Below, piece by piece: positions 1 through 64,000 of a stretch of DNA of 64,000 nt; within the stretch, counting starts at the first letter, position 1; every line of letters starts with the position of its first letter. The notes beneath the pieces were generated by a model. It searched no databases and had not been told where the DNA came from. It saw only the letters and a list, made by a program, of their open reading frames with translations. This stretch comes from Paenibacillus sp. JNUCC-31. Its GTDB lineage: Bacteria; Bacillota; Bacilli; Paenibacillales; Paenibacillaceae. Made by a program: the position numbers and the translations under genes. The stretch covers positions 3,782,001-3,846,000 of the forward strand of contig NZ_CP062165.1 of the NCBI RefSeq assembly GCF_014844075.1, read 5' to 3'.

Positions 1-108
1 AAGGCTTTTGAATGAGTTGGATATCCAAGGGAGTTTAATCAATTAGACTCTATTGAAATTATAGGATAAAATGCTTGTACATGAAGGCAGTACGGAAAGG
101 AGGAGCGG

Positions 109-957
109 ATGGAAGGCATGAAAGGTGGACTTGTACGTTTACGCGCATTAATGGATGACTTGACTCCGTCGGAACGAAAGATTGGAGCTTACATTCTGGA
201 TCATCCACAAGAGACGGTTCAGTCCTCGGTGGCACAGCTGTCTGAACGGAGCGGTGGCAGCCCGGCTGCCATTATCCGTCTCTGCAAATCGCTGGGTGTA
301 ACGGGTTTTCAGGAGCTGAAGCTGAAGATTGCCGGAGATCTGCAGACAGGTGAGCAATACCAATATACGGAGATTCGTCCCCAGGACTCCATGGAGAGCA
401 TTATTCAGCATGTGTCCGCAAACAATATTCAGTCGGTGAAGGATACCGTCCATATTTTGGACCCGCGTCTGGTGGAACAGGCAGTGGACGTGCTTCATCG
501 GGCGAAACGAATCTTTTTCTACGGGGTGGGGGCCTCCAACCTGATTGCGCTGGATGCACACTATAAGTTCATGCGAATCAATCGCACAAGCTTTTCGTTC
601 GCCGATCCGCATATGCAAATTTCGTCCGCAACGACGCTTCGCGAAGATGATGCGGTGGTATGTATCTCGTATTCAGGGGAGACTTCGAACGTGATCTCCT
701 GTCTGAAGCATGCTCGTGAAGGCGGCGCTGCAACGATTAGCATTACCAAGTGGGGGAGCAATACGCTCAGCAGTCTGGCGGATGTGCCCCTGATGATTAC
801 TTCCACCGAAAGCGATATCCGGAGCGGAGCAACTTCATCACGGATTGCGCAGTTGAACGTGATCGACATTTTGTATCTGGCGATTGCCAGCCGCGACTAC
901 AACCAGTCGGTGGAATATTTGGAGAAGAGCCGGCAGGCTATTCTGGAGCATAAGTGA
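109..957 (+). CDS. murR: MurR/RpiR-family transcriptional regulator
   Basis: A 282-residue protein with an N-terminal RpiR-type helix-turn-helix (about residues 1-77) and a C-terminal SIS sugar-phosphate-binding domain (about 120-255, with FYGVGASN and SYSGETSN). RpiR proteins sense phosphosugars; beside murQ the likely ligand is MurNAc-6-phosphate, by analogy with MurR of other bacteria. The start is placed after an AAGGAGGAG ribosome binding site. The gene converges on murQ, with terminators for both strands between them. The MurNAc ligand is inferred from context only; a GlcNAc-6-P or other hexose-phosphate sensor is possible. Confidence 0.85.
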   Translation: MEGMKGGLVRLRALMDDLTPSERKIGAYILDHPQETVQSSVAQLSERSGGSPAAIIRLCKSLGVTGFQELKLKIAGDLQTGEQYQYTEIRPQDSMESIIQHVSANNIQSVKDTVHILDPRLVEQAVDVLHRAKRIFFYGVGASNLIALDAHYKFMRINRTSFSFADPHMQISSATTLREDDAVVCISYSGETSNVISCLKHAREGGAATISITKWGSNTLSSLADVPLMITSTESDIRSGATSSRIAQLNVIDILYLAIASRDYNQSVEYLEKSRQAILEHK

Positions 958-970
958 AGTAGAACCATAT

Positions 971-1012
971 GAATCCCCTTTCTGTTTATACATACAGGAG
1001 GGGATTTTTTGA
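971..1012 (+). terminator. Rho-independent terminator of murR
   Basis: An inverted repeat AATCCCCT / AGGGGATT closes a short loop and is followed by TTTTTT. It lies just after the murR stop codon. Confidence 0.8.
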
Positions 1013-1035
1013 CGAGAATTATATCCGCTTTTAGA

Positions 1036-1078
1036 ATAAAAAAATTATAAAAAGAACCCAGACTAATGTCGGGCTCTT
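1036..1078 (-). terminator. Terminator of the murK-murQ transcript
   Basis: Read on the minus strand, AGAGCCC pairs with GGGTTCT (one G-U) and is followed by a T-rich run. It lies just beyond the murQ stop. Confidence 0.65.
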
Positions 1079-1111
1079 CTCTTTCAACCTCTAGAAATAC
1101 CTCTGCATGGC

Positions 1112-2017
1112 TCAGGAAGGCCCTGCAATGGCGCTGCGGACAAATCCGTCAACCAGATCCAGCCTGCGCTGGGCTTCCACCGCGTCCACGCCTGCCATCA
1201 GCATGACGATTGCCGTTTTTACATGACCGTCTGCGCCGGCAAAAGCCTGTTCAATGTCCGCTTCATTCGCTCCGGTTGCCAGATGGATCATGCGTTTGGC
1301 CCGATGGACAAGCTTCTCATTGGAAGGATTCAGATCGACCATGAAATTACGGTAAACCTTGCCCAGACGAATCATGGCGGTCGTGGTCAGCATGTTCAGA
1401 ATCATTTTCTGGGCGCTGCCTGCCTTCATACGTGTAGAACCCATGACAACCTCCGGGCCAACAACAGCCTCGATGCTTACATCTGCCAGTAGGGTCATCG
1501 GTGTACCTGCGTTGTTACTCAGACTGATCACAGTAGCTCCGATCTTTTTGGCGTGTCTCATCGCACCCAGCACATACGGCGTTCGCCCACTGGCGGCAAT
1601 GCCAACCACGACATCGTTTTCGTCCAATCCATGTTCATCCAGGTCCGCAGCTCCTAATTCTTCGCTATCTTCAGCACCTTCCACCGGGTCTTTCACTGCC
1701 CGGAATCCTCCTGCAATAATGCCCTGCACCATAGAGGGAGGGGTTCCATAAGTTGGCGGACATTCTGAAGCGTCAAGTATCCCCAAACGTCCACTGGTAC
1801 CTGCACCTACATAGAACAGCCTGCCGCCGGACTGGAATGCCTTCAATATGCGGTCCGCCGCTTGGGCAATGACCGGGATCAGGGGCTGAATGAGCTCTGC
1901 AATCCGTTGATCTTCCTTATTGATCAGTTCCATAATTTCTGCCGTTGGCAATTCATCTATGTGATCCGTTAGTGGATTGGGTTGTTCCGTTAATAATGAG
2001 TTCAGCATGTGATTCAT
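1112..2017 (-). CDS. murQ: N-acetylmuramic acid 6-phosphate etherase
   Basis: Cytoplasmic MurQ cleaves the D-lactyl ether of MurNAc-6-phosphate to GlcNAc-6-phosphate and D-lactate, the committed step of MurNAc salvage. The protein has the usual length (301 aa) and a SIS fold with GAGTSGRLGILDASECPPT near residues 60-78 (containing a catalytic-type Glu), AASGRTPY, and the MurQ signature MGSTRMKAGSAQK. The frame is open 12 codons further upstream, but AAGGAGG sits 8 nt before the ATG at 2017, which I take as the start. It follows the kinase gene by 22 nt on the same strand, so kinase then etherase are translated in pathway order. Confidence 0.95.
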   Translation of the reverse strand: MNHMLNSLLTEQPNPLTDHIDELPTAEIMELINKEDQRIAELIQPLIPVIAQAADRILKAFQSGGRLFYVGAGTSGRLGILDASECPPTYGTPPSMVQGIIAGGFRAVKDPVEGAEDSEELGAADLDEHGLDENDVVVGIAASGRTPYVLGAMRHAKKIGATVISLSNNAGTPMTLLADVSIEAVVGPEVVMGSTRMKAGSAQKMILNMLTTTAMIRLGKVYRNFMVDLNPSNEKLVHRAKRMIHLATGANEADIEQAFAGADGHVKTAIVMLMAGVDAVEAQRRLDLVDGFVRSAIAGPS

Positions 2018-2039
2018 CTGTATGGCCTCCTTCTCTCTT

Positions 2040-3002
2040 TTAAAATGATACATTCAGGGAACGGCGTCTTCTTGCCAGCAGTGCTGCACCTACCGATGGA
2101 GCAGGGGCATCTTCACGATATACAAATTCCAACTCTCCATAATATCCCGATAACTTCTGGATAAATGTATTTCGGAAAAGCTCAGCGTATCGAAACAGCG
2201 ACCCGGACAGGACAACCTGAGTAGATGCAAATTCAGGATGACGGGCAATCAACGCTTTGGCGGTATCCGCCAATTGTAGAGCTTCATCGATGATCAGTGC
2301 CCGAGCAACCTCATCCCCCGAATCAGCAGCTTCTATAGCAAGACGGGCGATGGATGCTGTCTCGCTTTTGCCCCAATCAGCCTGGTACACCCGCGCCTTT
2401 AGCCCGGATATATCCCTAAGGTTCAGCTTCTGTATAAGAAGCGGAGTTAACCGGGTTGGAGGGAGAATGCCGTCATAGCTCTGCATGACTGCTTGAAGCA
2501 CACGTTGTCCAATACGATATCCGCTCCCCTCATCTCCGAGCAGATGACCCCAGCCTCCTGCCCGGTACCGTTCTCCTTCCAGCGTAAATCCGTACACGAT
2601 GGACCCTGTTCCAGAGATGCACAATACACCGTGAGTATGTCCGAGAGAGGCCATCAGGGCAATCTCTCCTTCGGATACAACCCAGACAGGACAGCTTTCT
2701 GATCCCTGTCGATTACGACTCTTCATATAGTTATTTACTGCGTCGGATATAAGTTGCCGTTCTTGAACTGTATCTACACCTGACATGCCGAGGCATATAC
2801 CTTCACAATTTGTCGATAAATCACTTTTTAGATTAAATAGCTGTTCCAGCACTCGTTGCAGTTCGGAAAGGGCCTGTTCCAGTGGTACGCTGTGAGGATT
2901 CGTGGGACCGCCGCTGAGCCGGGCGAGAATTTCGCCAGATTCAGAAATGATTGCTGCATCAGTATTGGTACCGCCTCCATCCACGCCTACATATACTCGC
3001 AA
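2040..3002 (-). CDS. murK: BadF/BadG/BcrA/BcrD-family amino-sugar kinase (MurNAc/GlcNAc kinase, MurK-like)
   Basis: A 320-residue ASKHA-fold kinase with the phosphate-1 motif DGGGTNTDA at the N-terminus and GTGSIVYG in the second ATP-binding loop. This is the family of eukaryotic N-acetylglucosamine kinase and clostridial MurK, which phosphorylates MurNAc and GlcNAc. Directly upstream of murQ it would turn imported or enzymatically released MurNAc into MurNAc-6-P, replacing the PTS component MurP used in Bacillus subtilis. The start is a TTG codon with GAGGTG seven nucleotides upstream. Preference for MurNAc over GlcNAc cannot be told from sequence. Confidence 0.82.
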   Translation of the reverse strand: MRVYVGVDGGGTNTDAAIISESGEILARLSGGPTNPHSVPLEQALSELQRVLEQLFNLKSDLSTNCEGICLGMSGVDTVQERQLISDAVNNYMKSRNRQGSESCPVWVVSEGEIALMASLGHTHGVLCISGTGSIVYGFTLEGERYRAGGWGHLLGDEGSGYRIGQRVLQAVMQSYDGILPPTRLTPLLIQKLNLRDISGLKARVYQADWGKSETASIARLAIEAADSGDEVARALIIDEALQLADTAKALIARHPEFASTQVVLSGSLFRYAELFRNTFIQKLSGYYGELEFVYREDAPAPSVGAALLARRRRSLNVSF

Positions 3003-3065
3003 AGTGGCTCACCTCGATTGCTTGAGTTTTCTTTTTACATAGTATAGAGGCATAAAATGAAAAAG

Positions 3066-3180
3066 TAAAATTAAATTTTATAATTAAAAATAATGTTGAA
3101 TTTTTATTTCATAGCTCATATAATGAACTCAATCTACAATTTTGGAAGGAATTAATACTGTTAATGTCAACTAAGTTGAC
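3066..3180. promoter_or_regulatory. Divergent control region with AT-rich palindromes
   Basis: The 360-base gap between murK and the solute-binding-protein gene holds a perfect 15-base palindrome TAAAATTAAATTTTA (3066-3080), a near-palindrome TGAATTTTTATTTCA (3097-3111) and a perfect palindrome GTCAACTAAGTTGAC (3166-3180). AT-rich TGAA...TTCA dyads are plausible RpiR-type operators. It is a natural place for the neighbouring regulator to control both divergent transcripts. Binding is inference. Confidence 0.45.
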
Positions 3181-3362
3181 GCTATATTGCATTTAAGAGA
3201 TTAATCCTGCGTACGTTCAGGTCTAATCCATAAGGGAGGTGCATTTTCCTTACTGCCACGCTCAATAGTCTGTTAAGCCGTTTAAGGATGGATGATTTCA
3301 AAAGGGGTAGCATGGTTAGGCAATGCAATTATCGGGAGACGACACGCGAAGGAGATGACGGG

Positions 3363-4715
3363 ATGAAAAAGAAGGGTCTGGTATGGGCAATGTTGTTGAT
3401 GATGGTCATGGTTACTGCCTGCGGGAATAGCGGGGGTGCTGCTTCAGATGATCCCAATGCAGAAGATACGGTGACCGTATGGACGTATCCAGTACATGGG
3501 ACATATGAAGATGAACTGAAGGATCTGATCGTTGATTTCAATAAAGAACACCCAAATATTACCGTGAAGACGGAAATGCTCTCCTGGGCGGAAGGGCCCA
3601 AAAAATTCGATGTCGCTTTGAACGCGGGCAACCCGCCGGATCTTTACTTTCATAGTGTAGACGGCACATATGTGAATACAGGATTGGCACTTGAGCTGGA
3701 CAGCTACCTGACACCTGAGATCAAGGATGACTATCTGCCAGGTACGCTTGAATTAGGTCAGATCCAAGGGAAACAGTACGGACTGCCGTTGTATCAATTC
3801 CAATGGGCATGGGGCGGCAACAAACGCATTCTCGAGGAAGCGGGCATGGACTGGAAATCGATTCAGCAAAATGGCTGGACCTGGTCCGAATTCAACGCTG
3901 CCGCAGCCAAGCTGACCAAAACGCTGGATGGCGGGGCTAAACAATATGCACTGGTTACCGACGGAACCTCGCTTGATTTCATTGAAATGCTGTCCCGAAA
4001 CAACGGCATGATTGACGTTCTCGACAAAGCCGGCACGTTCCAATGGAATGATGGCCGTATTCTGGATACGCTCACTTTTATCAAAAATCTGATGGATCAA
4101 GGGTATATGCCGAAGGAAACGGCTGCACTTGCTCCAGCCAAACGGACGGATATGTTCTACGCCGGTGAAACGGCGATCATCTCCAAAGCGATTCCTTATT
4201 ATGATGTGATGATTCAGAACCGCAACAAGGATATTGATGACGGCAAGGTACAAGGAGAGAAAATTGATTTTGTTCTGCTGCCTGTACCGCATAATGACGA
4301 TCAACCTGCGGCGACAACGATGGGCGGCGAAGGATATGTAGCCTTCAAACAAAAGAAGGACAAAGGCGAGCAGCATGCCAAAAATACGTTCCTGGTGATG
4401 GAGGCGCTCAGTGGTGCCAAAGCAGGGAACTCGGCTAATGAATTGGCTCTTCCATTCGTAAGACAATCCCAGGTGGATCTGTTTAAAGGAAAAGAACTTG
4501 GTCAAGCGGATAATCTGGCTGCTGCGAAAGTCATGGCAGAGGATATTGCTATGCCGGTTGTACTGGAACTGGATATCGACAAAGCATCACAGCAAAAACA
4601 ATTCAAGGAACAAGTGGTGAAGCCTAACATTCAGGCACTGTTCTCGGGTGAGAAAACACCGGAGCAGATCGCAGAAGACTTCAAGAACAAAGGCCAGCAG
4701 ATGTTCGGACAATAA
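3363..4715 (+). CDS. ABC transporter sugar-binding lipoprotein
   Basis: A 450-residue extracellular solute-binding protein of the carbohydrate (SBP_bac_1) type. A lipoprotein signal peptide ends in the lipobox VTAC at about residue 21, so the mature protein would be lipid-anchored outside the membrane. The frame is open from 3288, but GGAG before the ATG at 3363 and the MKKK signal start favour 3363. It is the first gene of a run with two permeases, an ATPase and the cell-wall hydrolases NamZ and NagZ. The ligand is therefore plausibly a MurNAc-containing saccharide or muropeptide fragment, although the sequence alone shows only a sugar-type binder. Confidence 0.88.
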   Translation: MKKKGLVWAMLLMMVMVTACGNSGGAASDDPNAEDTVTVWTYPVHGTYEDELKDLIVDFNKEHPNITVKTEMLSWAEGPKKFDVALNAGNPPDLYFHSVDGTYVNTGLALELDSYLTPEIKDDYLPGTLELGQIQGKQYGLPLYQFQWAWGGNKRILEEAGMDWKSIQQNGWTWSEFNAAAAKLTKTLDGGAKQYALVTDGTSLDFIEMLSRNNGMIDVLDKAGTFQWNDGRILDTLTFIKNLMDQGYMPKETAALAPAKRTDMFYAGETAIISKAIPYYDVMIQNRNKDIDDGKVQGEKIDFVLLPVPHNDDQPAATTMGGEGYVAFKQKKDKGEQHAKNTFLVMEALSGAKAGNSANELALPFVRQSQVDLFKGKELGQADNLAAAKVMAEDIAMPVVLELDIDKASQQKQFKEQVVKPNIQALFSGEKTPEQIAEDFKNKGQQMFGQ

Positions 4716-4770
4716 CTTGGACAATCAAACATAACGTATAACCACACTGATTAGGAGAGGAGGATTCGCC

Positions 4771-5694
4771 ATGCAGACCGCCCTTGCGCCAAAACCGTCT
4801 GTGCCTCGGACCTCCCGGGCTGCCCGGTTTTGGCGAGACTACGGGTGGGCGTATTTGTTCATTTTGGCGCCTGTCCTGCTGTTTCTCATTTTCACACTGT
4901 ATCCCGTTCTGACGGCTCTCGTGATGAGCTTCCAGAAATACAACATTATGAACTCGACGTGGGTTGGATTGGATAACTACGAGCGACTGGTGAAAGATGA
5001 GACGTTCTGGAAGTCGATTAAAAATACACTCATCTTTACGGTAGGTACCGTACCAGTCAACATCCTCATTACATTTGTGCTGTCCTACTTCATCTTCCAG
5101 ATGAAAAGCAAGTGGCAGACGTTCTTCAAAGCAACATTGTATCTGCCTGCGGTAGCATCCGGGGTAACGATTTCCATCGTATGGCTGGCGATCTTCGATC
5201 CAACCGATTCGGGACTGCTGAACCGCTTCCTCGGTCTGTTCGGCCTTGATCCGGTGATCTGGCTGGGCCAGTCGGGAACGGCACTATTTTCACTCATTCT
5301 GATGAACTGGCTCGGATCGCACGGAGCGGGTATTATCCTGTACCTGGCAGCCATGGGCGGTATTCCAAAGTCGTTGTACGAAGCGGCAGATATTGATCAT
5401 GCCAGCGGCTGGACCCAGTTCAGCAAAATTACATGGCCGCTCCTCAAACCAACGACGCTATATCTGCTCGTGACAGGTGTGATTACGTCCTTCCAGGTGT
5501 TCATCTCGGTATATCTGATGACACAGGGTGGGCCGAACTTTGCGACCACAACGATTGCTTACCTGATCTACGAGACGGCATTCAAGTTTTATGAGTTCGG
5601 ATTGGCTTCTGCACAGTCGTTCGTACTGGCGATTATCATCATTGTCATCTCCGTCATACAGTTCAAATATTTCTCCAGCGATATTGAGTATTAA
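4771..5694 (+). CDS. ABC sugar transporter permease (MalF/UgpA type)
   Basis: A 307-residue inner-membrane permease with six predicted transmembrane segments, the first near residues 28-50. The cytoplasmic EAA-type loop reads YEAADIDHASGWTQF, the contact site for the ATPase. AGGAGAGGAGG precedes the ATG. It follows the binding protein by 55 nt and precedes the second permease by 14 nt, so the two should form a heterodimeric channel for the same saccharide. Substrate is inferred only from the surrounding MurNAc salvage genes. Confidence 0.9.
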   Translation: MQTALAPKPSVPRTSRAARFWRDYGWAYLFILAPVLLFLIFTLYPVLTALVMSFQKYNIMNSTWVGLDNYERLVKDETFWKSIKNTLIFTVGTVPVNILITFVLSYFIFQMKSKWQTFFKATLYLPAVASGVTISIVWLAIFDPTDSGLLNRFLGLFGLDPVIWLGQSGTALFSLILMNWLGSHGAGIILYLAAMGGIPKSLYEAADIDHASGWTQFSKITWPLLKPTTLYLLVTGVITSFQVFISVYLMTQGGPNFATTTIAYLIYETAFKFYEFGLASAQSFVLAIIIIVISVIQFKYFSSDIEY

Positions 5695-5708
5695 GCATCC
5701 GGGGGTGA

Positions 5709-6551
5709 ATGAAATCCATGAAATCAACTCAGAAAAAGACACTGCTTGTTGTTGCATCCATTCTGCTGGTGGTCTGGGCACTGGTGACGGTCATTCCGAT
5801 GTACTGGATGCTGGTCGGTTCGGTGCAGGATAGTGCGATGTCGGCATCCTTCAAACCGCAGATGATCCCGGAGCAGCTGTCGTTATCACCATATGAGCGC
5901 TTTTTTGCCAAAACCGATGCCTGGCGCTGGTTATATAACTCGCTGCTTATCTCGGTCATTCTGACCGTGACGAATGTGTTCTTCGCCTCCCTGGCGGGAT
6001 ATGCGTTCGCCAAACTGAAATTCCCGGGAAGTCAGGCGGTATTCTGGACCTTACTGGGGACGATGATGATTCCGGCACAGGTGACACTGATTCCCTTGTA
6101 CATTCTGATGGTCAACGTGTTTGACATGGGGGATACGTATACGGCCATTATTCTGCCTGCGGCTGTCAGTGTGGGCAATATTTTCTTAATGAAACAGTTC
6201 ATGTCGACACTGCCCACATCGCTGATTCATGCGGCACGTATTGATGCATGCAGCGAGTTCGGCATCTTCTGGAAAGTGATTCTGCCGATGGCGAAGCCGG
6301 GGATCGCGGTGCTGGCGATATTCACGTTTGTCGCTTCGTGGAATGAATTTTTCTGGCCATTCCTGATCACTAATTCCAACGAGATGCGCACCGTTCAGGT
6401 GGGGCTGGCTTCGTTCGTATTTGCCGAATCAACGGACTTCGGCGCCATGATGGCAGGGGCAACGATTGGTGCACTGCCGATGATCATTCTGTTTTTCTCG
6501 CTGCAACGTTATTTCCTACAGGGCATTACGATCGGTGCGGTAAAAGGTTAA
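5709..6551 (+). CDS. ABC sugar transporter permease (MalG/UgpE type)
   Basis: A 280-residue permease with an N-terminal membrane segment, a conserved LAGYAFAKLKFPG region and an EAA loop around AARIDACSEFGIFWK. It partners the preceding MalF-type subunit. GGGGGTGA lies directly against the ATG at 5709 and nine bases before a second in-frame ATG at 5718, so translation may begin at 5718. An inverted-repeat element separates it from the ATPase gene. Confidence 0.9.
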   Translation: MKSMKSTQKKTLLVVASILLVVWALVTVIPMYWMLVGSVQDSAMSASFKPQMIPEQLSLSPYERFFAKTDAWRWLYNSLLISVILTVTNVFFASLAGYAFAKLKFPGSQAVFWTLLGTMMIPAQVTLIPLYILMVNVFDMGDTYTAIILPAAVSVGNIFLMKQFMSTLPTSLIHAARIDACSEFGIFWKVILPMAKPGIAVLAIFTFVASWNEFFWPFLITNSNEMRTVQVGLASFVFAESTDFGAMMAGATIGALPMIILFFSLQRYFLQGITIGAVKG

Positions 6552-6554
6552 CTC

Positions 6555-6652
6555 CTATATATGTTCAACTAAACATTTACACTAACAGCGATCGGAAGGT
6601 TGTTCTGTCATCGGAGTGCCAGTGTAAATAATCATTAGTTGAACTTATATAG
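6555..6652. repeat. Palindromic intergenic repeat with about 30-base arms (MITE-like)
   Basis: The left arm (6555-6583) and right arm (6621-6652) are imperfect reverse complements sharing blocks such as GTTCAACTAA and TTTACACT, around a 37-base loop. The outer ends read CTATATA and TATATAG. A solo half-copy occurs at 8193-8216. It sits inside the transporter operon between permease and ATPase genes, so its transcript would fold into a long hairpin. It has no coding capacity. Confidence 0.75.
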
Positions 6653-6688
6653 TTCAGGACAAGCGACAACGTAAAGGGGGATCTACCT

Positions 6689-7798
6689 ATGGCACGCGTG
6701 GAGTTTCGCCAAGTGCGCAAAGAATTCAAAGACGATCATAAAGGAACGTTCACGGCTGTGGCCGGCTCGGACTTTGTTATAGAAGATAAGGAATTCGTGG
6801 TTTTTGTGGGTCCTTCAGGTTGTGGCAAGACGACGTCACTGCGGATGATTGCGGGACTGGAAAAACAGACGAGTGGCGATATTGTCATCGGGGAACGGGT
6901 TGTGAACGATCTGCATCCGAAGGATCGGGATATCGCAATGGTATTTCAGGATTATGCACTCTATCCGCATATGACCATCCGTGAAAATTTGTCCTTTGGC
7001 CTGAAAAATCTCAAGAAGCCAAAGTCCTATATCGATGAAAAGGTACGGAACGCTGCCTCCATTCTGGGACTGGAAGCAATGCTGGAGCGCAAACCGCGCG
7101 AGCTGTCCGGTGGTCAACGCCAGCGTGTGGCGGTGGGCCGGGCAATCGTCCGTGATCCGCAGGTGTTTCTGTTTGACGAGCCGCTCTCCAATCTGGATGC
7201 CAAGCTGCGGGTGCAGATGCGGGTGGAATTGGGTGAACTGCATAAACGGCTCGGTGCCACGATTGTATACGTCACGCATGATCAGGTGGAGGCCATGACA
7301 CTCGGGGAGCGCATCGTGGTCATGAATCATGGAGATATTCAGCAGGTAGCTTCACCGAAAGAACTGTATGCGAGTCCGCGCAATATGTTTGTTGCCGGAT
7401 TTATCGGTTCCCCGGCGATGAACTTCATTGATGCCCGGATCGAAGGTACACAGGTCGTCGTGGAGGGAACATCCTTCACCTTGCCAGAGGATGTACTCGC
7501 TCGTCTTCAGGGTTATCAGGGTAGGCAGGTGATTATGGGCCTGCGTCCAGAGCATATTTTTGGTGACGACGTCGCTCCGAATATCCCGACAGATCATATG
7601 CTGAAGGCGCGGGTCCAGGTAGTGGAGCACCTGGGTTCCGAGAATCTGGTGTATTTCCATTCGGGTGCCCGTACTGTTACGGCTAAGGTCCACCCGGAAA
7701 CACATGCTTATGTAGGCATGGACAAAAATTTTGTACTGGACCTGCGTAAGGCGCACTTTTTTGACCCGGAGACGGAATTGGCGATTGGACGGGAGTAA
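6689..7798 (+). CDS. ABC transporter ATP-binding protein (MsmK/UgpC/MalK type)
   Basis: A 369-residue ATPase with Walker A GPSGCGKTTS near residue 40, Q-loop, signature LSGGQRQRVAVGRA near 135, Walker B FLFDEPLSNLD, the switch histidine in VTHDQVEAM, and a C-terminal TOBE-type regulatory domain (about 240-369). AAGGGGG precedes the ATG. In many Firmicutes one shared MsmX/MsmK-type ATPase serves several importers. Finding it in this operon suggests it powers the adjacent importer, but it could also serve the second sugar importer at 55.4-59.2 kb, which has no ATPase gene of its own. Confidence 0.93.
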   Translation: MARVEFRQVRKEFKDDHKGTFTAVAGSDFVIEDKEFVVFVGPSGCGKTTSLRMIAGLEKQTSGDIVIGERVVNDLHPKDRDIAMVFQDYALYPHMTIRENLSFGLKNLKKPKSYIDEKVRNAASILGLEAMLERKPRELSGGQRQRVAVGRAIVRDPQVFLFDEPLSNLDAKLRVQMRVELGELHKRLGATIVYVTHDQVEAMTLGERIVVMNHGDIQQVASPKELYASPRNMFVAGFIGSPAMNFIDARIEGTQVVVEGTSFTLPEDVLARLQGYQGRQVIMGLRPEHIFGDDVAPNIPTDHMLKARVQVVEHLGSENLVYFHSGARTVTAKVHPETHAYVGMDKNFVLDLRKAHFFDPETELAIGRE

Positions 7799-7800
7799 GC

Positions 7801-8139
7801 GGGGCTGTTCTAAAAGCAATGAGCGTGAATGTGTACTATTCTTTGCTCGTTATGATTTTGTTTTAAGGAACCTTACACACGTTATTCGCTCCCATTTGCA
7901 CCGGTTTGAAATGTAACGAATCACAGAGACGTTATTTACTCGAGGATGTTGTTTTTTAGGCTCTGACGCCTTGTTTGTACCGAAATAACGGCACTGAAGT
8001 TCGTTAAAATTAGCATGCCTCGAAAATCCGTCGTTTAAGGTGCGGTAGATTCGTTAGCACGTTGCAAGTTGGGTACAACATACTAACCGGCGGTGCTGTC
8101 AAGCCAACCGAAATGGGGAGCCCTTTTAAGACAGCCCTT
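7801..8139. repeat. Dispersed intergenic element, copy 1 (AACGAATC family)
   Basis: This fills the gap between the ATPase and the membrane-protein gene. The ends are inverted: GGGCTGTTCTAAAA at the left and the complement of GGGCTGTCTTAAAA at the right. Inside are TGTAACGAATC, AGACGTTAT, CTGACGCC, GTTCGTTAA, TTTAAGGTGC and TTAGCAC. The same blocks recur in the same order at 11987-12279, and related motifs at 60715-60945. No open frame or transposase is present. Confidence 0.7.
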
Positions 8140-8192
8140 GTAGGCGAACGCTTCGCTTCTCCAGATTTGTTCTGTTTTCTCCGTTATCGTAT

Positions 8193-8216
8193 AAATGTTT
8201 AGTCCAACTTATATAG
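8193..8216. repeat. Solo half-copy of the palindromic repeat at 6555-6652
   Basis: This 24-base block ends in CAACTTATATAG and matches the reverse complement of the left arm at 6555-6578 at all but about two positions. It lies immediately 5' of the ribosome binding site of the next gene. Confidence 0.65.
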
Positions 8217-8230
8217 AAGGGAGAATAAAA

Positions 8231-8941
8231 ATGCGTAAGCTGAGTGAAGTGTTGGTCAAGTCGGGGGCGGAAATCTATCGGGATATTATTCCGGTCGCCC
8301 TGTACAGTATTGTCAGCTCCATCGTGCTGGTGCCCGTTCTAATGTTTGCTCCGCTACCGATCGCGGTGTTACTGCTGGCCGTGATGTATATGCCAATCCT
8401 GTTTGGTGTCAGTTATGCCGTACATCACAGGCTGGAACGAAGGGAACGCCGCAACGGGCTTAAGGATATTTGGAACGGAACGATGAAAGGATTTATCCCT
8501 GGAGGGGCAGTAGGTGTGCTTTTCGCCTTGCTTGGCTTCATTCTCTGGTCAACCTGGTGGTATTACGGCGGACAGGGCGGGATTACAGGTACAGCGGTGA
8601 GCATGTTCCAAACATTCTTTGTCCTCATGGCGTTGATGTCGCAGTTCTATACCTGGCAGCTTGTCTTGCAAAAGAACATGGGCATCTTTCAGGCGATGGG
8701 GGAAAGTGTGAAGCTATTCTTCCGTCATCCGGGGTACACGATGGGAGCCTGTTTTCAGGCATTATGTCTAACGGCCCTGTTGATGCTGACGGTTGTTGGC
8801 TTCGGAGCGTTGTTCGCGGGCATGTTTGCCATCTATCAGTATAAGGTCGCCCTTAATGTGCTCGAACCTGAAGAGGAACCTGTCCCATCCAGCGGCAATG
8901 ACCACCAACATGGCGGGTGGATAAGTCAGGGGAATGTGTAA
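8231..8941 (+). CDS. Multi-pass membrane protein of unknown function (YesL/DUF624-like layout)
   Basis: A 236-residue integral membrane protein with about five to six hydrophobic segments (near residues 20-40, 45-65, 95-115, 130-150 and 180-210) and basic intervening loops such as RRERRNG. I do not recognise a catalytic motif. The overall layout resembles YesL-type (DUF624) proteins that often sit in sugar-transport operons, but this is only a resemblance. AGAAGGGAG supports the ATG at 8231 rather than the upstream in-frame ATG. Its stop overlaps the namZ start (TAATG), implying translational coupling and a role tied to MurNAc salvage. Confidence 0.7.
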   Translation: MRKLSEVLVKSGAEIYRDIIPVALYSIVSSIVLVPVLMFAPLPIAVLLLAVMYMPILFGVSYAVHHRLERRERRNGLKDIWNGTMKGFIPGGAVGVLFALLGFILWSTWWYYGGQGGITGTAVSMFQTFFVLMALMSQFYTWQLVLQKNMGIFQAMGESVKLFFRHPGYTMGACFQALCLTALLMLTVVGFGALFAGMFAIYQYKVALNVLEPEEEPVPSSGNDHQHGGWISQGNV

Positions 8942-10107
8942 TGGGCGTCAGAGCTGGAGTTGATCTTCTGTCGGGAGGGCTCTCTCACCCATGGTTAACG
9001 GATGCATGTATTGGCCTGATGACAAATCCCACGGGTATTACGGCTGATTTCGTCTCTACCGTGGATGTTTGTGCTGGATTGGCAGATGCCAAGCTTACTG
9101 CGCTTTATGCTTGTGAGCATGGATTAAATGGTGAGCTTCAGGCGGGCGTACGGTTCGGGGACACGCTGCATCCAAAGTTAGGTATTCCGGTATTCAGTCT
9201 TTATGGGTTACACAAGAAGCCTACGCCTGCGATGCTGGCCGAAGTGGACACCGTGCTGTTTGATATCCAGGATGTCGGCGTCCGTTATTACACCTATGCA
9301 TCGACCTTGTTCCACATGATGCAGGCCTGTGCTGAAACGGGCAAACGACTGCTCGTGCTGGACCGTCCCAATCCGCTGGGCGGGGATGTGGTGGAGGGCG
9401 GCTTGTTGAGCGCGGGGTATGAATCACTCGTTGGTGCCTGGCGTGTTCCTGTCCGCACCGGACTGACGGTCGGTGAGCTGGCCCTGTTGGTGAACAGTGA
9501 GCTGGACGTCCCCTGCGAATTGGATGTAATTGCGATGGAAGGATGGCAACGCTCCATGGAGTTTACGGACTGTAATTTGCCCTGGATGCTGCCTTCTCCC
9601 AATATGCCTACACTGGACAGTGTACGGGTGTATGCGGGTACGTGTCTGTTTGAAGGTACCAATGTCTCGGAGGGCAGAGGTACGACCCGCCCATTTGAAT
9701 GGATTGGAGCACCGTGGGTAGACGGTGAACGACTTGCGGAACGCTTTCGGGAACACAAACTGGAGGGTGTACATGTGCATCCGGTGTACATGTCGCCAAC
9801 CTTCTCCAAGTATGCGAGTGAGCTATGCGGAGGTGTGAGGATTTTCGTGACAGACAGCAGCGTATTCCGGGCGGTAGACACAGGGCTGGTGCTTTTGCAT
9901 GAGCTGGCATCGCTCTACCCGGAGCAATTTCGCTGGTTGGAGCCACCGCAGCCGGGTTCCCGCTATTTTATTGATCTGCTGACCGGAGGCAGGGAAGTCA
10001 GAGATGTCATTCATAACCGGGAAGAATTAGTTCGGTTGATAAAAGCATGGAATGTAAAGGCAGAGGAATGGAAGGAGCGGCGGAAGCCGTTTTTGCTATA
10101 CCCATAA
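8941..10107 (+). CDS. namZ: Exo-beta-N-acetylmuramidase NamZ (DUF1343)
   Basis: A 388-residue protein of the DUF1343/NamZ family (YbbC of B. subtilis), which removes MurNAc from the non-reducing end of peptidoglycan fragments. Family hallmarks include GLMTNPTGI, CEHGLNGELQAG, FDIQDVGVRYYTY and LDRPNPLGG. Unlike secreted homologues, it begins directly with the catalytic domain and has no signal peptide, so it should act in the cytoplasm on imported MurNAc-GlcNAc. The start is the ATG overlapping the previous stop. It is followed by nagZ, its usual partner enzyme. Confidence 0.92.
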   Translation: MGVRAGVDLLSGGLSHPWLTDACIGLMTNPTGITADFVSTVDVCAGLADAKLTALYACEHGLNGELQAGVRFGDTLHPKLGIPVFSLYGLHKKPTPAMLAEVDTVLFDIQDVGVRYYTYASTLFHMMQACAETGKRLLVLDRPNPLGGDVVEGGLLSAGYESLVGAWRVPVRTGLTVGELALLVNSELDVPCELDVIAMEGWQRSMEFTDCNLPWMLPSPNMPTLDSVRVYAGTCLFEGTNVSEGRGTTRPFEWIGAPWVDGERLAERFREHKLEGVHVHPVYMSPTFSKYASELCGGVRIFVTDSSVFRAVDTGLVLLHELASLYPEQFRWLEPPQPGSRYFIDLLTGGREVRDVIHNREELVRLIKAWNVKAEEWKERRKPFLLYP

Positions 10108-10171
10108 AGAGAAATGTTCATAGATTATTACGTCATGTACGGATGATGTTGTTATCGGGAGGAGGTATGGA

Positions 10172-11857
10172 ATGAGTGGGCAGAAAGAGCAATACCAGTT
10201 AAAGCTGAAGCAAATGACCTTGCGTGAGAAAATCGGGCAAATGCTGCTATGCGGCTTCCATGGTACCGAGGCTGCCGGGGATGTGGATGCTTTTCTCCGA
10301 AAGTATCCCGTTGGCGGCGTAATCTATTTTGCGCGCAACGTGGAGTCACCGGATCAGGTAGAGCGGCTATCGTCGGGGCTGCAACGGATTGCTGTCGATA
10401 GCGGTAATGTGCCGCTCTGGATATCCATTGATCAGGAGGGTGGCATGGTAGCGCGGATTACCGAAGGGATTGCCTTGATGCCGGGACAGATGGCGATTGC
10501 CGCAGCAGGTTCCATCGAAGATGCATACCAGGCAGCTTATATCAGCGGAATGGAGCTGAGGTCTCTGGGAATTAACATGAACTTTGCTCCGGTCCTGGAC
10601 GTAAACAACAACGCCGCCAATCCGGTAATCGGTGTGCGCTCATTTGGGGAATCACCGCAGTCCGTGGCAGCGTACGGTGCAAGAACCGTAGCGGGATTAC
10701 AGGATGCATGCATTTCGGCGACGGCCAAACATTTCCCGGGCCACGGGGATACGGATACTGATTCGCATCTGGATCTCCCGGTCATCACCCATGATCGGGA
10801 ACGGGTAGAGCGTATGGAACTGATTCCGTTTCGGGCTGCCATAGCGGCAGGTGTCGATGCGATGATGTCAGCGCATATTTATTTTCCGGCTCTGGAACCG
10901 GAGCGTCTGCCTGTTACGCTATCGCGAGCTGTCTTAAGCGGATTGCTTCGTGAGGATCTGGGTTATGAAGGTATGATTGTGACGGATTGTATGGAGATGG
11001 ACGCGATTGCTGTCAACTATGGGACTGTCGATGCAGCCGTGATGGCGGTGGAGGCCGGTGCAGATCTGGTGTTGATCAGTCACACAGCCAACCTCCAGGC
11101 AGGAGCCTTTGAAGCGTTGGTAGCAGCCGTCCAGAGCGGACGAATCAGCGAGAGTCGTATCGATGAATCGGTAACCCGTCTGTTGATGTATAAGGCAAAA
11201 CGGGGTCTGCTGGATCATGGAATGGGTGCACATGATAATGAAGTGCGAGGCGGGGTATCGACTCCATTCTCCCCTGAGGCGTCAAAAGGTCCAGCTCCAT
11301 TCAAGTTCCCAGAGCGTAACCATACGTTACACCAAAAGGTGGCCCGACGAATCAGCGAGAACAGCATCACTTTAGTGATGGATCAGCTGAATATGCTGCC
11401 TTTGAAACCGGAACGTACGCTGGTCATTACGGTTGCCACATCGGTGACGACGATTGCCGACGAACAGCTGACTCAGGTGGTTACCCTGGGCTCGGCTTTG
11501 TCACATTGCGGACTGGATGTTGTGGATATAACGGTCACCCCAGAGGAAGTTGCCATTTGTTCAGCCCGCCTGCTTCAAGCTGCGGAAGAGGATAACATTC
11601 GCCAGATTGTCGTGGGGACGTATAATGCAGGCAGTGTCTCTGGTGATCCGCAGTGCAGGTTAATCGGCTGGCTGCAGCAATTGGGCAAGCCGCTGGCTAT
11701 TGTGGCACTCCGTAGTCCCTATGATCTGCTGGCGATCCCGGAGGTGCAGGTCTATGTGGCTGCGTACGAGAGCAGACCGCTTGCCATGGATAGCGCCGCT
11801 CGGGCGCTGATGGGGCGTATTCCTTTTGTCGGTAAGCTTCCTGTGTCCGTTAAATAG
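10172..11857 (+). CDS. nagZ: Glycoside hydrolase family 3 beta-N-acetylglucosaminidase NagZ
   Basis: A 561-residue GH3 enzyme that releases GlcNAc from GlcNAc-MurNAc or muropeptides. The TIM barrel shows the NagZ Asp-His dyad region KHFPGHGDTDTDSH at about residues 186-199 and the nucleophile region VTDCMEMDAI at about 269-278. A second alpha/beta domain (about 370-561) follows, as in Gram-positive two-domain NagZ. No signal peptide is present, in contrast to secreted B. subtilis NagZ. Together with cytoplasmic NamZ this implies intracellular degradation after ABC import. GGAGGAGG precedes the ATG. Confidence 0.93.
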   Translation: MSGQKEQYQLKLKQMTLREKIGQMLLCGFHGTEAAGDVDAFLRKYPVGGVIYFARNVESPDQVERLSSGLQRIAVDSGNVPLWISIDQEGGMVARITEGIALMPGQMAIAAAGSIEDAYQAAYISGMELRSLGINMNFAPVLDVNNNAANPVIGVRSFGESPQSVAAYGARTVAGLQDACISATAKHFPGHGDTDTDSHLDLPVITHDRERVERMELIPFRAAIAAGVDAMMSAHIYFPALEPERLPVTLSRAVLSGLLREDLGYEGMIVTDCMEMDAIAVNYGTVDAAVMAVEAGADLVLISHTANLQAGAFEALVAAVQSGRISESRIDESVTRLLMYKAKRGLLDHGMGAHDNEVRGGVSTPFSPEASKGPAPFKFPERNHTLHQKVARRISENSITLVMDQLNMLPLKPERTLVITVATSVTTIADEQLTQVVTLGSALSHCGLDVVDITVTPEEVAICSARLLQAAEEDNIRQIVVGTYNAGSVSGDPQCRLIGWLQQLGKPLAIVALRSPYDLLAIPEVQVYVAAYESRPLAMDSAARALMGRIPFVGKLPVSVK

Positions 11858-11986
11858 AAGGTTCTTGAATGAAACGAATGAAGCCAATGAAACGATAGTA
11901 GGAGTTCGGAACATAAAGATATGAGCGACAAAAAACGGCTATAAAAAAAGCCAACCCGCATTCTATGGTTGACCTAATCATACGTA

Positions 11987-12031
11987 GGGGCTGTCCCATA
12001 AGTCATGAGCATGACGGGGTCAGCCCTTTTT
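11987..12031 (+). terminator. Terminator after nagZ, within the repeat
   Basis: GGGCTG...CCC and GTCAT / ATGAC form a nested hairpin whose right arm GGGGTCAGCCC is followed by TTTTT. The architecture matches the terminator at 16054-16100. Confidence 0.65.
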
Positions 12032-12279
12032 GGTGTTATGTTTAAAGAATCAAGCGCGTCCTATTTGCTCCCATTCATACAGGTCTGAGGTGTAACGAAT
12101 CGTAGAGCCGTTATCTCGTCATTTTTTTCGATTTTCAAGGTTCTAACGCCGGTTTATGAAGGGATAACGTTGCTGAGATTCGTTAAGCTTTTCATTCCTT
12201 GAGAATCGGACTTTTAAGGTGCAGTAGGTTCTTTAGCACTCGGAGCGGGAGAAAGAAAGCCCCTTTAAGAACAGCCCTT
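11987..12279. repeat. Dispersed intergenic element, copy 2 (AACGAATC family)
   Basis: It begins GGGGCTGTCCC and ends TTTAAGAACAGCCC, an inverted pair like that of copy 1 at 7801. Shared internal blocks, in the same order, are TTTGCTCCCATT (TTCGCTCCCATT in copy 1), TGTAACGAATC, CCGTTAT, CTAACGCC, ATTCGTTAA, TTTAAGGTGC and TTTAGCAC. It fills most of the 447-base gap between nagZ and the convergent hydrolase gene. Confidence 0.7.
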
Positions 12280-12304
12280 TCACTGTATAGACGAATTATC
12301 GTGA

Positions 12305-13762
12305 TTAGTTCAGATTCAGAGCCTCAGCTGTCTTTGCCTCGACGTCATCCAAAAGTGAAGTCATGTCCATACCTGCATGGTTACCGAGCAGAATAATGGT
12401 AATATCATCAGATAGATTGCGTGAAAAGGCTGTAGCGAAACCGCCGCCGCTACCGTTATGGAAGACAGTGCGATTTTCATTTTTTTTCTTGAGAATCCAA
12501 GCGTAGCCATAGTTTTTATCCGAATATGGCTTGTACATCTGTTCAATTGTATCCTGACTCAGAATCTGATCACTGTACAACGCACGATCCCATCTCAGCA
12601 TATCGTCCACGGTAGAGTAGATCGTTCCTGAACCAGATTGTGAAACATAATAAGGGGCAGTTACCCACTTGTTATCCTTCGCAACGAATCCGCTAATGGT
12701 ATGGACTTTGCGGGAGGCTTCACCGGAATTGTTCATGCCCAGCGGCTTCAAAATAGTCTGCTGTACATAATCGGCATAACTCATGCCGGACACCTGTTCA
12801 ATGACATAAGCGAGCAGGACATAACCGCTGTTGCTGTACAGATAGGCACTGCCAGGTTTGAATTTCAACGTTTTGTGCCGGATTTCCTCTACCGTTTCTT
12901 CCAATGGAGTACCTTCACCCCGTCCGAAGGCGGATGGAAGACCTGAAGTTTGGGATAACAGCATATGCAGGGTGATCTCGTCACCCTTCGGTATACCGGA
13001 AATGTAGTTGGAGATAGGGTCCTGGACATCCAGCTTTCCTTTTTCCGCCAAGCTGAGAATAGAGGCCGCAGTGAAGGATTTGCTCAGTGAAGCAATCCTG
13101 GTCTTCTGATCCGGACGATTCAGTGTCTGTTCATCCGCAAGTCCGTAGCCCTGGCGAAGAAGTACTTCACCTTTGCGAGCGATCAGTGCCATACCTGGAT
13201 AATGTATTTCACGCAAGTAACTGTCTACACTGGCGACTTCATTGTTCAGAAGGCTTACTTTATCTGTTTCAATATTAACGCTCATTTGTCCTGAAGCCAT
13301 ACGTTGCACCTTGATGTCGGCTTTCAGTGCGTTCGCTACCAGCCTTACCGGTACCATCAAAATACCGTTCACCGTTCTGGAACTCACACTGGAGGTCAGG
13401 TGGACATGGTTGACCTTCATGGATTCGCTGCCAGCTTGATGAACGAGCTTGTCCCGACCATAGGTGATGGTTGCCGTTTTGGTAGGGGCGTTCCACTTCA
13501 GAGTACCCTTAACGGAATCAACGACATCCCGGAGCGGTACAAACGTGGTTCCTTTGATGATCAGCGGTTGGTTCTTCCAGGATTGTTGTTCACCATTAAC
13601 TTTAATATGAACGGTCTGTTCCAGCGTTGCTGCGGATGCTGCCGCACCGAATTGACCCAGAACGGGACCAGCAACCAGAATGAGTGCAAATAAGATGCGG
13701 AAAATGGATGAATAGATAGGGGTAACAGGATGTTTCAGGTGGGAATTGCGTAAGATTCGAAT
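12305..13762 (-). CDS. Secreted beta-lactamase-family serine hydrolase with copper-amine-oxidase-like N-terminal domain; no canonical start codon
   Basis: The continuous frame gives a signal peptide (hydrophobic FRILFALILVAGPVLG, then AAASAA), a copper-amine-oxidase N-terminal-like domain with FVPLRDVVDS and a second half MVPVRLVANAL, then a penicillin-binding/class C beta-lactamase domain. The hydrolase has SLSK (nucleophile motif), YSN and HNG. Family members include B. subtilis AmiE, a MurNAc-L-Ala amidase in the mur locus, so a muropeptide amidase role is attractive but unproven. Between an in-frame TGA at 13783 and the ATG at 13420 there are about 120 codons with no ATG, GTG or TTG. AAGGAG lies 3 nt before an ATT (13762) and 9 nt before an ATC (13756). 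Translation from the internal ATG would delete the signal peptide and half of the N-terminal domain. Confidence 0.75.
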   Translation of the reverse strand: MRILRNSHLKHPVTPIYSSIFRILFALILVAGPVLGQFGAAASAATLEQTVHIKVNGEQQSWKNQPLIIKGTTFVPLRDVVDSVKGTLKWNAPTKTATITYGRDKLVHQAGSESMKVNHVHLTSSVSSRTVNGILMVPVRLVANALKADIKVQRMASGQMSVNIETDKVSLLNNEVASVDSYLREIHYPGMALIARKGEVLLRQGYGLADEQTLNRPDQKTRIASLSKSFTAASILSLAEKGKLDVQDPISNYISGIPKGDEITLHMLLSQTSGLPSAFGRGEGTPLEETVEEIRHKTLKFKPGSAYLYSNSGYVLLAYVIEQVSGMSYADYVQQTILKPLGMNNSGEASRKVHTISGFVAKDNKWVTAPYYVSQSGSGTIYSTVDDMLRWDRALYSDQILSQDTIEQMYKPYSDKNYGYAWILKKKNENRTVFHNGSGGGFATAFSRNLSDDITIILLGNHAGMDMTSLLDDVEAKTAEALNLN

Positions 13763-13906
13763 CCTCTCCTTCCAATCGTTTCATGGATCGCCAGCTTATG
13801 AGCATTGTAAACGATCTCGCAGAGAGGGTCAAAACGGGGAAAGAGCATAATCTTTTATTATCCTAACAGAAATAATAAAATTTCGAATGAATTTAGTATT
13901 CATACA

Positions 13907-13934
13907 TAATATTTTCACCGGGTCTGTCCGATAA
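13907..13934 (+). promoter_or_regulatory. Candidate SigD-type promoter of chemoreceptor gene
   Basis: TAAT, a 16-base spacer, then TCCGATAA, compared with the SigD consensus TAAA-N15-GCCGATAT. It lies 37 bases before the start of a chemoreceptor, the usual SigD target class. Confidence 0.45.
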
Positions 13935-13970
13935 AAAGAAGGGTGAAGATATTGATGGGGGATAGTTATA

Positions 13971-15944
13971 ATGAAGAAAAGGATTCGCAATTGGTTTACA
14001 TTAACCGTAAAGAAACGTCTGATTGCTGCGCTGCTCCTGTTCCTGATTGTACCGAGCATTAGTGTGGGGTGGTTATCTTATCAAAAAGCAGCAGACCAAG
14101 TCAGGGAAGAAATTATTCGTTCCGCACAGGCAAAAACGGAGATGCTTAGTCTGCAAATTACTCAAATGCTGGATATGGAGAAGGATAACGCAGCGCAGTT
14201 TGCCGCGGGTATTACTTCAACAGATATAATCAATAAATCACCAGCTGTTCAAAGACAAATGGATCGTATGTCCAAGGCTCACAAAGAATTGGGTGTATTA
14301 ACCGCGGGTGCTGAAGATGGTAGCTGGATGAAATCACCTGATCCAGGTCAGCAGATCTATGATCCGCGCGAACGCAGCTGGTATACGATGGGTATGTCAC
14401 AAGACGAACCCATTATCTCGGACACGTTCCAGTCGGTAACCACGGGTGAGTGGGTTGTGACTGCGGCCGCAAAGCTGTCCGATGGCAAAGGGGTGTTTGG
14501 TGCCAATGTCAGTCTCAACCATTTGAAAGAATCCGTGGATAAGATACATATTGGTGAAAAGGGAAAACTGTATATGCTGGATAACGGCGGAAAGTTCCTG
14601 TTCCATTACAAGATCGAATCAGGTGTACAGTCCGATGAGAGCTATATTCATGAGATGTATAAAAAAGATGCCGGAACCGTGAAGTACACGTATGATGGAC
14701 AGGAATTGGAAGCTGTGTATTATACGAACCCCGAAACCGGTTGGAAAATTGTTGGTGAGATGATTCCTTCCGAAGCGGCTGATGCGGTGAGACCGATCTT
14801 GATTCGTGCCTTCACTCTGGTAGGGAGTTCGCTGATCATTGGTTTGATTCTGCTGGTATTCATTATTCGCAGCATTCACCGTCCATTGTTGCAGCTGACG
14901 CAGGCAGCTTCCCAAGTAAGTGCTGGCGATCTGACTGTTCGGGTGGGATTACAGCGCCGGGACGAGTTTGGTTTACTCGGGGAAAGCTTTGATACCATGA
15001 CTTCTTCGCTCCGAGACGTTCTTGGAGAAGTACATGATACGTCGAGCCAATTGGCGGCTTCCTCTGAGGAATTGATGGCGAGTTCTGAACAGACATCCAA
15101 GGCAACCGAGCAGGTGGCTGAACTGATGCAGGATGCAGCGGCAGGGACGACTAAACAAAACGATAGCCTTGCTGCAACTGGACAACTTGTAGGTGAGATG
15201 TCCATCGGAATCAAGGAAATCTCATCAAGTGCCGAAGATACCGCTCGTATCGCTGTTGAAGCCTCTACCAAGTCAGAAGCGGGAATGGTTACGGTGGAAG
15301 AGGCAGTGACTCATATTCAGCAGGTGAATGATGAGAGTGAGGCCATGGTTGCGGTCATTCAGGATCTCCGAGCCAAAAATGAAGAGATTCTAGACATCGT
15401 GGCCGAAATTACGGCTATTGCCAAACAGACCAATATCCTTGCCTTGAATGCTTCCATTGAAGCATCAAGAGCTGGTGAACAGGGACGTGGGTTTGCCGTC
15501 GTCGCTAATGAAGTGAAGTCGCTGGCCAACAATTCGGGCAGTGCTGCTGAACGAATTAATGAACTGATGCGCGAAATGCAAGAGAAAACAAATGCAGTGC
15601 AGTCTACCTTTGCCCGTACAGGAGAAGGAATGATCAAGGGCTCGCAAATGATTACGGAAGCTGGCGAGGCATTCAGAGATATTCGAAATTCTGTACAGTT
15701 GGTTGCAGCACAGGCTGGTGAAGTGTCGGCAGCATCCCGTCAGATTGATGGGGGCATGAGTCATGTGACCAAGGCAGTCAATGACACGATTGTTCTATCC
15801 GATCAGATTGCCTCAGGAACCGAAGATGGTTCAGCTGCTGCACAGGAGCAGCTCGCTACGATGGAAGAGGTCGCAGCTTCTTCGGCGGCATTGTCCCGTA
15901 TGGCTGAAGACCTGCAAAGCATGATTGAGCGTTTCAAGTTATAA
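13971..15944 (+). CDS. Methyl-accepting chemotaxis protein, dCache sensor
   Basis: A 657-residue membrane chemoreceptor. Transmembrane segment 1 is near residues 16-38. An extracellular dCache domain follows (about 40-270, with [12 protein letters not shown], typical of amino-acid or organic-acid sensors). Transmembrane segment 2 is near 280-302, a HAMP domain near 303-355, and a long cytoplasmic signalling coiled coil contains the hairpin core [18 protein letters not shown] that contacts CheA/CheW. It signals to the flagellar motor. The second receptor at 17590-19590 has the same layout. The ligand cannot be read from the sequence. Confidence 0.93.
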
Positions 15945-15957
15945 CAGAAGGCTAACG

Positions 15958-16028
15958 GAGACTGCCGCGTCTTAAAAGACGGAAGTCTCGGACCTGGGTA
16001 AATCAGAGCGCATCGCCCTGTACCGGGC
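15958..16028 (+). other. Two small hairpins downstream of the chemoreceptor
   Basis: GAGACT / AGTCTC encloses CCGCGTCTT / AAGACGG (15958-15989), followed by a small GCCC / GGGC stem (16015-16028). There is no T-run, so neither is a terminator by itself. I cannot assign them to a known RNA class. Confidence 0.35.
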
Positions 16029-16053
16029 TCACTAGAGTAAAATAAAGCTAAAG

Positions 16054-16100
16054 AAAAGGGTTGTCCTACGTCATGCTGATGACTTCGGACAACCCTTTTT
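16054..16100 (+). terminator. Strong Rho-independent terminator
   Basis: AAGGGTTGTCC pairs with GGACAACCCTT around a nested GTCAT / ATGAC stem, followed by TTTTT. It ends the chemoreceptor transcript. Confidence 0.88.
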
Positions 16101-16154
16101 GTATTGGAGCGTTCTCTATTTATTTTTATGGATAACATACATAGGGCACTTCCC

Positions 16155-16183
16155 TTGACAAATAACAAACAAAAATGTATTGT
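16155..16183 (+). promoter_or_regulatory. SigA-type promoter of the GIY-YIG-like gene
   Basis: Perfect -35 TTGACA, a 17-base spacer and -10 TATTGT, in AT-rich DNA about 120 bases before the start codon at 16305. The rest of the leader contains no other element that I can name. Confidence 0.7.
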
Positions 16184-16304
16184 GTCTATAAATAAACAAA
16201 CAATAAAATAATGTAATTAGGTGTAAAGGGTTAATACATGGTTATCAATGCCAACATCTTTACATCCATTAAACCTATTAAATCCTATCAAAGGAGCCAA
16301 TTCA

Positions 16305-17522
16305 ATGAAATCATCGGAATCCTTGTTGCAAACCGCCTCACTCGAAGAGATCAAGTGCGGATATGTGAAGGAAGAACCTGCATTCATATGTGTCTGCTGT
16401 GGCTACAGAACGGAATTAGGCATCATATACCCTGAAGAAGGCGTGCTCTACGAAGCAGAGCGTTATATGCGCGTTCATATTGAGAAGACTCACGGATCGG
16501 TGTTCGAATATTTGCTGGAGCTGGACAAAAGTATTACCGGATTGTCCGATGTTCAGCGGGGCCTGCTGGGTCAATTTTACGAAGGGAAGAAGGATACCGA
16601 GGTGCAGAAGGCGCTCGGAATCGGGAGTGCTTCCACCATCCGCAATCATCGGTTTGTGCTGAAGGAGAAAGAGCGGCAGGCCAAAATTTTTCTGGCGCTG
16701 ATGGAACTGCTCAAAAGCAAGGATACTCATGCGCCTGCGGAACTGGTGCTGCCTGTGACAAGACATGTGAAGACCATCAACCGGGATCAATTCGAAATTA
16801 CGGAACAGGATCGGGAGAAGGTGCTGCGCAAATATTTCCCCGAGGGTACAGATGGACCGTTGACGACTTTTCACATACAGCAAAAACATAAATGGATCGT
16901 GCTGACCGAGATAGCCAAACGATTTGAACCCGGACAACAATATACCGAGAAACAGGTCAATGAGCTGTTGAAAATGGCATACGGCGATTATGTGGAGCTT
17001 CGCAGGTATATGATCGACTTCGGGCTGCTGGTGCGCAAGGAAGATGGGAGCCGATATTGGCTGGCGAACGATGCTGACCAGAATGGTAAAGGAAAGAAGC
17101 ACGGACATAAAGGATCGGAAACGGAGACAGAAGCACTAAAAAGGGAGGGCAAAGAAATGAATCGTCGCAAAGAACTGCAGGAACAGGCCAAGGAAATCAA
17201 AACAGAGGCGGGAGTCTATCAGATCCGCAATGAACGCAACGGGAAAGTGTTTCTCGATAGCACACTTAATCTGAAAACCATTAATGGTCAGAAGTTTATG
17301 CTGCAAATGGGCAGCCACCTCAATCGTCAATTGCAAGCGGAATGGAATGAATACGGGGACGATGCCTTCGTCATCGAAGTGCTGGAGAAGTTGAAAAAAG
17401 AAGACAGCCCGTACTTCGATACCAAGGACGCATTAGCCAAATTGGTAGACCGCTGGTTCGATCAGCTGGAGCCGTATGGCGATAAAGGATACCATGGAGA
17501 TAAAAAGGAATCTGGTCAATAA
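16305..17522 (+). CDS. Zinc-finger / DUF2087 / GIY-YIG-like fusion protein
   Basis: A 405-residue soluble protein. The N-terminus has a C2H2-like finger (CVCC near residues 28-31 and HIEKTH near 60), then a helix-turn-helix-like segment (KALGIGSASTIRNHR). A DUF2087-type domain follows (about 165-260, with YVELRRYMIDFGLL). The C-terminus resembles a GIY-YIG module (AGVYQIRNERNGKVFLD near 298) in which the YIG part reads FLD, so nuclease activity is doubtful. AAAGGAG supports the ATG at 16305 over the upstream ATG at 16248. It has its own promoter and terminator. The role is unknown; a DNA-binding regulator is plausible. Confidence 0.7.
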   Translation: MKSSESLLQTASLEEIKCGYVKEEPAFICVCCGYRTELGIIYPEEGVLYEAERYMRVHIEKTHGSVFEYLLELDKSITGLSDVQRGLLGQFYEGKKDTEVQKALGIGSASTIRNHRFVLKEKERQAKIFLALMELLKSKDTHAPAELVLPVTRHVKTINRDQFEITEQDREKVLRKYFPEGTDGPLTTFHIQQKHKWIVLTEIAKRFEPGQQYTEKQVNELLKMAYGDYVELRRYMIDFGLLVRKEDGSRYWLANDADQNGKGKKHGHKGSETETEALKREGKEMNRRKELQEQAKEIKTEAGVYQIRNERNGKVFLDSTLNLKTINGQKFMLQMGSHLNRQLQAEWNEYGDDAFVIEVLEKLKKEDSPYFDTKDALAKLVDRWFDQLEPYGDKGYHGDKKESGQ

Positions 17523-17540
17523 GCTTAACTTTATACTAAA

Positions 17541-17576
17541 AAACTCCCTTTGCCCTGGTTGGGCAAAGGGAGTTTT
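17541..17576. terminator. Bidirectional terminator between convergent genes
   Basis: AACTCCCTTTGCCC pairs perfectly with GGGCAAAGGGAGTT around a 5-base loop, with A-rich and T-rich flanks, so it can serve both converging genes. Confidence 0.9.
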
Positions 17577-17589
17577 GCTTGGGTCCTGT

Positions 17590-19590
17590 TTATAGCTTGA
17601 ACTGCTCCACCAGTTTCTGCAGTTTATGAGCCAGGTGGGCGAGAGAATCGGCAGACGATGAAATCTCCTGCATGGAAGCAACCTGTTCCTCGGTAGCAGC
17701 AGAGATATTCTCCGTTCCATCGGCATTGGTTTCCGAGATGGTATGAATCTGCTCAATGGATTGTACCACTTCTGCTGTGCTTGCTGACATTTGCTGTGAC
17801 GCGGCTGCGATGGTCTCAAGCTGATCGTTTACGACTCCAACAGCCTGGCTAATCTGGGCAAAGGCTTCGTCTGCAAACTGAACGGCTCGAATCCCGTTGC
17901 TCACATCCCGTTTTCCAACCTGTGCATCTTGATTTGCTCGCAAAATTTCCTGTTGAATCGCTCCAACCATCTCTACAATTTTCTGTCCAGACAAGCTGGA
18001 TTGTTCCGCCAACTTGCGAACTTCGCTGGCAACAACGGAAAATCCGCGTCCATGCTCGCCTGCTCTTGCCGCTTCAATGGATGCGTTAAGGGCTAGCAGA
18101 TTGGTTTGTGCAGCGATGTCTGTAATAACAGATACCATCTCACCAATGGATGCAGAGTGTTGCCCAAGTCGTTCAGCGGTCTCTACCATATTTTGTACGA
18201 AGCGACTTACTGAATCCATCTCGGATACGGCTGTCCGCATCGTGGCATTCCCTTGATCCGCCAACTCGCTTGCTTGCATGGCGGCTTCGGATACTTGCTG
18301 TGTGCTGTTCGTTACCTGTCCAACACCTCCAGCCAATTCGTTCATCTGCTGCGACGTATGCTTCAAACTTGTGGCTTGTTTCTCAATACCTGCTGCCGAT
18401 TCTTCTGTGATCAAGGCAACTTGTTCTGTCGCTTTAGTCGTCTCGGACGAGTTGACAGCCAGTTGCGCGGAAGATGCGGTTAACTCGTCCGCCGTATGAC
18501 GCACATCGTGGATGACGTTACGCAAAGATTGGCTCATTTTATTAAAACTGGTACTGAGTTTTCCGAATTCATCTTGTCCCGTAACAGGGACCTCGATGGC
18601 CAGATTACCATTGCTAATTTCGTTGGATGCAGTCACCAGACGTTTCAGTGGTCGGGTGATCGACTGCACAATCCAGAAAATAATGATGGAGCTTACAGCA
18701 ATAGCAATCGCTACAACGACAAGTGTGGTATACAGGATAGGACGGACGGATTCGGTCACTTCATTGTTATCAATGACACCTACTACGGTCCAACCCGTTG
18801 TTTCATTTGTTGCGAAAAAAGCATGTTCCTGGGTGCCATTCAGCGAATAATCCAAACTTCCATTTTTCTGTTCAAAAATGGTTTTATAAGGTTCCATCGT
18901 GCCTTCAGTTCCCGGTTTTTCGGTAGGGTGTACGATGATTTTATTGGCATTATCGATGATATAGATATATCCTTTTTTTCCGATTTTGGTTGTGTTAACC
19001 GTTTGGGACAGGCTTTCAAGGGACAGGCTCACAGAGACAACGCCATGACCATCGGCTGAAGTCTGGGCTACCGATGCAACAACATTGCCGGTATTGCTTG
19101 ATATGTAAGGAGTGATTACAGTGGGGATGTCTTTGTTCTGCGTAGCAGCCTGATACCAAGGGCGCTCGCGTGGGTCATATCCAGCCTTGTTCACCGCTGT
19201 TACAGGGGAATTGATATAGACGCCTTGGTCGGTACCGATCGAGGCCAGTTCTACGTCGTTATGTGTTTCCTTGTAGGCATCGAGCAGAGTGCGGATCGTC
19301 TCTGTTTCATCCCCCTGTTTCGGTCCGACGTTCCCGGCATCCAGCTGGCTAGCTAGGAAATCAACATTTTTACGCGTGGCTCCAATGATCTGATCAATGG
19401 TCTGATTCAGTACATTCACACTGCTGATGGCGTTTTCGTACATTTTTTCTTCAACCTTGGCTTCAGCTGTTCGGAACGAGATCATGCCCAAACTGATTGT
19501 CGGAATCAGCAATACAATGGCAAAGGACAAAATCAGCTTTTCTCTCATCTGTAACGTTCTTGCAGTCACACGGTTACGCATCTTCTTCAT
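17590..19590 (-). CDS. Methyl-accepting chemotaxis protein, dCache sensor
   Basis: A 666-residue chemoreceptor paralogous to that at 13971. Transmembrane segment 1 is near residues 19-40. The dCache ligand domain shows [12 protein letters not shown], transmembrane segment 2 is near 290-312, a HAMP domain follows, and the signalling tip has [18 protein letters not shown]. The frame is open 43 codons further upstream, but AGGGGG seven bases before the ATG at 19590 and the basic [12 protein letters not shown] start favour this position. Its different dCache residues suggest a different ligand from the neighbouring receptor. Confidence 0.93.
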
Positions 19591-19685
19591 ACACATTCCC
19601 CCTAGATAGATCCCATCCCTAGTCTGATGGACAGGTTCATCTGGAAACAGATAGTACATTCCATCCTTTCCAGATGTTTCTGGTG

Positions 19686-19711
19686 CTATCGTATGACAAA
19701 ATTCGAGTTTG
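19686..19711 (-). promoter_or_regulatory. Weak candidate SigD-type promoter of the second chemoreceptor
   Basis: On the minus strand, CAAA, 14 bases, then TACGATAG, against the consensus TAAA-N15-GCCGATAT. It is about 100 bases upstream of the start. The remainder of the 338-base gap to azlC holds nothing that I recognise. Confidence 0.3.
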
Positions 19712-19928
19712 TTCAACATTAATTATGGGTTTTGTGAAATTTTTTTTGAGGATACATAGGTATTTTGGATCACATCTGTTCTGCAAAAGGAAATCTGTCT
19801 CTCCACGGATACCTCATCTTGTGGTATATTTCTGAATTAATGTAACGAACACGGATGTACATGGACATGTTGCATTCATACAGAGAATGGATTTGGTTCT
19901 GCCATATGCGGAATGAACTGGAGAGGGG

Positions 19929-20681
19929 ATGCACGGTTTGGATAAATCTATACCACTGACATCTGGACCTGCAGGCACAGAAGAGGTACAGGATAAAGCT
20001 TCATTTATGCAAGGAGTTAAGGACTGTATCCCGACACTGCTTGGGTATCTAAGTATTGGCTTTGCAGCGGGTGTCATTGAAATGACCGCAGGTCTAAGTT
20101 TGGCGGAGACGGCTTTGCTCAGTCTGATTCTATATGCTGGATCGGCCCAATTTATTGCCGCAGGCATGCTGGCATCGAACGGGTCAGCGACGGCCATCAT
20201 TTTCACCATCTTCTTCGTGAATCTTCGCCATCTGCTGCTGAGTGCAGCCGTATCACCGTATTTTCGTCATCTGACGCCGTTTAAAAATATGTGGATCGGC
20301 TCGCTGCTTACCGACGAGTCCTTTGGTGTGGCGATGACACGAGCGATTGGCCGGAAAACGCTGAGTGAGCGCTGGATGCACGGATTGAACATTACAGCAT
20401 ATCTGAACTGGTTTGTGGCGAATATGGCGGGAGCTTACTTTGGACGCTGGATAACCAATCCCGAGCGGCTGGGGCTTGATTTTGCCCTGCCTGCAATGTT
20501 TATTGGTCTGGTTGTGCTTCAGCTGATGCAGCGCAAAAATAAAAAATTACACATCAATGTGGCGATCATTGCTGTTGTCTGTGTAATCTTCGCCAGCATG
20601 GCTTCGCTTGGCAGCATGAGTGTCATTGTGGCTGCGGTCATTGCGGCAACGATGGGAGTAGTGATGGAACGATGGAAGTAA
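19929..20681 (+). CDS. azlC: AzlC-family branched-chain amino acid exporter, large subunit
   Basis: A 250-residue membrane protein of the AzlC family, which with AzlD exports branched-chain amino acids or analogues such as azaleucine. Family blocks are YLSIGFAAGV, LILYAGSAQFIA and FFVNLRHLLLS, with about six to seven membrane segments. GGAGAGGGG lies before the ATG; a TTG a few codons downstream is an alternative start. It overlaps azlD by 10 bases, which suggests coupled translation of the two subunits. Confidence 0.92.
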   Translation: MHGLDKSIPLTSGPAGTEEVQDKASFMQGVKDCIPTLLGYLSIGFAAGVIEMTAGLSLAETALLSLILYAGSAQFIAAGMLASNGSATAIIFTIFFVNLRHLLLSAAVSPYFRHLTPFKNMWIGSLLTDESFGVAMTRAIGRKTLSERWMHGLNITAYLNWFVANMAGAYFGRWITNPERLGLDFALPAMFIGLVVLQLMQRKNKKLHINVAIIAVVCVIFASMASLGSMSVIVAAVIAATMGVVMERWK

Positions 20682-21001
20682 GATGGGATGTATTCTGGAT
20701 TATTATGGGTTCAGCTTTGTTAACGTTCATCCCGCGCGTATTGCCGCTCATGCTGTTCAGTAAAATACAGATTCCGATGTGGCTGTTACGTTGGCTTGAA
20801 TATGTACCTGTGGCAGTCATGGCGGCCCTGATCGGTCAGGAATTGTTTATGGCGGACAACCAGGTAGTGCCGATTACGCATAATGCGGCCCTGTGGGCAG
20901 CGCTGCCTACCATTGCCGTGGCAATTTGGACCCGCAGTCTGCTTGGAACCGTACTTGTCGGCATTGTTGCGATGATGATTTTGCGGTACTTGATGGGATA
21001 A
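20672..21001 (+). CDS. azlD: AzlD-family branched-chain amino acid exporter, small subunit
   Basis: A 109-residue membrane protein with three to four hydrophobic segments and the AzlD features FIPRVLPLMLF and the C-terminal LLGTVLVGIVAMMILRY. It is the obligate partner of AzlC. The start ATG lies inside the end of azlC. Confidence 0.92.
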   Translation: MEVRWDVFWIIMGSALLTFIPRVLPLMLFSKIQIPMWLLRWLEYVPVAVMAALIGQELFMADNQVVPITHNAALWAALPTIAVAIWTRSLLGTVLVGIVAMMILRYLMG

Positions 21002-21031
21002 CTAACCGGGGTCTATGTGGATCAGGTAAAT

Positions 21032-21088
21032 CCTTCGCTCTATCGGTTAATAATGTTCATTAGGAACTCTTAATTGGAGCGAAGGGAG
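21032..21088 (+). promoter_or_regulatory. Inverted repeat that can mask the ribosome binding site of the SDR gene
   Basis: CCTTCGCTC (21032-21040) is the exact reverse complement of GAGCGAAGG (21077-21085). The right arm contains the GAAGGGAG ribosome binding site of the gene starting at 21097. Folding in the mRNA would hide it, so translational control is possible. Confidence 0.4.
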
Positions 21089-21096
21089 TTAGATCC

Positions 21097-21900
21097 ATGG
21101 ATAAACCGAAGCACAGACTGCTGATAACGGGAGCAGCGGGAGTCATTGGCCGCAGTCTGCTGGAGGGACTGAGAGAAAAGGGCAAGTATGAGATCGTGGC
21201 TGCTGATCTTCATGATGACCCTCAAGCAGGCATTGTCGCAATGGATGTGACAGACGGAGAACGACTGAAAGAGCTGATGCAGGGTGTTCAGACGGTGCTG
21301 CACATTGCATGGGCCAAGGATGAAGAAGATTTTCTGGGCAAAGTCCTGCCCATCAACGTAACAGGGGCCTACCATGTGTATGAAGCTGCACGCTTGAACG
21401 GTGTACAGCGGGTCATTTTTGCGAGTTCAAATCATGCGACAGGGTTCTATCCAACAGGGGAGGATATCAAAGTGGATGATCCCTATCGGCCAGACAGTTT
21501 TTATGGACTTAGCAAATGTTATATAGAGCTGCTTGGACGATATTACGTGGATAAATATGATCTGTCGTCATTCAATATTCGAATTGGCAACTTCTCGGGC
21601 GATGCGCATCCGCATTCTGAGCGTTCTGCACACATTTGGATTTCGCCAAGGGACATGGTGCAGCTTGCCGAGTGCTGCATTGAGGCAGATTCAAGCATGA
21701 AATATGTTAATCTATATGGGACTTCAGCCAATACGGATAATTATTATGATATTGGATATCTGGAACAGAAGATTGGGTACCGTCCGGAGGACGATGCAGC
21801 AGAGTTATGGGACGAGGCGAAGCGCAAGGGAGCGCCGGATAAGCAGGACGAAACGGAATATCAGGGCGGAGGATATGTCGCGAAGGAACCAAAATCCTAA
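21097..21900 (+). CDS. NAD-dependent epimerase/dehydratase-family SDR, uronate-dehydrogenase-like
   Basis: A 267-residue extended short-chain dehydrogenase. The Rossmann motif GAAGVIG lies near residue 10, ASSNHATGFYP contains the catalytic Ser region, and YGLSK is the Tyr-x-x-x-Lys pair. The SSNH, PDSFYGLSK and IRIGNF blocks are typical of uronate dehydrogenases, which oxidise glucuronate or galacturonate to the aldarolactone. The gene lies 2 kb from an operon for degradation of an acidic polysaccharide, which makes that activity plausible. A sugar-nucleotide epimerase is the main alternative. Confidence 0.75.
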   Translation: MDKPKHRLLITGAAGVIGRSLLEGLREKGKYEIVAADLHDDPQAGIVAMDVTDGERLKELMQGVQTVLHIAWAKDEEDFLGKVLPINVTGAYHVYEAARLNGVQRVIFASSNHATGFYPTGEDIKVDDPYRPDSFYGLSKCYIELLGRYYVDKYDLSSFNIRIGNFSGDAHPHSERSAHIWISPRDMVQLAECCIEADSSMKYVNLYGTSANTDNYYDIGYLEQKIGYRPEDDAAELWDEAKRKGAPDKQDETEYQGGGYVAKEPKS

Positions 21901-22098
21901 AATCTTAAAATCTTAAAGATCTGAAACGTCTTATAGACGCGTAGAACTGTAGGTGACATTGCAGGAAGTACAACGCGGAGAGTTAACTGAAAAGGTTTCG
22001 TTCTGAAAACGCTATTTTCTATTGCGTCCGAAAGGGATAAAATGGAGACTGAAGGGTTGAGGTTTTCATTTTACATACAGGAAGGAACGGTTTTGGTT

Positions 22099-22755
22099 AT
22101 GAGTACACATTCATCCGTTATACTTTTTCAGGGAGACTCCATTACAGACGGGGGAAGATCGCGCAATGATGATCCGAATCATGTTCTCGGGCATGGCTAT
22201 GCATATCTAATCTCAAGCAAACTGGGTGTGGAACTGGCAGCCAAGCAGCCAACGTTCTACAACAGAGGAGTTAGCGGGGATCGCGCTTCCGATCTGTATG
22301 CACGCTGGAACGAGGATACGTTCAGCTTGAAGCCGGATCTGATCAGCATTCTGATCGGTGTGAATGATGCCTGGCGCACCATAAATGGTGAACCCAGTGG
22401 AGTGACGGATCGTCTTGGACGTGCTTATCGTCATTTGCTGGAGGAAACACGCGAAGTGATGCCGAATACCGGGCTGGTTTTAATGGAGCCGTTCATCCTT
22501 AAAACCGGAGCTACAGTGGAGCGTTGGGACACTTGGCAGGAGCGTGTCGGACAATATCAGCGGCTTGTTGCTGAACTTGCCACAGAATTTGGTGCTGTGC
22601 TGGTTCCATTGCAGGATGTGTTTAATCAGGCCACTGAAAAGGCTGATGCTGCTTACTGGTTGTGGGATGGTGTGCATCCAACGGCAGCAGGTCATGAGCT
22701 TATCGCCCGTCAGTGGTTGTCTGTCGTACAGGACAGTCCACTTAAAATTCAATAA
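22099..22755 (+). CDS. SGNH/GDSL-type hydrolase (esterase or carbohydrate deacetylase)
   Basis: A 218-residue cytoplasmic SGNH hydrolase. Block I is FQGDSITDGGR with the nucleophile Ser, the block II Gly is in NRGVSGDR, block III is IGVNDAW with the oxyanion Asn, and block V is WDGVHPTAAGH with the Asp/His. No signal peptide is seen. Such enzymes often remove acetyl groups from sugars. An in-frame TTG at 22093 lies nearer AAGGA and may be the true start. A TGAAAACGCT motif about 90 bases upstream resembles a degenerate cre site. Confidence 0.85.
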   Translation: MSTHSSVILFQGDSITDGGRSRNDDPNHVLGHGYAYLISSKLGVELAAKQPTFYNRGVSGDRASDLYARWNEDTFSLKPDLISILIGVNDAWRTINGEPSGVTDRLGRAYRHLLEETREVMPNTGLVLMEPFILKTGATVERWDTWQERVGQYQRLVAELATEFGAVLVPLQDVFNQATEKADAAYWLWDGVHPTAAGHELIARQWLSVVQDSPLKIQ

Positions 22756-22760
22756 AAATG

Positions 22761-22797
22761 GAGCATGGGGTCTGTACAGATCCTGTGCTCTTTTTTT
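22761..22797 (+). terminator. Rho-independent terminator of the SGNH hydrolase gene
   Basis: GAGCA...GGGTCTGT pairs with ACAGATCC...GTGCTC and is followed by TTTTTTT. Confidence 0.85.
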
Positions 22798-22855
22798 ATA
22801 TAACGAAATAAAAAAGAAATGATCTAATTAAAAATGACATATTTAGAATATATAT

Positions 22856-22880
22856 GTTTTAATCCCAAATGAGAGGGTAA
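22856..22880 (+). promoter_or_regulatory. SigB/SigF-like promoter of the KGG protein gene
   Basis: GTTTTA, a 13-base spacer, then GGGTAA. This fits the general-stress SigB pattern (GTTTAA-N12-15-GGGTAT) and overlaps the forespore SigF pattern. It lies about 50 bases before the gene. Confidence 0.55.
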
Positions 22881-22931
22881 TTAAAAAGCGTAGCACACTA
22901 TATTCAATACCCGATAAGGAGTGAATTCAAA

Positions 22932-23159
22932 ATGGCACAGAATAACCAAAACGGAAAAATGAGCCGTGAAGAAGCAGGACGTAAGGGTGGAGAAGCAACC
23001 TCCAAGAATCATGATCAGGAGTTCTATCAAGAGATTGGCCGGGAGGGCGGAAGCGCCCGGGGCAACAATGATGGGAACGATGATCAAGGTGGCAAAATGA
23101 GCCGTGAAGAGGCAGGACGCAAGGGCGGACAAGCTCGGTCCCGTAATCGGAACAATTAA
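22932..23159 (+). CDS. KGG-repeat stress protein
   Basis: A 75-residue, very hydrophilic protein with two copies of KMSREEAGRKGG (near residues 10 and 55) and a related EIGREGGSAR in the middle. KGG-repeat proteins (GsiB, YciG and relatives) are small hydrophilins induced by starvation or desiccation and thought to protect macromolecules. AAGGAGTGAATTCAAA precedes the ATG. A SigB/SigF-like promoter and a dedicated terminator make it a single-gene unit. Confidence 0.88.
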   Translation: MAQNNQNGKMSREEAGRKGGEATSKNHDQEFYQEIGREGGSARGNNDGNDDQGGKMSREEAGRKGGQARSRNRNN

Positions 23160-23193
23160 TTCATTGATATAGGAATACTGTATAGTCCAAGCA

Positions 23194-23244
23194 AACAAGG
23201 CCAGATTTCACCTGTGGAAAAGGGTGAGTCTGGCCTTGTTTTTT
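23194..23244 (+). terminator. Rho-independent terminator of the KGG gene
   Basis: AACAAGGCCAGA pairs with TCTGGCCTTGTT around an inner CACC / GGGTG stem, followed by TTTTTT. Confidence 0.88.
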
Positions 23245-23267
23245 ATGAGAGTTGTTGCACTGACAGG

Positions 23268-23720
23268 TCAGGCAATATGTGGTTCGATCGCTTGACGATA
23301 ACTGTATAGGGATTCGTCAATGATGGTACGCAAGAAAATGGGATCTATATCAAAGAGCAGGGATTCTGCGTAACGCCAAGCATTTTCTTCGATACGCAGC
23401 CGAATTTCAGCTTGCTCAGGAGCCGTAGGAGGTCCATCCAGAAGGTTAGACAAATCCATCAATTCTACATCCTCGGCATGTCCCAGTTCATGAGCCAGAA
23501 TGACATAAATATAGGCCTTTAATGGAGCGAGCGAGCCAAACAGCATTCGGCATTGTTCCATAATTTCTTTTTTATATAGATACACGGTGTGGCTTCCCAT
23601 GTGATATTTACCACCGACGAGACGACTATCCGGAAAATGGGGCTCAACCTGGACAAACACACGGCTATTGGAGCGGTGCAGCAGTTCAGTTACAGCCTGA
23701 TTAAATAATTCAGTATTCAG
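23268..23720 (-). CDS. Putative zinc-metalloprotease-like protein with HELGH motif; non-standard start likely
   Basis: A soluble protein with HELGHAED in its middle, the HExxH zinc-binding signature of metallopeptidases. I cannot name the family. The first canonical start is GTG at 23660 (130 residues). However, the frame continues 20 codons upstream with protein-like sequence (LFNQAVTELLHRSNSR) to a CTG at 23720, seven bases after AGGTG, and then a TGA. I list the longer form (150 codons); starting at GTG would lose this helix and has no ribosome binding site. It is transcribed away from the heparinase operon. Confidence 0.6.
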   Translation of the reverse strand: MNTELFNQAVTELLHRSNSRVFVQVEPHFPDSRLVGGKYHMGSHTVYLYKKEIMEQCRMLFGSLAPLKAYIYVILAHELGHAEDVELMDLSNLLDGPPTAPEQAEIRLRIEENAWRYAESLLFDIDPIFLRTIIDESLYSYRQAIEPHIA

Positions 23721-23883
23721 TATGGTTCACCTGTCCTCATAATGGAATGAAATACATATGCCATGAGTCCGACAACCCTTTTACGAGAAAAACCTCTGAA
23801 AAGTTTCATTTATTTTCATTATTTATTTTTTTATACAACATTAATTCGAACTCCCTTCATTTTTACTAGACGATGGGCTAAAA

Positions 23884-23897
23884 TGAAATCGGTTACA
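23884..23897 (+). promoter_or_regulatory. cre site (CcpA operator) at the heparinase operon promoter
   Basis: TGAAATCGGTTACA matches the CcpA consensus TGWAANCGNTNWCA at every fixed position. It abuts a TAAAAT -10-like hexamer (23879-23884), so CcpA binding would block transcription when preferred sugars are present. Confidence 0.7.
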
Positions 23898-23916
23898 AAA
23901 TTAGGGAGGAATTCTC

Positions 23917-25845
23917 ATGACGATTCACCCTGGATGGAATTGGACGGCTGATGATATAGAAATGGCCATGAGGCATGGTGCATATAGTGGTTTGAAGTAC
24001 ATCTGTCGTTGGAAAGATAGATTGGCTGACACGTTGAATGATCCCGACTATGCTTCCTTCTGGTCAGATCTAAGAGTATATGAGCAGAAAGCGAGTACGG
24101 AGAACCTGCCTGAGTTATCTTTTTCCCTATATCGCCAATTCAGGGAGACAGGTGAACGCCAAGCGTATGAGCTGGCATATTTTGAGCGGCGCGGGAGACT
24201 CGCTGCACTGGGATTACTTGCTGCGGCATCGCCATCAGCTGAGCGTCTGCAATTGCTGGAGGACCTGATCTGGAGTGTCTGTAACGAACCAACCTGGTGT
24301 CTGTCCGCCCATGTACCTGAAGGGAAAGAAGCTGGCGCAAGGGAACACATTGACCTGTTCGCTGCAGAAACAGCGCAAACGCTCGCAGAGATGATCATCC
24401 TTCTCAATGACGTTCTAGACCAGCGTGTGGTGCGAAGGGTGCGGGCTGAGACAGAAAGCAGGATATTCACCCCGTTGTACCAGGAGCAGCGGATATATGG
24501 TTGGGAGAACGCAGAGCACAATTGGTCAGCGGTGTGCAGCGGCGGCTGTGGAATTGCAGCTCTCCTTCTGTTGGAAGATGAGCATCTTAGGGCCAAGGCT
24601 GTACAGCAGACTATTCATTCCATGAATGCTTTCTTGAAGGGGTATGGGATGGATGGGGGATGTGCTGAAGGTGTAGGTTACTGGGTTTACGGGTTCGGTT
24701 TTTATACGTATTTTGCAGAGATGCTGCGAATATTCAGTGCAGGAACACTGGATATGCTATCCGATCCCCAAACGAGAGCAATCGCTGCTTTCCCCGGAAA
24801 TATTCACCTGTCAGGCGGGGTATTTGTCAATTTTTCGGACAGTCGCGAGCGGGAGACTATTCCGCCCGGCCTGCTTTCTCTTTTGGCCGAGCGACAGCAG
24901 ATTCAAGTCCATTTGGAGCATCGTATACCGCTTCTGGCAGAGGACCCCTGCCGCCGATGGGCCCACGCTTTGCGTAATATCCTTTGGACTAATCCGGCTG
25001 TATACAAAAGGGGAAACGAAGCACAGATGCCGGCAGTCCCAGTCTATCTGGAGAACTTGTCGTGGGGGATAGCCCGAGGAGTACTGGCAGCGGGAGAACA
25101 AAAGGAAATGACTGCAGCTTTTGCCGTAAAGGGCGGTCATAACGAAGAGCCCCATAATCATAATGATCTGGGACATTTTATCCTTCATGGCGGCGGAGAA
25201 AACATTCTCTGTGACCCAGGTTCAGGCGAGTATACTCAGGCCTATTTCGCACCTGGGCGGGAAAGCATTTTTCAAATTGGTTCTCAGGGGCATAGCGTTC
25301 CGGTCATCGAAGGAGCGGGTCAGCAATCCGGACAGCAAGCAGAGGCGAAAGTATTGCATATCAAGCGATCATTTCCGGAGGGGATAGAGGCTGCATTTGA
25401 TTTGACGTCGGCTTACCCAGATGCTCCGACACTGGCGAGGTATACCAGGCATTTGAGTTGGAACTGTCCGCCGGGAGCCTCCGAAGCGGAGCTTTTCCTT
25501 GAAGACTACTATCAGTGGCAGCAACCTTCTGATCCGTGTAAAGAAGAGCACCTGACCGAAAAGCCGCCAGTCGTTGAGCATTTTATGAGTCGAATTTATC
25601 CTGTCGTACAGGAAGCATGGGTCCAGTGGGAAGGGAGAAAGGCCGTAGTGACGATGCATTATGATGCTGACCTCTGGGATGCACAGGTGGAAGAGGTAGA
25701 GACGGTGGATCACGATCACCTGCCCCTGACATTTTACCGGACGGCATTATCCTTGCAGCAAACGGCAAATGAAGAGGGGAATTCCCGAAATTACACCGTA
25801 AAAGAGACATGGTGCAGATTGAAATTCTCCGTACATCCAAAGTAA
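23917..25845 (+). CDS. Heparinase II/III-family protein (polysaccharide lyase-like)
   Basis: A 642-residue protein with an N-terminal alpha/alpha-toroid (about residues 1-380, with YGWENAEHNWSAVC and GYWVYGFGFY) and a C-terminal beta-sandwich. The heparinase II/III signature is in GGHNEEPHNHNDLGHF near residue 408, followed by DPGSGEYT. Enzymes of this fold cleave acidic polysaccharides (heparin/heparan, alginate, exopolysaccharides) by beta-elimination, leaving unsaturated uronates. There is no signal peptide, so it should act on imported oligosaccharides. GGGAGGAATTCTC precedes the ATG. It is the first gene of a three-gene operon ending in GH88, the partner for unsaturated uronates. Confidence 0.82.
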   Translation: MTIHPGWNWTADDIEMAMRHGAYSGLKYICRWKDRLADTLNDPDYASFWSDLRVYEQKASTENLPELSFSLYRQFRETGERQAYELAYFERRGRLAALGLLAAASPSAERLQLLEDLIWSVCNEPTWCLSAHVPEGKEAGAREHIDLFAAETAQTLAEMIILLNDVLDQRVVRRVRAETESRIFTPLYQEQRIYGWENAEHNWSAVCSGGCGIAALLLLEDEHLRAKAVQQTIHSMNAFLKGYGMDGGCAEGVGYWVYGFGFYTYFAEMLRIFSAGTLDMLSDPQTRAIAAFPGNIHLSGGVFVNFSDSRERETIPPGLLSLLAERQQIQVHLEHRIPLLAEDPCRRWAHALRNILWTNPAVYKRGNEAQMPAVPVYLENLSWGIARGVLAAGEQKEMTAAFAVKGGHNEEPHNHNDLGHFILHGGGENILCDPGSGEYTQAYFAPGRESIFQIGSQGHSVPVIEGAGQQSGQQAEAKVLHIKRSFPEGIEAAFDLTSAYPDAPTLARYTRHLSWNCPPGASEAELFLEDYYQWQQPSDPCKEEHLTEKPPVVEHFMSRIYPVVQEAWVQWEGRKAVVTMHYDADLWDAQVEEVETVDHDHLPLTFYRTALSLQQTANEEGNSRNYTVKETWCRLKFSVHPK

Positions 25846-25958
25846 GGACAGAAATCAGAAGTAACGGTGAATCCGGATTAATGCAGCAGGAACCAGGAAC
25901 GACTCGGACCAATTCAATCCCAGATGGAAGTCGGGATCAGAAATGAGGGTGATTTGTT

Positions 25959-27854
25959 TTGTTAGCGTATACATCGGATTCAGCATATCCATGGAAAAGT
26001 GAACTGGATAGGTTCCGAACCGAAGCGGAGCAGGCGAGGCTTGCAGAACCTAGCGGATGGGATCGATCGCGCAAAATAGCACTGATCGAAGACATTGTAC
26101 GTGCCTACTCGGTATATCAGCAGGAGAATGGTGCCATTATGGACCCCTTTTCTGATCGGGAGCGCTACTATTCAACGCCCGCTTATGCATTTGCAGCTGC
26201 GGTTCTGGTCAAGAACGGGCGGACCGATCTGCTCTCCTCGGCTGCAGCAGCTCTGACTCACAGCATCTCATTGGTTGTTCGTGGCGAGGTTCGGGACAAT
26301 CATGCCGATTTTTTCCCCATACTTATGTTGAGAGCCTATATGCTGCTCCAGCCCCTATTGCCAGAGCAAGCGACTCAATGGGCAGCCGAGCTGGAACGGA
26401 TTCAACCGGAAGAAACCTATGTATTTACAATGTCCAAAATGAATAACCCGAACCGGATGATTAACTGGAATGCCATCATGATCTCGGGAGAATACCTTCG
26501 CTACCGCGAGCAGTTGGCGAGTGAAGGGATCGAATGGATGGATCAGTACCTGGAGAGCTACCACCTGCCGCGTTTTACAGCACTTGGCCTGTATCAGGAT
26601 GGTCCACTGGATCGGCCAAACAGTCCGCTCGCGTATGATATCGCTACCCGCTATCACTTGGGTGTTATGCTGGATGCCGGATATGACGGTAGCTGTTCGT
26701 CTTCTTTGGCTGAGTACATTCGGCGCGGGGCATTCACTTCGCTTCTGACGCTATCTCCGCTGGGCGAGATTCCTCCGCGAGGACGCAGCTCACAGCATCA
26801 ATGGAATGAAGCTGCGGCTGCATACGTGTTCTCCAGTCATGCCTCAGCTGCAAAGCAAATCGGTGATCTTGTGATGTCAGGCGTATTTGCGCGTGCGGCC
26901 AATCTGTGTTTTGCAGCCGTGGACCGATGGAAAATGGAGGACGGCCGTTTGAATATCGTTCGGAATCGGTATGCTCCGACCGTTCGCCACGGATACGAGA
27001 TCTATACCAACCATACGTGTTATAACCTGTGGACGGTTGCGGCACTAGCCAATGCGTATCTGTGCGATCCCGGGGATGAAGTGGCTGAATTGCCCATTCC
27101 GTCCGAGATTGGTAGTCGAGTTCTTCAAATGGATGGCTGGTTTGAGACCATCACGGCTTCAGTACCGGGCCAGCAAATCGTGTTACATACGGCTCTGAAT
27201 GACCCCTATACGGTACCCGGTTTAGTGCGGATTCATCAGCAGGGGCTTCCGGGACTCATTGGTCCCGCTGCTGCTGGGCATGCCGTGTCTGGATTCACTG
27301 AATTTTCGGAGGGTGAGACGAAGGCGATCAGTTATTGTCCGGCCTGGCGGACAACGGATGGACAGTGGCACAGCCTGGCTGCAGGTATTCCTTGCGGAGT
27401 TGAATATAATCGGGATGCCGGAATCAACCCTTCTGATGGAGGGGGAGCAGTCGTCTTTAACGTAGCGGAGGATCAAGGGCAGGCGACCAACACATTCACA
27501 GTGGACTGGGTGGGCCCACTGGTCGGATTAAAGGCACTTCGGACGTATTATACGCAGCGGCCGGGTTTGTTAACGGTCACGTATGAGTTCGAAGGAGAGA
27601 TTGAAGCGGCTGGGGCTGTGATTCCGCTGATGTACAGCGATGGTGAGGAACAGGCTGTCATCACGGTCTCCGGTGATCATGTTCGCTGTGAATATTGTGG
27701 AGCTTACGTGGAATCGACCGTGCTTGATAAAGGAGGGGAAGTTCACCTTCAAGATTATACGGTGGCTTCTCGCAATGGTTTATTAAAGGAAGTACGGATG
27801 ATCGTGAGCGGCAGTCAGAGGATTACGTTTACGGTTCGTCTGGGCAGGATTTGA
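25959..27854 (+). CDS. Unassigned 631-residue protein of the uronate-polysaccharide operon
   Basis: A large soluble protein without signal peptide. The N-terminal 420 residues are helix-rich with repeated aromatic/acidic patches (NPNRMINWNAIMISGEYL, YQDGPLDRPNSPLAYD), consistent with an alpha/alpha-toroid. The last 200 residues are beta-rich. This is the domain order of many polysaccharide lyases. I do not recognise the family. It starts at TTG seven bases after GAGGGTGA, and its stop is 18 bases before the GH88 start. By position it is likely a second lyase or an accessory glycosidase for the same polymer. Confidence 0.7.
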   Translation: MLAYTSDSAYPWKSELDRFRTEAEQARLAEPSGWDRSRKIALIEDIVRAYSVYQQENGAIMDPFSDRERYYSTPAYAFAAAVLVKNGRTDLLSSAAAALTHSISLVVRGEVRDNHADFFPILMLRAYMLLQPLLPEQATQWAAELERIQPEETYVFTMSKMNNPNRMINWNAIMISGEYLRYREQLASEGIEWMDQYLESYHLPRFTALGLYQDGPLDRPNSPLAYDIATRYHLGVMLDAGYDGSCSSSLAEYIRRGAFTSLLTLSPLGEIPPRGRSSQHQWNEAAAAYVFSSHASAAKQIGDLVMSGVFARAANLCFAAVDRWKMEDGRLNIVRNRYAPTVRHGYEIYTNHTCYNLWTVAALANAYLCDPGDEVAELPIPSEIGSRVLQMDGWFETITASVPGQQIVLHTALNDPYTVPGLVRIHQQGLPGLIGPAAAGHAVSGFTEFSEGETKAISYCPAWRTTDGQWHSLAAGIPCGVEYNRDAGINPSDGGGAVVFNVAEDQGQATNTFTVDWVGPLVGLKALRTYYTQRPGLLTVTYEFEGEIEAAGAVIPLMYSDGEEQAVITVSGDHVRCEYCGAYVESTVLDKGGEVHLQDYTVASRNGLLKEVRMIVSGSQRITFTVRLGRI

Positions 27855-27872
27855 AAAGAGGAGGCAATGCTC

Positions 27873-29009
27873 GTGAATACATCAACATCGGTAACATGGG
27901 TTGAAGAAGCATGGCGGCAAGGAGCAGCCAAAATCATTCGCAATGCGCAGCGCATCAAGGATACATTTCCGCACACAGCTTCGCAGGGTACGTACGATCA
28001 GAATGATCCCGAATGGTGGACAGCAGGCTTCTGGCCAGGATTGTTATGGCTTGTCTATGGTGAGTCGCCAAAGAGCGAAGCTGTCGCTCCGTTATACCGT
28101 TATGCCGAAAGTTGTGAGCGGCAATTGGAGGGCTGTCTGCGTGATCCCGAATCGGTCGATCACGATCTCGGGTTCATCTGGCTGCTTAGCGGCGTAGCCA
28201 ACTACCGCCAGACAGGCAGCGCGGATGGCCGGCGGCGAGGAATGCTCGCCGCGAATCTGCTTGCTGCCCGCTTCAACGTGCGCGGTGAATTCATCCGCGC
28301 CTGGAACTTCAGCTCGTCAACGATGGATACGCGCGGCGTAGCCATCATTGACAGCATGATGAATCTGCCGCTGCTCTACTGGGCATCCGAGCAGAGCGGC
28401 GACCCCCGCTTCCGCTGGCTGGCGGAAGCGCATGCGGACACCGTGGCGCGCGAATTCGTCCGCGCTGACGGGTCCATCTGCCACGTGGTGGAGTTCGATC
28501 CACTCACGGGGCAGAAGCTGCGGGAGCATGGCGGGCAAGGCCATGCTCCAGGTTCTGCCTGGGCGCGGGGTACCGCCTGGGCGTTGCACGGGTTTGCGCT
28601 GTCTTTCCGGTATACGGGCGAAGCCCGTTATCTGGAGACAGCGGAGCGGGCGGCCGATTTCTTCCTCGCCATGCTTGGCGAAGAGATCGTGCCGGTGTGG
28701 GATTTCCGCGCACCTGCAGAACATCAGGTGGCGTGGGACTCGTCCGCTTCGGCGATTGCCGCAAGCGGCCTGTTGGAGCTCGCGAAGCTGTCGCCGCGCG
28801 GTGAAGAATATGCAGCCGCGGCAGAGCGTATCCTCCGCGGGCTGCATGAGAACTACAGCTCCGGTGACACGGCAGCGGAGGAAGGTCTAATCATGCAGGG
28901 TACCGTCCACTATCCAGAGGGTCGTGGCTTAAATGTGCCGATTATCTACGGCGATTACTTCTATATGGAGGCCTTGGCGAAGCTGCGTGGCCGTCCAGGT
29001 TTATTTTAA
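27873..29009 (+). CDS. GH88 unsaturated glucuronyl/rhamnogalacturonyl hydrolase
   Basis: About 378 residues, with an alpha/alpha-barrel of the GH88 type. Motifs are WWTAGFWPGLLW near residue 50, VDHDLGFIW (Asp region) near 90, IDSMMNLPLLYWA near 155, and a histidine/glycine block GGQGHAPGSAWARGTAW. GH88 enzymes hydrate the vinyl ether of delta-4,5-unsaturated uronyl oligosaccharides made by lyases, which fits the upstream gene. AGAGGAGG lies eight bases before GTG 27873; the ATG at 27867 is too close to it. The segment 28200-28860 is clearly more GC-rich than its surroundings. Confidence 0.9.
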   Translation: MNTSTSVTWVEEAWRQGAAKIIRNAQRIKDTFPHTASQGTYDQNDPEWWTAGFWPGLLWLVYGESPKSEAVAPLYRYAESCERQLEGCLRDPESVDHDLGFIWLLSGVANYRQTGSADGRRRGMLAANLLAARFNVRGEFIRAWNFSSSTMDTRGVAIIDSMMNLPLLYWASEQSGDPRFRWLAEAHADTVAREFVRADGSICHVVEFDPLTGQKLREHGGQGHAPGSAWARGTAWALHGFALSFRYTGEARYLETAERAADFFLAMLGEEIVPVWDFRAPAEHQVAWDSSASAIAASGLLELAKLSPRGEEYAAAAERILRGLHENYSSGDTAAEEGLIMQGTVHYPEGRGLNVPIIYGDYFYMEALAKLRGRPGLF

Positions 29010-29106
29010 GCGGATGGAGAACAGGAACTTCACACATAACACCACCGGATAGTGTGTATGCGCGGGCCTGAGTATGCAATTTGACTTACAACTGTACAAC
29101 TGTCCG

Positions 29107-29162
29107 AGTGTGCCTGCCTCCATGTTGGAATTCACATTCCTTTGTTGGAGGCGGAGCACACT
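29107..29162 (+). other. Long hairpin after the heparinase operon
   Basis: AGTGTGC...GCCTCCA pairs with TGGAGGC...GCACACT around an inner GAAT / ATTC stem. No T-run follows, so it may be an RNA-stabilising or attenuating structure rather than a classical terminator. The rest of the 420-base gap is empty apart from the SigD promoter. Confidence 0.5.
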
Positions 29163-29365
29163 TCAGTATAAAGATTACAGATCGTTAGACTGGATGCTGT
29201 ATTTTCTGACCAAAGGAGTCATTGGGTCCCCCGATCATATGAAATACAATTCAATATAGTGGCTATACATAGATTATGCGGAATACATGCGGGTATGAAT
29301 CGATTAAAATCAGCCAGATAGCGGAACAGATTTCCACTATTTTTCCTGAAAATGACCTGAAAGTC

Positions 29366-29393
29366 TAAACATCTGGAAAGAACTTGCCGACAT
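29366..29393 (+). promoter_or_regulatory. SigD-type (motility sigma factor) promoter
   Basis: TAAA, 16 bases, then GCCGACAT, against the consensus TAAA-N15-GCCGATAT: both half-sites match except one base. It lies 40 bases upstream of the Ig-like repeat protein gene. Confidence 0.6.
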
Positions 29394-29432
29394 TAAACCT
29401 AAGAAATAAATGAAAAGAATCGGAGGGAAATG

Positions 29433-31805
29433 ATGTTAAAGCCAAGATTGACCAAGTACATGGTGATGATGCTGGTATTGGTGCTGAGTATTTCCAACGT
29501 AGGCTTGGCCGCTGCGGCAGATAAAGAACTGTCCAAAATTGTAGTTTCCAAAAATGAGTTGTCGCTCGAAGTGGGTGATTCCAGTTCGGTCACGGTGACA
29601 GGAGTATATACCGATAATACATCGGCAAACGTGACAATCAGTTCATCCTGGAGTAGCAGTGATACTTCGATAGCGACTGTATATAATGGTGCCATTACTG
29701 CCAAAAAGGAAGGGACGGCAACCATTACAATTTCGTATCTGACTCAGAGTCAGACGGTTCAGGTGAATGTAACCAAAAAGGTCAAAGCCCTGTCCAAAAA
29801 CGTGCAGTCGCTGGACTTGCGTACAGGGGATAGCAAAGACATTATTTTGACGGCAACCTACAGTGATAACACGACGAATGCCGAAGCCTCCAAAGTTGCC
29901 GAGTGGTCATCCGATGACGAGAAAGTGGCAACGGTTGTGAATGGTAAAGTGACGGGACAGAGTGCCGGTACGGCCGTTATTACAGGTAAAGTAGGCAGCC
30001 AAAGTGTGACTGTGGATGTGAACGTTGAGGTTGTTAAACGTGTGGATGTAGACAAGAAAACAGTCAATCTGTTATTGAACAAAAGCGAAAGTGTGAAATT
30101 GACAGCCACCTATCCAGATGGCACAACCAAAGATGTAACGGACCTGGCGGAGTGGACGTCAAGTAACGAAAAAGTAGCAGATGTGTTAAAAGGTGAGATC
30201 ACAGGATACTCGGCAGGTTCTGCCAAGATCACAGCCAAATATGGAACGAAGTCCGTATCCGTAGATGTGGATGTCGATCTGACAAGCAAACTGAGTGTGG
30301 AGAAACAGAGCATTTTCTTCCGTCTAAGCGAGTCCAGCAAAACAGCAAATGTCGTGTTAACTGCCTCTTACCCGAACAGCGCTGATGTGAATGTAACGGA
30401 TCAAGCGACATGGACATCCAGCAATGAGAAGGTAGCGACAGTATTCAAGGGACAAGTTACAGCGATTGGCGCGGGTTCTACAACAATCAAGGCAGCGTAT
30501 AGCGGTAAAACAGTGGAAATCGTTGTCGATGTGGATACGGCAAGATACCTGGATATTGCGGGTATCGATGATAAACTGGCCATGAGTGTTACGGGTGATA
30601 ACAAAACCAAGAAACTGGTAACTAATGCTGAATATATTGACGGAAGCAAAGAAGACGTAACCTCCAAAGCAACATGGACGTCCAGCAATGCGGATGTTGT
30701 ATATGTATCTGGCGGTGAACTGATTGCATATAAATCGGGAACAGCTACGATCACGGCGGCATACGGCGGCAAAACCGTCAAATTTACAGTGAATGTGGAC
30801 GTACCGGACAAGTATGAAATGGACAAGAAAAAAGCTTCGGTAGCTGTTAAGGGTACTTTGTCTGTAAAAGTGCTGGCTGTCTACGGTGATACGTCCAAAG
30901 ATGTATCCGAAGATGCAGCGTGGAGCAGCAGCAGTGAGAAAATCGCTGAAGTGGACAGCAAGGGTGTTGTAACGGGTATTGCAACAGGTAAAGTTACCAT
31001 TACAGCGAAAATCGAAGGCAAAACATTAACTCTGCCTGTTGAAGTAGGCATGGCTAGTGGGCTTGAGGCGGACGTAAACTTTGTGGTGTTGTCCTCCAAG
31101 GAAACACAGCAAATTGTACTTACAGCAACGGATGAAGATGGTTTGTCCCAGGATGTATCCTCCGAAGCAACATGGAAATCAAGCAATTCACGTGTAGCAG
31201 ATGTGAAAAAAGGGATTATTACTGCGGTAGGCAGCGGTAAAGCCAACATTACGGCTGAATATGGTTCCAAGAAAGTGATCATTCAGGTTGAAGTGGATGT
31301 CATTTCACGTATTGAAGCATCCGAGCCGGTGCTTTCCCTGAAATCAGGGGATACCGCTGATCTTACGGTTACTGCGTATCTGAGCGATGGCAGTGAGCGT
31401 GATGTCACGGATAAAGCGGAATGGAAAACCAACAGTTACAAAGTAGCTCAGGTAACCAAAGGCAAAGTGAAAGCTACAGGTTCAGGCAAAGCGAAAATAA
31501 CAGCCAAGTATGGCAGCAAGTCTGTAACCATTACTGTAGATGTAGATATGCTGAAATATTTGCAAACCGATAAAGTAACCCTCACCATGAAGCCTGGGGA
31601 CAAAGTAACGGTCGTTGCCACGGCAACATATGTGGATGGCAGTGAAGAGAACGTATCCAAACCGGCGCTATGGAAATCTTCCCGTATTGCGACAGCATCG
31701 GTGAAGGATGGTATTATCCAGGCCAACGGTAAAGGAAAAGCGACGATTACCGTGACTTATGCAGGTGTGAAAACCAAAGTAACTGTAGTTGTTGAAGCGA
31801 AGTAA
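29433..31805 (+). CDS. Secreted protein with nine tandem bacterial Ig-like (Big_2) domains
   Basis: A 790-residue exported protein. The signal peptide (MLKPRLTKYM, hydrophobic core to about residue 24, AAAA cleavage region) is followed by nine repeats of about 80-88 residues. Each carries a W-S/T/K-S-x-x-x-x-V-A-x-V element (WTSSNEKVADV, WKSSNSRVADV) and a G-x-A-x-I-T-A-x-Y-G turn. No LPXTG, S-layer or catalytic domain is seen, so it is probably a structural or adhesive extracellular protein. GGAGGG precedes an ATG pair (29430/29433). A SigD-type promoter links its expression to motility. Confidence 0.85.
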   Translation: MLKPRLTKYMVMMLVLVLSISNVGLAAAADKELSKIVVSKNELSLEVGDSSSVTVTGVYTDNTSANVTISSSWSSSDTSIATVYNGAITAKKEGTATITISYLTQSQTVQVNVTKKVKALSKNVQSLDLRTGDSKDIILTATYSDNTTNAEASKVAEWSSDDEKVATVVNGKVTGQSAGTAVITGKVGSQSVTVDVNVEVVKRVDVDKKTVNLLLNKSESVKLTATYPDGTTKDVTDLAEWTSSNEKVADVLKGEITGYSAGSAKITAKYGTKSVSVDVDVDLTSKLSVEKQSIFFRLSESSKTANVVLTASYPNSADVNVTDQATWTSSNEKVATVFKGQVTAIGAGSTTIKAAYSGKTVEIVVDVDTARYLDIAGIDDKLAMSVTGDNKTKKLVTNAEYIDGSKEDVTSKATWTSSNADVVYVSGGELIAYKSGTATITAAYGGKTVKFTVNVDVPDKYEMDKKKASVAVKGTLSVKVLAVYGDTSKDVSEDAAWSSSSEKIAEVDSKGVVTGIATGKVTITAKIEGKTLTLPVEVGMASGLEADVNFVVLSSKETQQIVLTATDEDGLSQDVSSEATWKSSNSRVADVKKGIITAVGSGKANITAEYGSKKVIIQVEVDVISRIEASEPVLSLKSGDTADLTVTAYLSDGSERDVTDKAEWKTNSYKVAQVTKGKVKATGSGKAKITAKYGSKSVTITVDVDMLKYLQTDKVTLTMKPGDKVTVVATATYVDGSEENVSKPALWKSSRIATASVKDGIIQANGKGKATITVTYAGVKTKVTVVVEAK

Positions 31806-31843
31806 TATCTTCAAGTAAGCAGGTAAAACTAGCAATTTTATGT

Positions 31844-31884
31844 ACGGTGATGACAGCTTAAATGCTGGCATCACCGTTTTTTTA
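31844..31884 (+). terminator. Rho-independent terminator of the Ig-repeat gene
   Basis: ACGGTGATG...CAGC pairs with GCTG...CATCACCGT, followed by TTTTTTT. Confidence 0.9.
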
Positions 31885-31946
31885 TTGGAATAGCATTCAT
31901 CCCTTGAATAGGGAAAAGCCGTTCCTCGAATGTGATGACGGATGAA

Positions 31947-32492
31947 TTACATCGTGTGAGACAGAACCAGCGCACCGTATGCAAAAGCAATGACAATGAG
32001 AATGGCTGGATGCAGTTTGGTTTTGGTCATGACCCAGAGCGAGATGCCGGCGATGATCAGTGTCTGCCAAATACCGATGGAATCAGTGGATACCTGACCG
32101 AACTCCCAGGTAAGCAGAATCATGAGTACAGCGATTACTGGCTGTACGAGCAAGGTCATGCCCTTCACCTTTGATGAAGTACGGTGCTTGTTCAGCAAAC
32201 GGAGCAGGAGGATCAGTGCAGCGGCTGAGGGCACAATCGTGGCAAAACTGGCAATGAATGCGCCAAACCAGCCAGCTACCTGATAGCCAACAAATGCCGC
32301 AATTTTGGTCGCGATCGGACCGGGAAGTGCATTGCCGATGGCGAGTACATCACCAAATTGTTCGGTGGTCATCCACTTGTAGTGGTTGACCACTTCTTCC
32401 TGCATTAACGGGATGGAGGCAGGGCCGCCCCCATATCCCAGGATGTTGGCTACAAAAAATCCCCAAAACAAATCCCACCAGGTTTGAAGCAT
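31947..32492 (-). CDS. Chromate transporter ChrA, half-size subunit
   Basis: A 181-residue membrane protein comprising one ChrA domain. The N-terminal signature GYGGGPASIPLMQEEVV and the GNALPGPIATKIA block are characteristic, with about five to six membrane segments. It pairs with the homologous gene four bases upstream, as in two-gene short-chain chromate exporters (YwrA/YwrB of B. subtilis). It would form a heterodimer expelling chromate or another oxyanion. Confidence 0.9.
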   Translation of the reverse strand: MLQTWWDLFWGFFVANILGYGGGPASIPLMQEEVVNHYKWMTTEQFGDVLAIGNALPGPIATKIAAFVGYQVAGWFGAFIASFATIVPSAAALILLLRLLNKHRTSSKVKGMTLLVQPVIAVLMILLTWEFGQVSTDSIGIWQTLIIAGISLWVMTKTKLHPAILIVIAFAYGALVLSHTM

Positions 32493-32495
32493 CGC

Positions 32496-33083
32496 TTAGG
32501 ACACCCCCTTGTCGGAATTGCCCCTGGATTTAAAACGCTGGACCATATCCAGATGAAAGACGCCATATCCGAGGAAGACGGCAATCACAATACCGGGGTG
32601 AATGTCCAGCAGCTGCAATAGCACAAACGCAAGGACACCGAACAGGGCGGCGAAGGCCGAGCCGAGTCCCTTCCATGCTTTCTTGGCGAATTCGTAAGCC
32701 ATCATGCCGAGCATGACGAAAATGACCGGGCGTACGGCTGCGACCATGCCTGCTACAACTTTAGATTCGCGCAGTGCGTACATGGAACCAAGGAGCGCAA
32801 TGATGGCAATGCTCGTTGGCAAAATGTGGGCCAGTACAGACAAAATAGCGCCCAGCACGCCCTTGGTTTTATACCCGAGATACGCAGCCATCTTGGTCGC
32901 GATGGGACCAGGCAGGGCATTGGCAATGGCCAAAATCTCACCAAACTCCTCATCGCTGACCCACTTATAACGGGTAACGGCTTCGTAACGGATCAGTGGA
33001 ATAACCGAAGGGCCGCCCCCATATCCCAAAACTCCGGTTCGTACCATTCCAATGACGAGACCGTTGTAGTCTTTCCAACTCAT
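32496..33083 (-). CDS. Chromate transporter ChrA, half-size subunit
   Basis: A 195-residue paralogue of the downstream gene with the same GYGGGPSVIPLIRYEAV and ANALPGPIATKMA blocks. In full-length ChrA the two halves are fused with opposite topology; here they are separate genes. It follows the Lrp-type regulator by 11 bases, giving the order regulator, ChrA, ChrA (compare ywrCBA). The regulator probably controls the pair. Confidence 0.9.
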   Translation of the reverse strand: MSWKDYNGLVIGMVRTGVLGYGGGPSVIPLIRYEAVTRYKWVSDEEFGEILAIANALPGPIATKMAAYLGYKTKGVLGAILSVLAHILPTSIAIIALLGSMYALRESKVVAGMVAAVRPVIFVMLGMMAYEFAKKAWKGLGSAFAALFGVLAFVLLQLLDIHPGIVIAVFLGYGVFHLDMVQRFKSRGNSDKGVS

Positions 33084-33094
33084 GCTGTTTCCTC

Positions 33095-33589
33095 CTAGAG
33101 TCTCATGCCCATTCGGCTTTTATATCGTTTTAACAACAGCTGTGACTCTACCTTGACAATGCCTGGCATCTTGTAGAGCTTCTCCAGCAGGAACTGCTCC
33201 ATCTCTTCCATATCTGCAAAAATACCATGCATGTGCAGGGTGCTGGGGCCTGTCATATGATAGAGGCTGGTCACTGCTGGCTCTTCGTCCAGTTTAGCGG
33301 CCACTTCATCCAGAAATAGCGGTTCTACATCGACATTAAAAAAGGCAGAGACCTGAAGTCCGACCTTGCCCGGATTGATGACCACCGTGAAGCGTTCAAT
33401 GATTCCCTTTTCGGATAAAGCATTAATGCGGGCCTGAACGGCCACACGTGACAAACCAATCTGTGTACCCAGATCGGTATAGGATATCCGGCTATTCTGA
33501 TGAAGCGCGGCAATGATTTTGCGATCCATCTCGTCCAGATTGTACATTTGCGGAATTTCTCCACCCTTGGAGGAGCGTTTCTCTGACAT
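33095..33589 (-). CDS. Lrp/AsnC-family transcriptional regulator
   Basis: A 164-residue regulator with an N-terminal winged helix-turn-helix ([20 protein letters not shown] near residue 17, then [17 protein letters not shown]) and a C-terminal RAM/AsnC ligand-binding domain. It is first in the run with the two ChrA half-transporters and resembles YwrC in position. It likely autoregulates and controls chromate transport. The ligand is unknown. The frame begins [10 protein letters not shown]; a later ATG at MYNL is a possible alternative start. Confidence 0.88.
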
Positions 33590-33802
33590 GGTTAACCATC
33601 CTTTTCTTTCACTATATAGAATGAGGTATTACGATTAGAGATACATGCAATAGGTATGTGGCATTCATATTCTAATGACGAATCGTAATGGGAGTCAATA
33701 GATTTATCGTGAATGTTGAATTTATCTGATTCCAAGCTTTCATTTTGTCATTTAAGCCAAACGGATACGAGGAACGAAAAGTGGGCTGCAGACATGAATT
33801 GA

Positions 33803-33843
33803 AAAAAAGACTACTTACGAGTACCTCCGTAAGCAGTCTTTTT
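33803..33843. terminator. Bidirectional terminator downstream of the histidine kinase
   Basis: GACTACTTACG pairs with CGTAAGCAGTC (one mismatch), with A-rich left and T-rich right flanks. It is well placed to end the minus-strand kinase transcript. Confidence 0.8.
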
Positions 33844-33911
33844 GCAGGGATGCTGAAGTCTATCATGGCAACACGACGAGCGGGGGATTCAGTTTCCCGT
33901 ACATGATCAAG

Positions 33912-35024
33912 TTAATGAACAGCTTTGGGTAGGCAAAGGGTAACGACAGTTCCTTCCCCTGGCTCCGAAGAGATGGTTAGAGTACCTCCGGCTCCGCGGG
34001 CTCGCTCCTCCATACTGAATAGACCGACACCGTTACCAGCCGTCGCACTGTTGAACCCTGCGCCGTGGTCCTCGATTTTCACAACGGTGGTCTCTTCCGA
34101 ATCTTCCACCGTCACAAGGGCTTCTGACACATCGGCATACTTGGCCACATTGGTTAACGCCTCCTGAATAATACGGTACATGGCGATCTCCCGATTCATA
34201 TCCAGTCGTTTTCGCAGGTTGCATTCCAATTCCACTTCAATTCCATAATGGCGGGTGTAGTTCTCAATGTAGGTACGAATGGCGGGAACAACGCCCAGAT
34301 CATCCAGTACAGACGGCCTGAGCTCCCAAGCCATGCCGCGTACATCCTCCATAATGCCCGTCACCTGTTTCCGCAGTGCCTCTACACCAGGTAGAGGCTG
34401 GTCCGCCAGCAGCCGATCCATCTGAATAACGAGGGAGAAGAGGCTCTGCCCAATGCCGTCATGCAGCTCGCGGGAAATGCGACGCCGTTCCTCTTCCTGA
34501 ATATTCATCACTTGGGTCATCATCGTCTGCAACTCGCCTTCAACCTGTTTCAGCTTGGTGACCTCACTCCGTACTGCCAAATATTGATAAGGCTCTCCAT
34601 CATTATCGAGGAAGGGTACTATGGTGGTATTCACCCAATAATGGCTGCCATCCTTGGCGCGATTACGGATCTCTCCATTCCAGACTCGTCCGGAAGAGAT
34701 GGTTTCCCACAGCGTTTTCATAAAATGTTTGCCGTGATAACCGGAATTAATGATCCGGTGATCCTGACCAATTAATTCTTCCCGATTATATTGTGAGATT
34801 TCGCAAAATTTATCGTTCACGTACTGGATCTTTCCTTTACGATCCGTGAGGGCAACAATGGACGACTCATCCAGGGCAAACTTCAGGTCACTAAGCTGAT
34901 GCAGAGAACCTTTCAGCCTGCTGCGGAATTCTGTATCCGTAATGTGACCGTCAATATCCTTCAGTAACTGACGCACAGGCTGATCAGCAAATCCGCTAAG
35001 TCTGTTTTCACGTGTGCTACTCAA
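33912..35024 (-). CDS. PAS-domain sensor histidine kinase (NarX/DegS/NreB class)
   Basis: A 370-residue cytoplasmic kinase. A PAS domain (about residues 50-160, with VNDKFCEISQYNREELIGQ) is followed by a HisKA_3 dimerisation segment with the phospho-acceptor His in RRRISRELHDGIGQSL near 190, and a HATPase domain with EALTNVAKYA, DHGAGF and GVGLFSMEERARGAGG. There is no membrane segment. The PAS domain has a single cysteine, so the oxygen-sensing iron-sulphur cluster of NreB is not supported. TTG start, overlapping the response-regulator stop by eight bases. Confidence 0.9.
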   Translation of the reverse strand: MSSTRENRLSGFADQPVRQLLKDIDGHITDTEFRSRLKGSLHQLSDLKFALDESSIVALTDRKGKIQYVNDKFCEISQYNREELIGQDHRIINSGYHGKHFMKTLWETISSGRVWNGEIRNRAKDGSHYWVNTTIVPFLDNDGEPYQYLAVRSEVTKLKQVEGELQTMMTQVMNIQEEERRRISRELHDGIGQSLFSLVIQMDRLLADQPLPGVEALRKQVTGIMEDVRGMAWELRPSVLDDLGVVPAIRTYIENYTRHYGIEVELECNLRKRLDMNREIAMYRIIQEALTNVAKYADVSEALVTVEDSEETTVVKIEDHGAGFNSATAGNGVGLFSMEERARGAGGTLTISSEPGEGTVVTLCLPKAVH

Positions 35025-35667
35025 AGTTTAACAACCCCTTTTTCATTGCAAACTTCACCAATTCCGGTCGGGTACGCAGGCCGAGCTTCTCCATCAGATT
35101 GCTCTTGTGAGATTCGACCGTTTTCACACTGATGACCAGATGTTCAGCAATTTCCTTGTTGGCATAACCTTTGGCGATCCAGGACAATATCTCTTTCTCC
35201 CGCTCGGATAACGTGTCATAGGGTCCGGCGTTCTCCTGCTTGGCTTTGTCTAAATATTCACTCATCAGCCGCTTGGTCGCACTTGGGTACAGATAGGCGC
35301 TTCCCTCTGCTACGGAGCGAATAGCGGCGAGCAGTTCTTCATGCGGCGCGCTCTTGAGAATATATCCGGAAGCTCCCGCATGGATAGCGCGGAACAGATA
35401 TTCTTCATCGTCATGCATGGTCAGTATCAAAATGGAGACATCCGGCATCAATTTCTTCAATTCAGCGGTAGCTGTCAATCCGTCCTTGCCTGGCGGCATG
35501 CTGAAATCCATCAGGACCACATCGGGCTTCAATTCTTGTGCCTTGGCAATAGCTTCATCTCCATCTGCCGCGTCTCCAACAATATGAATATCATTCTTTC
35601 CGTCGAGCAGGGCGATCAGCCCGGAGCGTACGACAACATGGTCGTCGACAACTAATAATTGAATCAC
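35017..35667 (-). CDS. NarL/FixJ-family response regulator
   Basis: A 216-residue regulator with an N-terminal receiver (acidic DDH near residues 7-9, phospho-acceptor Asp in VVLMDFSMPPG near 55, K in ILKSAPHEE near 105) and a C-terminal LuxR-type helix-turn-helix (LSEREKEILSWIAKGYANKE, then VKTVESHKSNLMEKL). It is the partner of the overlapping kinase. GTG start after GGAGGAAGATGAT. Targets are unknown; the neighbouring FNR gene hints at respiration. Confidence 0.92.
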   Translation of the reverse strand: MIQLLVVDDHVVVRSGLIALLDGKNDIHIVGDAADGDEAIAKAQELKPDVVLMDFSMPPGKDGLTATAELKKLMPDVSILILTMHDDEEYLFRAIHAGASGYILKSAPHEELLAAIRSVAEGSAYLYPSATKRLMSEYLDKAKQENAGPYDTLSEREKEILSWIAKGYANKEIAEHLVISVKTVESHKSNLMEKLGLRTRPELVKFAMKKGLLNFE

Positions 35668-35712
35668 ATCATCTTCCTCCTGTCCGCTTCAACCATTCTT
35701 TCTTTATCATAC

Positions 35713-35752
35713 CAAAAAAGAAAGCCATTCAGAGGTTAATCTCTGAATGGCT
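35713..35752 (-). terminator. Terminator of the GAF-protein gene
   Basis: AAGCCATTCAGAG pairs perfectly with CTCTGAATGGCTT. On the minus strand the right arm is followed by TTCTTTTTTGG. Confidence 0.82.
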
Positions 35753-35827
35753 TGGATTCTTTGTAAAAAGTCCTGCTACTTCCATAAGGAAATAACAAGA
35801 CTTCTTAGCGTTTTACAGAAGATATCT

Positions 35828-36259
35828 TTATCCATATACTTTCGATTCCAACTGTATAGCAACCTGCTCGGCCTGCCGGATTTTCTCCGGAGAGAAGGTG
35901 CAAGGCAGTCTGCTGCCAACGAGCAGAACGGCGCCAGGCACGCTTCCATCCTGAAACACAGGGACCGCTATGGCACAAACCAGCCGCTCTGCCAGCATTA
36001 GCGGGCATCTGCCAGGTATGTGTTCTCCAGTGGATTGTACATCAGTCAAAACGGTTCGCCCGGTTCGGAGCGCTGTGCCTACCAAATCTTGTCCTGGACG
36101 CATTTCCATGCGTTTCACCCGTTCATTGCTGGCACCGGAGGTATACTTCCAACGCAGCATCGTCCCGGACAGACAAGCCAGTCCGCAAAAGTCGCTTGAG
36201 GTGTTCAGGCGCAGGCTGTCGATCACCTTCTGAATGCCAGATGGCAGTTCATCATGCAT
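35828..36259 (-). CDS. GAF-domain protein (NreA-like small-molecule sensor)
   Basis: A single GAF domain in about 143 residues, including the basic segment KRMEMRPGQDLVGTALRTGR and PVFQDGSVPGAVLL. Size and position before a PAS kinase and NarL-type regulator recall NreA of staphylococci, a nitrate-binding GAF protein that modulates NreBC. Nitrate binding is not provable from the sequence. AAAAGGAAG nine bases upstream favours ATG 36259 over ATG 36286. A terminator separates it from the two-component genes, so it has its own transcript. Confidence 0.75.
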   Translation of the reverse strand: MHDELPSGIQKVIDSLRLNTSSDFCGLACLSGTMLRWKYTSGASNERVKRMEMRPGQDLVGTALRTGRTVLTDVQSTGEHIPGRCPLMLAERLVCAIAVPVFQDGSVPGAVLLVGSRLPCTFSPEKIRQAEQVAIQLESKVYG

Positions 36260-36511
36260 GAGAGGACACTTCCTTTTTGGGATCATACGGTACGTTACGT
36301 TCTAATCCATATCATTATCCTGTGGTCAGGGAACATCTTAATATAAGGGTATTACGTGTTGTTTCTATTGTAGCCTCTTTCCCTCGCATTGTAATTCAGG
36401 GAAAACCCCTATTTCCGTTCTGCAATTTGCTGATCCTGTGTATAAGCAGGCCCTCAGGCCAGCAATGCCAAGGTTTTTTTCGATTAAGGAGTCGTAGAGG
36501 GACCTCATAAG

Positions 36512-36527
36512 TGTGACTTATCTCACA
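36512..36527. promoter_or_regulatory. FNR-type binding site
   Basis: TGTGACTTATCTCACA is an exact TGTGA-N6-TCACA dyad, the site recognised by Bacillus-type Fnr. It lies about 100 bases before the fnr-like gene, in a 340-base gap. A TATGAT -10-like hexamer at 36595-36600 would put the dyad near -87; an activating -41.5 placement would need a start near 36561. Confidence 0.8.
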
Positions 36528-36628
36528 GCAAATTCAGGGAGTTTCCCGCTCAGGTTCAGGTAATCCCCCGATAACCCCCAAGCTATATTCGCGGTATGAT
36601 AGATACATAAGGAACACCGAGGGGGACG

Positions 36629-37411
36629 ATGGTAATGAGTACGGTATTCACAGAAAGAACAACCCAGGCGGCACAACAAGAACAGACGGAGGCGAGCAAG
36701 ATGACACGAGAAACAGGTGGAATCCTTTCGTTTGTTACAGCTGAACAGTGGGGGTTGATCGAGGCCAAGATGCAACCGAAACGGGTAAAGTCGGGGTACA
36801 GTCTCTTTCTGGAAGGTGATGAAGCCGGATATCTGTACTACATTCGCTCGGGAAGAGTGAAGCTGACCAAGTCAACCGAGGACGGCAAAGAAATCATTTT
36901 GTCGATTCAGCAAACCGGGGATCTGATCGGAGAGTTTGGCGGCATCGGCGGATTGACCCATAGCTATAGTGCCGAGATGTCAGGCAAAGGGGAGCTCGGG
37001 ATCATCTCGCTCAGTGATTTGGAAAGCGTGCTGAGCAAACATGGTGATCTTGCCTTGAAATTCCTGCAATGGATGGCGCTTGCCCAGCGTATAACCCAGT
37101 CAAGGTTCCGTGACCTGCTGCTCTACGGCAAGGCAGGGGCGCTCGCATCGACGCTGATTCGCGCCAGCAACTCGTACGGCAGAGTGACACCGGATGGCAT
37201 CGTGCTGGACATGAAGCTGAATCATACTGAGTTATCAGAGATGATTGGTGCAACGCGTGAGAGTGTGACGCGCATGTTGGGAGCCTGGAAAGAACAGGGG
37301 ACGCTGGACACCATGGACGGGAAATTGATGATTAGGGACCTGGCAGCCTTGCGCTGTATGTGCGGATGTCCTACATTTCCAAGCTGCCCGGTAGAGCTGT
37401 GCCGATTGTAA
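36629..37411 (+). CDS. fnr: Crp/Fnr-family regulator with C-terminal cysteine cluster
   Basis: A 260-residue regulator with a cyclic-nucleotide-type sensor barrel (about 45-155), a long dimerisation helix and a Crp-type helix-turn-helix (HTELSEMIGATRESVTRML). The C-terminus carries CMCGCPTFPSCPVELC, cysteines at about 243, 245, 247, 253 and 258. Bacillus-type Fnr ligates its oxygen-sensitive 4Fe-4S cluster with C-terminal cysteines, so this is a likely anaerobic regulator. A perfect FNR dyad upstream suggests autoregulation. An ATG two codons in (36635) has better spacing to GGGGG. Confidence 0.88.
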   Translation: MVMSTVFTERTTQAAQQEQTEASKMTRETGGILSFVTAEQWGLIEAKMQPKRVKSGYSLFLEGDEAGYLYYIRSGRVKLTKSTEDGKEIILSIQQTGDLIGEFGGIGGLTHSYSAEMSGKGELGIISLSDLESVLSKHGDLALKFLQWMALAQRITQSRFRDLLLYGKAGALASTLIRASNSYGRVTPDGIVLDMKLNHTELSEMIGATRESVTRMLGAWKEQGTLDTMDGKLMIRDLAALRCMCGCPTFPSCPVELCRL

Positions 37412-37475
37412 TGAAAGCAAGTTGAATAGGGAAGGAAACACCTTCGATGGCGATTGGGGTCGTTACGGAGAAATC

Positions 37476-37513
37476 AAAAGCTGACGTCCGATTTACTCGG
37501 GGTCAGCTTTTTT
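37476..37513 (+). terminator. Rho-independent terminator of the fnr gene
   Basis: AAAAGCTGAC...CCGA pairs with TCGG...GTCAGCTTTT, followed by a T-run. Confidence 0.85.
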
Positions 37514-37585
37514 GGCGTGGTTAACATTTATATGATAGACCCTAAGGGTAAAAAAATATTAGAAGCAATCATGCCTAGAGGGCAT

Positions 37586-38116
37586 TCACTCACCTGCATA
37601 TTCCTTTGCAAGAATGGAATATAGACACGAATCATGATATTTCCCTTTGTAAAACCAATGTTCTCGCATCAGACCTTCACGCTGCATGCCAATCTTCTGC
37701 ATCACCTTCTCGGAAGCCTTGTTGTTCGGGCGGCATTTCGCATAAATACGATGCACGCCGAGTGTTTTAAATCCAAAACCAAGCATTGCCCGGGCTGCTT
37801 CGGCAGCATATCCTTTTCCCTGGTAAATTGGATGAAGAACATAACCGATCTCTGCGTTCGTATTCTCCATATGGAGGCCAACACCGCCGATCAGGAGGCC
37901 CTCCTTTTCCAAGCATATCGCCAGTTCAAAGCCCTCTCGTGGTTGGGTTTGCTGTAAATTCAGTACATATTCCACATAAGCCCGCGTATCTTCTTCCGTA
38001 TTCGGTCCCCATGCGGTATGCTGCGTAACCTCTGTCATGGATGTGTAGGTATGTATACGTTCCTGGTCTGTCTCCCGAATATCCCGGATGATGAGTCGTT
38101 CTGTCTCCATTTGCAT
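37586..38116 (-). CDS. GNAT-family N-acetyltransferase (RimJ/RimL type)
   Basis: A 176-residue acetyltransferase. The acetyl-CoA pyrophosphate loop is YQGKGYAAEA near residue 98, flanked by IGYVLHPI and LGVHRIYAKCRPNNKASEKVM, which are diagnostic of the RimJ/RimL-like branch. These enzymes acetylate ribosomal protein N-termini, amino acids or small amines; the substrate here is unknown. AGGAGGG seven bases before the ATG sets the start. Confidence 0.9.
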   Translation of the reverse strand: MQMETERLIIRDIRETDQERIHTYTSMTEVTQHTAWGPNTEEDTRAYVEYVLNLQQTQPREGFELAICLEKEGLLIGGVGLHMENTNAEIGYVLHPIYQGKGYAAEAARAMLGFGFKTLGVHRIYAKCRPNNKASEKVMQKIGMQREGLMREHWFYKGKYHDSCLYSILAKEYAGE

Positions 38117-38137
38117 CGCTATTCCCTCCTAGTAAAA

Positions 38138-38186
38138 CAAAAATAGCCCAATAACCGATCCTTGTAAAGGATGGGTCATGAGCTAT
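38138..38186 (-). terminator. Terminator of the Fur-controlled small gene
   Basis: On the minus strand, TAGC...CC.ATCCTT pairs with AAGGAT.GG...GCTA and is followed by TTTTTG. It is placed 16 bases after the small gene's stop. Confidence 0.75.
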
Positions 38187-38201
38187 GTAAATGTAAGAGT
38201 G

Positions 38202-38357
38202 TTATTGTGGTTGTTTACATTTAACTGCGGGATAAGTATAAGCCAGCTTGCGGATAATTTCCTTTTGCCATTTCGTATCACCCAGATTGGTAGCCAGGTT
38301 CAGAAGATCCAAGTAATCGTCGAGCTGCAGATCAGCCTTTTGCAGAGTTGTATTCAT
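38202..38357 (-). CDS. 51-residue small protein under Fur-box control (hypothetical)
   Basis: A short open frame beginning MNTTLQKADLQLDDYLDLL and ending KCKQPQ. It is helical and amphipathic in the first 35 residues, with no membrane segment. AAAGGGGAACG lies upstream (spacing about 12, a little long). The unit is compact: a perfect Fur box 78 bases upstream, the frame, then an intrinsic terminator. I do not recognise the family; it does not look like FbpA or FbpB of B. subtilis. The same transcript of about 200 bases could instead, or also, act as an iron-responsive small RNA. Confidence 0.55.
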   Translation of the reverse strand: MNTTLQKADLQLDDYLDLLNLATNLGDTKWQKEIIRKLAYTYPAVKCKQPQ

Positions 38358-38434
38358 TTGATGTTCGTTCCCCTTTATCTATAAAATCGTTAAGTCATGT
38401 ACAGTAAACAGAAGATGATAGACAAGCTCAATAA

Positions 38435-38449
38435 TGATAATCATTATCA
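38435..38449. promoter_or_regulatory. Perfect Fur box
   Basis: TGATAATCATTATCA matches the Bacillus 7-1-7 Fur consensus TGATAAT-N-ATTATCA exactly. The flanking genes put the minus-strand small gene as the only plausible target. Confidence 0.85.
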
Positions 38450-38510
38450 TAGTTATATGTTCATTATGCAACGAACGACGGCAAAATGCAATGCCAAGGT
38501 TCGAATGAAC

Positions 38511-38801
38511 TTAACTTTTTTTCGGAAAAAGGCTCATCCACAATACATAGGGAATGTACACCCCCAGATATGCGGAAGGATAAAGGAACCACCCATTCAG
38601 CAGGAAATGGTGAATTTCTGTGGTGAACGTCGTCATATGGGCGTTTGTAGCATACACGTCGCCTGCAATGACAGTGGCCGCACTATAAAAGCAGAGCAGG
38701 GCAAGTACATGGAAAATGCGGGTCACCATCCGGGAACGAAGCGCAACAAAAGCCATAATAAGTGGAACAATCAGCAGGAGCAGAAGAAATAAAAGCTTCA
38801 T
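38511..38801 (-). CDS. Small integral membrane protein, unknown
   Basis: About 96 residues with three hydrophobic segments (near residues 2-22, 33-50 and 68-90). The basic loop SRMVTRIFH and an aromatic C-terminal half end in LFPKKS. No known motif. AAAGGAG lies 7 bases before an in-frame TTG (38804) and 10 bases before ATG 38801; the longer upstream frame from 38879 lacks a ribosome binding site. It stands alone between the Fur-controlled unit and a divergent secreted-protein gene. Confidence 0.65.
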   Translation of the reverse strand: MKLLFLLLLLIVPLIMAFVALRSRMVTRIFHVLALLCFYSAATVIAGDVYATNAHMTTFTTEIHHFLLNGWFLYPSAYLGVYIPYVLWMSLFPKKS

Positions 38802-38970
38802 CAATACAGGTCTCCTTTGGGATACTTTTGTTAACCAGTATGGGCAAGTCATGGAAGTTCCAAAAGTTTTTTCAAACATTTTACAAAAAGAAAGAGGAAT
38901 TCATCATATGAACGATTAAATTAAAGGAGATAACCCATTATCAGGTAATTATGAGGAGGAGAAGGCACGT

Positions 38971-40530
38971 ATGAAGAAAGCGATATGGCAGCATTGGATC
39001 GGGGCATTCCTGGTCTTTATCCTGATGGCAACGGCATTGCTGGGGCCTGGTTCACTAAGTCCGGTACAGGCGGCTGCACCACTTACGGTATCGCAGGCCA
39101 TTGCTGCCCAGAGTGGTGGCGGAACGGCAACGGTAGAAGGATATATTGTTGGACATGCTACCGGTTCGCTTACAGCCAAGTTTACATCTCCTTATGCCAA
39201 TGACTTCAACGTCCTGATTGCAGATTCTGCGACAGAGAAGACCAACGCGAAACTGCTGGATATTCAGATCCCTGCGTCGTACCGTTCACAATACGGACTG
39301 GCTTCCAATCCGAATCTCGTGGGGCAGAAGATTATCGTAACCGGAACGCTTGGTGCATACAACAGTTATGCCGGGGTTAAGAATCCTACCTCAATTGCAC
39401 TCTCCTCTGGAACAACCAATCCTGATCCTGATCCAGGCACGACGCTGCCGGATGGTACAGGGAAGAAAGTATTGTTCGACAACACGCACGCTCAGACAGC
39501 AGGGGCTGCGGACTGGATCATTGATGGGGCATTTTCGGACTTTGCCAATGGTCTGCGAAACGCAGGCTTTACCGTGGATCAGCTGGAACGCAGCATCCCG
39601 TATACCTTCGGTGAGCAAGCGATCACCTTTAATAAATTGAAAGATTATGATGTCTTCGTTATTGGCGAAGCCAACGTACCTTTCAAAGCGACAGAGCAGG
39701 CTGCGCTGCTGCAATATGTACAGAATGGCGGCAGTGTCTTCTTCATCTCCGACCACTATAACGCAGACCGGAACAAAAACCGCTGGGATTCCTCCGAGGT
39801 GTTCAACGGCTATCGTCGTGGTGCATTCCTGAATCCAGCCAAAGGCATGTCGTCGGCAGAAGCCGAATCTCCAGCCATGCAAAGCGTAACCAGTTCCGAC
39901 TGGCTGGCATCCAATTTCGGCATTCGATTCCGCTATAATGCACTCGGTGACGTGAATGCAACGGATATCGTTGCACCTTCGCAGTCGTTTGGCATTACAA
40001 CGGGTGTGAGCGCTGTAGCCATGCACGCAGGCTCCACGCTTGCCATTATTGATCCGAACAAAGCCAAAGGTCTGGTGTACGTGCCTAGCGGGGTATCCAA
40101 ATGGGGCAACGCGGTCGATCAGGGCGTATACAATGGCGGCGGACGGGCTGAAGGTGCCTACGCAGCGATCGCCAAGGTAGGAGCAGGTAAAGCGGCATTT
40201 ATTGGTGATTCCTCACCTGTAGAGGATGCCACTCCGAAATATCTCCGCGAAGAGACAGGCGCTTCCAAAACAACGTATGATGGATTTAAAGAAGTGAACG
40301 ATGGTGTATTTCTTGTGAATACCGTGAAGTGGCTGGCTGTGAAGGAGAGCTACACCAGTCTGGCGCAGGTGTCTGGACTGACATTGGATACGCCGACCAG
40401 TCTGCTTGCTACGGAAGCTCCTGCTTCTTCCACTGAGCCAAAAACCGAGCCATGGGCTGTGCCGGCAGCAGGATACAAATGGTATGATCCTACAACGTTC
40501 AAGCCAGGTTCGTATGGCAAAGCACAATGA
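38971..40530 (+). CDS. Secreted protein with OB-fold (DUF6359/YhcR_OBF-like) and glutamine-amidotransferase-like domains
   Basis: A 519-residue exported protein. The signal peptide ends near PVQAAA (about residue 35). Residues 40-145 look like the OB-fold found in YhcR-type nucleases (TVEGYIVGHATGS, DIQIPASYRSQYG, GQKIIVTGTL). After a PDPDPGT linker, residues 165-445 resemble a class I glutamine-amidotransferase-like Rossmann domain (KVLFDNTHAQTAGAADW, YDVFVIGEANVPF, GGSVFFISDHYNADRN). No nuclease motif is visible. The C-terminal 60 residues are Ser/Thr/Pro-rich. Function unknown; possibly a saccharide- or nucleic-acid-binding extracellular protein. Confidence 0.7.
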   Translation: MKKAIWQHWIGAFLVFILMATALLGPGSLSPVQAAAPLTVSQAIAAQSGGGTATVEGYIVGHATGSLTAKFTSPYANDFNVLIADSATEKTNAKLLDIQIPASYRSQYGLASNPNLVGQKIIVTGTLGAYNSYAGVKNPTSIALSSGTTNPDPDPGTTLPDGTGKKVLFDNTHAQTAGAADWIIDGAFSDFANGLRNAGFTVDQLERSIPYTFGEQAITFNKLKDYDVFVIGEANVPFKATEQAALLQYVQNGGSVFFISDHYNADRNKNRWDSSEVFNGYRRGAFLNPAKGMSSAEAESPAMQSVTSSDWLASNFGIRFRYNALGDVNATDIVAPSQSFGITTGVSAVAMHAGSTLAIIDPNKAKGLVYVPSGVSKWGNAVDQGVYNGGGRAEGAYAAIAKVGAGKAAFIGDSSPVEDATPKYLREETGASKTTYDGFKEVNDGVFLVNTVKWLAVKESYTSLAQVSGLTLDTPTSLLATEAPASSTEPKTEPWAVPAAGYKWYDPTTFKPGSYGKAQ

Positions 40531-40566
40531 CAAGACGATAAACATGAGGTCATATACATGATGAAG

Positions 40567-40602
40567 TAGCCTGTCCGCCAAATGCGGACAGGCTTTATTT
40601 TG
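40567..40602 (+). terminator. Rho-independent terminator of the OB-fold gene
   Basis: AGCCTGTCCGC pairs perfectly with GCGGACAGGCT around a 5-base loop, followed by TTATTTT. Confidence 0.88.
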
Positions 40603-40677
40603 CATAAATGTCCGGTACGGAGGGAAACGTAGGGGTACTTATTATGATGAGCGAGATGCACAGGAAAGGAGGAAGTC

Positions 40678-41307
40678 ATGATGAATCGGCAAGCAGATTG
40701 CGACAGTTCATCCATGAGACAGAAACTTAAAGGGGATCTCCATCGTGTGGCGGACCGAATGAATCTGACGCTGTCCCGCTTTGACAATGACAGTGTATGT
40801 CTGCTGGGCCAATTCGCGGAGATTCGGGCTGAGATCAAGCAGATCGAGGTCCTTGCTTCCTCCTTTTATCTGGATTGTTACCTGTCTCCCTTTACCGAGA
40901 AATTTGCCGAGCTAACTGCCAGTGTTCAGCATTTGTCTGATCGCAGATATGGTGCCCTCATCGTGATCGAACGAGAAGTGCCGCTTGACCAGATGATTCA
41001 TTCCGGGGTTGCGGTTGATGCCAAGGTCACGCATGCGCTGCTGGAATCACTGTTTATTCCAGGGGCACCATTGCATGACGGGGCTGTGCTGATCCGTGGC
41101 AATCAGATTGTATCCGCGGGCAATGTACTGCCCTTGTCGCAGGCGGTTGCACAAGAGCGGAAGATCGGCACACGGCACAGGGCTGCGCTGGGATTGAGTG
41201 AACTGACAGATGCCGTTGTGCTGGTCGTCTCGGAAGAGACCGGTCAGGCTTCATTCGCCGTGGGTGGGGAGCTGCATCCGATTAACGTGGTTGAAACCTT
41301 GCCATAG
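40678..41307 (+). CDS. cdaS: Sporulation-type diadenylate cyclase CdaS
   Basis: A 209-residue enzyme that condenses two ATP to c-di-AMP. The DAC domain (about residues 75-200) contains the DGA motif in APLHDGAVLI and the RHR motif in IGTRHRAALG. The N-terminal 70 residues form the two-helix autoinhibitory module typical of CdaS and absent from CdaA and DisA; there is no membrane segment. In B. subtilis CdaS is made in the forespore and affects germination. AGGAGG precedes the ATG pair. It appears to be monocistronic. Confidence 0.9.
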   Translation: MMNRQADCDSSSMRQKLKGDLHRVADRMNLTLSRFDNDSVCLLGQFAEIRAEIKQIEVLASSFYLDCYLSPFTEKFAELTASVQHLSDRRYGALIVIEREVPLDQMIHSGVAVDAKVTHALLESLFIPGAPLHDGAVLIRGNQIVSAGNVLPLSQAVAQERKIGTRHRAALGLSELTDAVVLVVSEETGQASFAVGGELHPINVVETLP

Positions 41308-41354
41308 AATACATGCCGACCGTCGCGTATACACGGATTCCATGATGGAGTAAT

Positions 41355-41393
41355 TGAACCTTTTTCTCTGTGAGGAGAGAAAGGTCTTTTTGT
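41355..41393 (+). terminator. Rho-independent terminator of cdaS
   Basis: ACCTTT..CTCT pairs with AGAG..AAGGT, followed by CTTTTT. Confidence 0.75.
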
Positions 41394-41508
41394 CACATCA
41401 TAGAGGTGATTTAGCACAAACTTGATATTCATGGGTACAATAGAGGATGGAAGATCAGCAGAATTATGCGAATCGATTGTAAAAATGGTTGGAGGAGACG
41501 GTTAACCC

Positions 41509-42615
41509 ATGAGTTGGTTTGAAGCAATGGAGCATCACGATTATGAGCAACTGGTACTGTGCCAGGATAAGGCTTCTGGACTAAAAGCTATTATTGCTAT
41601 TCACGATACAACACTCGGCCCTGCGTTGGGAGGCACACGGATGTGGACCTATGCTTCGGAGGAAGCAGCCATTAAAGATGCATTGCGCCTTGCCCGGGGA
41701 ATGACATATAAACATGCTGTATCCGGACTGAACCTGGGCGGAGGCAAAGCGGTTATTATCGGTGATCCGCGACGTGACAAAAGTGAAGCGATGTTCCGGG
41801 CTTTCGGGCGATATATCCAGGGACTGAACGGGCGTTATGTGACCGCAGAGGATGTGGGAACAACGGAAGAAGACATGAACCTGATCTATCAGGAGACCGA
41901 CTATGTCACAGGCATATCACCAAGCTACGGATCATCCGGTAATCCATCTCCTGCAACAGCGTGGGGTGTATTTCGAGGAATGAAGGCCGCTGCAAAGGAA
42001 GCATTCGGTACGGACTTGCTGGAAGGCAAAACCGTGGCTGTTCAGGGTGTGGGTAACGTGGCGATGCGTCTATGCAAATATCTGTACGAGGAAGGTGCGC
42101 ATCTAATCGTTACCGATATTCACAAGGATTCTGTGAAGCAGGCTGTAGATCAATTCGGTGCAAAGGCTGTAGACCCTGCCGACATTACTGGAGTAGATTG
42201 TGATATTTATGCCCCGTGTGCCCTGGGTGGTACGATTAATGACGATACGCTGAAACAGCTCAAATCCAAGGTCGTGGCAGGTTGTGCCAACAACCAGCTG
42301 CTGGAGCCTCGCCATGGTGACAAGCTGCATGAGATGGGAATCGTATACGCACCCGACTATGTTATTAATGCAGGTGGCGTAATCAATATCGCGGATGAGC
42401 TGAACGGCTACAATGCGGATCGTGCTTGGAGTAAGGTCGGGGAGATCTATAATAATCTGGAGAACATCTTCAATACGTCTCGGACTGAAGGCATCGCAAC
42501 CTATATTGCCGCAGATCGGCTGGCTGAACGCCGAATTGAACGGATGAAGAATACGCGCAGTACATTTCTTCAGAATGGTCATCACGCGCTGAGTTCCCGG
42601 AGATTGCGCAGGTAA
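41509..42615 (+). CDS. Leucine dehydrogenase (Glu/Leu/Phe/Val dehydrogenase family)
   Basis: A 368-residue cytoplasmic dehydrogenase interconverting leucine/valine/isoleucine and their 2-keto acids with NAD. The substrate-domain motif GGTRMWTY and the lysine-bearing [14 protein letters not shown] (near residue 75) are followed by the Rossmann motif [11 protein letters not shown] near residue 182. The length matches leucine dehydrogenases (about 365 aa). GGAGGAGACGG supports the ATG. It is monocistronic with its own terminator, so it may feed branched-chain keto acids to anteiso-fatty-acid synthesis or to spore germination pathways. Confidence 0.92.
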
Positions 42616-42651
42616 ACGGTGAGGATTTATTAAGAAAATATCACACAGTTC

Positions 42652-42692
42652 GAAGGCGGGCATCCATAGTGGATACCTGCCTTCTTTTCTTT
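42652..42692 (+). terminator. Rho-independent terminator of the leucine dehydrogenase gene
   Basis: GAAGGCGGG.ATCC pairs with GGAT.CCTGCCTTC, followed by TTTTCTTT. Confidence 0.85.
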
Positions 42693-42720
42693 GGTTGACG
42701 AGTAATTCAAGACGAGTAAT

Positions 42721-43584
42721 TCAAAATGTAATGCACTTCTGATTCAGCAGCTTCACAAATCGGTCTAACGCGCTGCTGACGTATCGGTCTTCACCCCGGA
42801 CAAAGGTCGTTGTGGTATGTGTGAATCGTTCAGCCAGATCATGCACGGAAAACGCATCTGGTTTCTTGTGAATCACGCTGCACGGCATAATGGTAAAAGC
42901 AATCCCCGATTCAACACAGCTAAGCAGGTTTTCCATTGTGCTGACTTCAATCATGTTGCGAGCGGACAATCCCTCTTCTTGCAAAAATTCCTCCGTAATT
43001 TCACGGTATGGACAGCCCTGCGGGAACACAACCCACGATACCTGACACAGGCTTTCAGGTGGTGTGTCCATATGTTTGGAGATGATATGCACTGTGTCCT
43101 GCATTTCATATTCCACTTTCAGTCCCTCTTTCACACAAGCGCCACTAATAAAGGCACCATCAATCTCATATTCCTGTATTTTCTTGCGCAGTACTTTGGG
43201 TGAAGTGGCATTAACAAGTGAGATGGAGACCTCGGGATAGGTCACCTGGTATTCATTGAGAATCTCCATGAAACGGCTGGAAGCCGCCGTCTCCACAATT
43301 CCGATTTTCAGTGCGCCGGAAGGCTTCCCCGGATCCGTCATATCCTGGTGCAAATCGTTTAACAGGTCACGAATACGTGTCGCATACTGGACAAATCGTT
43401 CTCCCTTGGAAGTCAGCACCACCCCTTTGGGAAAACGGTTGAACAGCTGCACCTGATATTCCTGTTCCAGCTTTTTGATGCGTGTGGTGACATTGGATTG
43501 TGCGTAATTCAGTTCTTTGGCGGCCTGCGAGATTTTGCCTGACCGTGCTACCTCGAGAATAATATCGATATCCGAGAGTTCCAT
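42721..43584 (-). CDS. LysR-family transcriptional regulator
   Basis: A 287-residue LysR protein with the N-terminal helix-turn-helix (SGKISQAAKELNYAQSNVTTRI near residue 15) and a C-terminal periplasmic-binding-like effector domain. AGGAGG precedes the ATG. It is divergent from the flavin oxidoreductase at 43796 with a 211-base intergenic region, the classical layout for a LysR regulator controlling its neighbour in response to a small-molecule effector. Confidence 0.9.
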   Translation of the reverse strand: MELSDIDIILEVARSGKISQAAKELNYAQSNVTTRIKKLEQEYQVQLFNRFPKGVVLTSKGERFVQYATRIRDLLNDLHQDMTDPGKPSGALKIGIVETAASSRFMEILNEYQVTYPEVSISLVNATSPKVLRKKIQEYEIDGAFISGACVKEGLKVEYEMQDTVHIISKHMDTPPESLCQVSWVVFPQGCPYREITEEFLQEEGLSARNMIEVSTMENLLSCVESGIAFTIMPCSVIHKKPDAFSVHDLAERFTHTTTTFVRGEDRYVSSALDRFVKLLNQKCITF

Positions 43585-43795
43585 GGCTCTGACCTCCTGA
43601 TTGTATGATTAGCTCTATACAAAAGTTGCAATGAGATAATGAAGTATTGGAGTTTGAGGTATCTCTATGGGAGATACATCTATATATTTCAATCATTTTA
43701 CGATATATAGATGCCAGCTTACAATATCGTTATCAACAGCGCATTTTACAGAGCTATGGAATGATGCAAAATGCCGACAAGGAGAAGGAGTTGTG

Positions 43796-44848
43796 ATGAA
43801 TAACATGTCTACATTATTGAGTCCAGTGACGATCAACGAATGGCATTTGAGAAACAGGGTGGTGATGGCACCTCTTACCAGAGGGTTTGCCAATGATCAG
43901 GATGGAACAGTGACCGAGGAGATGGTGGCTTATTATGAGCGTCGTGCCCGAGATGGCGTGGGACTAATCATTACAGAAGGTATCATCCCTTCGCTGGCGG
44001 GCAAAGGAACCTATGGTATCCCCGGATTATATACATCAGAACAGACTGAATCGTGGAAAAAGGTAACGAATGCCGTCCATAAACACGCAGGCACTATTAT
44101 TGCACAACTGTGGCATGTCGGCAGATTGTCTCACTCCGATCTGATCGGTACCGCTCCGCAGGCACCTTCCAGCCTTCAAGCAGAGGGGAGAGTCCACAAA
44201 TTGCATAAGCCCTATCAGATACCTCAAGCGATGAGTGTGCGGGATATCCAGGCTACCATTGAACAATTTCAAACGGCTGCCCGTAATGCAGTATTGGCCG
44301 GATTCGATGGGATTGAGCTTCATGCCGCGCATGGTTATCTAATGGATCAATTTATTAATGAGAAGACGAATCACAGAACGGATGAATACGGAGGCGATAT
44401 CCAAGGGAGATTGCGTTTTCTTCGGGAGATCATCGTTGCAGTGAAAAAAGAAATCAGTGTGGATCGCATATCAGTACGCTTTTCCGAGAAAAAGGATGAT
44501 GACCCGTCCTATGTCTGGGCAGACAAGGCTGGCATGATTGACGCATACCTGAACCTGTTCCGTGAGACAGGCATAAGCATTCTACACCCTTCCACGGAGA
44601 GATACACCAGAACGTGGGAAGGAGAACAAACTTTTCACCAGAGTATTCGGAGCCAATGGGATGGAATCATCATTGGTGTGGGTAATCTGGATGTTCAGAC
44701 CGCGAAGCTGGCTGTGACGGATCGGATCATTGATTTGGCTGCGTTCGGCAGACCGTTTATCGCCAATCCCGATCTGGTGCAAAAATGGCATACGGGTCAG
44801 CGGCTGGTTGAGTATGATGCGAAAGCACATCTGTCTGTTTTAGTGTGA
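43796..44848 (+). CDS. Old-yellow-enzyme-type NADH:flavin oxidoreductase
   Basis: A 350-residue FMN enzyme of the OYE family that reduces activated C=C bonds of enones or nitro compounds. Motifs are NRVVMAPLTRGFA at the N-terminus, WHVGRLSHSD, the substrate-binding FDGIELHAAHGYLMDQF near residue 170, and FGRPFIANPDLVQKW at the C-terminus. AAGGAGAAGGAG sits before ATG 43796; the frame is open from 43667 without a ribosome binding site. Probably regulated by the divergent LysR protein. Confidence 0.9.
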   Translation: MNNMSTLLSPVTINEWHLRNRVVMAPLTRGFANDQDGTVTEEMVAYYERRARDGVGLIITEGIIPSLAGKGTYGIPGLYTSEQTESWKKVTNAVHKHAGTIIAQLWHVGRLSHSDLIGTAPQAPSSLQAEGRVHKLHKPYQIPQAMSVRDIQATIEQFQTAARNAVLAGFDGIELHAAHGYLMDQFINEKTNHRTDEYGGDIQGRLRFLREIIVAVKKEISVDRISVRFSEKKDDDPSYVWADKAGMIDAYLNLFRETGISILHPSTERYTRTWEGEQTFHQSIRSQWDGIIIGVGNLDVQTAKLAVTDRIIDLAAFGRPFIANPDLVQKWHTGQRLVEYDAKAHLSVLV

Positions 44849-44984
44849 ACACAATGCTTTTGAACCATATGCAAGTGAGATTGCTTCGATGGAATTGGAA
44901 GCCACCAAAGTGGCAGGGGTTATTGTGTGGGGAGAAGATGAAGCGGTTCGGGCAAAAACTAAGAAGTTCAGTGTCATGAAGTAG
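44843..44984 (+). pseudogene. Possible C-terminal gene remnant
   Basis: Directly after the OYE gene, in another frame, an open stretch of about 46 codons without a start encodes protein-like sequence (AFEPYASEIASMELEATK, then KVAGVIVWGEDEAVRAK) ending in FSVMK and TAG. It has good codon composition but no ribosome binding site or start, so it may be the tail of a deleted gene. I cannot name the parent family. Confidence 0.35.
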
Positions 44985-44997
44985 GTGTGAACATAAC

Positions 44998-45042
44998 AAA
45001 AAGGGCAGATGCTGATCCTAGAGATCATTCTGCCCTTCTTTA
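44998..45042. terminator. Bidirectional terminator between convergent genes
   Basis: AAGGGCAGAATG-type arms (AAGGGCAGATG / CATTCTGCCCTT) with an inner GATC / GATC stem, A-run on the left and TTCTTT on the right. Confidence 0.85.
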
Positions 45043-45057
45043 CATATCAAAGGATGG

Positions 45058-46263
45058 TTATGGGTTGCTGACGACGGCAGCTTTCTTTTCTGTTAAGTAG
45101 TATACGAGTGCCAGCAGAGGCATCACCAGACCAATCAGTGTAGTGAGACTCCAACCCCCATGCGCATAAGACCAGCTGCCGAGAGATGATCCAATCGCGC
45201 CCCCGATAAAGAAGATCGACATGAAAATCCCGTTTACCCGTCCTCTTGCTTCACTTAAGGAATAAATGATGCGCTGTCCCAGTACCAGATTGCCCGATAC
45301 CGCCATATCCAGCGTGATGGCGACGATCACAAGCAGAATAAGTGTGGCGGTAGAGTGACCCTGGAACAGATATGCGAGCCCAAAGGATGCAGCGGCAATC
45401 ACCATAGCGAGTCCGGTCAATATGCGGGTTAGGCCTTTATCAGCCCATCTTCCGGCAATCGGTGCTGCAATGGCGCCTCCGACACCAGCCAGTGCAAACC
45501 AGGCAATTCCCTGCTGGGACATGCCATACTCATTGGCGAGCTGCATGGGAACGGTGGTCCAGAAGAGGCTAAAGGCACCAAACAGACTGGCCTGATAGAG
45601 GGCTCGGCGGCGGAGCATGGGAAATGTTTTCAACAGGGAACCTAATGACAGGATTAATTGTCCATACTTCATCGCAGGTTGTGGCTGACGCTCAGGAAGT
45701 GCGCGGGACAGAAGCAGTGCGAGCAACGCAATCACAACCGCAGAGAAAATGAAAACAGCCTGCCAACTGAATGCGTCTGTTATAAAACTTGCGACAGGCC
45801 GAGCCAGCATGATGCCCAGCAGCAGACCACTCATCACATTGCCGACCACCCGTCCGCGCTGCTCCTCAGAAGTGAGGTAGGTGGCATAGGGGACCAGAAT
45901 TTGCGCAACGACGGAACCGATCCCGATGACGAGGGACGCACCCAGAAATAATACGGCATGAGAAGAGAAGGCGGCGGCAATCAATGCAACGACCAGAATG
46001 ATGAGGAAAAAAGTGACCAGCCGTTTATTCTCCAGAATGTCACTGAGCGGTACGATGAACAGCAGGCCAATAACATAACCGATCTGTGTTAACGTCACAA
46101 TCAGCCCGGCAGCAGCAGAGGACAAGCCAGTTGTAACACTGATTGGTCCTATAACCGTCTGGGCATAGTACAGGTTAGCAGCAATCAGCCCACATGCCGC
46201 GGCCAAAACTAAAATCAACCAGCTTGGAACCGATTTTGTCTTCACATCGTTTTGCAAATGCAT
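45058..46263 (-). CDS. MFS transporter (drug or metabolite efflux)
   Basis: A 401-residue major-facilitator protein with twelve predicted membrane helices. The loop-2 region reads FIVPLSDILENKRLV, and the middle loop is basic. GGAGG nine bases upstream supports ATG 46263; the upstream in-frame extension is not hydrophobic and lacks a ribosome binding site. It is divergent from a TetR regulator with two operator-like palindromes between them, so it is probably an efflux pump induced by its substrate. Confidence 0.88.
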   Translation of the reverse strand: MHLQNDVKTKSVPSWLILVLAAACGLIAANLYYAQTVIGPISVTTGLSSAAAGLIVTLTQIGYVIGLLFIVPLSDILENKRLVTFFLIILVVALIAAAFSSHAVLFLGASLVIGIGSVVAQILVPYATYLTSEEQRGRVVGNVMSGLLLGIMLARPVASFITDAFSWQAVFIFSAVVIALLALLLSRALPERQPQPAMKYGQLILSLGSLLKTFPMLRRRALYQASLFGAFSLFWTTVPMQLANEYGMSQQGIAWFALAGVGGAIAAPIAGRWADKGLTRILTGLAMVIAAASFGLAYLFQGHSTATLILLVIVAITLDMAVSGNLVLGQRIIYSLSEARGRVNGIFMSIFFIGGAIGSSLGSWSYAHGGWSLTTLIGLVMPLLALVYYLTEKKAAVVSNP

Positions 46264-46374
46264 GATTATCATCCTCCAATATTTTATGTTATTGATCCTT
46301 AGTGCCGTAATGCCACTCATCACCATGACCAGTTGTCGTCCAAACCTTCGTGACACTTTTGTGGATCCACTAAT

Positions 46375-46427
46375 TACTAAACGGTTCGTTTACTAATTAC
46401 AAACATATAATAAACTAAACGTTTAGT
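46375..46427. promoter_or_regulatory. Two TetR-type operators in the divergent MFS/tetR region
   Basis: TTACTAAACG-GTT-CGTTTACTAA (46375-46397, one mismatch) and the perfect palindrome ACTAAACGTTTAGT (46414-46427) share the half-site ACTAAACG. A TATAAT hexamer at 46507-46512 is a -10 candidate for tetR. Confidence 0.7.
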
Positions 46428-46565
46428 ATTGTAAATAGGCATAGGCATTTTTTTTGAATATCAAAGTGAGGTAAGATTGAAATTGTTTAATGTATCGGTC
46501 TTTTAGTATAATGAACGTACAGTTTTTATGAATTACAGATGCATTTGTTACACCAAGGAGGGCTT

Positions 46566-47144
46566 ATGATGACAGCCAAAAGAGGGCGTCCCCGCAATGT
46601 GGAAACCCAGAATGCGATTCTTGCAGCTTCCTATGAATTATTACTGGAACACGGCTTTGGAGCGATTACGATCGAAAAAATTGCTGAACGTGCTAAGGTG
46701 AGCAAAGCAACGATATATAAATGGTGGCCTAATAAAGGTGCTGTCATTATGGATGGGTATATGTCTGCGGCAACGGCAAGATTGCCTGTACCGGATACAG
46801 GATCGGTATTTGAGGATGTGCGCATTCATGCGAGCAATCTGGTTGATTTTTTGATTAGCCGGGAAGGAAAAGTGATCACACAGATTGTCGGAGAGGGACA
46901 ATCTGATCCAGGGCTTGCAGAAGAATACCGAACCAGATACATTCAGCCTCGTCGGCGCGAAGCGTGGGGAATTTTTGAAAAAGGTGTAGAACGGGGGGAG
47001 TTGAAAAAAGATTGTGACATCGGCCTGTGTATAGACCTCGTCTATGGAGCGATGTTCTATCGCATGTTGGTGACTGGCGAACCGTTAGATACTGAATTCG
47101 TGCAGCGTTCGTTGATTTCATTGTTTGAAGGCATTAAATCTTGA
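46566..47144 (+). CDS. TetR/AcrR-family transcriptional repressor
   Basis: A 192-residue repressor. The N-terminal helix-turn-helix spans about residues 12-58 (AILAASYELLLEHGFGAI, then AKVSKATIYKWWPNKG), and a TetR_C-type ligand-binding domain follows. AAGGAGG lies four to seven bases before the paired ATGs (46566/46569). It most likely represses the divergent MFS gene and itself through the ACTAAACG palindromes. Confidence 0.9.
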   Translation: MMTAKRGRPRNVETQNAILAASYELLLEHGFGAITIEKIAERAKVSKATIYKWWPNKGAVIMDGYMSAATARLPVPDTGSVFEDVRIHASNLVDFLISREGKVITQIVGEGQSDPGLAEEYRTRYIQPRRREAWGIFEKGVERGELKKDCDIGLCIDLVYGAMFYRMLVTGEPLDTEFVQRSLISLFEGIKS

Positions 47145-47246
47145 TCATAGAGAAAGACATTCCGGGGGAGGGATAGGGCGATTCTTAGAATCACCCTGGG
47201 TGCAAAAGGTATGTGGATTAAGGGGGAGTGCGTGAGGAACTGAGCA

Positions 47247-48371
47247 CTATACCTGGAAGATCGGTGAGATGGCTGGGGGCCATGAATCGGGAGAAGGCGA
47301 AGTGGAAGAGGGAAGTGACTGGTTCAAGATCGGAGATTCGTTCCATATGAAACTGGGGATTTCACGTCGTAACACGGGCGCTACATCCTGGGCAAAGCGT
47401 TCTACCTGCTCCAGCTGCTCCGCATGACTGAGACCATCCACGCTAATGCTCAATACCTGATGTCCATAGGCGGCATGGTAATTGAGGATCTTCTCAATGA
47501 CCTGCTCTGGACTACCAATCAGTACAGGTCCGTGCGCAATGTTATCCTCCAGGTCCTTAAAAGGCGATTGGTTGTGCTGTGCAGCGGCCGTAGCATGGAA
47601 TGCTTCATAATAAGGCGTATAACGACGAATTGCCTCTTCGCGTGTATTCGCGAGGTACAGGCTGCCTGCCCCGGAGCCAACCACCGCTCGGTTCGCATCA
47701 TGACCATAATAATCGAGACGCTCCCGGTAATGGTCAATTAACGCTTTGTACTTTGCCTGCGGGTGGAAGGAATTTGAGCTAAATATCGGTTCGCCATACT
47801 TGGCTGCAAGCTCGGTAGAGCGGGTGCTCGATGCGCTGCCATGCCAGATCGGAATGGATTGCTGGAGTGGTCTCGGCTGAGTGGTAACCTCATGAAGGGG
47901 AGGGCGATACGTTCCCTGCCAGGTTACATTCTCTTCAGTCCACAGCCGTTTCAGCAGTTCGTAGCGTTCACCGAGTGAATCCCATTGTTCCTCTTCGCTA
48001 ATGCCAAACAGGGGATAGTGCCGAGGGTCATTGCCTTTCCCGATGATCATCTCCAGCCGTCCACCGGATAATTGATCCAGTGTGGCATAATCCTCGGCAA
48101 CCCGTACCGGATCAAGTATACTGAGAACAGTGACCGTTGTTAGCAGCCGGATCCGTGAAGTCGCAGCAGCGACGGCGGTGAGCACAACGGGAGGCGAAGA
48201 GGACAGAAATGGAGCGCCATGCCGCTCACCGATCCCATATGCATCGAATCCCAGCCGTTCGGCCAGTTTGGCTTGTTCCAGAATATTGTGGAACTTCTGT
48301 TGTGTTGTTAGTGATTCACCGGTAACGGCATTTGGAAGATTCATCATGAGACTGAATAGGGCAAATTTCAT
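47247..48371 (-). CDS. LLM-class flavin-dependent oxidoreductase (bacterial-luciferase-like)
   Basis: A 374-residue TIM-barrel flavoprotein. Motifs are LGFDAYGIGERHG near residue 40, TSRIRLLTTVTVLSILDPVR near 90, and LSGGRLEMIIGKGNDP near 120, with a characteristic WHGSASSTRST segment. Such enzymes oxidise small organics with FMNH2 and O2; the substrate is unknown. The last 30 residues are Ser/Pro-rich and not family-typical. It stands alone, convergent with tetR. Confidence 0.88.
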   Translation of the reverse strand: MKFALFSLMMNLPNAVTGESLTTQQKFHNILEQAKLAERLGFDAYGIGERHGAPFLSSSPPVVLTAVAAATSRIRLLTTVTVLSILDPVRVAEDYATLDQLSGGRLEMIIGKGNDPRHYPLFGISEEEQWDSLGERYELLKRLWTEENVTWQGTYRPPLHEVTTQPRPLQQSIPIWHGSASSTRSTELAAKYGEPIFSSNSFHPQAKYKALIDHYRERLDYYGHDANRAVVGSGAGSLYLANTREEAIRRYTPYYEAFHATAAAQHNQSPFKDLEDNIAHGPVLIGSPEQVIEKILNYHAAYGHQVLSISVDGLSHAEQLEQVERFAQDVAPVLRREIPSFIWNESPILNQSLPSSTSPSPDSWPPAISPIFQV

Positions 48372-48556
48372 CTAACCATCCCCTCGGATTGGATTGGAAA
48401 AGCACTGGGTTGTCTAATCCTATGGAAATAGTAGGATATTCAAGCTAAAGCTAACTTTAACATGTTGCCATGCATTCTTCTAATGGATTTTTTCTATAAG
48501 GCGGGTTAAACACGCTCATCCCTGGACATAGGGGCAGGAAATTGCCACGATTTTTA

Positions 48557-48585
48557 TTGACCGCTGTAAAATTTAGGATTAAAAT
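48557..48585 (+). promoter_or_regulatory. Promoter of the first AimR/Alo-like receptor gene
   Basis: TTGACC, 17 bases, TAAAAT. The block from -35 through -10 (spacer ...GTAAAATTTAGGAT) is nearly identical to that at 50204-50232 before the paralogue, so the spacer may also carry an operator for the receptor. Confidence 0.7.
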
Positions 48586-48639
48586 TGTACATATCATAGA
48601 AATTCAAATTTATGGATTTTCATTGTGGAGGTGGGAGAC

Positions 48640-50031
48640 ATGGAACCTACAACTACGATACGCTCCTTTATTGAGGACTACATCAGGAAACAGGGCTATA
48701 CCCTGCAATACTTTGCCGATATATCGGGTGTGAACGCTGGAACGTTAAGTGCGATCATCAAAGGGACGCGGCCAATCGCCATGGCTCAACTGGATCTGAT
48801 TACTCAAGGTATGAAGCTGGAAGAGGGGCATTTCTACGAAATTTACGGCGCTGAATGTTTCGTGGAGTCTGCCCCGCATTGGAGAAGGCTGGAGCCGTTT
48901 CTGCAGCGTTGTGCCGAGCTGGACAAGCTCGAATGCATTCAGAAGGTGATCCAGCAAGTGACGGATGATCGTTCGTACATTTCGGAATTGTTCGAGATGG
49001 CAGAGGGCATGCTTGAACGAGGACAAAAGAAAGCAGCCCGCATGTTATATGAATGCGTTGCCGAGTGTGAGAAGTACCAACACTCGGAACGTCTCGCGTT
49101 GTGCCAATATCGCATTTTCACACTATCTCTGGGTCAGGATCAGCATGAAAATCTCAGGGCGGCAGTTCACTTTGAGCCATATATTAATCGGCTGGATGAA
49201 GAGCGACAGCTCGATGCGATCAAGGATCTGGCGAATACATATTTGGCTTTGAGATATTGGGACAAGGTGTCCGATCTTGGAGGAGAGTTGGAGCAGAAAA
49301 CAAGTTTCTTGAACTCTTATAAAAAGAGAAAGACGGAAACTCTAAGAATCGCAGCTTATCCTATTTTTGTATATTCCGCATATTCAAATTTGCTACGGGC
49401 AGCCGCATGTGATGGAAGGGAAGAATACTCTGAAGCCCTCCGATATACTGAGGCGTACTCTAAATTAATTAGAATTGAACAACCAAATGAAGAAGATCTC
49501 ATATTCATTAATAAGTTTAGTGGATGGGCGGAGGTAAACCATTACTTATACAGACTTATGATGGGTGATTCTGAGGTCATACGGCCTTATATTGCCTTTA
49601 TTGAAAAGAATGAGGCAGAGATTTTGCCTGCATTAGTCAAAATAATGGAAGCGGCAAACCATCATAATATAGATGTTGATGCAGTTCTCAATCGGTTGGA
49701 GTCATACATTTCAATGTACGCCAAAACTTATGGGGATATCGGGAGTTATACGGAACAGATTACGAGTGGAAGATACGTGCAATTCCTTAAAGAGGTAGCA
49801 ATATACCAATTTCAGAGAGAAAGATACACAACAGGATTTCAGTACTTGTTAAACTGTCTGGCTCTAGCCAAAAGTATGAAGAGTGAATCCATCATTATAC
49901 AGTGTGTAGCTCTATTTGAAAGACATAGAGTCAGAGCTTCAATAGATTTAGAAATTAAATATAAAACTTTAATTGAGGAGGTCTACAGTAATTATGAGAA
50001 AAAAAGCAGCTTTGATCGTAGTTTTGTTTAG
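48640..50031 (+). CDS. aloR: AimR/Alo-like HTH-TPR quorum-sensing receptor (first copy)
   Basis: A 463-residue cytoplasmic regulator with an N-terminal Cro/C1-type helix-turn-helix (about residues 5-60, with LQYFADISGVNAGTLSAIIK) followed by about 380 residues of helical tetratricopeptide-like repeats (KKAARMLYECVAECEKY, RYTTGFQYLLNCLALAKSM). This is the architecture of RRNPP peptide receptors, and the HTH/TPR spacing fits AimR-like (Alo) receptors described in Paenibacillus. ATG 48640 lies eight bases after GGAGG. Its 3' end overlaps a secreted-peptide gene by 38 bases. It probably binds DNA and is switched by the re-imported peptide. Confidence 0.82.
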   Translation: MEPTTTIRSFIEDYIRKQGYTLQYFADISGVNAGTLSAIIKGTRPIAMAQLDLITQGMKLEEGHFYEIYGAECFVESAPHWRRLEPFLQRCAELDKLECIQKVIQQVTDDRSYISELFEMAEGMLERGQKKAARMLYECVAECEKYQHSERLALCQYRIFTLSLGQDQHENLRAAVHFEPYINRLDEERQLDAIKDLANTYLALRYWDKVSDLGGELEQKTSFLNSYKKRKTETLRIAAYPIFVYSAYSNLLRAAACDGREEYSEALRYTEAYSKLIRIEQPNEEDLIFINKFSGWAEVNHYLYRLMMGDSEVIRPYIAFIEKNEAEILPALVKIMEAANHHNIDVDAVLNRLESYISMYAKTYGDIGSYTEQITSGRYVQFLKEVAIYQFQRERYTTGFQYLLNCLALAKSMKSESIIIQCVALFERHRVRASIDLEIKYKTLIEEVYSNYEKKSSFDRSFV

Positions 50032-50122
50032 TGCTGTTATATTATTTAGTTTGTATCCTCAACCTATTCCCAGTAATACTATGATGTATAGTCCAAGCAC
50101 TCATGGTGGTGCAGGATTGTAA
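49994..50122 (+). CDS. aloP: Signalling pre-propeptide (AloP/AimP/Phr-like), 42 residues
   Basis: The frame starts inside the receptor gene in another frame. A basic n-region (MRKKAA), a hydrophobic core (LIVVLFSAVILFSL) and a polar tail ending YSPSTHGGAGL form a Sec-exported peptide precursor. The active signal is expected in the C-terminal 6-10 residues; the His-Gly-rich end fits what I recall of Alo peptides. GAGGAGG lies 13 bases upstream (long spacing). A terminator follows at 50155. Peptide cleavage and identity are inference. Confidence 0.72.
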   Translation: MRKKAALIVVLFSAVILFSLYPQPIPSNTMMYSPSTHGGAGL

Positions 50123-50154
50123 TTGCACTATACTCCAATCCTCAAACTAGGCAA

Positions 50155-50195
50155 GCGGTATTGATCCTATCTAAGGACTATACTGCTTTTTATTT
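50155..50195 (+). terminator. Terminator of the receptor-peptide unit
   Basis: GCGGTAT...CC pairs with GG...ATACTGC (one G-U), followed by TTTTTATTTT. Confidence 0.7.
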
Positions 50196-50203
50196 TGCGC
50201 ACA

Positions 50204-50232
50204 TTGACCATTGTAAAATTCAGGATTAAAAT
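50204..50232 (+). promoter_or_regulatory. Promoter of the second AimR/Alo-like receptor gene
   Basis: TTGACC, 17 bases, TAAAAT, with a spacer nearly identical to that of the first receptor promoter (48557-48585). Confidence 0.7.
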
Positions 50233-50291
50233 TACAAATATTAAGAACGGATGAATCCTTAAGTTTAGTATGGTTGATGGGGGTGGGAAAA

Positions 50292-51647
50292 TTGAAACTT
50301 GCACCTACGATACGCACATATATAGAGAATCACATAAGAGAACGAGGATATAAACTACAGCAATTCTCAGATGTCACGGGTGTCAACGTTGGCACACTAA
50401 GTGCCATCCTTAAGGGCAGCAGGCCTCTAGCCATGAATCAATTGGATCAGATCACATCTGGAATGGGGCTTGAAAAGGGATATTTCTATGAAATGTACAG
50501 TGTGGAGTGTTTTGTGGAAGCGGCACCGCATTGGAGACGTTTGGAACCTTTTCTGTATCGCTGCGCTGAACTTAACAAGCTAGACTGTATTAAAAAGGTA
50601 GTTTATCAGGTTACAGATGATCGATCCTATATTTCAGAACTGTTTGAAATGGCAGAGAATCTATATTCCAAAGAAATGAATGAAGCGGCGCTTATTTTAT
50701 ATGAATGTGTAGCCGCAGGTGAGAAATATCAGCACTCGGAACGGTTGGCGTTATGCCAGTACCGTATTTTTTTGCTTCATAAAACAATGAGCAAATTCGA
50801 TAATCTGGCAGCAGCGGTCCAATTTGAACCCTATATTGAGAAATTGGATGAAGAAATACAACTGGATGCTGTTAAAGATTTGGCGAATGTTTATAATACA
50901 ATACATCATTGGGATAAGGTATATGAATTGGCCGAAGAACTGGAACGAAAAGTTGATTTTCAACTTGAACTTCAATCTCGAAGACGAAAAAATAAAAAAA
51001 GAATTGCCTTTTACCCCATATTTACATATAAAGCATATGCGAATCTATTGAAGGCAAGTGTCTGTGAAGTGCGTAAGGAATATGAAAAAGCTTTGGAATA
51101 TACAGATGTTTACGTGAATGTTATTGAAATCTCTAATCCAACAGAAGAAGAGCGAGAATTAATAGAACGTTTCAAAGGATGGGCAGTGGGAAATCGGTAT
51201 TTATACCGTTTGATGAATGGGAATTATGAGGTTATTGAACCTTATCTGAATTACCTTGACGCTAATCCTCATGAGATTTTAACAGCATTCGTAAATATTG
51301 TGCAAGCAGCTAACCAGCACTCACTGGATATTGATTCTGCATTGCATAGGTTCGATCCTTATATCAAACAATTCAACACGGATTTGCATTTAAAAGGAAC
51401 GTATAATATGCAAATGTTGAATCATAGATATATACGTTTTTATTATGAATTAGCAAAGTACAGGCTCCACCAACAAAGATACGCAACGGGGATTGAAACT
51501 TTGCTCACGAGCCTGGAGCTATCATCATCAAGTAACGATGACCTAATGTCTATTAAATCTATTGATTTGTATGGAAAATTTAGGAGACATGCAACGAACG
51601 AGCAGGAAGAGCAGTACAACAGATTAATAGAAAGACTGAGAAATTAA
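50292..51647 (+). CDS. AimR/Alo-like HTH-TPR receptor (second copy, no adjacent pre-propeptide gene)
   Basis: A 451-residue paralogue of the first receptor. The helix-turn-helix is LQQFSDVTGVNVGTLSAI, and long blocks such as APHWRRLEPFL and QVTDDRSYISELFEMAE are shared. The C-terminal half has diverged and is more AT-rich. I place the start at TTG 50292 after GGGGGTGGG, matching the first residues of the paralogue. No signal-peptide-bearing frame overlaps or follows its end; the next elements are an 11-codon micro-ORF and a Spo0E-like gene. It could respond to the first copy's peptide or to one encoded elsewhere. Confidence 0.8.
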   Translation: MKLAPTIRTYIENHIRERGYKLQQFSDVTGVNVGTLSAILKGSRPLAMNQLDQITSGMGLEKGYFYEMYSVECFVEAAPHWRRLEPFLYRCAELNKLDCIKKVVYQVTDDRSYISELFEMAENLYSKEMNEAALILYECVAAGEKYQHSERLALCQYRIFLLHKTMSKFDNLAAAVQFEPYIEKLDEEIQLDAVKDLANVYNTIHHWDKVYELAEELERKVDFQLELQSRRRKNKKRIAFYPIFTYKAYANLLKASVCEVRKEYEKALEYTDVYVNVIEISNPTEEERELIERFKGWAVGNRYLYRLMNGNYEVIEPYLNYLDANPHEILTAFVNIVQAANQHSLDIDSALHRFDPYIKQFNTDLHLKGTYNMQMLNHRYIRFYYELAKYRLHQQRYATGIETLLTSLELSSSSNDDLMSIKSIDLYGKFRRHATNEQEEQYNRLIERLRN

Positions 51648-51668
51648 AAATTTGCAAAGCATTCTATT

Positions 51669-51704
51669 ATGAATTTTTTAGATATGTACCCTAGAATAAT
51701 TTGA
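51669..51704 (+). CDS. Micro-ORF of 11 codons before Spo0E-like gene (copy 1)
   Basis: ATG to TGA encoding MNFLDMYPRII, ending two bases before the ribosome binding site of the Spo0E-like gene and starting 21 bases after the second receptor. Its twin at 52232 encodes MNFLAMYPKIF. The differences are two synonymous changes, one Arg/Lys, one Ile/Phe, one Asp/Ala and a swapped stop codon, as expected if translated. There is no clear ribosome binding site for this copy. Confidence 0.45.
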   Translation: MNFLDMYPRII

Positions 51705-51720
51705 AAAAGGGGTGCATGCG

Positions 51721-51897
51721 GTGATAGAACTGGAACAGATCAGAGACCAAATCGAGCAGAACAGGCAGGATATGCGTCGATTGGTGGAGAAGTATGGTAT
51801 AAATGACGATAAGGTTCTCCAGCAGTCTATGATGCTGGACGAACTGATTAATAAATATATTCGACTTAAAACGAATGGTATCGAATCGCATAAGTAA
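51721..51897 (+). CDS. Spo0E-like aspartyl-phosphate phosphatase (copy 1)
   Basis: About 58 residues forming two helices. The family signature is in QQSMMLDELINKY (Ser-x-x-x-Asp), with an amphipathic first helix EQIRDQIEQNRQDMRRLVEKYG. Spo0E-type proteins remove the phosphate from Spo0A and so delay sporulation. GTG 51721 is eight bases after AAAGGGG; an upstream in-frame GTG (51712) overlaps that site. It follows the second receptor gene and its micro-ORF on the same strand without a terminator, so it may be co-transcribed with the receptor. Confidence 0.82.
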   Translation: MIELEQIRDQIEQNRQDMRRLVEKYGINDDKVLQQSMMLDELINKYIRLKTNGIESHK

Positions 51898-51917
51898 TAG
51901 CATCGGTTGAGCATCAA

Positions 51918-52076
51918 TTGAACCTACAGAATATCGGTCCAGCATTTATATTCATGATCTTTGCTATCATCATGGTACGTGTTGCGGGGATTCTGAGGCG
52001 CTCCAGAGAGAGCAATTACAGCATACAATTGAGACACATAATTTATAATTTATTCTTGTTGCAATTTTTGCACTAA
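51918..52076 (+). CDS. Possible 52-residue membrane peptide or DUF421-like remnant
   Basis: A frame beginning at TTG with LQNIGPAFIFMIFAIIMVRVAG, one good hydrophobic segment, and then a basic tail LRRSRESNY. The first part recalls the opening helix of DUF421 (YetF-type) proteins; the tail does not. There is no convincing ribosome binding site. The other bases of this 388-base gap hold only the micro-ORF leader of the next gene. Confidence 0.25.
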   Translation: MNLQNIGPAFIFMIFAIIMVRVAGILRRSRESNYSIQLRHIIYNLFLLQFLH

Positions 52077-52231
52077 GGACTCCATTTCCTCATAAATGCA
52101 ATATGTAGAAGAACTAAATAATGTATATCTACATATTGTAGTTGTGATGGATTTCACGGATTAATGCAACAAGCTGATTTATGAAAGTATTCCGTTGCAA
52201 ATAATCATTTTATTTTGCAAAGGAATAAAAT

Positions 52232-52267
52232 ATGAATTTTTTGGCAATGTATCCTAAAATATTTTAA
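52232..52267 (+). CDS. Micro-ORF of 11 codons before Spo0E-like gene (copy 2)
   Basis: ATG to TAA encoding MNFLAMYPKIF, twin of the micro-ORF at 51669. This copy has a good ribosome binding site, AAAGGA seven bases upstream. It ends just before the GAGGGGG of the Spo0E-like gene, an arrangement suited to translational coupling or leader-peptide control. Confidence 0.5.
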   Translation: MNFLAMYPKIF

Positions 52268-52285
52268 AAAGAGGGGGTGCATGCT

Positions 52286-52474
52286 GTGAGAGAACCGAAG
52301 CAGATTAGAGACCAAATCGAACGGAACAGGCATGAATTGAGTCGTTTGGCGGAGAATCATGGCATGCAAGACAAACAAGTCCTTCGACAGTCCATGGTAC
52401 TGGACGAGCTTATTAATGAATATAATCATTTTAAATATAAAAACCGTTTCAGGAACAGACAGCCGATTGCATAA
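52286..52474 (+). CDS. Spo0E-like aspartyl-phosphate phosphatase (copy 2)
   Basis: About 62 residues, paralogous to the gene at 51721 (shared RDQIERNRHELSRLAE and RQSMVLDELINEY with the Ser-x-x-x-Asp signature). GTG 52286 is eight bases after GAGGGGG. The duplication includes the leader and micro-ORF. The last codons run into a terminator hairpin. Expected role: dephosphorylation of Spo0A or a related response regulator. Confidence 0.8.
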   Translation: MREPKQIRDQIERNRHELSRLAENHGMQDKQVLRQSMVLDELINEYNHFKYKNRFRNRQPIA

Positions 52475-52490
52475 TGCAGTCGGTTTTTTT
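52462..52490 (+). terminator. Terminator at the end of the second Spo0E-like gene
   Basis: CCGATTGCA pairs with TGCAGTCGG (one mismatch) around TAA, followed by eight T. The stem includes the last codons of the gene. Confidence 0.8.
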
Positions 52491-52516
52491 TGTTCTGGAT
52501 CCCTTAGAAGTGGCAT

Positions 52517-52546
52517 GTCGACTGTAGCGAAACAGTCGGCTTTTTT
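52517..52546 (+). terminator. Second, tandem terminator
   Basis: GTCGACTGT pairs with ACAGTCGGC around a 6-base loop and is followed by TTTTTT; it backs up the terminator 30 bases upstream. Further on, CTGGATAT / ATATCCAG (52628-52656) forms another hairpin ahead of the kinase gene. Confidence 0.75.
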
Positions 52547-52704
52547 GCATTTCTCCGAAACCCTTGTCTCCATCTTGAAATTCCGTACCAATCCCATGAT
52601 TGGCAGGATAGCCATTGATCATTAAAACTGGATATGATGACCCCAGTTATATCCAGCTTGATCTGTGAAGGGGGATCATACAATGATCGGAGGGGGAGGG
52701 ATGA

Positions 52705-54534
52705 ATGGAAATGATGGACAAGGTACAGGATTATTTTGGAAGAAACATGAACCTGCGCACCAAGCTGCTCCTATTGTTCCTGGGGCTAACCTTGCTGCCG
52801 CTAAGCTTGCAGGGAGTCGTGAATTACCTGCATTTCTCGCAGACGATTGATCGCAAGACGGAGCAGTTCACCATTGATATGGTTCGCCAGATTAATACCA
52901 ATCTGAATCGGCTGCTCAAGGACTTCGAGCGGTTGTCGCTCTTGCCGCTCTACGATCAGATGGTGCTCGGCATTCTGGGCAAATACAATGCTCCGATGGG
53001 ATCGGGTACATGGGCGCGGTCCGATGATTATCTGAAAATGAAGCTCTACACTTCCGGTCAAGCGTATGACCGACCGGAAATTCGTGGCATCCATCTGATC
53101 AGCAACAGTGGCATTTTGTTCTCCAATCTGGATTCGCTGGCAGTGAATCCGGTATGGGACAGCAGGCAGGATGACTGGTTTGCAGAGCTTAACGGCTCGG
53201 AAGGGGAATGGCGTCTGCTTCCTCCGCACGAACCCAGCTATTACACGGGCAGTCATGAAGAGCCGTATATATCGGTTGCCCGTGAGATTCGTGATCCGGG
53301 GACACTCCAGCGACTGGGCTACATTCTGATCGACATCCGGCTGGAAGCCTTCGGCCAACTCTTGTCCAATCTGAATTTTGAGCAAAATGCGAGCCTGATG
53401 ATTGTCGACAGCAAGCAGCGTCTCTTGTTCGAGCGCACCTCTGCCGGAGGTCTTTCCGCATACGACAAACTGTTAAAACATGGCCAGCTTCAAGGCTACG
53501 CAGGCAACCAGAAGGTTGTCCTTGATGGGAAGCCCTATCTCTACGTACAGCACCATTCCAGCTATTCAGGACTTTCGGTGATCAGCCTTACACCTATTGC
53601 CGTTATTCAGAAGGAGTCGGGCGAGATGCTCACGTTTACGTTTGGATTCGCTGTGTTATGTATGGCGGCCGTAGCAGTTCTCGCGGTTCTCTTATCCTAT
53701 CGCATAACGAGGCCGCTGATTCGATTGAAACACAATATGATTCGGGTAGAGCAGGGAGACTTTAGCCAGCGCGTAGCGCACTTTAGCAGTGATGAGTTCG
53801 GACAGATTAGCCGGGGTTTTAACCGAATGATGGAAGAGATTAACCGACTGTTCAACGAGGTATTTCTGTTGGGCATTCAAGAGCGAGAGGCGGAGTTGTC
53901 AGCATTGCAGAGCCAGATCAATCCCCATTTTATATACAACACATTGGAGTCCATCAACATGATGGCGGTTCGCCAGAAGCACGCTGAGGTGTCTGATATG
54001 GTGACGGCACTTGGCAAACTGCTGCGCTATACGATTGATAAGGTGGACCGGAGGGTTCCGCTTCAGGAAGAATTAGCTTTTGTACAATCCTATGTACGCA
54101 TTCAACAGGTACGTTATGACGGCAAGCTGGAGGTAATCTACGACATCGATGAAGCCATTACAGTGTGTCTGATTCCAAAGCTGATATTGCAGCCGTTGGT
54201 GGAGAACGCTGTCTACCATGGCATTGAAGGACAGGCGGATGGCGGAGTGATCTGGGTATCTGCATTGAAATTTGATGATGAGCTGCTGCTGATTGTGCGT
54301 GACAATGGCAAAGGCATGACTCAGGCGGAGATTGATGAATTAAATGAATTCATTGCTCGGCAGCCTTCCAATGAGGCCTTACGCTGCCATGCCGGGGACA
54401 GGCTGGGGCTTAACAATATCGCCCAAAGGCTCCACCTCATGTATGGAGAAGGCGGCAGCCTAAGCGTCGATAGCAGTCCCGGGCAGGGTCTGGCGGTCAC
54501 GATATCCATTGAACTTCAACCGAAAGGGGAATGA
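52705..54534 (+). CDS. YesM-type sensor histidine kinase
   Basis: A 609-residue membrane kinase. Transmembrane segment 1 is near residues 20-40, an extracellular sensor spans about 45-300, and transmembrane segment 2 (LTFTFGFAVLCMAAVAVLAV) is near 310-330. A HAMP domain follows (ITRPLIRLKHNMIRVEQGDF), then the His_kinase domain with the phospho-His in LQSQINPHFIYNTLESIN near 408, and a HATPase domain (VENAVYHGI, NGKGM, GLGLNN-like DRLGLNNIAQRL). It overlaps its response regulator by four bases. Such pairs sense extracellular sugars and activate the adjacent ABC importer genes. Confidence 0.92.
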   Translation: MEMMDKVQDYFGRNMNLRTKLLLLFLGLTLLPLSLQGVVNYLHFSQTIDRKTEQFTIDMVRQINTNLNRLLKDFERLSLLPLYDQMVLGILGKYNAPMGSGTWARSDDYLKMKLYTSGQAYDRPEIRGIHLISNSGILFSNLDSLAVNPVWDSRQDDWFAELNGSEGEWRLLPPHEPSYYTGSHEEPYISVAREIRDPGTLQRLGYILIDIRLEAFGQLLSNLNFEQNASLMIVDSKQRLLFERTSAGGLSAYDKLLKHGQLQGYAGNQKVVLDGKPYLYVQHHSSYSGLSVISLTPIAVIQKESGEMLTFTFGFAVLCMAAVAVLAVLLSYRITRPLIRLKHNMIRVEQGDFSQRVAHFSSDEFGQISRGFNRMMEEINRLFNEVFLLGIQEREAELSALQSQINPHFIYNTLESINMMAVRQKHAEVSDMVTALGKLLRYTIDKVDRRVPLQEELAFVQSYVRIQQVRYDGKLEVIYDIDEAITVCLIPKLILQPLVENAVYHGIEGQADGGVIWVSALKFDDELLLIVRDNGKGMTQAEIDELNEFIARQPSNEALRCHAGDRLGLNNIAQRLHLMYGEGGSLSVDSSPGQGLAVTISIELQPKGE

Positions 54535-55307
54535 AGCGCATGTATAAAGTATTGCTTGTGGAGGATGAGACGGTCATCCGTCAGGGACTGAGAGAGCTGA
54601 TTGTACAGGCGGCTCCTCAGTTCGAGGTAACAGGTGAAGCTTCGAGCGGAGCCGAGGCACTGGATTTTCTGAGATGTGAAGTACCGGATGTGTTGATCAC
54701 GGATATTCGCATGCGTGAAATGGACGGGCTGACACTGGTATCCAAAGCAAGAGATATGTACCCTGAATTGCTGATGATCATCATAAGCGGCTACGGGGAG
54801 TTTGAATATGCACGCAGGGCAATGGAATACGGGGTGTTGAACTATCTGCTGAAGCCGATTGAACGTCATGAACTGGCATTATGCATCCAAAAAATTCAAT
54901 TGCTGCTGGATCGCAGGTACGGCATTTCAACCCTTCCAGTCACTGAGTCATCTGGGAAAGTAGAGCACTCCGGCGGAGATACGCGGAAAATTATCCGAGA
55001 TGTGAAGGAGCACATCAAGCAGCACCCCGATGGGGATCTGCGACTTCAGACCATAGCAGCTCTGGTTAATCTGAACCCCACCTATCTAAGCCAGTTGTTC
55101 AAGAACGAAACAGGAACCAATTATTCCGAATACATTGCTGAGGCTCGTATGGAACGGGCCAAGTGGCTGCTGGTTAACACAGGACTCAAAATCTATGATG
55201 TTGCAAGGTTATCCGGGCATCAGAGTCCCAAGCACTTCATGCTGGTATTCAAGCAGCAGGTGGGCTGGACAGCAGGGGAATATCGTGACCGATTCAGTAT
55301 TTCTTGA
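54531..55307 (+). CDS. YesN-type response regulator with AraC helix-turn-helix
   Basis: A 258-residue regulator. The receiver domain (about residues 4-120) has the acidic VEDE, phospho-acceptor Asp in VLITDIRMREMDG and the lysine in LLKPIERHE. A C-terminal AraC/XylS double helix-turn-helix (about 155-258) contains LVNLNPTYLSQLFKNETG and GHQSPKHFMLVFKQQVG. It starts at ATG overlapping the kinase stop (ATGA). The probable target is the importer operon starting 100 bases downstream. Confidence 0.92.
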   Translation: MKRMYKVLLVEDETVIRQGLRELIVQAAPQFEVTGEASSGAEALDFLRCEVPDVLITDIRMREMDGLTLVSKARDMYPELLMIIISGYGEFEYARRAMEYGVLNYLLKPIERHELALCIQKIQLLLDRRYGISTLPVTESSGKVEHSGGDTRKIIRDVKEHIKQHPDGDLRLQTIAALVNLNPTYLSQLFKNETGTNYSEYIAEARMERAKWLLVNTGLKIYDVARLSGHQSPKHFMLVFKQQVGWTAGEYRDRFSIS

Positions 55308-55410
55308 AAAACCATACCATTTCTGTAATTGACGTGATTTATGCGCTGAGGGTGCCTTCGTTATACTTTGGTTGCACATGTATACCACCAAGTCCATAAG
55401 GGGGATTTTC

Positions 55411-56706
55411 ATGAAAAAAGCAGGGCTGACGTTGATACTCTTACTCATGATGTTGGCTTCGATCGGCTGCACAAGCTCCAATTCCGGAAGTGATCCTGGG
55501 CAAGCAGCCGGGGAGAATGGAGAGGTTGAGCTCAAATTCATGATGTGGGGCAATCAGGCACATATGGATGTATACACCAAGCTGATCGATGGCTTCACGC
55601 AGGAAAATCCAGGCATCAAGGTGACGATGGAATCCGTACCTTTCGCGGAATACCAGCAAAAAATTTCGGTGCTTGCCGCTGGCGGCTCTCTCCCGGATAT
55701 CGCCTGGGTATCGGAGCGGATGATACCTCAATTCAAATCCAATCACATCCTGGCCGATGTATCCGAGTTCAAGGATGATGCACAGTTCAAGCTGGATGAT
55801 TATATACCAAGCACATTGGATTTGTTCCGTGATGGGGATCAGCTGCTGGGGCTGCCTTTCTCCACACCTCCGGTGGTTATGTTCTACAATAAAACGCTGT
55901 TCGACAAAGCCGGCCTGACTGATCCCAATACGCTCGCCGCTCAAGGGAAATGGACATGGGAACAGTTCGAGGAGTCCGCCAAGGCGATTACCAGCAAGGA
56001 GGCTGCCAACCGAATCTATGGCGCCAACTTCTTTCGAGACTGGAAGACCTGGGCTGTGCTCTCCTCGTATTCCTGGTCCAATGGCAGCGGCCCATTCGAT
56101 GAAGGCATGACGAAGTTTACCTGGAATGATGCCTATGGCGTACAGACCTTTGAACTGCTGGAGCGCATGATGTTCACTGATGAATCACACCCGAAAGCGG
56201 GCGAGCAGGTCAGCTTCGATGCAGGCAATGTGGGCATGTTCTTCGATAACTACAGCTATGTCTCCAAAGCAAGGGAGATTACGGATTTTGAATGGAGCAT
56301 TGCTCCCATGCCTTCCGGTTCACAGGGCAGCGTACCAATGCTTGGTCAGGCTGGATATGCCATGTTCAACGACAGCAAACATCCGGAGGAAACCAAGAAG
56401 CTGCTGAAGTATTTTGCCAGTGAGCAGGGCATTCAGGCGACGGCCACCTACTTTGTGCCTCCGCGTACCTCTGTGCTGAACTCCGATGCGTTCATTAATC
56501 AGCCGAATAATCCGAGCAAGGAGCATATTGTACAGGCGGTGATTAATGAAATGCCGAAAGCGCGCTTGATTCCCGGCCATATCCGTTGGCAGGATATCGA
56601 TAATGCGGTGCTGCAGGGGTTTGACCGACTGTTCGCCCGTTCAGCGACACCCGAGGATAATCTGAAGCAAATGCAGGAAGAGATCCAAAGCGTGCTGCAA
56701 CAATAA
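55411..56706 (+). CDS. ABC transporter sugar-binding lipoprotein (second system)
   Basis: A 431-residue extracellular sugar-binding protein. The lipobox ASIGC ends a signal peptide at about residue 22, followed by the SBP_bac_1 fold (LKFMMWGNQAHMDVY, LPDIAWVSERMIPQF, PVVMFYNKTLFDKAG). AAGGGGG six bases before ATG 55411 sets the start; the frame is open 13 codons upstream. It heads an operon with a TIM-barrel-like protein, two permeases and a FAD oxidoreductase, under probable control of the preceding two-component system. Ligand unknown. Confidence 0.9.
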   Translation: MKKAGLTLILLLMMLASIGCTSSNSGSDPGQAAGENGEVELKFMMWGNQAHMDVYTKLIDGFTQENPGIKVTMESVPFAEYQQKISVLAAGGSLPDIAWVSERMIPQFKSNHILADVSEFKDDAQFKLDDYIPSTLDLFRDGDQLLGLPFSTPPVVMFYNKTLFDKAGLTDPNTLAAQGKWTWEQFEESAKAITSKEAANRIYGANFFRDWKTWAVLSSYSWSNGSGPFDEGMTKFTWNDAYGVQTFELLERMMFTDESHPKAGEQVSFDAGNVGMFFDNYSYVSKAREITDFEWSIAPMPSGSQGSVPMLGQAGYAMFNDSKHPEETKKLLKYFASEQGIQATATYFVPPRTSVLNSDAFINQPNNPSKEHIVQAVINEMPKARLIPGHIRWQDIDNAVLQGFDRLFARSATPEDNLKQMQEEIQSVLQQ

Positions 56707-56733
56707 ATAATTATATAGAAACAGGAGGTGAGC

Positions 56734-57438
56734 ATGATGGGCAAATTCAAGGCATTGCTTGATCAGAAATCTCTGTCACTTGTGGTCAGCCTACCCGAGA
56801 ACGACCTATCTATGGCGAGGGCAGCAATGGAAGAGGGCGCTGATGCACTGAAGGTGCATTATAATGTCGGTCATCGCGCCAGCGGGAACCATTTTGGTCC
56901 ACTGGACAACTATGCCGAAGTTTTTCAGGCGATCCGGAGCGAGTTTGGCGGCCCGCTTGGGGTCGTGCCGTCCGGCAGTATTGATGGAGCGAGGCGGGAG
57001 GATGTGGAGCGCCTTGCGGGGTTGGGTTTTGACTTCTATTCCATCTATGCACATCACTTGCCATCCTTCATGCTGGATGGTCTGGGGCTGGACCCAACGT
57101 TTGCGATCAATGACGAATATGAACCTTCACTCGTAACATCAGCAGCCCACTATGGCTTCACCGCCCTGGAGGCATCCATTGTGCCCGGGAATGATTATGG
57201 TACACCGCTAAGCTTTGCGGACGTGCTCAAGTATCGCCGTCTGGTCTTGCAGGCGCAGATTCCGGTATTGGTTCCTTCCCAGCGTAAGCTTGTGCCGGAG
57301 GATGTCCGGGTGCTACACCATACCGGGGTCAAGGCGATCATGCTTGGAGCGGTCGTAACAGGCAAAATGGAGGATCAGCTGCGTAGGGCTGTTAACGGGT
57401 TCCGCAATGCGGTGGACAGTCTGAACAGACTGGACTAA
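56734..57438 (+). CDS. Unassigned TIM-barrel-like protein of the sugar-transport operon
   Basis: A 234-residue cytoplasmic protein with alternating beta-strands and helices (LSLVVSLP, ADALKVHYNV, GPLGVVPSGS, FDFYSIYAH, GFTALEASIV, QIPVLVPSQRKL, GVKAIMLGAV). The terminal GVKAIMLGAVVTG resembles a phosphate-binding loop of TIM-barrel aldolases and epimerases. I do not recognise the exact family. AGGAGG precedes ATG 56734, with an alternative GTG at 56728. It lies between the binding protein and the permeases, so a catabolic step for the imported sugar (aldolase or epimerase) is likely. Confidence 0.65.
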   Translation: MMGKFKALLDQKSLSLVVSLPENDLSMARAAMEEGADALKVHYNVGHRASGNHFGPLDNYAEVFQAIRSEFGGPLGVVPSGSIDGARREDVERLAGLGFDFYSIYAHHLPSFMLDGLGLDPTFAINDEYEPSLVTSAAHYGFTALEASIVPGNDYGTPLSFADVLKYRRLVLQAQIPVLVPSQRKLVPEDVRVLHHTGVKAIMLGAVVTGKMEDQLRRAVNGFRNAVDSLNRLD

Positions 57439-57479
57439 GAAGGATTGGGAGAAATTTGATAAAGGGGGAGGGCCTGATT

Positions 57480-58394
57480 GTGACCCATTCACGCAAGCGT
57501 ACAGGAAGAGGTCCGCTCGCCAGAGAGGCCCAGATCGCTGGATGGCTGTTCGTATCACCGATGGTGCTCGGATTTACCCTGCTGCTGCTGTTTCCCATGG
57601 GTTTGGCGTTATACATGAGTCTGACTGATTGGCCGCTGCTGGGGGATCATCGTTTTATTGGACTGGAAAATTACCGGAATATTATGACAGACGCCATGTT
57701 CTGGAAAGTGCTCGCCAATACGGTCTATTTCACTGCGGGGCTTGTACCGCTTAACATTGTGCTCGCCCTGCTGCTCGCATTGCTGCTATCCAGAAGTTTA
57801 CGCGGCATCGGAATTTTCCGCACAGCCATCTTCGTTCCGGTCATGACCTCGCTGATTGTATGGTCCATCGTATGGAAGCTGATGTATGCAACGGAGTCTG
57901 GACTGATCAATCAGCTTCTGTTGATGATCGGCATCAAGGGGCCGGCCTGGCTTTATAATCAGGATCTGGCGATGCCTGCGGTTATTGTGACAAGTGTACT
58001 GAAAAATGTGGGTCTGAATATGGTGCTGTTCATTGCAGCGATTCAGCAGGTGCCGCGTTCATTGTACGAAGCGGCAACACTGGACGGCGCGGGCAAAAGG
58101 GGAACCTTCTTTCATGTCACGCTGCCCATGATTACACCAACGGTCTTTCTAACCATGGTGATGACCGTCATTGGCTCGCTCAAGGTGTTTGGGCAGATCT
58201 ACGTCATGACACAAGGAGGGCCGAGTAACAGCACGAAAGTATTGGTCTATTATATCTGGGAAAAAGCATTCAAATTATTTCAGTTCGGCTACGCCTCTTC
58301 GCTTGCGTATGTGCTGTTCTTTATCGTGCTAATTCTGACGCTGCTGCAATGGCAGCTCCGAAAGAGGTGGGTATTCAATGAAGGCGATGCCTAA
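57480..58394 (+). CDS. ABC sugar transporter permease (MalF/UgpA type, second system)
   Basis: A 304-residue permease with six membrane helices, first near residues 22-44, and the EAA-type loop YEAATLDGAGKRGTFFHVT. GTG 57480 is placed seven bases after GGGGGAGGG; the longer in-frame start contains that site inside it. The end overlaps the next permease gene by 17 bases. No ATPase gene is in this operon, so a shared MsmK-type ATPase such as the one at 6689 would be needed. Confidence 0.9.
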   Translation: MTHSRKRTGRGPLAREAQIAGWLFVSPMVLGFTLLLLFPMGLALYMSLTDWPLLGDHRFIGLENYRNIMTDAMFWKVLANTVYFTAGLVPLNIVLALLLALLLSRSLRGIGIFRTAIFVPVMTSLIVWSIVWKLMYATESGLINQLLLMIGIKGPAWLYNQDLAMPAVIVTSVLKNVGLNMVLFIAAIQQVPRSLYEAATLDGAGKRGTFFHVTLPMITPTVFLTMVMTVIGSLKVFGQIYVMTQGGPSNSTKVLVYYIWEKAFKLFQFGYASSLAYVLFFIVLILTLLQWQLRKRWVFNEGDA

Positions 58395-59232
58395 TCCTTC
58401 GATTCGCAAGGCAGGGGGTGCTCTTGGGACGTATTTGTTGCTGACACTGATCTCGCTGATCATGATTGTTCCATTTATCTGGATGATATCGACGTCGTTC
58501 AAGGAGCCTCAGAGCATATTCACCTATCCACCGCAGTGGATACCAGAATCGTTCCGATTTCAGAACTACATCGATGTTTTTCGATTGATTCCGTTTCATC
58601 GTTTTTATCTGAACAGTGTGTATATTGCTGCTGTGGTTGTGCTGGGTACGGTGTTCTTTGCATCTCTGGCCGGGTACGCATTTGCCAAAATTCCGTTCAA
58701 GGGACGTAATGTGGTATTTCTCATTCTGCTGAGTGCGATGATGATTCCCCATGAGGTGACGGCAATTCCGATGTTTCTGTTCATGCGGCAGCTGGGATGG
58801 ATTGATACACATCTTCCGCTGATTTTACTGCCGATTTTTGGGGCGGGCGGCGTGTTTGGCATCTTTGTGATGCGGCAGTTCTTCATTACGGTACCCACCG
58901 AGCTGGAGGAAGCGGCGATGATTGACGGCTGCAACCGATTCCGGATCTATGCACGTATTATGCTTCCGATTGCCAAGCCCGGTATGGCTACGCTGACAAT
59001 CTTTACTTTTGTGACGATCTGGAATGAGTTTTTCGATCCGTTGATTTTCATTAACTCGCGAGAACTGATGACGCTGCCGCTTGGGTTATCCTTGTTCACG
59101 GATGAAGTGGGAACAGCCTGGCAATATCTGATGAGCGCCACCGTCATGGCGACCCTGCCGCTGCTAATTGTCTTTTTCCTGGCACAGCGGCGCTTCATTG
59201 AGGGAGTTGCCATGACAGGACTGAAAGAGTAG
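58378..59232 (+). CDS. ABC sugar transporter permease (MalG/UgpE type, second system)
   Basis: A 284-residue permease with six membrane segments. It carries LAGYAFAKIPFKGRN and the EAA loop EEAAMIDGCNRFRIYARI. It is translationally coupled to the upstream permease by the 17-base overlap. It would complete the channel for the lipoprotein at 55411. Confidence 0.9.
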   Translation: MKAMPNPSIRKAGGALGTYLLLTLISLIMIVPFIWMISTSFKEPQSIFTYPPQWIPESFRFQNYIDVFRLIPFHRFYLNSVYIAAVVVLGTVFFASLAGYAFAKIPFKGRNVVFLILLSAMMIPHEVTAIPMFLFMRQLGWIDTHLPLILLPIFGAGGVFGIFVMRQFFITVPTELEEAAMIDGCNRFRIYARIMLPIAKPGMATLTIFTFVTIWNEFFDPLIFINSRELMTLPLGLSLFTDEVGTAWQYLMSATVMATLPLLIVFFLAQRRFIEGVAMTGLKE

Positions 59233-59262
59233 CCCATGCAATAGAACGGAAGGAGTGATAAC

Positions 59263-60624
59263 TTGAGTGAACGGATAAGGTTGGGTATCACAAAGGAAGA
59301 AGCGGATGTGGTTGTTGTTGGAGGGGGGCCAGCGGGTATAGCGGCAGCGATCGCTGCTGGACGACAAGGTGTTCGAGTAGTACTGGTGGAACGGTACGGG
59401 TTCGTTGGTGGAATGTCGACCGCCGCCATGGTCTACCCTTGGATGACCTTCCACACGGAGAGTGGTGAACAGGTGATTCGGGGCATCGCCCAGGAAATCG
59501 TTGACCGACTGCAGGCGCGCGGTGGCTCTCCGGGACATCTTCGTGATACGGTTGGATTTGTGCATACCGTTACGCCGTATCATCCAGCCATCTATCAGGT
59601 GGTTGCGGCGGAGATGTTGCAAGAGGCCGGTGTCCGGTTATTATTGCACAGCTTCGTGGATGGAGTTGTCGTTGTGGATGATCGGGTGGAGGCGGTGCGT
59701 CTGACAAACAAGTCTGGCCGCATGGAGCTCAGAGCGAACGTATTCGTGGATGCCAGCGGTGATGCGGATGCGGCTTATCTTGCGGGTGCTTCTGTGGCAA
59801 AGGGGCGAGATGGCGATCACCAGTCACAGCCGATGACCATGAAATTCAGAATGCGTGGTGTGGACCTTGGACGAGTGAAGCGATATATGCAGGAGCACCC
59901 GGAAGATTTCTATACCAAGACGCCTTTCTCCGAGCTGGACAGTATTCCGTTAACCGGGGTGAGCGGCTTCTATTCCCAATGGAAAAAAGCGGGTGTGCCG
60001 ATCAACCGTGATCAGGTGTTGTTTTTTACCGGACCGGCTGAAGATGAAGTGTTGATTAACTGTACCCGGGTGCAGGGGCTCGATGCTACGGATGCAGAGG
60101 ATCTGACCTCTGCCGAACAGGAAGGCAGGAAGCAGGTGCTGATGATCGCTGAGTTTTTGCAGCGCGACGTTCCTGGATTCGAACGGGCTTCGATCTCGGC
60201 AGTAGCGCCCCAGATCGGTATCCGGGAATCCAGGCGGATCATCGGACATTATGCGTTGACCCAGGCGGATGTGGTTGCAGGGCGAAAGTTTGACGATGTA
60301 ATCGCCAGAAGTGGCTATCCGATTGATATTCATGATCCCTCGGGTCAAGGCGTCGTAGCAGCCTTTATCGAAGGAGACGGAGCATACGATATTCCGTACC
60401 GCTCTCTGATTTCCCGCAATATCCGCAATCTGCTGGCGGCAGGACGCTGCATCTCCACCACACATGAGGCTCACGCAACGACAAGGCTGACTCCAAGCTG
60501 TATGGCTACGGGAGAGGCAGCGGGGACAGCCGCTGCTTTAGCTGTGAAGATGAACCTTGATCCGTTGGAGCTGCCGATCGGGCTGCTACAGGCGGAATTA
60601 CGTCGCAACGGAGCAGCGATTTAG
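59263..60624 (+). CDS. FAD-dependent oxidoreductase (PF12831 type)
   Basis: A 453-residue flavoprotein. The dinucleotide fold is VVVVGGGPAGIAAAIAAGRQ near residue 18, then ERYGFVGGMST, and the second FAD region is NLLAAGRCISTTHEAHATTR near the C-terminus. Members of this family are frequently found in sugar or sialate/inositol-like catabolic operons and oxidise an unknown sugar derivative. TTG start after AAGGAGTGATAAC. It is last in the operon; no terminator is obvious, and repeat-derived DNA follows. Confidence 0.85.
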   Translation: MSERIRLGITKEEADVVVVGGGPAGIAAAIAAGRQGVRVVLVERYGFVGGMSTAAMVYPWMTFHTESGEQVIRGIAQEIVDRLQARGGSPGHLRDTVGFVHTVTPYHPAIYQVVAAEMLQEAGVRLLLHSFVDGVVVVDDRVEAVRLTNKSGRMELRANVFVDASGDADAAYLAGASVAKGRDGDHQSQPMTMKFRMRGVDLGRVKRYMQEHPEDFYTKTPFSELDSIPLTGVSGFYSQWKKAGVPINRDQVLFFTGPAEDEVLINCTRVQGLDATDAEDLTSAEQEGRKQVLMIAEFLQRDVPGFERASISAVAPQIGIRESRRIIGHYALTQADVVAGRKFDDVIARSGYPIDIHDPSGQGVVAAFIEGDGAYDIPYRSLISRNIRNLLAAGRCISTTHEAHATTRLTPSCMATGEAAGTAAALAVKMNLDPLELPIGLLQAELRRNGAAI

Positions 60625-60714
60625 GGATGAGCTGAGTGGCAGGTGAATGATAATAAGTTGTCATCATTAGAAATTTACAGGATATTTCGAAGACAGCAGG
60701 CCAATCGGGGAGAG

Positions 60715-60945
60715 ATGAGAAATTCTAACGAAGCTGAGACGTCTTATTCGGGGATAGAAGCTGAAATGAAAAATGTAACGAATCTCAGTGAAGCTATTTT
60801 ACTCCAAACACTGAAATAGCGGGTAAAAGCGGGGAGATCGGAGGAATAGAGCGTCTACGATTCGTTAGATTAGAAAATGTCGCAAATATGGCTAAATAAG
60901 CTTTCCTCAGTTCGTTAGAAATGGGTGGGAAGTTCGTGAATTTAT
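60715..60945. repeat. Dispersed intergenic element, copy 3 (AACGAATC family, diverged)
   Basis: It contains TCTAACGAAGCTGAGACG, TGTAACGAATCTCAGTG, CGATTCGTTAG and CAGTTCGTTAG, the same direct and inverted AACGAA units as the elements at 7801 and 11987. The GGGCTGT end repeats are not seen. It fills the gap between the FAD oxidoreductase and the amino-acid transporter operon. Confidence 0.55.
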
Positions 60946-60961
60946 GAGCATAACTGTACGT

Positions 60962-61002
60962 CCCAAAAAAACTCCAAATCCACGTATGCAGTGGATTTGG
61001 AG
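60962..61002 (-). terminator. Terminator of the amino-acid transporter operon
   Basis: CTCCAAATCCAC pairs perfectly with GTGGATTTGGAG. On the minus strand it is followed by TTTTTTTGGG. Confidence 0.9.
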
Positions 61003-61068
61003 TCTTTGGGGCACTTTCATTCTTTTCATCCATTTGGTTCTTTGCTTCATGTCTATTCCTTCCGTGTA

Positions 61069-61719
61069 TCAATTCATCCGCGCTTCAAGCCGGCGTGCCA
61101 CAATGGACAGCGTATAGTTGATGACGAAGTACAATACGGCTGCGAGCAGCAGGGCAGGGATGACGTAATCGAAGCTTTGACCACCGAGAATCTGCACGTT
61201 GTGCATCAGCTCCGGCAGGGAGATAATAATCGCCAGTGACGTATCCTTGAGCAGCGAGATAAACTGGCTCACCATCGGCGGCGACATGCGCCGTAAAGCT
61301 TGGGGCATAATAATGCCGCCCAATGTCTGCATGTAACTCAGACCGGAGGAACGGGCGGCCTCTATCTGACCGCGTTCAATCGATTTGAGTCCGCTGCGGA
61401 CAATCTCTGCGATCATGGCGCCTTCGAACAGACTGAGTCCAACGACGGTGGACCAGAAGACCGACATTTTGATCCCAAGCTGAGGCAACACCATATGAAT
61501 GAAGAAAATGATGAGCAGCAGCGGCAGATTCCGGATCGTATCCACGATGACGGCCACAATCTGTGACAAGACCGGAATTCGTGTGTACCGAATGGTACCG
61601 AGCACCGTCCCGAGTACAAAACTGAATACAATCGACAGCCCTGCGACTTGCATGGTGATCAGGAATCCGTGCAGCAGGAAACGAAGGTTGGGCCAGGCGT
61701 AGGCCCCGCTAAAGTCCAT
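61069..61719 (-). CDS. glnP: Polar amino acid ABC transporter permease (GlnP type)
   Basis: A 216-residue permease of the His/Gln/Cys family with about five membrane segments. Features are an N-terminal LHGFLITMQVAGLSI and the EAA-type loop GQIEAARSSGLSYMQTLGGIIMPQ-like region near residue 140 (given here as its key part QIEAARSSGLSYMQT). It is last in the minus-strand operon of ATPase, binding protein, permease, permease. Glutamine or glutamate is the most likely ligand, but family members vary. Confidence 0.88.
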   Translation of the reverse strand: MDFSGAYAWPNLRFLLHGFLITMQVAGLSIVFSFVLGTVLGTIRYTRIPVLSQIVAVIVDTIRNLPLLLIIFFIHMVLPQLGIKMSVFWSTVVGLSLFEGAMIAEIVRSGLKSIERGQIEAARSSGLSYMQTLGGIIMPQALRRMSPPMVSQFISLLKDTSLAIIISLPELMHNVQILGGQSFDYVIPALLLAAVLYFVINYTLSIVARRLEARMN

Positions 61720-61848
61720 AATTCATCAGCCTCCTTCTGTGTGCGGACAGGGAATGTAAAGTATTAGAAATACCGGTTGCATAGCATAGTAGAGTAGAGG
61801 TGCACCTTGAAATGGTGTGCTGAACACAGAGAGAATATAGCTCAAATG

Positions 61849-62571
61849 TTACATCGTGACCTGACCTGTGGGTTTGGTCTTTTTCGGTTTGCCTTTGGCT
61901 CTACCTGCGTCGGCATCGCTTTGTCCAAACCTTCGCTCCATATAGTGAACCAGGAAGCTGAGCGGCAAGGTCAACACCAGATAGAACAGCGCAACAATGG
62001 TGTAGACGCTCAGCGGCAGGAACGTATCCGAGTTGATCAGATCGGCAAAATACATCAGATCCATGCCAGCCACGACCGCCAGGATGGATGAGTTTTTGAC
62101 CAAATTGATAAACTGGTTGCCGATGGACGGCAATACAATTTTGATCGCCTGCGGAAGAATGATCAGGTTCATGGCCTGTACATAAGACAAACCGGAAGAT
62201 CTTGCGGCCTCTAGCTGCCCGCGAGGGACCGTCTGAATACCCGCCCGGATCGCTTCGGCAATAAATGCTGCCGTATAGATGGTCAAACCGAGTGTGCCCG
62301 AGATGAATCCATCCAGTGAGATGCCGAGTGCAGGCAGTCCGAGATAGAAGAAAAACACGACGAGCAGCAAGGGGATGTTGCGGATAAACTCAACAAAAGC
62401 CGTGCCGATCCAGTTGAGCGGCTTGATAGGCGAGATTCGAAAGATGGCCATGATTGCACCAAGAATAAAGCTGCCAATCAAGGCCATAATGCTCACCTGG
62501 ATGGTATTGAGGAAGCCTTCCAGGAATCGATCCGAGTGTTTGATCAGTATACTGAAGTCCAATTTGCCCAT
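61849..62571 (-). CDS. glnM: Polar amino acid ABC transporter permease (GlnM type)
   Basis: A 240-residue permease homologous to its downstream neighbour, with the EAA region GQLEAARSSGLSYVQAMN. The start of the family domain is FLEGFLNTIQVSIMALIGS. Compared with the other permease it has a basic C-terminal tail (GRAKGKPKKTKPTG) that is not family-typical. The two would form the heterodimeric channel. Confidence 0.88.
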   Translation of the reverse strand: MGKLDFSILIKHSDRFLEGFLNTIQVSIMALIGSFILGAIMAIFRISPIKPLNWIGTAFVEFIRNIPLLLVVFFFYLGLPALGISLDGFISGTLGLTIYTAAFIAEAIRAGIQTVPRGQLEAARSSGLSYVQAMNLIILPQAIKIVLPSIGNQFINLVKNSSILAVVAGMDLMYFADLINSDTFLPLSVYTIVALFYLVLTLPLSFLVHYMERRFGQSDADAGRAKGKPKKTKPTGQVTM

Positions 62572-62674
62572 ATAGGCGAAGCCTCCGTTCTCCAGATGTA
62601 GAAACGGCGATTACGTCCTGCCCATGCAACGCATACCACAGGCGCAGTCGCCGCTTGATCATCAGTAATCGAGG

Positions 62675-63508
62675 TTACTCGGGCTTGCTGCCCAGCCATT
62701 TCTCGTGCAACGTATCATATTCGCCGCTATCCTTCATGCTTTTGAGCAGGCTGTTTACCTCTTCTACGAAGGCAGTGTCGCCTTTGCGAATCGCCATGCC
62801 GTAAGGCTCGCTCGTGAAATTGCCACCAACCAGCTTGAAGTTGTTATCCGTCTGCTGCATGCCGATCAGGATGATGTTATCGGTCGTCAGTGCCTCGCCT
62901 TTACCCGCTTTGAGGGCTGTGAAGGCATCTTGGTAATTGTCGTATTCAAGCACCTCGGCATCCGGGGCTTTCTCGCGAATATTTTGAGCCGAAGTAGAGC
63001 CTTTGACGGCCAGCACTTTCACGCCTCCCAGACTATCCAGACCGGTAATGGTGCTGTCATTTTTTACAAGAAGGGATTGCCCGGCTTCAAAGTAAACATC
63101 GCTGAAGTCCACTTGCTCTTTGCGTTCGTCCGTAATCGTCATCGTGGCGATGATGATGTCAATGTCGCCATTTTGCAGCATCGGAATGCGCGTTTTGGAT
63201 GTCACTTCTTTCAGTTCCAGCTTGGTTTCGTCCCCAAGGATCTGCTTGGCGAGTGCTTTGGCAATATCAATATCGAAGCCTTCGACTTCGCCGCTTGCCG
63301 GGTCTTTCAGACCGAACAATTTCGTATCATATTTCACGCCGGCAATGAGCTTGCCGCGCTCTTTAATCTGTTCAATCGTCCCTTTGGCCTTGGCATCCCC
63401 GCCTGAACCGCCGCTATTGCTGCTTTCCTCTCCGGTACTACAGCCGGACAAGACAAGGGATAGAATCAATACGAGCATAAACGACGACCACTTCAACCTA
63501 TTTTTCAT
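62675..63508 (-). CDS. glnH: Polar amino acid-binding lipoprotein (GlnH type)
   Basis: A 277-residue lipoprotein. The lipobox LSGC lies near residue 23, followed by a Ser/Gly-rich linker and the SBP_bac_3 fold (IKERGKLIAGVKYDTKLFG, GFDIDIAKALAKQI, VDFSDVYFEAGQSLLV). The FDIDIAKAL block and the final LHEKWLG are typical of glutamine, glutamate or aspartate binders. It captures the amino acid outside the cell for the adjacent permeases. Confidence 0.9.
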   Translation of the reverse strand: MKNRLKWSSFMLVLILSLVLSGCSTGEESSNSGGSGGDAKAKGTIEQIKERGKLIAGVKYDTKLFGLKDPASGEVEGFDIDIAKALAKQILGDETKLELKEVTSKTRIPMLQNGDIDIIIATMTITDERKEQVDFSDVYFEAGQSLLVKNDSTITGLDSLGGVKVLAVKGSTSAQNIREKAPDAEVLEYDNYQDAFTALKAGKGEALTTDNIILIGMQQTDNNFKLVGGNFTSEPYGMAIRKGDTAFVEEVNSLLKSMKDSGEYDTLHEKWLGSKPE

Positions 63509-63571
63509 TGGATAAAGACCCCTTTTCGAAATGGATTATGGTATGGATGTTTTGAATTTCTGTGGTGAATC

Positions 63572-64000
63572 TCAGTGGTGAATCAGACGACTCAGGAATT
63601 GCTTGGCCCGTTCTTCTTTCGGGTTGTCGAAAAATTCAGCGGCGGCCGCTTCTTCCACAATCCGGCCTTCATCCATGAAGATGACCCGGTCTGCGACCTC
63701 GCGGGCAAATCCCATCTCATGTGTTACGACAACCATCGTCATCCCGTTATGGGCCAGAGATCGCATGACATCCAGCACTTCCCCGATCATTTCGGGGTCC
63801 AGCGCGGAGGTGGGTTCGTCAAAAAGCATGATTTTGGGCTCCATGGCGAGACCTCTTGCGATGGCTACACGCTGCTGTTGTCCACCGGACAACTGGGAAG
63901 GATAGCTGTCTGCTTTGTCGGCAATGCCTACGCGGGTCAAATATTTCATCGCCGTTGAAGCTGCCTGTGCTTTGGGTTGTTTGCGCACCTTCATCGGTGC
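63572..64000 (-). CDS. glnQ: Polar amino acid ABC transporter ATP-binding protein (GlnQ type), partial
   Basis: The C-terminal 142 residues of the ATPase; the 5' part lies beyond the right edge of the window and the frame is open there. Visible are [11 protein letters not shown] (typical of GlnQ), the signature [14 protein letters not shown], Walker [14 protein letters not shown] and the switch His in [10 protein letters not shown]. Walker A is outside the window. It is first in the operon and supplies energy to the binding protein and permeases downstream. Confidence 0.92.

Follow-up and report, generated by a model that had tools for sequence, protein, structure and literature searches.

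A receptor gene and a short overlapping pre-peptide gene in the window (that is, the whole 64,000-nt stretch of DNA analysed here, which lies within a 7.55-Mb single-contig genome) most probably form an Alo-type RRNPP peptide quorum-sensing unit that is at the same time a pherotype locus with an exchangeable block of sensor half and peptide; we put the probability of this reading at roughly three in four. Receptor codons ~195-463 and aloP make up a block of ~980 bp that has been exchanged between lineages. Genomes with as much as 99% identity in the surroundings of the locus carry different sensor halves and signals, yet share the same promoter, DNA-binding half and probable targets. Such cassette exchange looks as if a lineage could switch its communication channel while keeping what the signal controls, which bears on the question why bacteria keep many versions of one signaling system. 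The locus and its flanks are composed as follows.

47247-48371, minus strand: LLM gene, left flank of receptor 1, which we take from its appearance to be a luciferase-like monooxygenase
48557..48585, plus strand: promoter-like site of receptor 1, TTGACC-17-TAAAAT (promoter scan and block conservation in 46 loci; motif repeated at 50204)
48640..50031, plus strand: receptor 1 (AloR type), 463 aa with N-terminal HTH (open reading frame, Pfam HTH_3, Alo kinship)
48640..49222, plus strand: constant part of receptor 1, codons 1 to ~195, comprising the HTH and what follows (diverges like the flanking LLM gene)
49222..50199, borders approximate, plus strand: exchangeable cassette of receptor codons ~195-463, aloP and terminator region (mosaic and synonymous divergence, GC3 step at codon 198)
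49994..50122, plus strand: aloP, 42-aa pre-peptide with the tail THGGAGL (open reading frame, present in all 46 intact orthologous loci)
50153..50195, plus strand: terminator-like hairpin (50153-50188) and T-run (folding z score)
50204..50232, plus strand: promoter-like site of receptor 2, same motif as for receptor 1 (promoter scan, motif repeat)
50292..51647, plus strand: receptor 2, a tandem AloR paralogue without peptide frame (53% identical to receptor 1; no HG-tailed frame listed at its end)
51712..51897, plus strand: Spo0E-like gene 1 (Pfam PF09388, E 1.4e-12)
52277..52474, plus strand: Spo0E-like gene 2 (Pfam PF09388, E 2.1e-12)
52705-54534: HK gene, right flank of the Spo0E-like genes, presumably a sensor kinase judging by its appearance

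All genes between the LLM and HK genes lie on the plus strand. Receptor 1 runs from an ATG at 48640, with GGAGGTGG ahead of it at 48627-48634, to a stop at 50031, and aloP begins in a different frame with an ATG at 49994, preceded by GAGGAGG at 49975-49981. An earlier note on this DNA had described the 3' end of an HTH receptor gene overlapping a 42-codon peptide gene in another frame, and this arrangement was recovered with an overlap of 38 nt. Likewise, the signal-peptide-like features and the YSPSTHGGAGL tail claimed for the peptide are present in the form of a basic start, a hydrophobic core (hydrophobicity being a simple window score) and the tail itself. Receptor 2 and the two Spo0E-like genes are absent from that note, as is the exchangeable block of sensor half and peptide gene.

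The unit had furthermore been described as bracketed by its own promoter and terminator. For the promoter, support comes from the conservation of the block ahead of receptor 1, which is nearly invariant across 46 loci, and from the repetition of TTGACCNNTGTAAAAT, whose exact occurrences in the window lie only ahead of receptor 1 and receptor 2 and which, with up to 2 mismatches allowed, finds four matches in the window, a number reached in 0 of 100 shuffles. The count of a promoter scan, with 10 sites in the window as compared to 8.6 expected from shuffles, is by itself no evidence for TTGACC-17-TAAAAT. The terminator was recovered as a terminator-like hairpin (50153-50188, z -2.25, 5 of 200 shuffles folding equally well) followed by a T-run, although a simple terminator scan did not list the hairpin. 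No dyad was established in the conserved promoter block, where an operator was looked for. Another conserved block, TTTTGCAAAGGAATAAAATATGAATTTTTTGGCAATGTATCCTAAAAT, is located in window positions 52190-52280 ahead of the second spo0E-like gene and recurs at the corresponding position in the majority of the listed loci. A good -35 element was not seen in this block, which is possibly a candidate activator site, and the block before the spo0E genes gave no clear match to the receptor promoter block.

According to passages of PMC7425212 (Voichek 2020), Alo systems are of a kind in which an HTH receptor with a TPR-type C-terminus is paired with an adjacent or overlapping short pre-peptide, and several Alo loci of P. 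polymyxa, the experimentally tested Alo13 among them, have a spo0E-like gene downstream. The same passages report that the AloP13 peptide SHGRGG lowers spo0E expression via AloR13, state the Alo13 phenotype as unknown, and describe the detection of AloP fragments of P. polymyxa in the culture medium. An SHGRGG (Alo13-type) tail is encoded beside a receptor at four loci that we found, and at three of these the fetched stretch also includes a downstream spo0E-like match. Receptor 1 matches the four receptors over their full length (E 7e-81 to 5e-85) with 33-35% identity, and the three of them that were placed in a tree fall into a clade distant from that of the window receptor. A comparison with the P. 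polymyxa Alo loci, which the earlier note had suggested, thus upholds the kinship, and the low identity, the distant clade and the different tail make the window unit an Alo system rather than an orthologue of Alo13. Compared with Alo13 as described in that source, the window shares a same-family HTH receptor, a short pre-peptide overlapping its 3' end and an HG tail, as well as two traits reported for Alo in P. polymyxa more generally, namely receptors without a peptide and a spo0E-like gene downstream; it differs in its receptor sequence, in THGGAGL as compared to SHGRGG, and in having a tandem receptor and two spo0E-like genes.

Receptor 1 shows a Pfam match to HTH_3 (E 4.8e-5, residues 14-54) and no other Pfam match, TPR included, at E up to 1. 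When 39 receptors (two from the window and 37 from relatives) were scanned, HTH_3 was found in 32 and TPR_12 in 7 (E up to 0.01). The earlier note had called the receptor "AimR-like (Alo)", which is not supported: in PMC7425212, as far as its relevant passages go, Alo stands for 'Autoinducer peptide Locus', and no AimR chain was among the solved-structure matches at E up to 1, whether a single protein or a 110-row profile was used, these matches being HTHs and unrelated helical proteins. PHROG matches are named only 'transcriptional regulator' and lie mostly over the HTH. The closest named relatives of receptor 1 belong to Paenibacillus taichungensis (99%) and P. pabuli (95%), all named genome matches to the receptor (32 loci) are from Paenibacillus, and the 33 plasmid records with a match are labelled Paenibacillus (24), Brevibacillus (6), Brevibacterium (2) and Arthrobacter (1). 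The classification as a receptor/pre-peptide pair of the Alo-type RRNPP group, as proposed in the earlier note, is accordingly well supported by the common layout, by the Paenibacillus relatives and by the persistence of the peptide.

This persistence was followed through 75 genomes (the window's own and 74 others), 47 of the 74 being taken as orthologous from the match list and fetched along with 13 polymyxa-type loci. Excluding L116 and L117, whose receptor frame is broken, leaves 46 of the resulting 48 loci (window included); trees and LLM comparisons are based on 39 of these, as 7 lack an adjoining LLM gene. With one genome per species, all class variation described below is variation between species only. 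In each of the 46 orthologous loci, all with an intact receptor, an open peptide frame occupies the same position, with aloP starting at -38, -47 or -53 from the receptor stop, and is therefore not a chance frame; its loss from genomes that keep the receptor, which the earlier note had named as evidence against the pairing, was looked for and does not occur. All 46 AloP tails carry H at -6 and G at -5, position -3 is G in 42 and A in 4 (A only in the window's class), and position -1 is L (30), Y (10), V (3) or I (3), while the last heptamer occurs in 25 different versions. In L116, the peptide frame is open beside the broken frame of receptor 1, and in L117 stops are found in the peptide frame too. 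The latter locus was considered as a receptor/orphan chimera, which was rejected, as it holds an SHGTGGY-class receptor with a broken frame.

By single linkage at 80% identity of the receptor's C-terminal half, the 46 loci fall into 19 cassette classes, seven of them within the window's 11-genome group. Peptide and sensor half are inherited together: over 1035 pairs, peptide identity tracks that of the C-terminal half (r 0.84) and not that of the N-terminal half (r 0.21). Divergent receptor-signal alleles at one locus with co-varying sensor and signal, the feature of a pherotype locus, are thus present between species. The mosaic shows in comparison with six close relatives that belong to other classes (L076, L077, L079, L087, L088, and L110), which have 93-97% nucleotide identity to the window in the LLM gene and 90-99% in receptor codons 1-200, as compared to 39-66% across the sensor half, aloP and the following gap. 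Identity drops at approximately window position 49239. In L076, L077, and L079, it rises again at approximately 50199, where the next promoter begins, and receptor 2 is 89-97% identical; in L088, identity in receptor 2 is high for the first ~150 codons only, and in L087 and L110 no such recovery is seen in this gene. The tandem receptor of L088 is itself mosaic, with its initial ~150 codons matching those of the window's group and the remainder replaced from a border at about window position 50739.

The same left border recurs in pairs of other lineages, with or without tandem receptors. A three-segment border fit to 137 pairs (LLM >92% identical, different class) placed it at a median of codon 195 (middle half 194-201, extremes 141 and 559), and the right border, estimated for the 35 of these pairs whose right flank is >80% identical, at a median of 70 nt past the aloP stop (range 13-652). 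In pairs outside these 35, tandem receptors or other sequence differ as well, so that the replaced block is often longer. In the pair L105-L115, a non-aligning block that holds both cassette and tandem receptor is flanked by sequence with 99.2% identity over 4.6 kb before and 7.3 kb after it. In the window, the promoter and N-terminal half of receptor 1 and those of receptor 2 furthermore flank the cassette as a direct repeat (693 nt, 68.5% identical), which might aid recombination.

Divergence at synonymous sites points in the same direction. Among 171 close genome pairs (LLM pS <0.30), 146 differ in class, and the median pS in these amounts to 0.20 for LLM, 0.24 for the N-terminal half and 0.77 for the C-terminal half, which argues for replacement rather than weak constraint. 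LLM pS predicts that of the N-terminal half (r 0.97) and little of that of the C-terminal half (r 0.33; 741 pairs). Near-identical cassettes are, on the other hand, common to some different species: in 12 of 34 same-class pairs, pS of the C-terminal half is less than half of LLM pS, as for L085-L089 (0.00 as compared to 0.16), and between the window and L071 dS is 0.06 in the C-terminal half versus 0.30 in the N-terminal half and 0.25 in LLM. Trees disagree accordingly. Mapped onto the flank tree (39 loci), four superclades of the C-terminal half require 18 changes versus 16-24 (mean 21.1) in 200 shuffles, which makes the sensor type nearly unlinked from lineage; the 80% classes require 23 changes on the 39 rows, a count that says little because many classes are singletons. 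AU tests, in which the groups were picked after the trees had been seen, rejected a clade of the 11-genome group when run on data from the C-terminal half (p 1e-47) and, on flank data, monophyly of the NHGAGGY class (p 1e-10). A PHI-type test was discarded as proof of the cassette for being non-specific, since it is significant for the N-terminal half (0 of 500 shuffles) and LLM (8 of 500) too; recombination in the region is not confined to the cassette and touches the flanks.

Base composition marks the block as well. The cassette is AT-rich as compared to the constant half, with a GC3 of 0.32 in the C-terminal and 0.56 in the N-terminal half (LLM 0.53, HK 0.58), and the best change point of mean GC3 lies at codon 198. 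Across the 46 loci, the ranges are disjoint (lowest N-terminal half 0.47, highest C-terminal half 0.42). At a second Alo locus of the group (9 genomes), GC3 is 0.43 and 0.39 in the N- and C-terminal halves, respectively, and at the polymyxa-type locus (13 genomes) it is 0.48 and 0.44 with no comparable drop in identity; given these milder contrasts, the strong mosaic is seen only at the window's locus among the three examined. The second Alo locus (L167-L175, own copy C1:3203391-3204767) has two milder alleles of C-terminal half and peptide among its nine genomes, with the tails NDHGLGT and ADHGFGT.

How such a unit might function can be sketched from the better studied Alo13, a distant paralogue on which the proposed control of Spo0E rests. 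The pre-peptide from the overlapping frame would be secreted, cut to a short C-terminal peptide (approximately THGGAGL), taken up again and bound by the C-terminal half of the receptor, and binding would alter the action of the N-terminal HTH half at conserved promoters, most likely the receptor's own and those of the downstream spo0E-like genes. In analogy to AloP13 (SHGRGG in PMC7425212, as far as its passages on this peptide go), the signal itself probably corresponds to the last 6-10 residues of AloP, and by the same analogy less activation of the spo0E-like genes would result in a shift in sporulation timing. As the 3' half of the receptor gene is contiguous with the peptide gene, one exchange can change both, and a single recombined block of ~980 bp would replace lock and key while DNA-binding half, promoter and targets stay; with the constant half retained, the regulon would presumably be kept. 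Lock and key would thus travel together in one event, which may offer a reason for the position of the peptide gene at the 3' end of the receptor gene.

A more far-reaching version of this reading is that an AT-rich cassette of sensor and signal has been recombined onto a fixed DNA-binding half in the style of mating types or polymorphic toxins, and that the same sporulation-phosphatase genes have thereby come under as many as 19 or more private channels, between which a lineage can switch in one event. We regard this as an open bet at slightly less than even odds. If true, control of these genes would be split among private channels, with one-event changes of channel per lineage, and the classes would presumably be deaf to each other's peptides. 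The natural allele swaps allow direct tests of channel specificity, cross-talk and rare-channel fitness, and having 19 classes on the same DNA-binding half would make specificity residues easier to map.

The alternative that deserves most attention is an ordinary Alo pair in which blocks are exchanged and all classes nevertheless answer a common HG core, so that no separate channels exist. The invariant H-G at -6/-5 and the G or A at -3 in all loci are in keeping with it, recombination is common in the region anyway, and cross-talk between pherotypes is known from PlcR-PapR in the passages available of PMC7267880. We nonetheless consider it unlikely, since peptide and sensor half change together (r 0.84) and since the 146 of 171 close pairs that differ in class are presumably more than a neutral block beside conserved genes would show. 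A second possibility is that the cassette varies to escape an antagonist, that is, a phage or rival protein or peptide hitting the sensor half, and not for the sake of signal privacy; phage proteins targeting an RRNPP receptor have precedent in paratox and ComR, as far as could be gathered from partial sources, yet the peptide co-varies with the sensor half, which escape alone would not need, and the scenario appears improbable. Divergence in place without any exchange, driven by diversifying selection in each lineage, would affect the sensor half as the part expected to change under specificity selection, but it is hard to reconcile with synonymous saturation in the C-terminal half only, with the tree conflict and the GC3 step, and with same-class cassettes common to different lineages, 12 of 34 pairs being younger than half the flank, and we give it hardly any weight. 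That the peptide frame encodes a leader or an intracellular micro-protein instead of a secreted signal is similarly implausible in view of the hydrophobic start and the HG tail, both retained in all 46 loci, and of the AloP fragments found in P. polymyxa medium (PMC7425212, in the passages cited above).

The preferred reading of an Alo unit with an exchangeable block of sensor half and peptide has several counterparts among known systems, for which we draw on passages of the papers cited. PlcR-PapR of the Bacillus cereus group (PMC7267880) likewise has an RRNPP receptor that combines a conserved HTH with a variable signal-binding region, and its alleles are not confined to clades or species; four pherotypes are recognized there as compared to 19 classes (80% cut) at the window locus, and sharp block borders and a composition step, both present here, are not described in those passages. 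In ComRS of Streptococcus suis (PMC4072589, in part), DNA-binding domains are identical, variation resides in the C-terminal half and the pherotype was moved by allelic replacement, whereas only two alleles were compared, the output is competence and the receptor family is another. Rap-Phr of Bacillus (PMC5199041, in part) resembles the window in its many receptor-peptide pairs, orphan receptors and sporulation among the outputs, but differs in that no evidence was found for divergence of Rap via recombination between homologues. ComQXPA works through a membrane kinase and a modified peptide instead of a single cytosolic receptor. Its polymorphic signaling locus in Bacillus subtilis is incongruent with the core-gene tree, as stated in passages of PMC4408185, and resembles the window in this respect. 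Polymorphic toxin systems (passages of PMC3482391) share the layout of a constant 5' gene body and an exchangeable 3' cassette bringing a partner gene, which is an analogy only, the pair there consisting of a toxin and an immunity gene. Arbitrium AimR-AimP, which is compared with Alo in passages of PMC7425212, is similar to Alo in that a receptor and a peptide lower the expression of the next gene; it is a phage system, without a sequence match to the window receptor among solved structures. Theory for such allele diversity exists (PMC6461992, in the part consulted).

Passages of PMC7425212 on recombination, pherotypes, variability and divergence hold nothing on cassette exchange, and no report of allele exchange in Alo was found in these, in the relevant parts of PMC10075063, or elsewhere in the literature searched (preprints, supplements and most subscription papers lying outside its scope); the corresponding parts of PMC9765709 and PMC5131902 contain nothing on exchange in Alo either. 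What is new, judged against these sources, is hence the exchange of a sensor-half/peptide cassette in Alo, as pherotypes with a constant DNA-binding domain are already known from PlcR-PapR and S. suis ComRS.

Receptor 2 belongs to a group of tandem receptors that vary in number: one full-length copy is found in 17 of the 48 loci, two in 6, three in 2 and none in 23, the last including L074, whose contig ends ~1.1 kb past the receptor, and several loci holding fragments. Among the candidate frames listed for the ends of tandem receptors, of which 35 are full-length, not one has an HG tail. In 23 loci, the C-terminal half of the first copy follows the N-terminal half of receptor 1, and thus the host lineage, with r 0.66 (0 of 999 permutations), and the neighboring cassette with r 0.27 (25 of 999). 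The idea that tandem receptors are an archive of retired sensor alleles was rejected, as no C-terminal half among the 35 full-length copies exceeds an identity of 0.42 to a receptor-1 C-terminal half. Since they follow lineage and are not retired alleles, tandem receptors are probably not specific listeners to the neighbor's peptide.

Further Alo-like genes occur elsewhere. Of two additional Alo receptors encoded by the window's genome, the first has a close match in just 1 of 10 close genomes (91%) and the second in 2 (75% and 59%). The same genome contains at L003 (C1:2716975-2718324, minus strand) an Alo-type receptor match with two internal TGA codons, after which a pre-peptide frame ending in NGHGTGS follows. 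In Brevibacillus phage SecTim467 (L009), an Alo-like receptor (26% identity) that carries the annotation DNA-binding protein is directly preceded by an annotated Spo0E gene; a small frame, likewise annotated, lies at the end of the receptor and has neither a hydrophobic start nor an HG tail. The viral contig IMGVR_UViG_2703719428_000002 (L176) holds an Alo-type receptor of 47% identity overlapped by a frame ending in IHGLGG. A phage source of the cassette was considered and rejected, the matches being confined to two distant phage records and one viral contig. Finally, L007 of the window's own genome (C1:4724704-4725462) and L151, L152, and L153 of a second genome are receptor frames of 278-312 codons without an HTH that match AloR only from about position 184-191 on and thus start near the cassette border of the window receptor. 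L007, L151, and L152 are followed by a pre-peptide frame of their own with the tails NHGVGH, NHGVFSHRS, and FYHGANH. Such HTH-less sensor-plus-peptide genes may be part of the pool from which cassettes arise; short-frame matches to L007 (185-387 codons) are present in all 10 close genomes searched.
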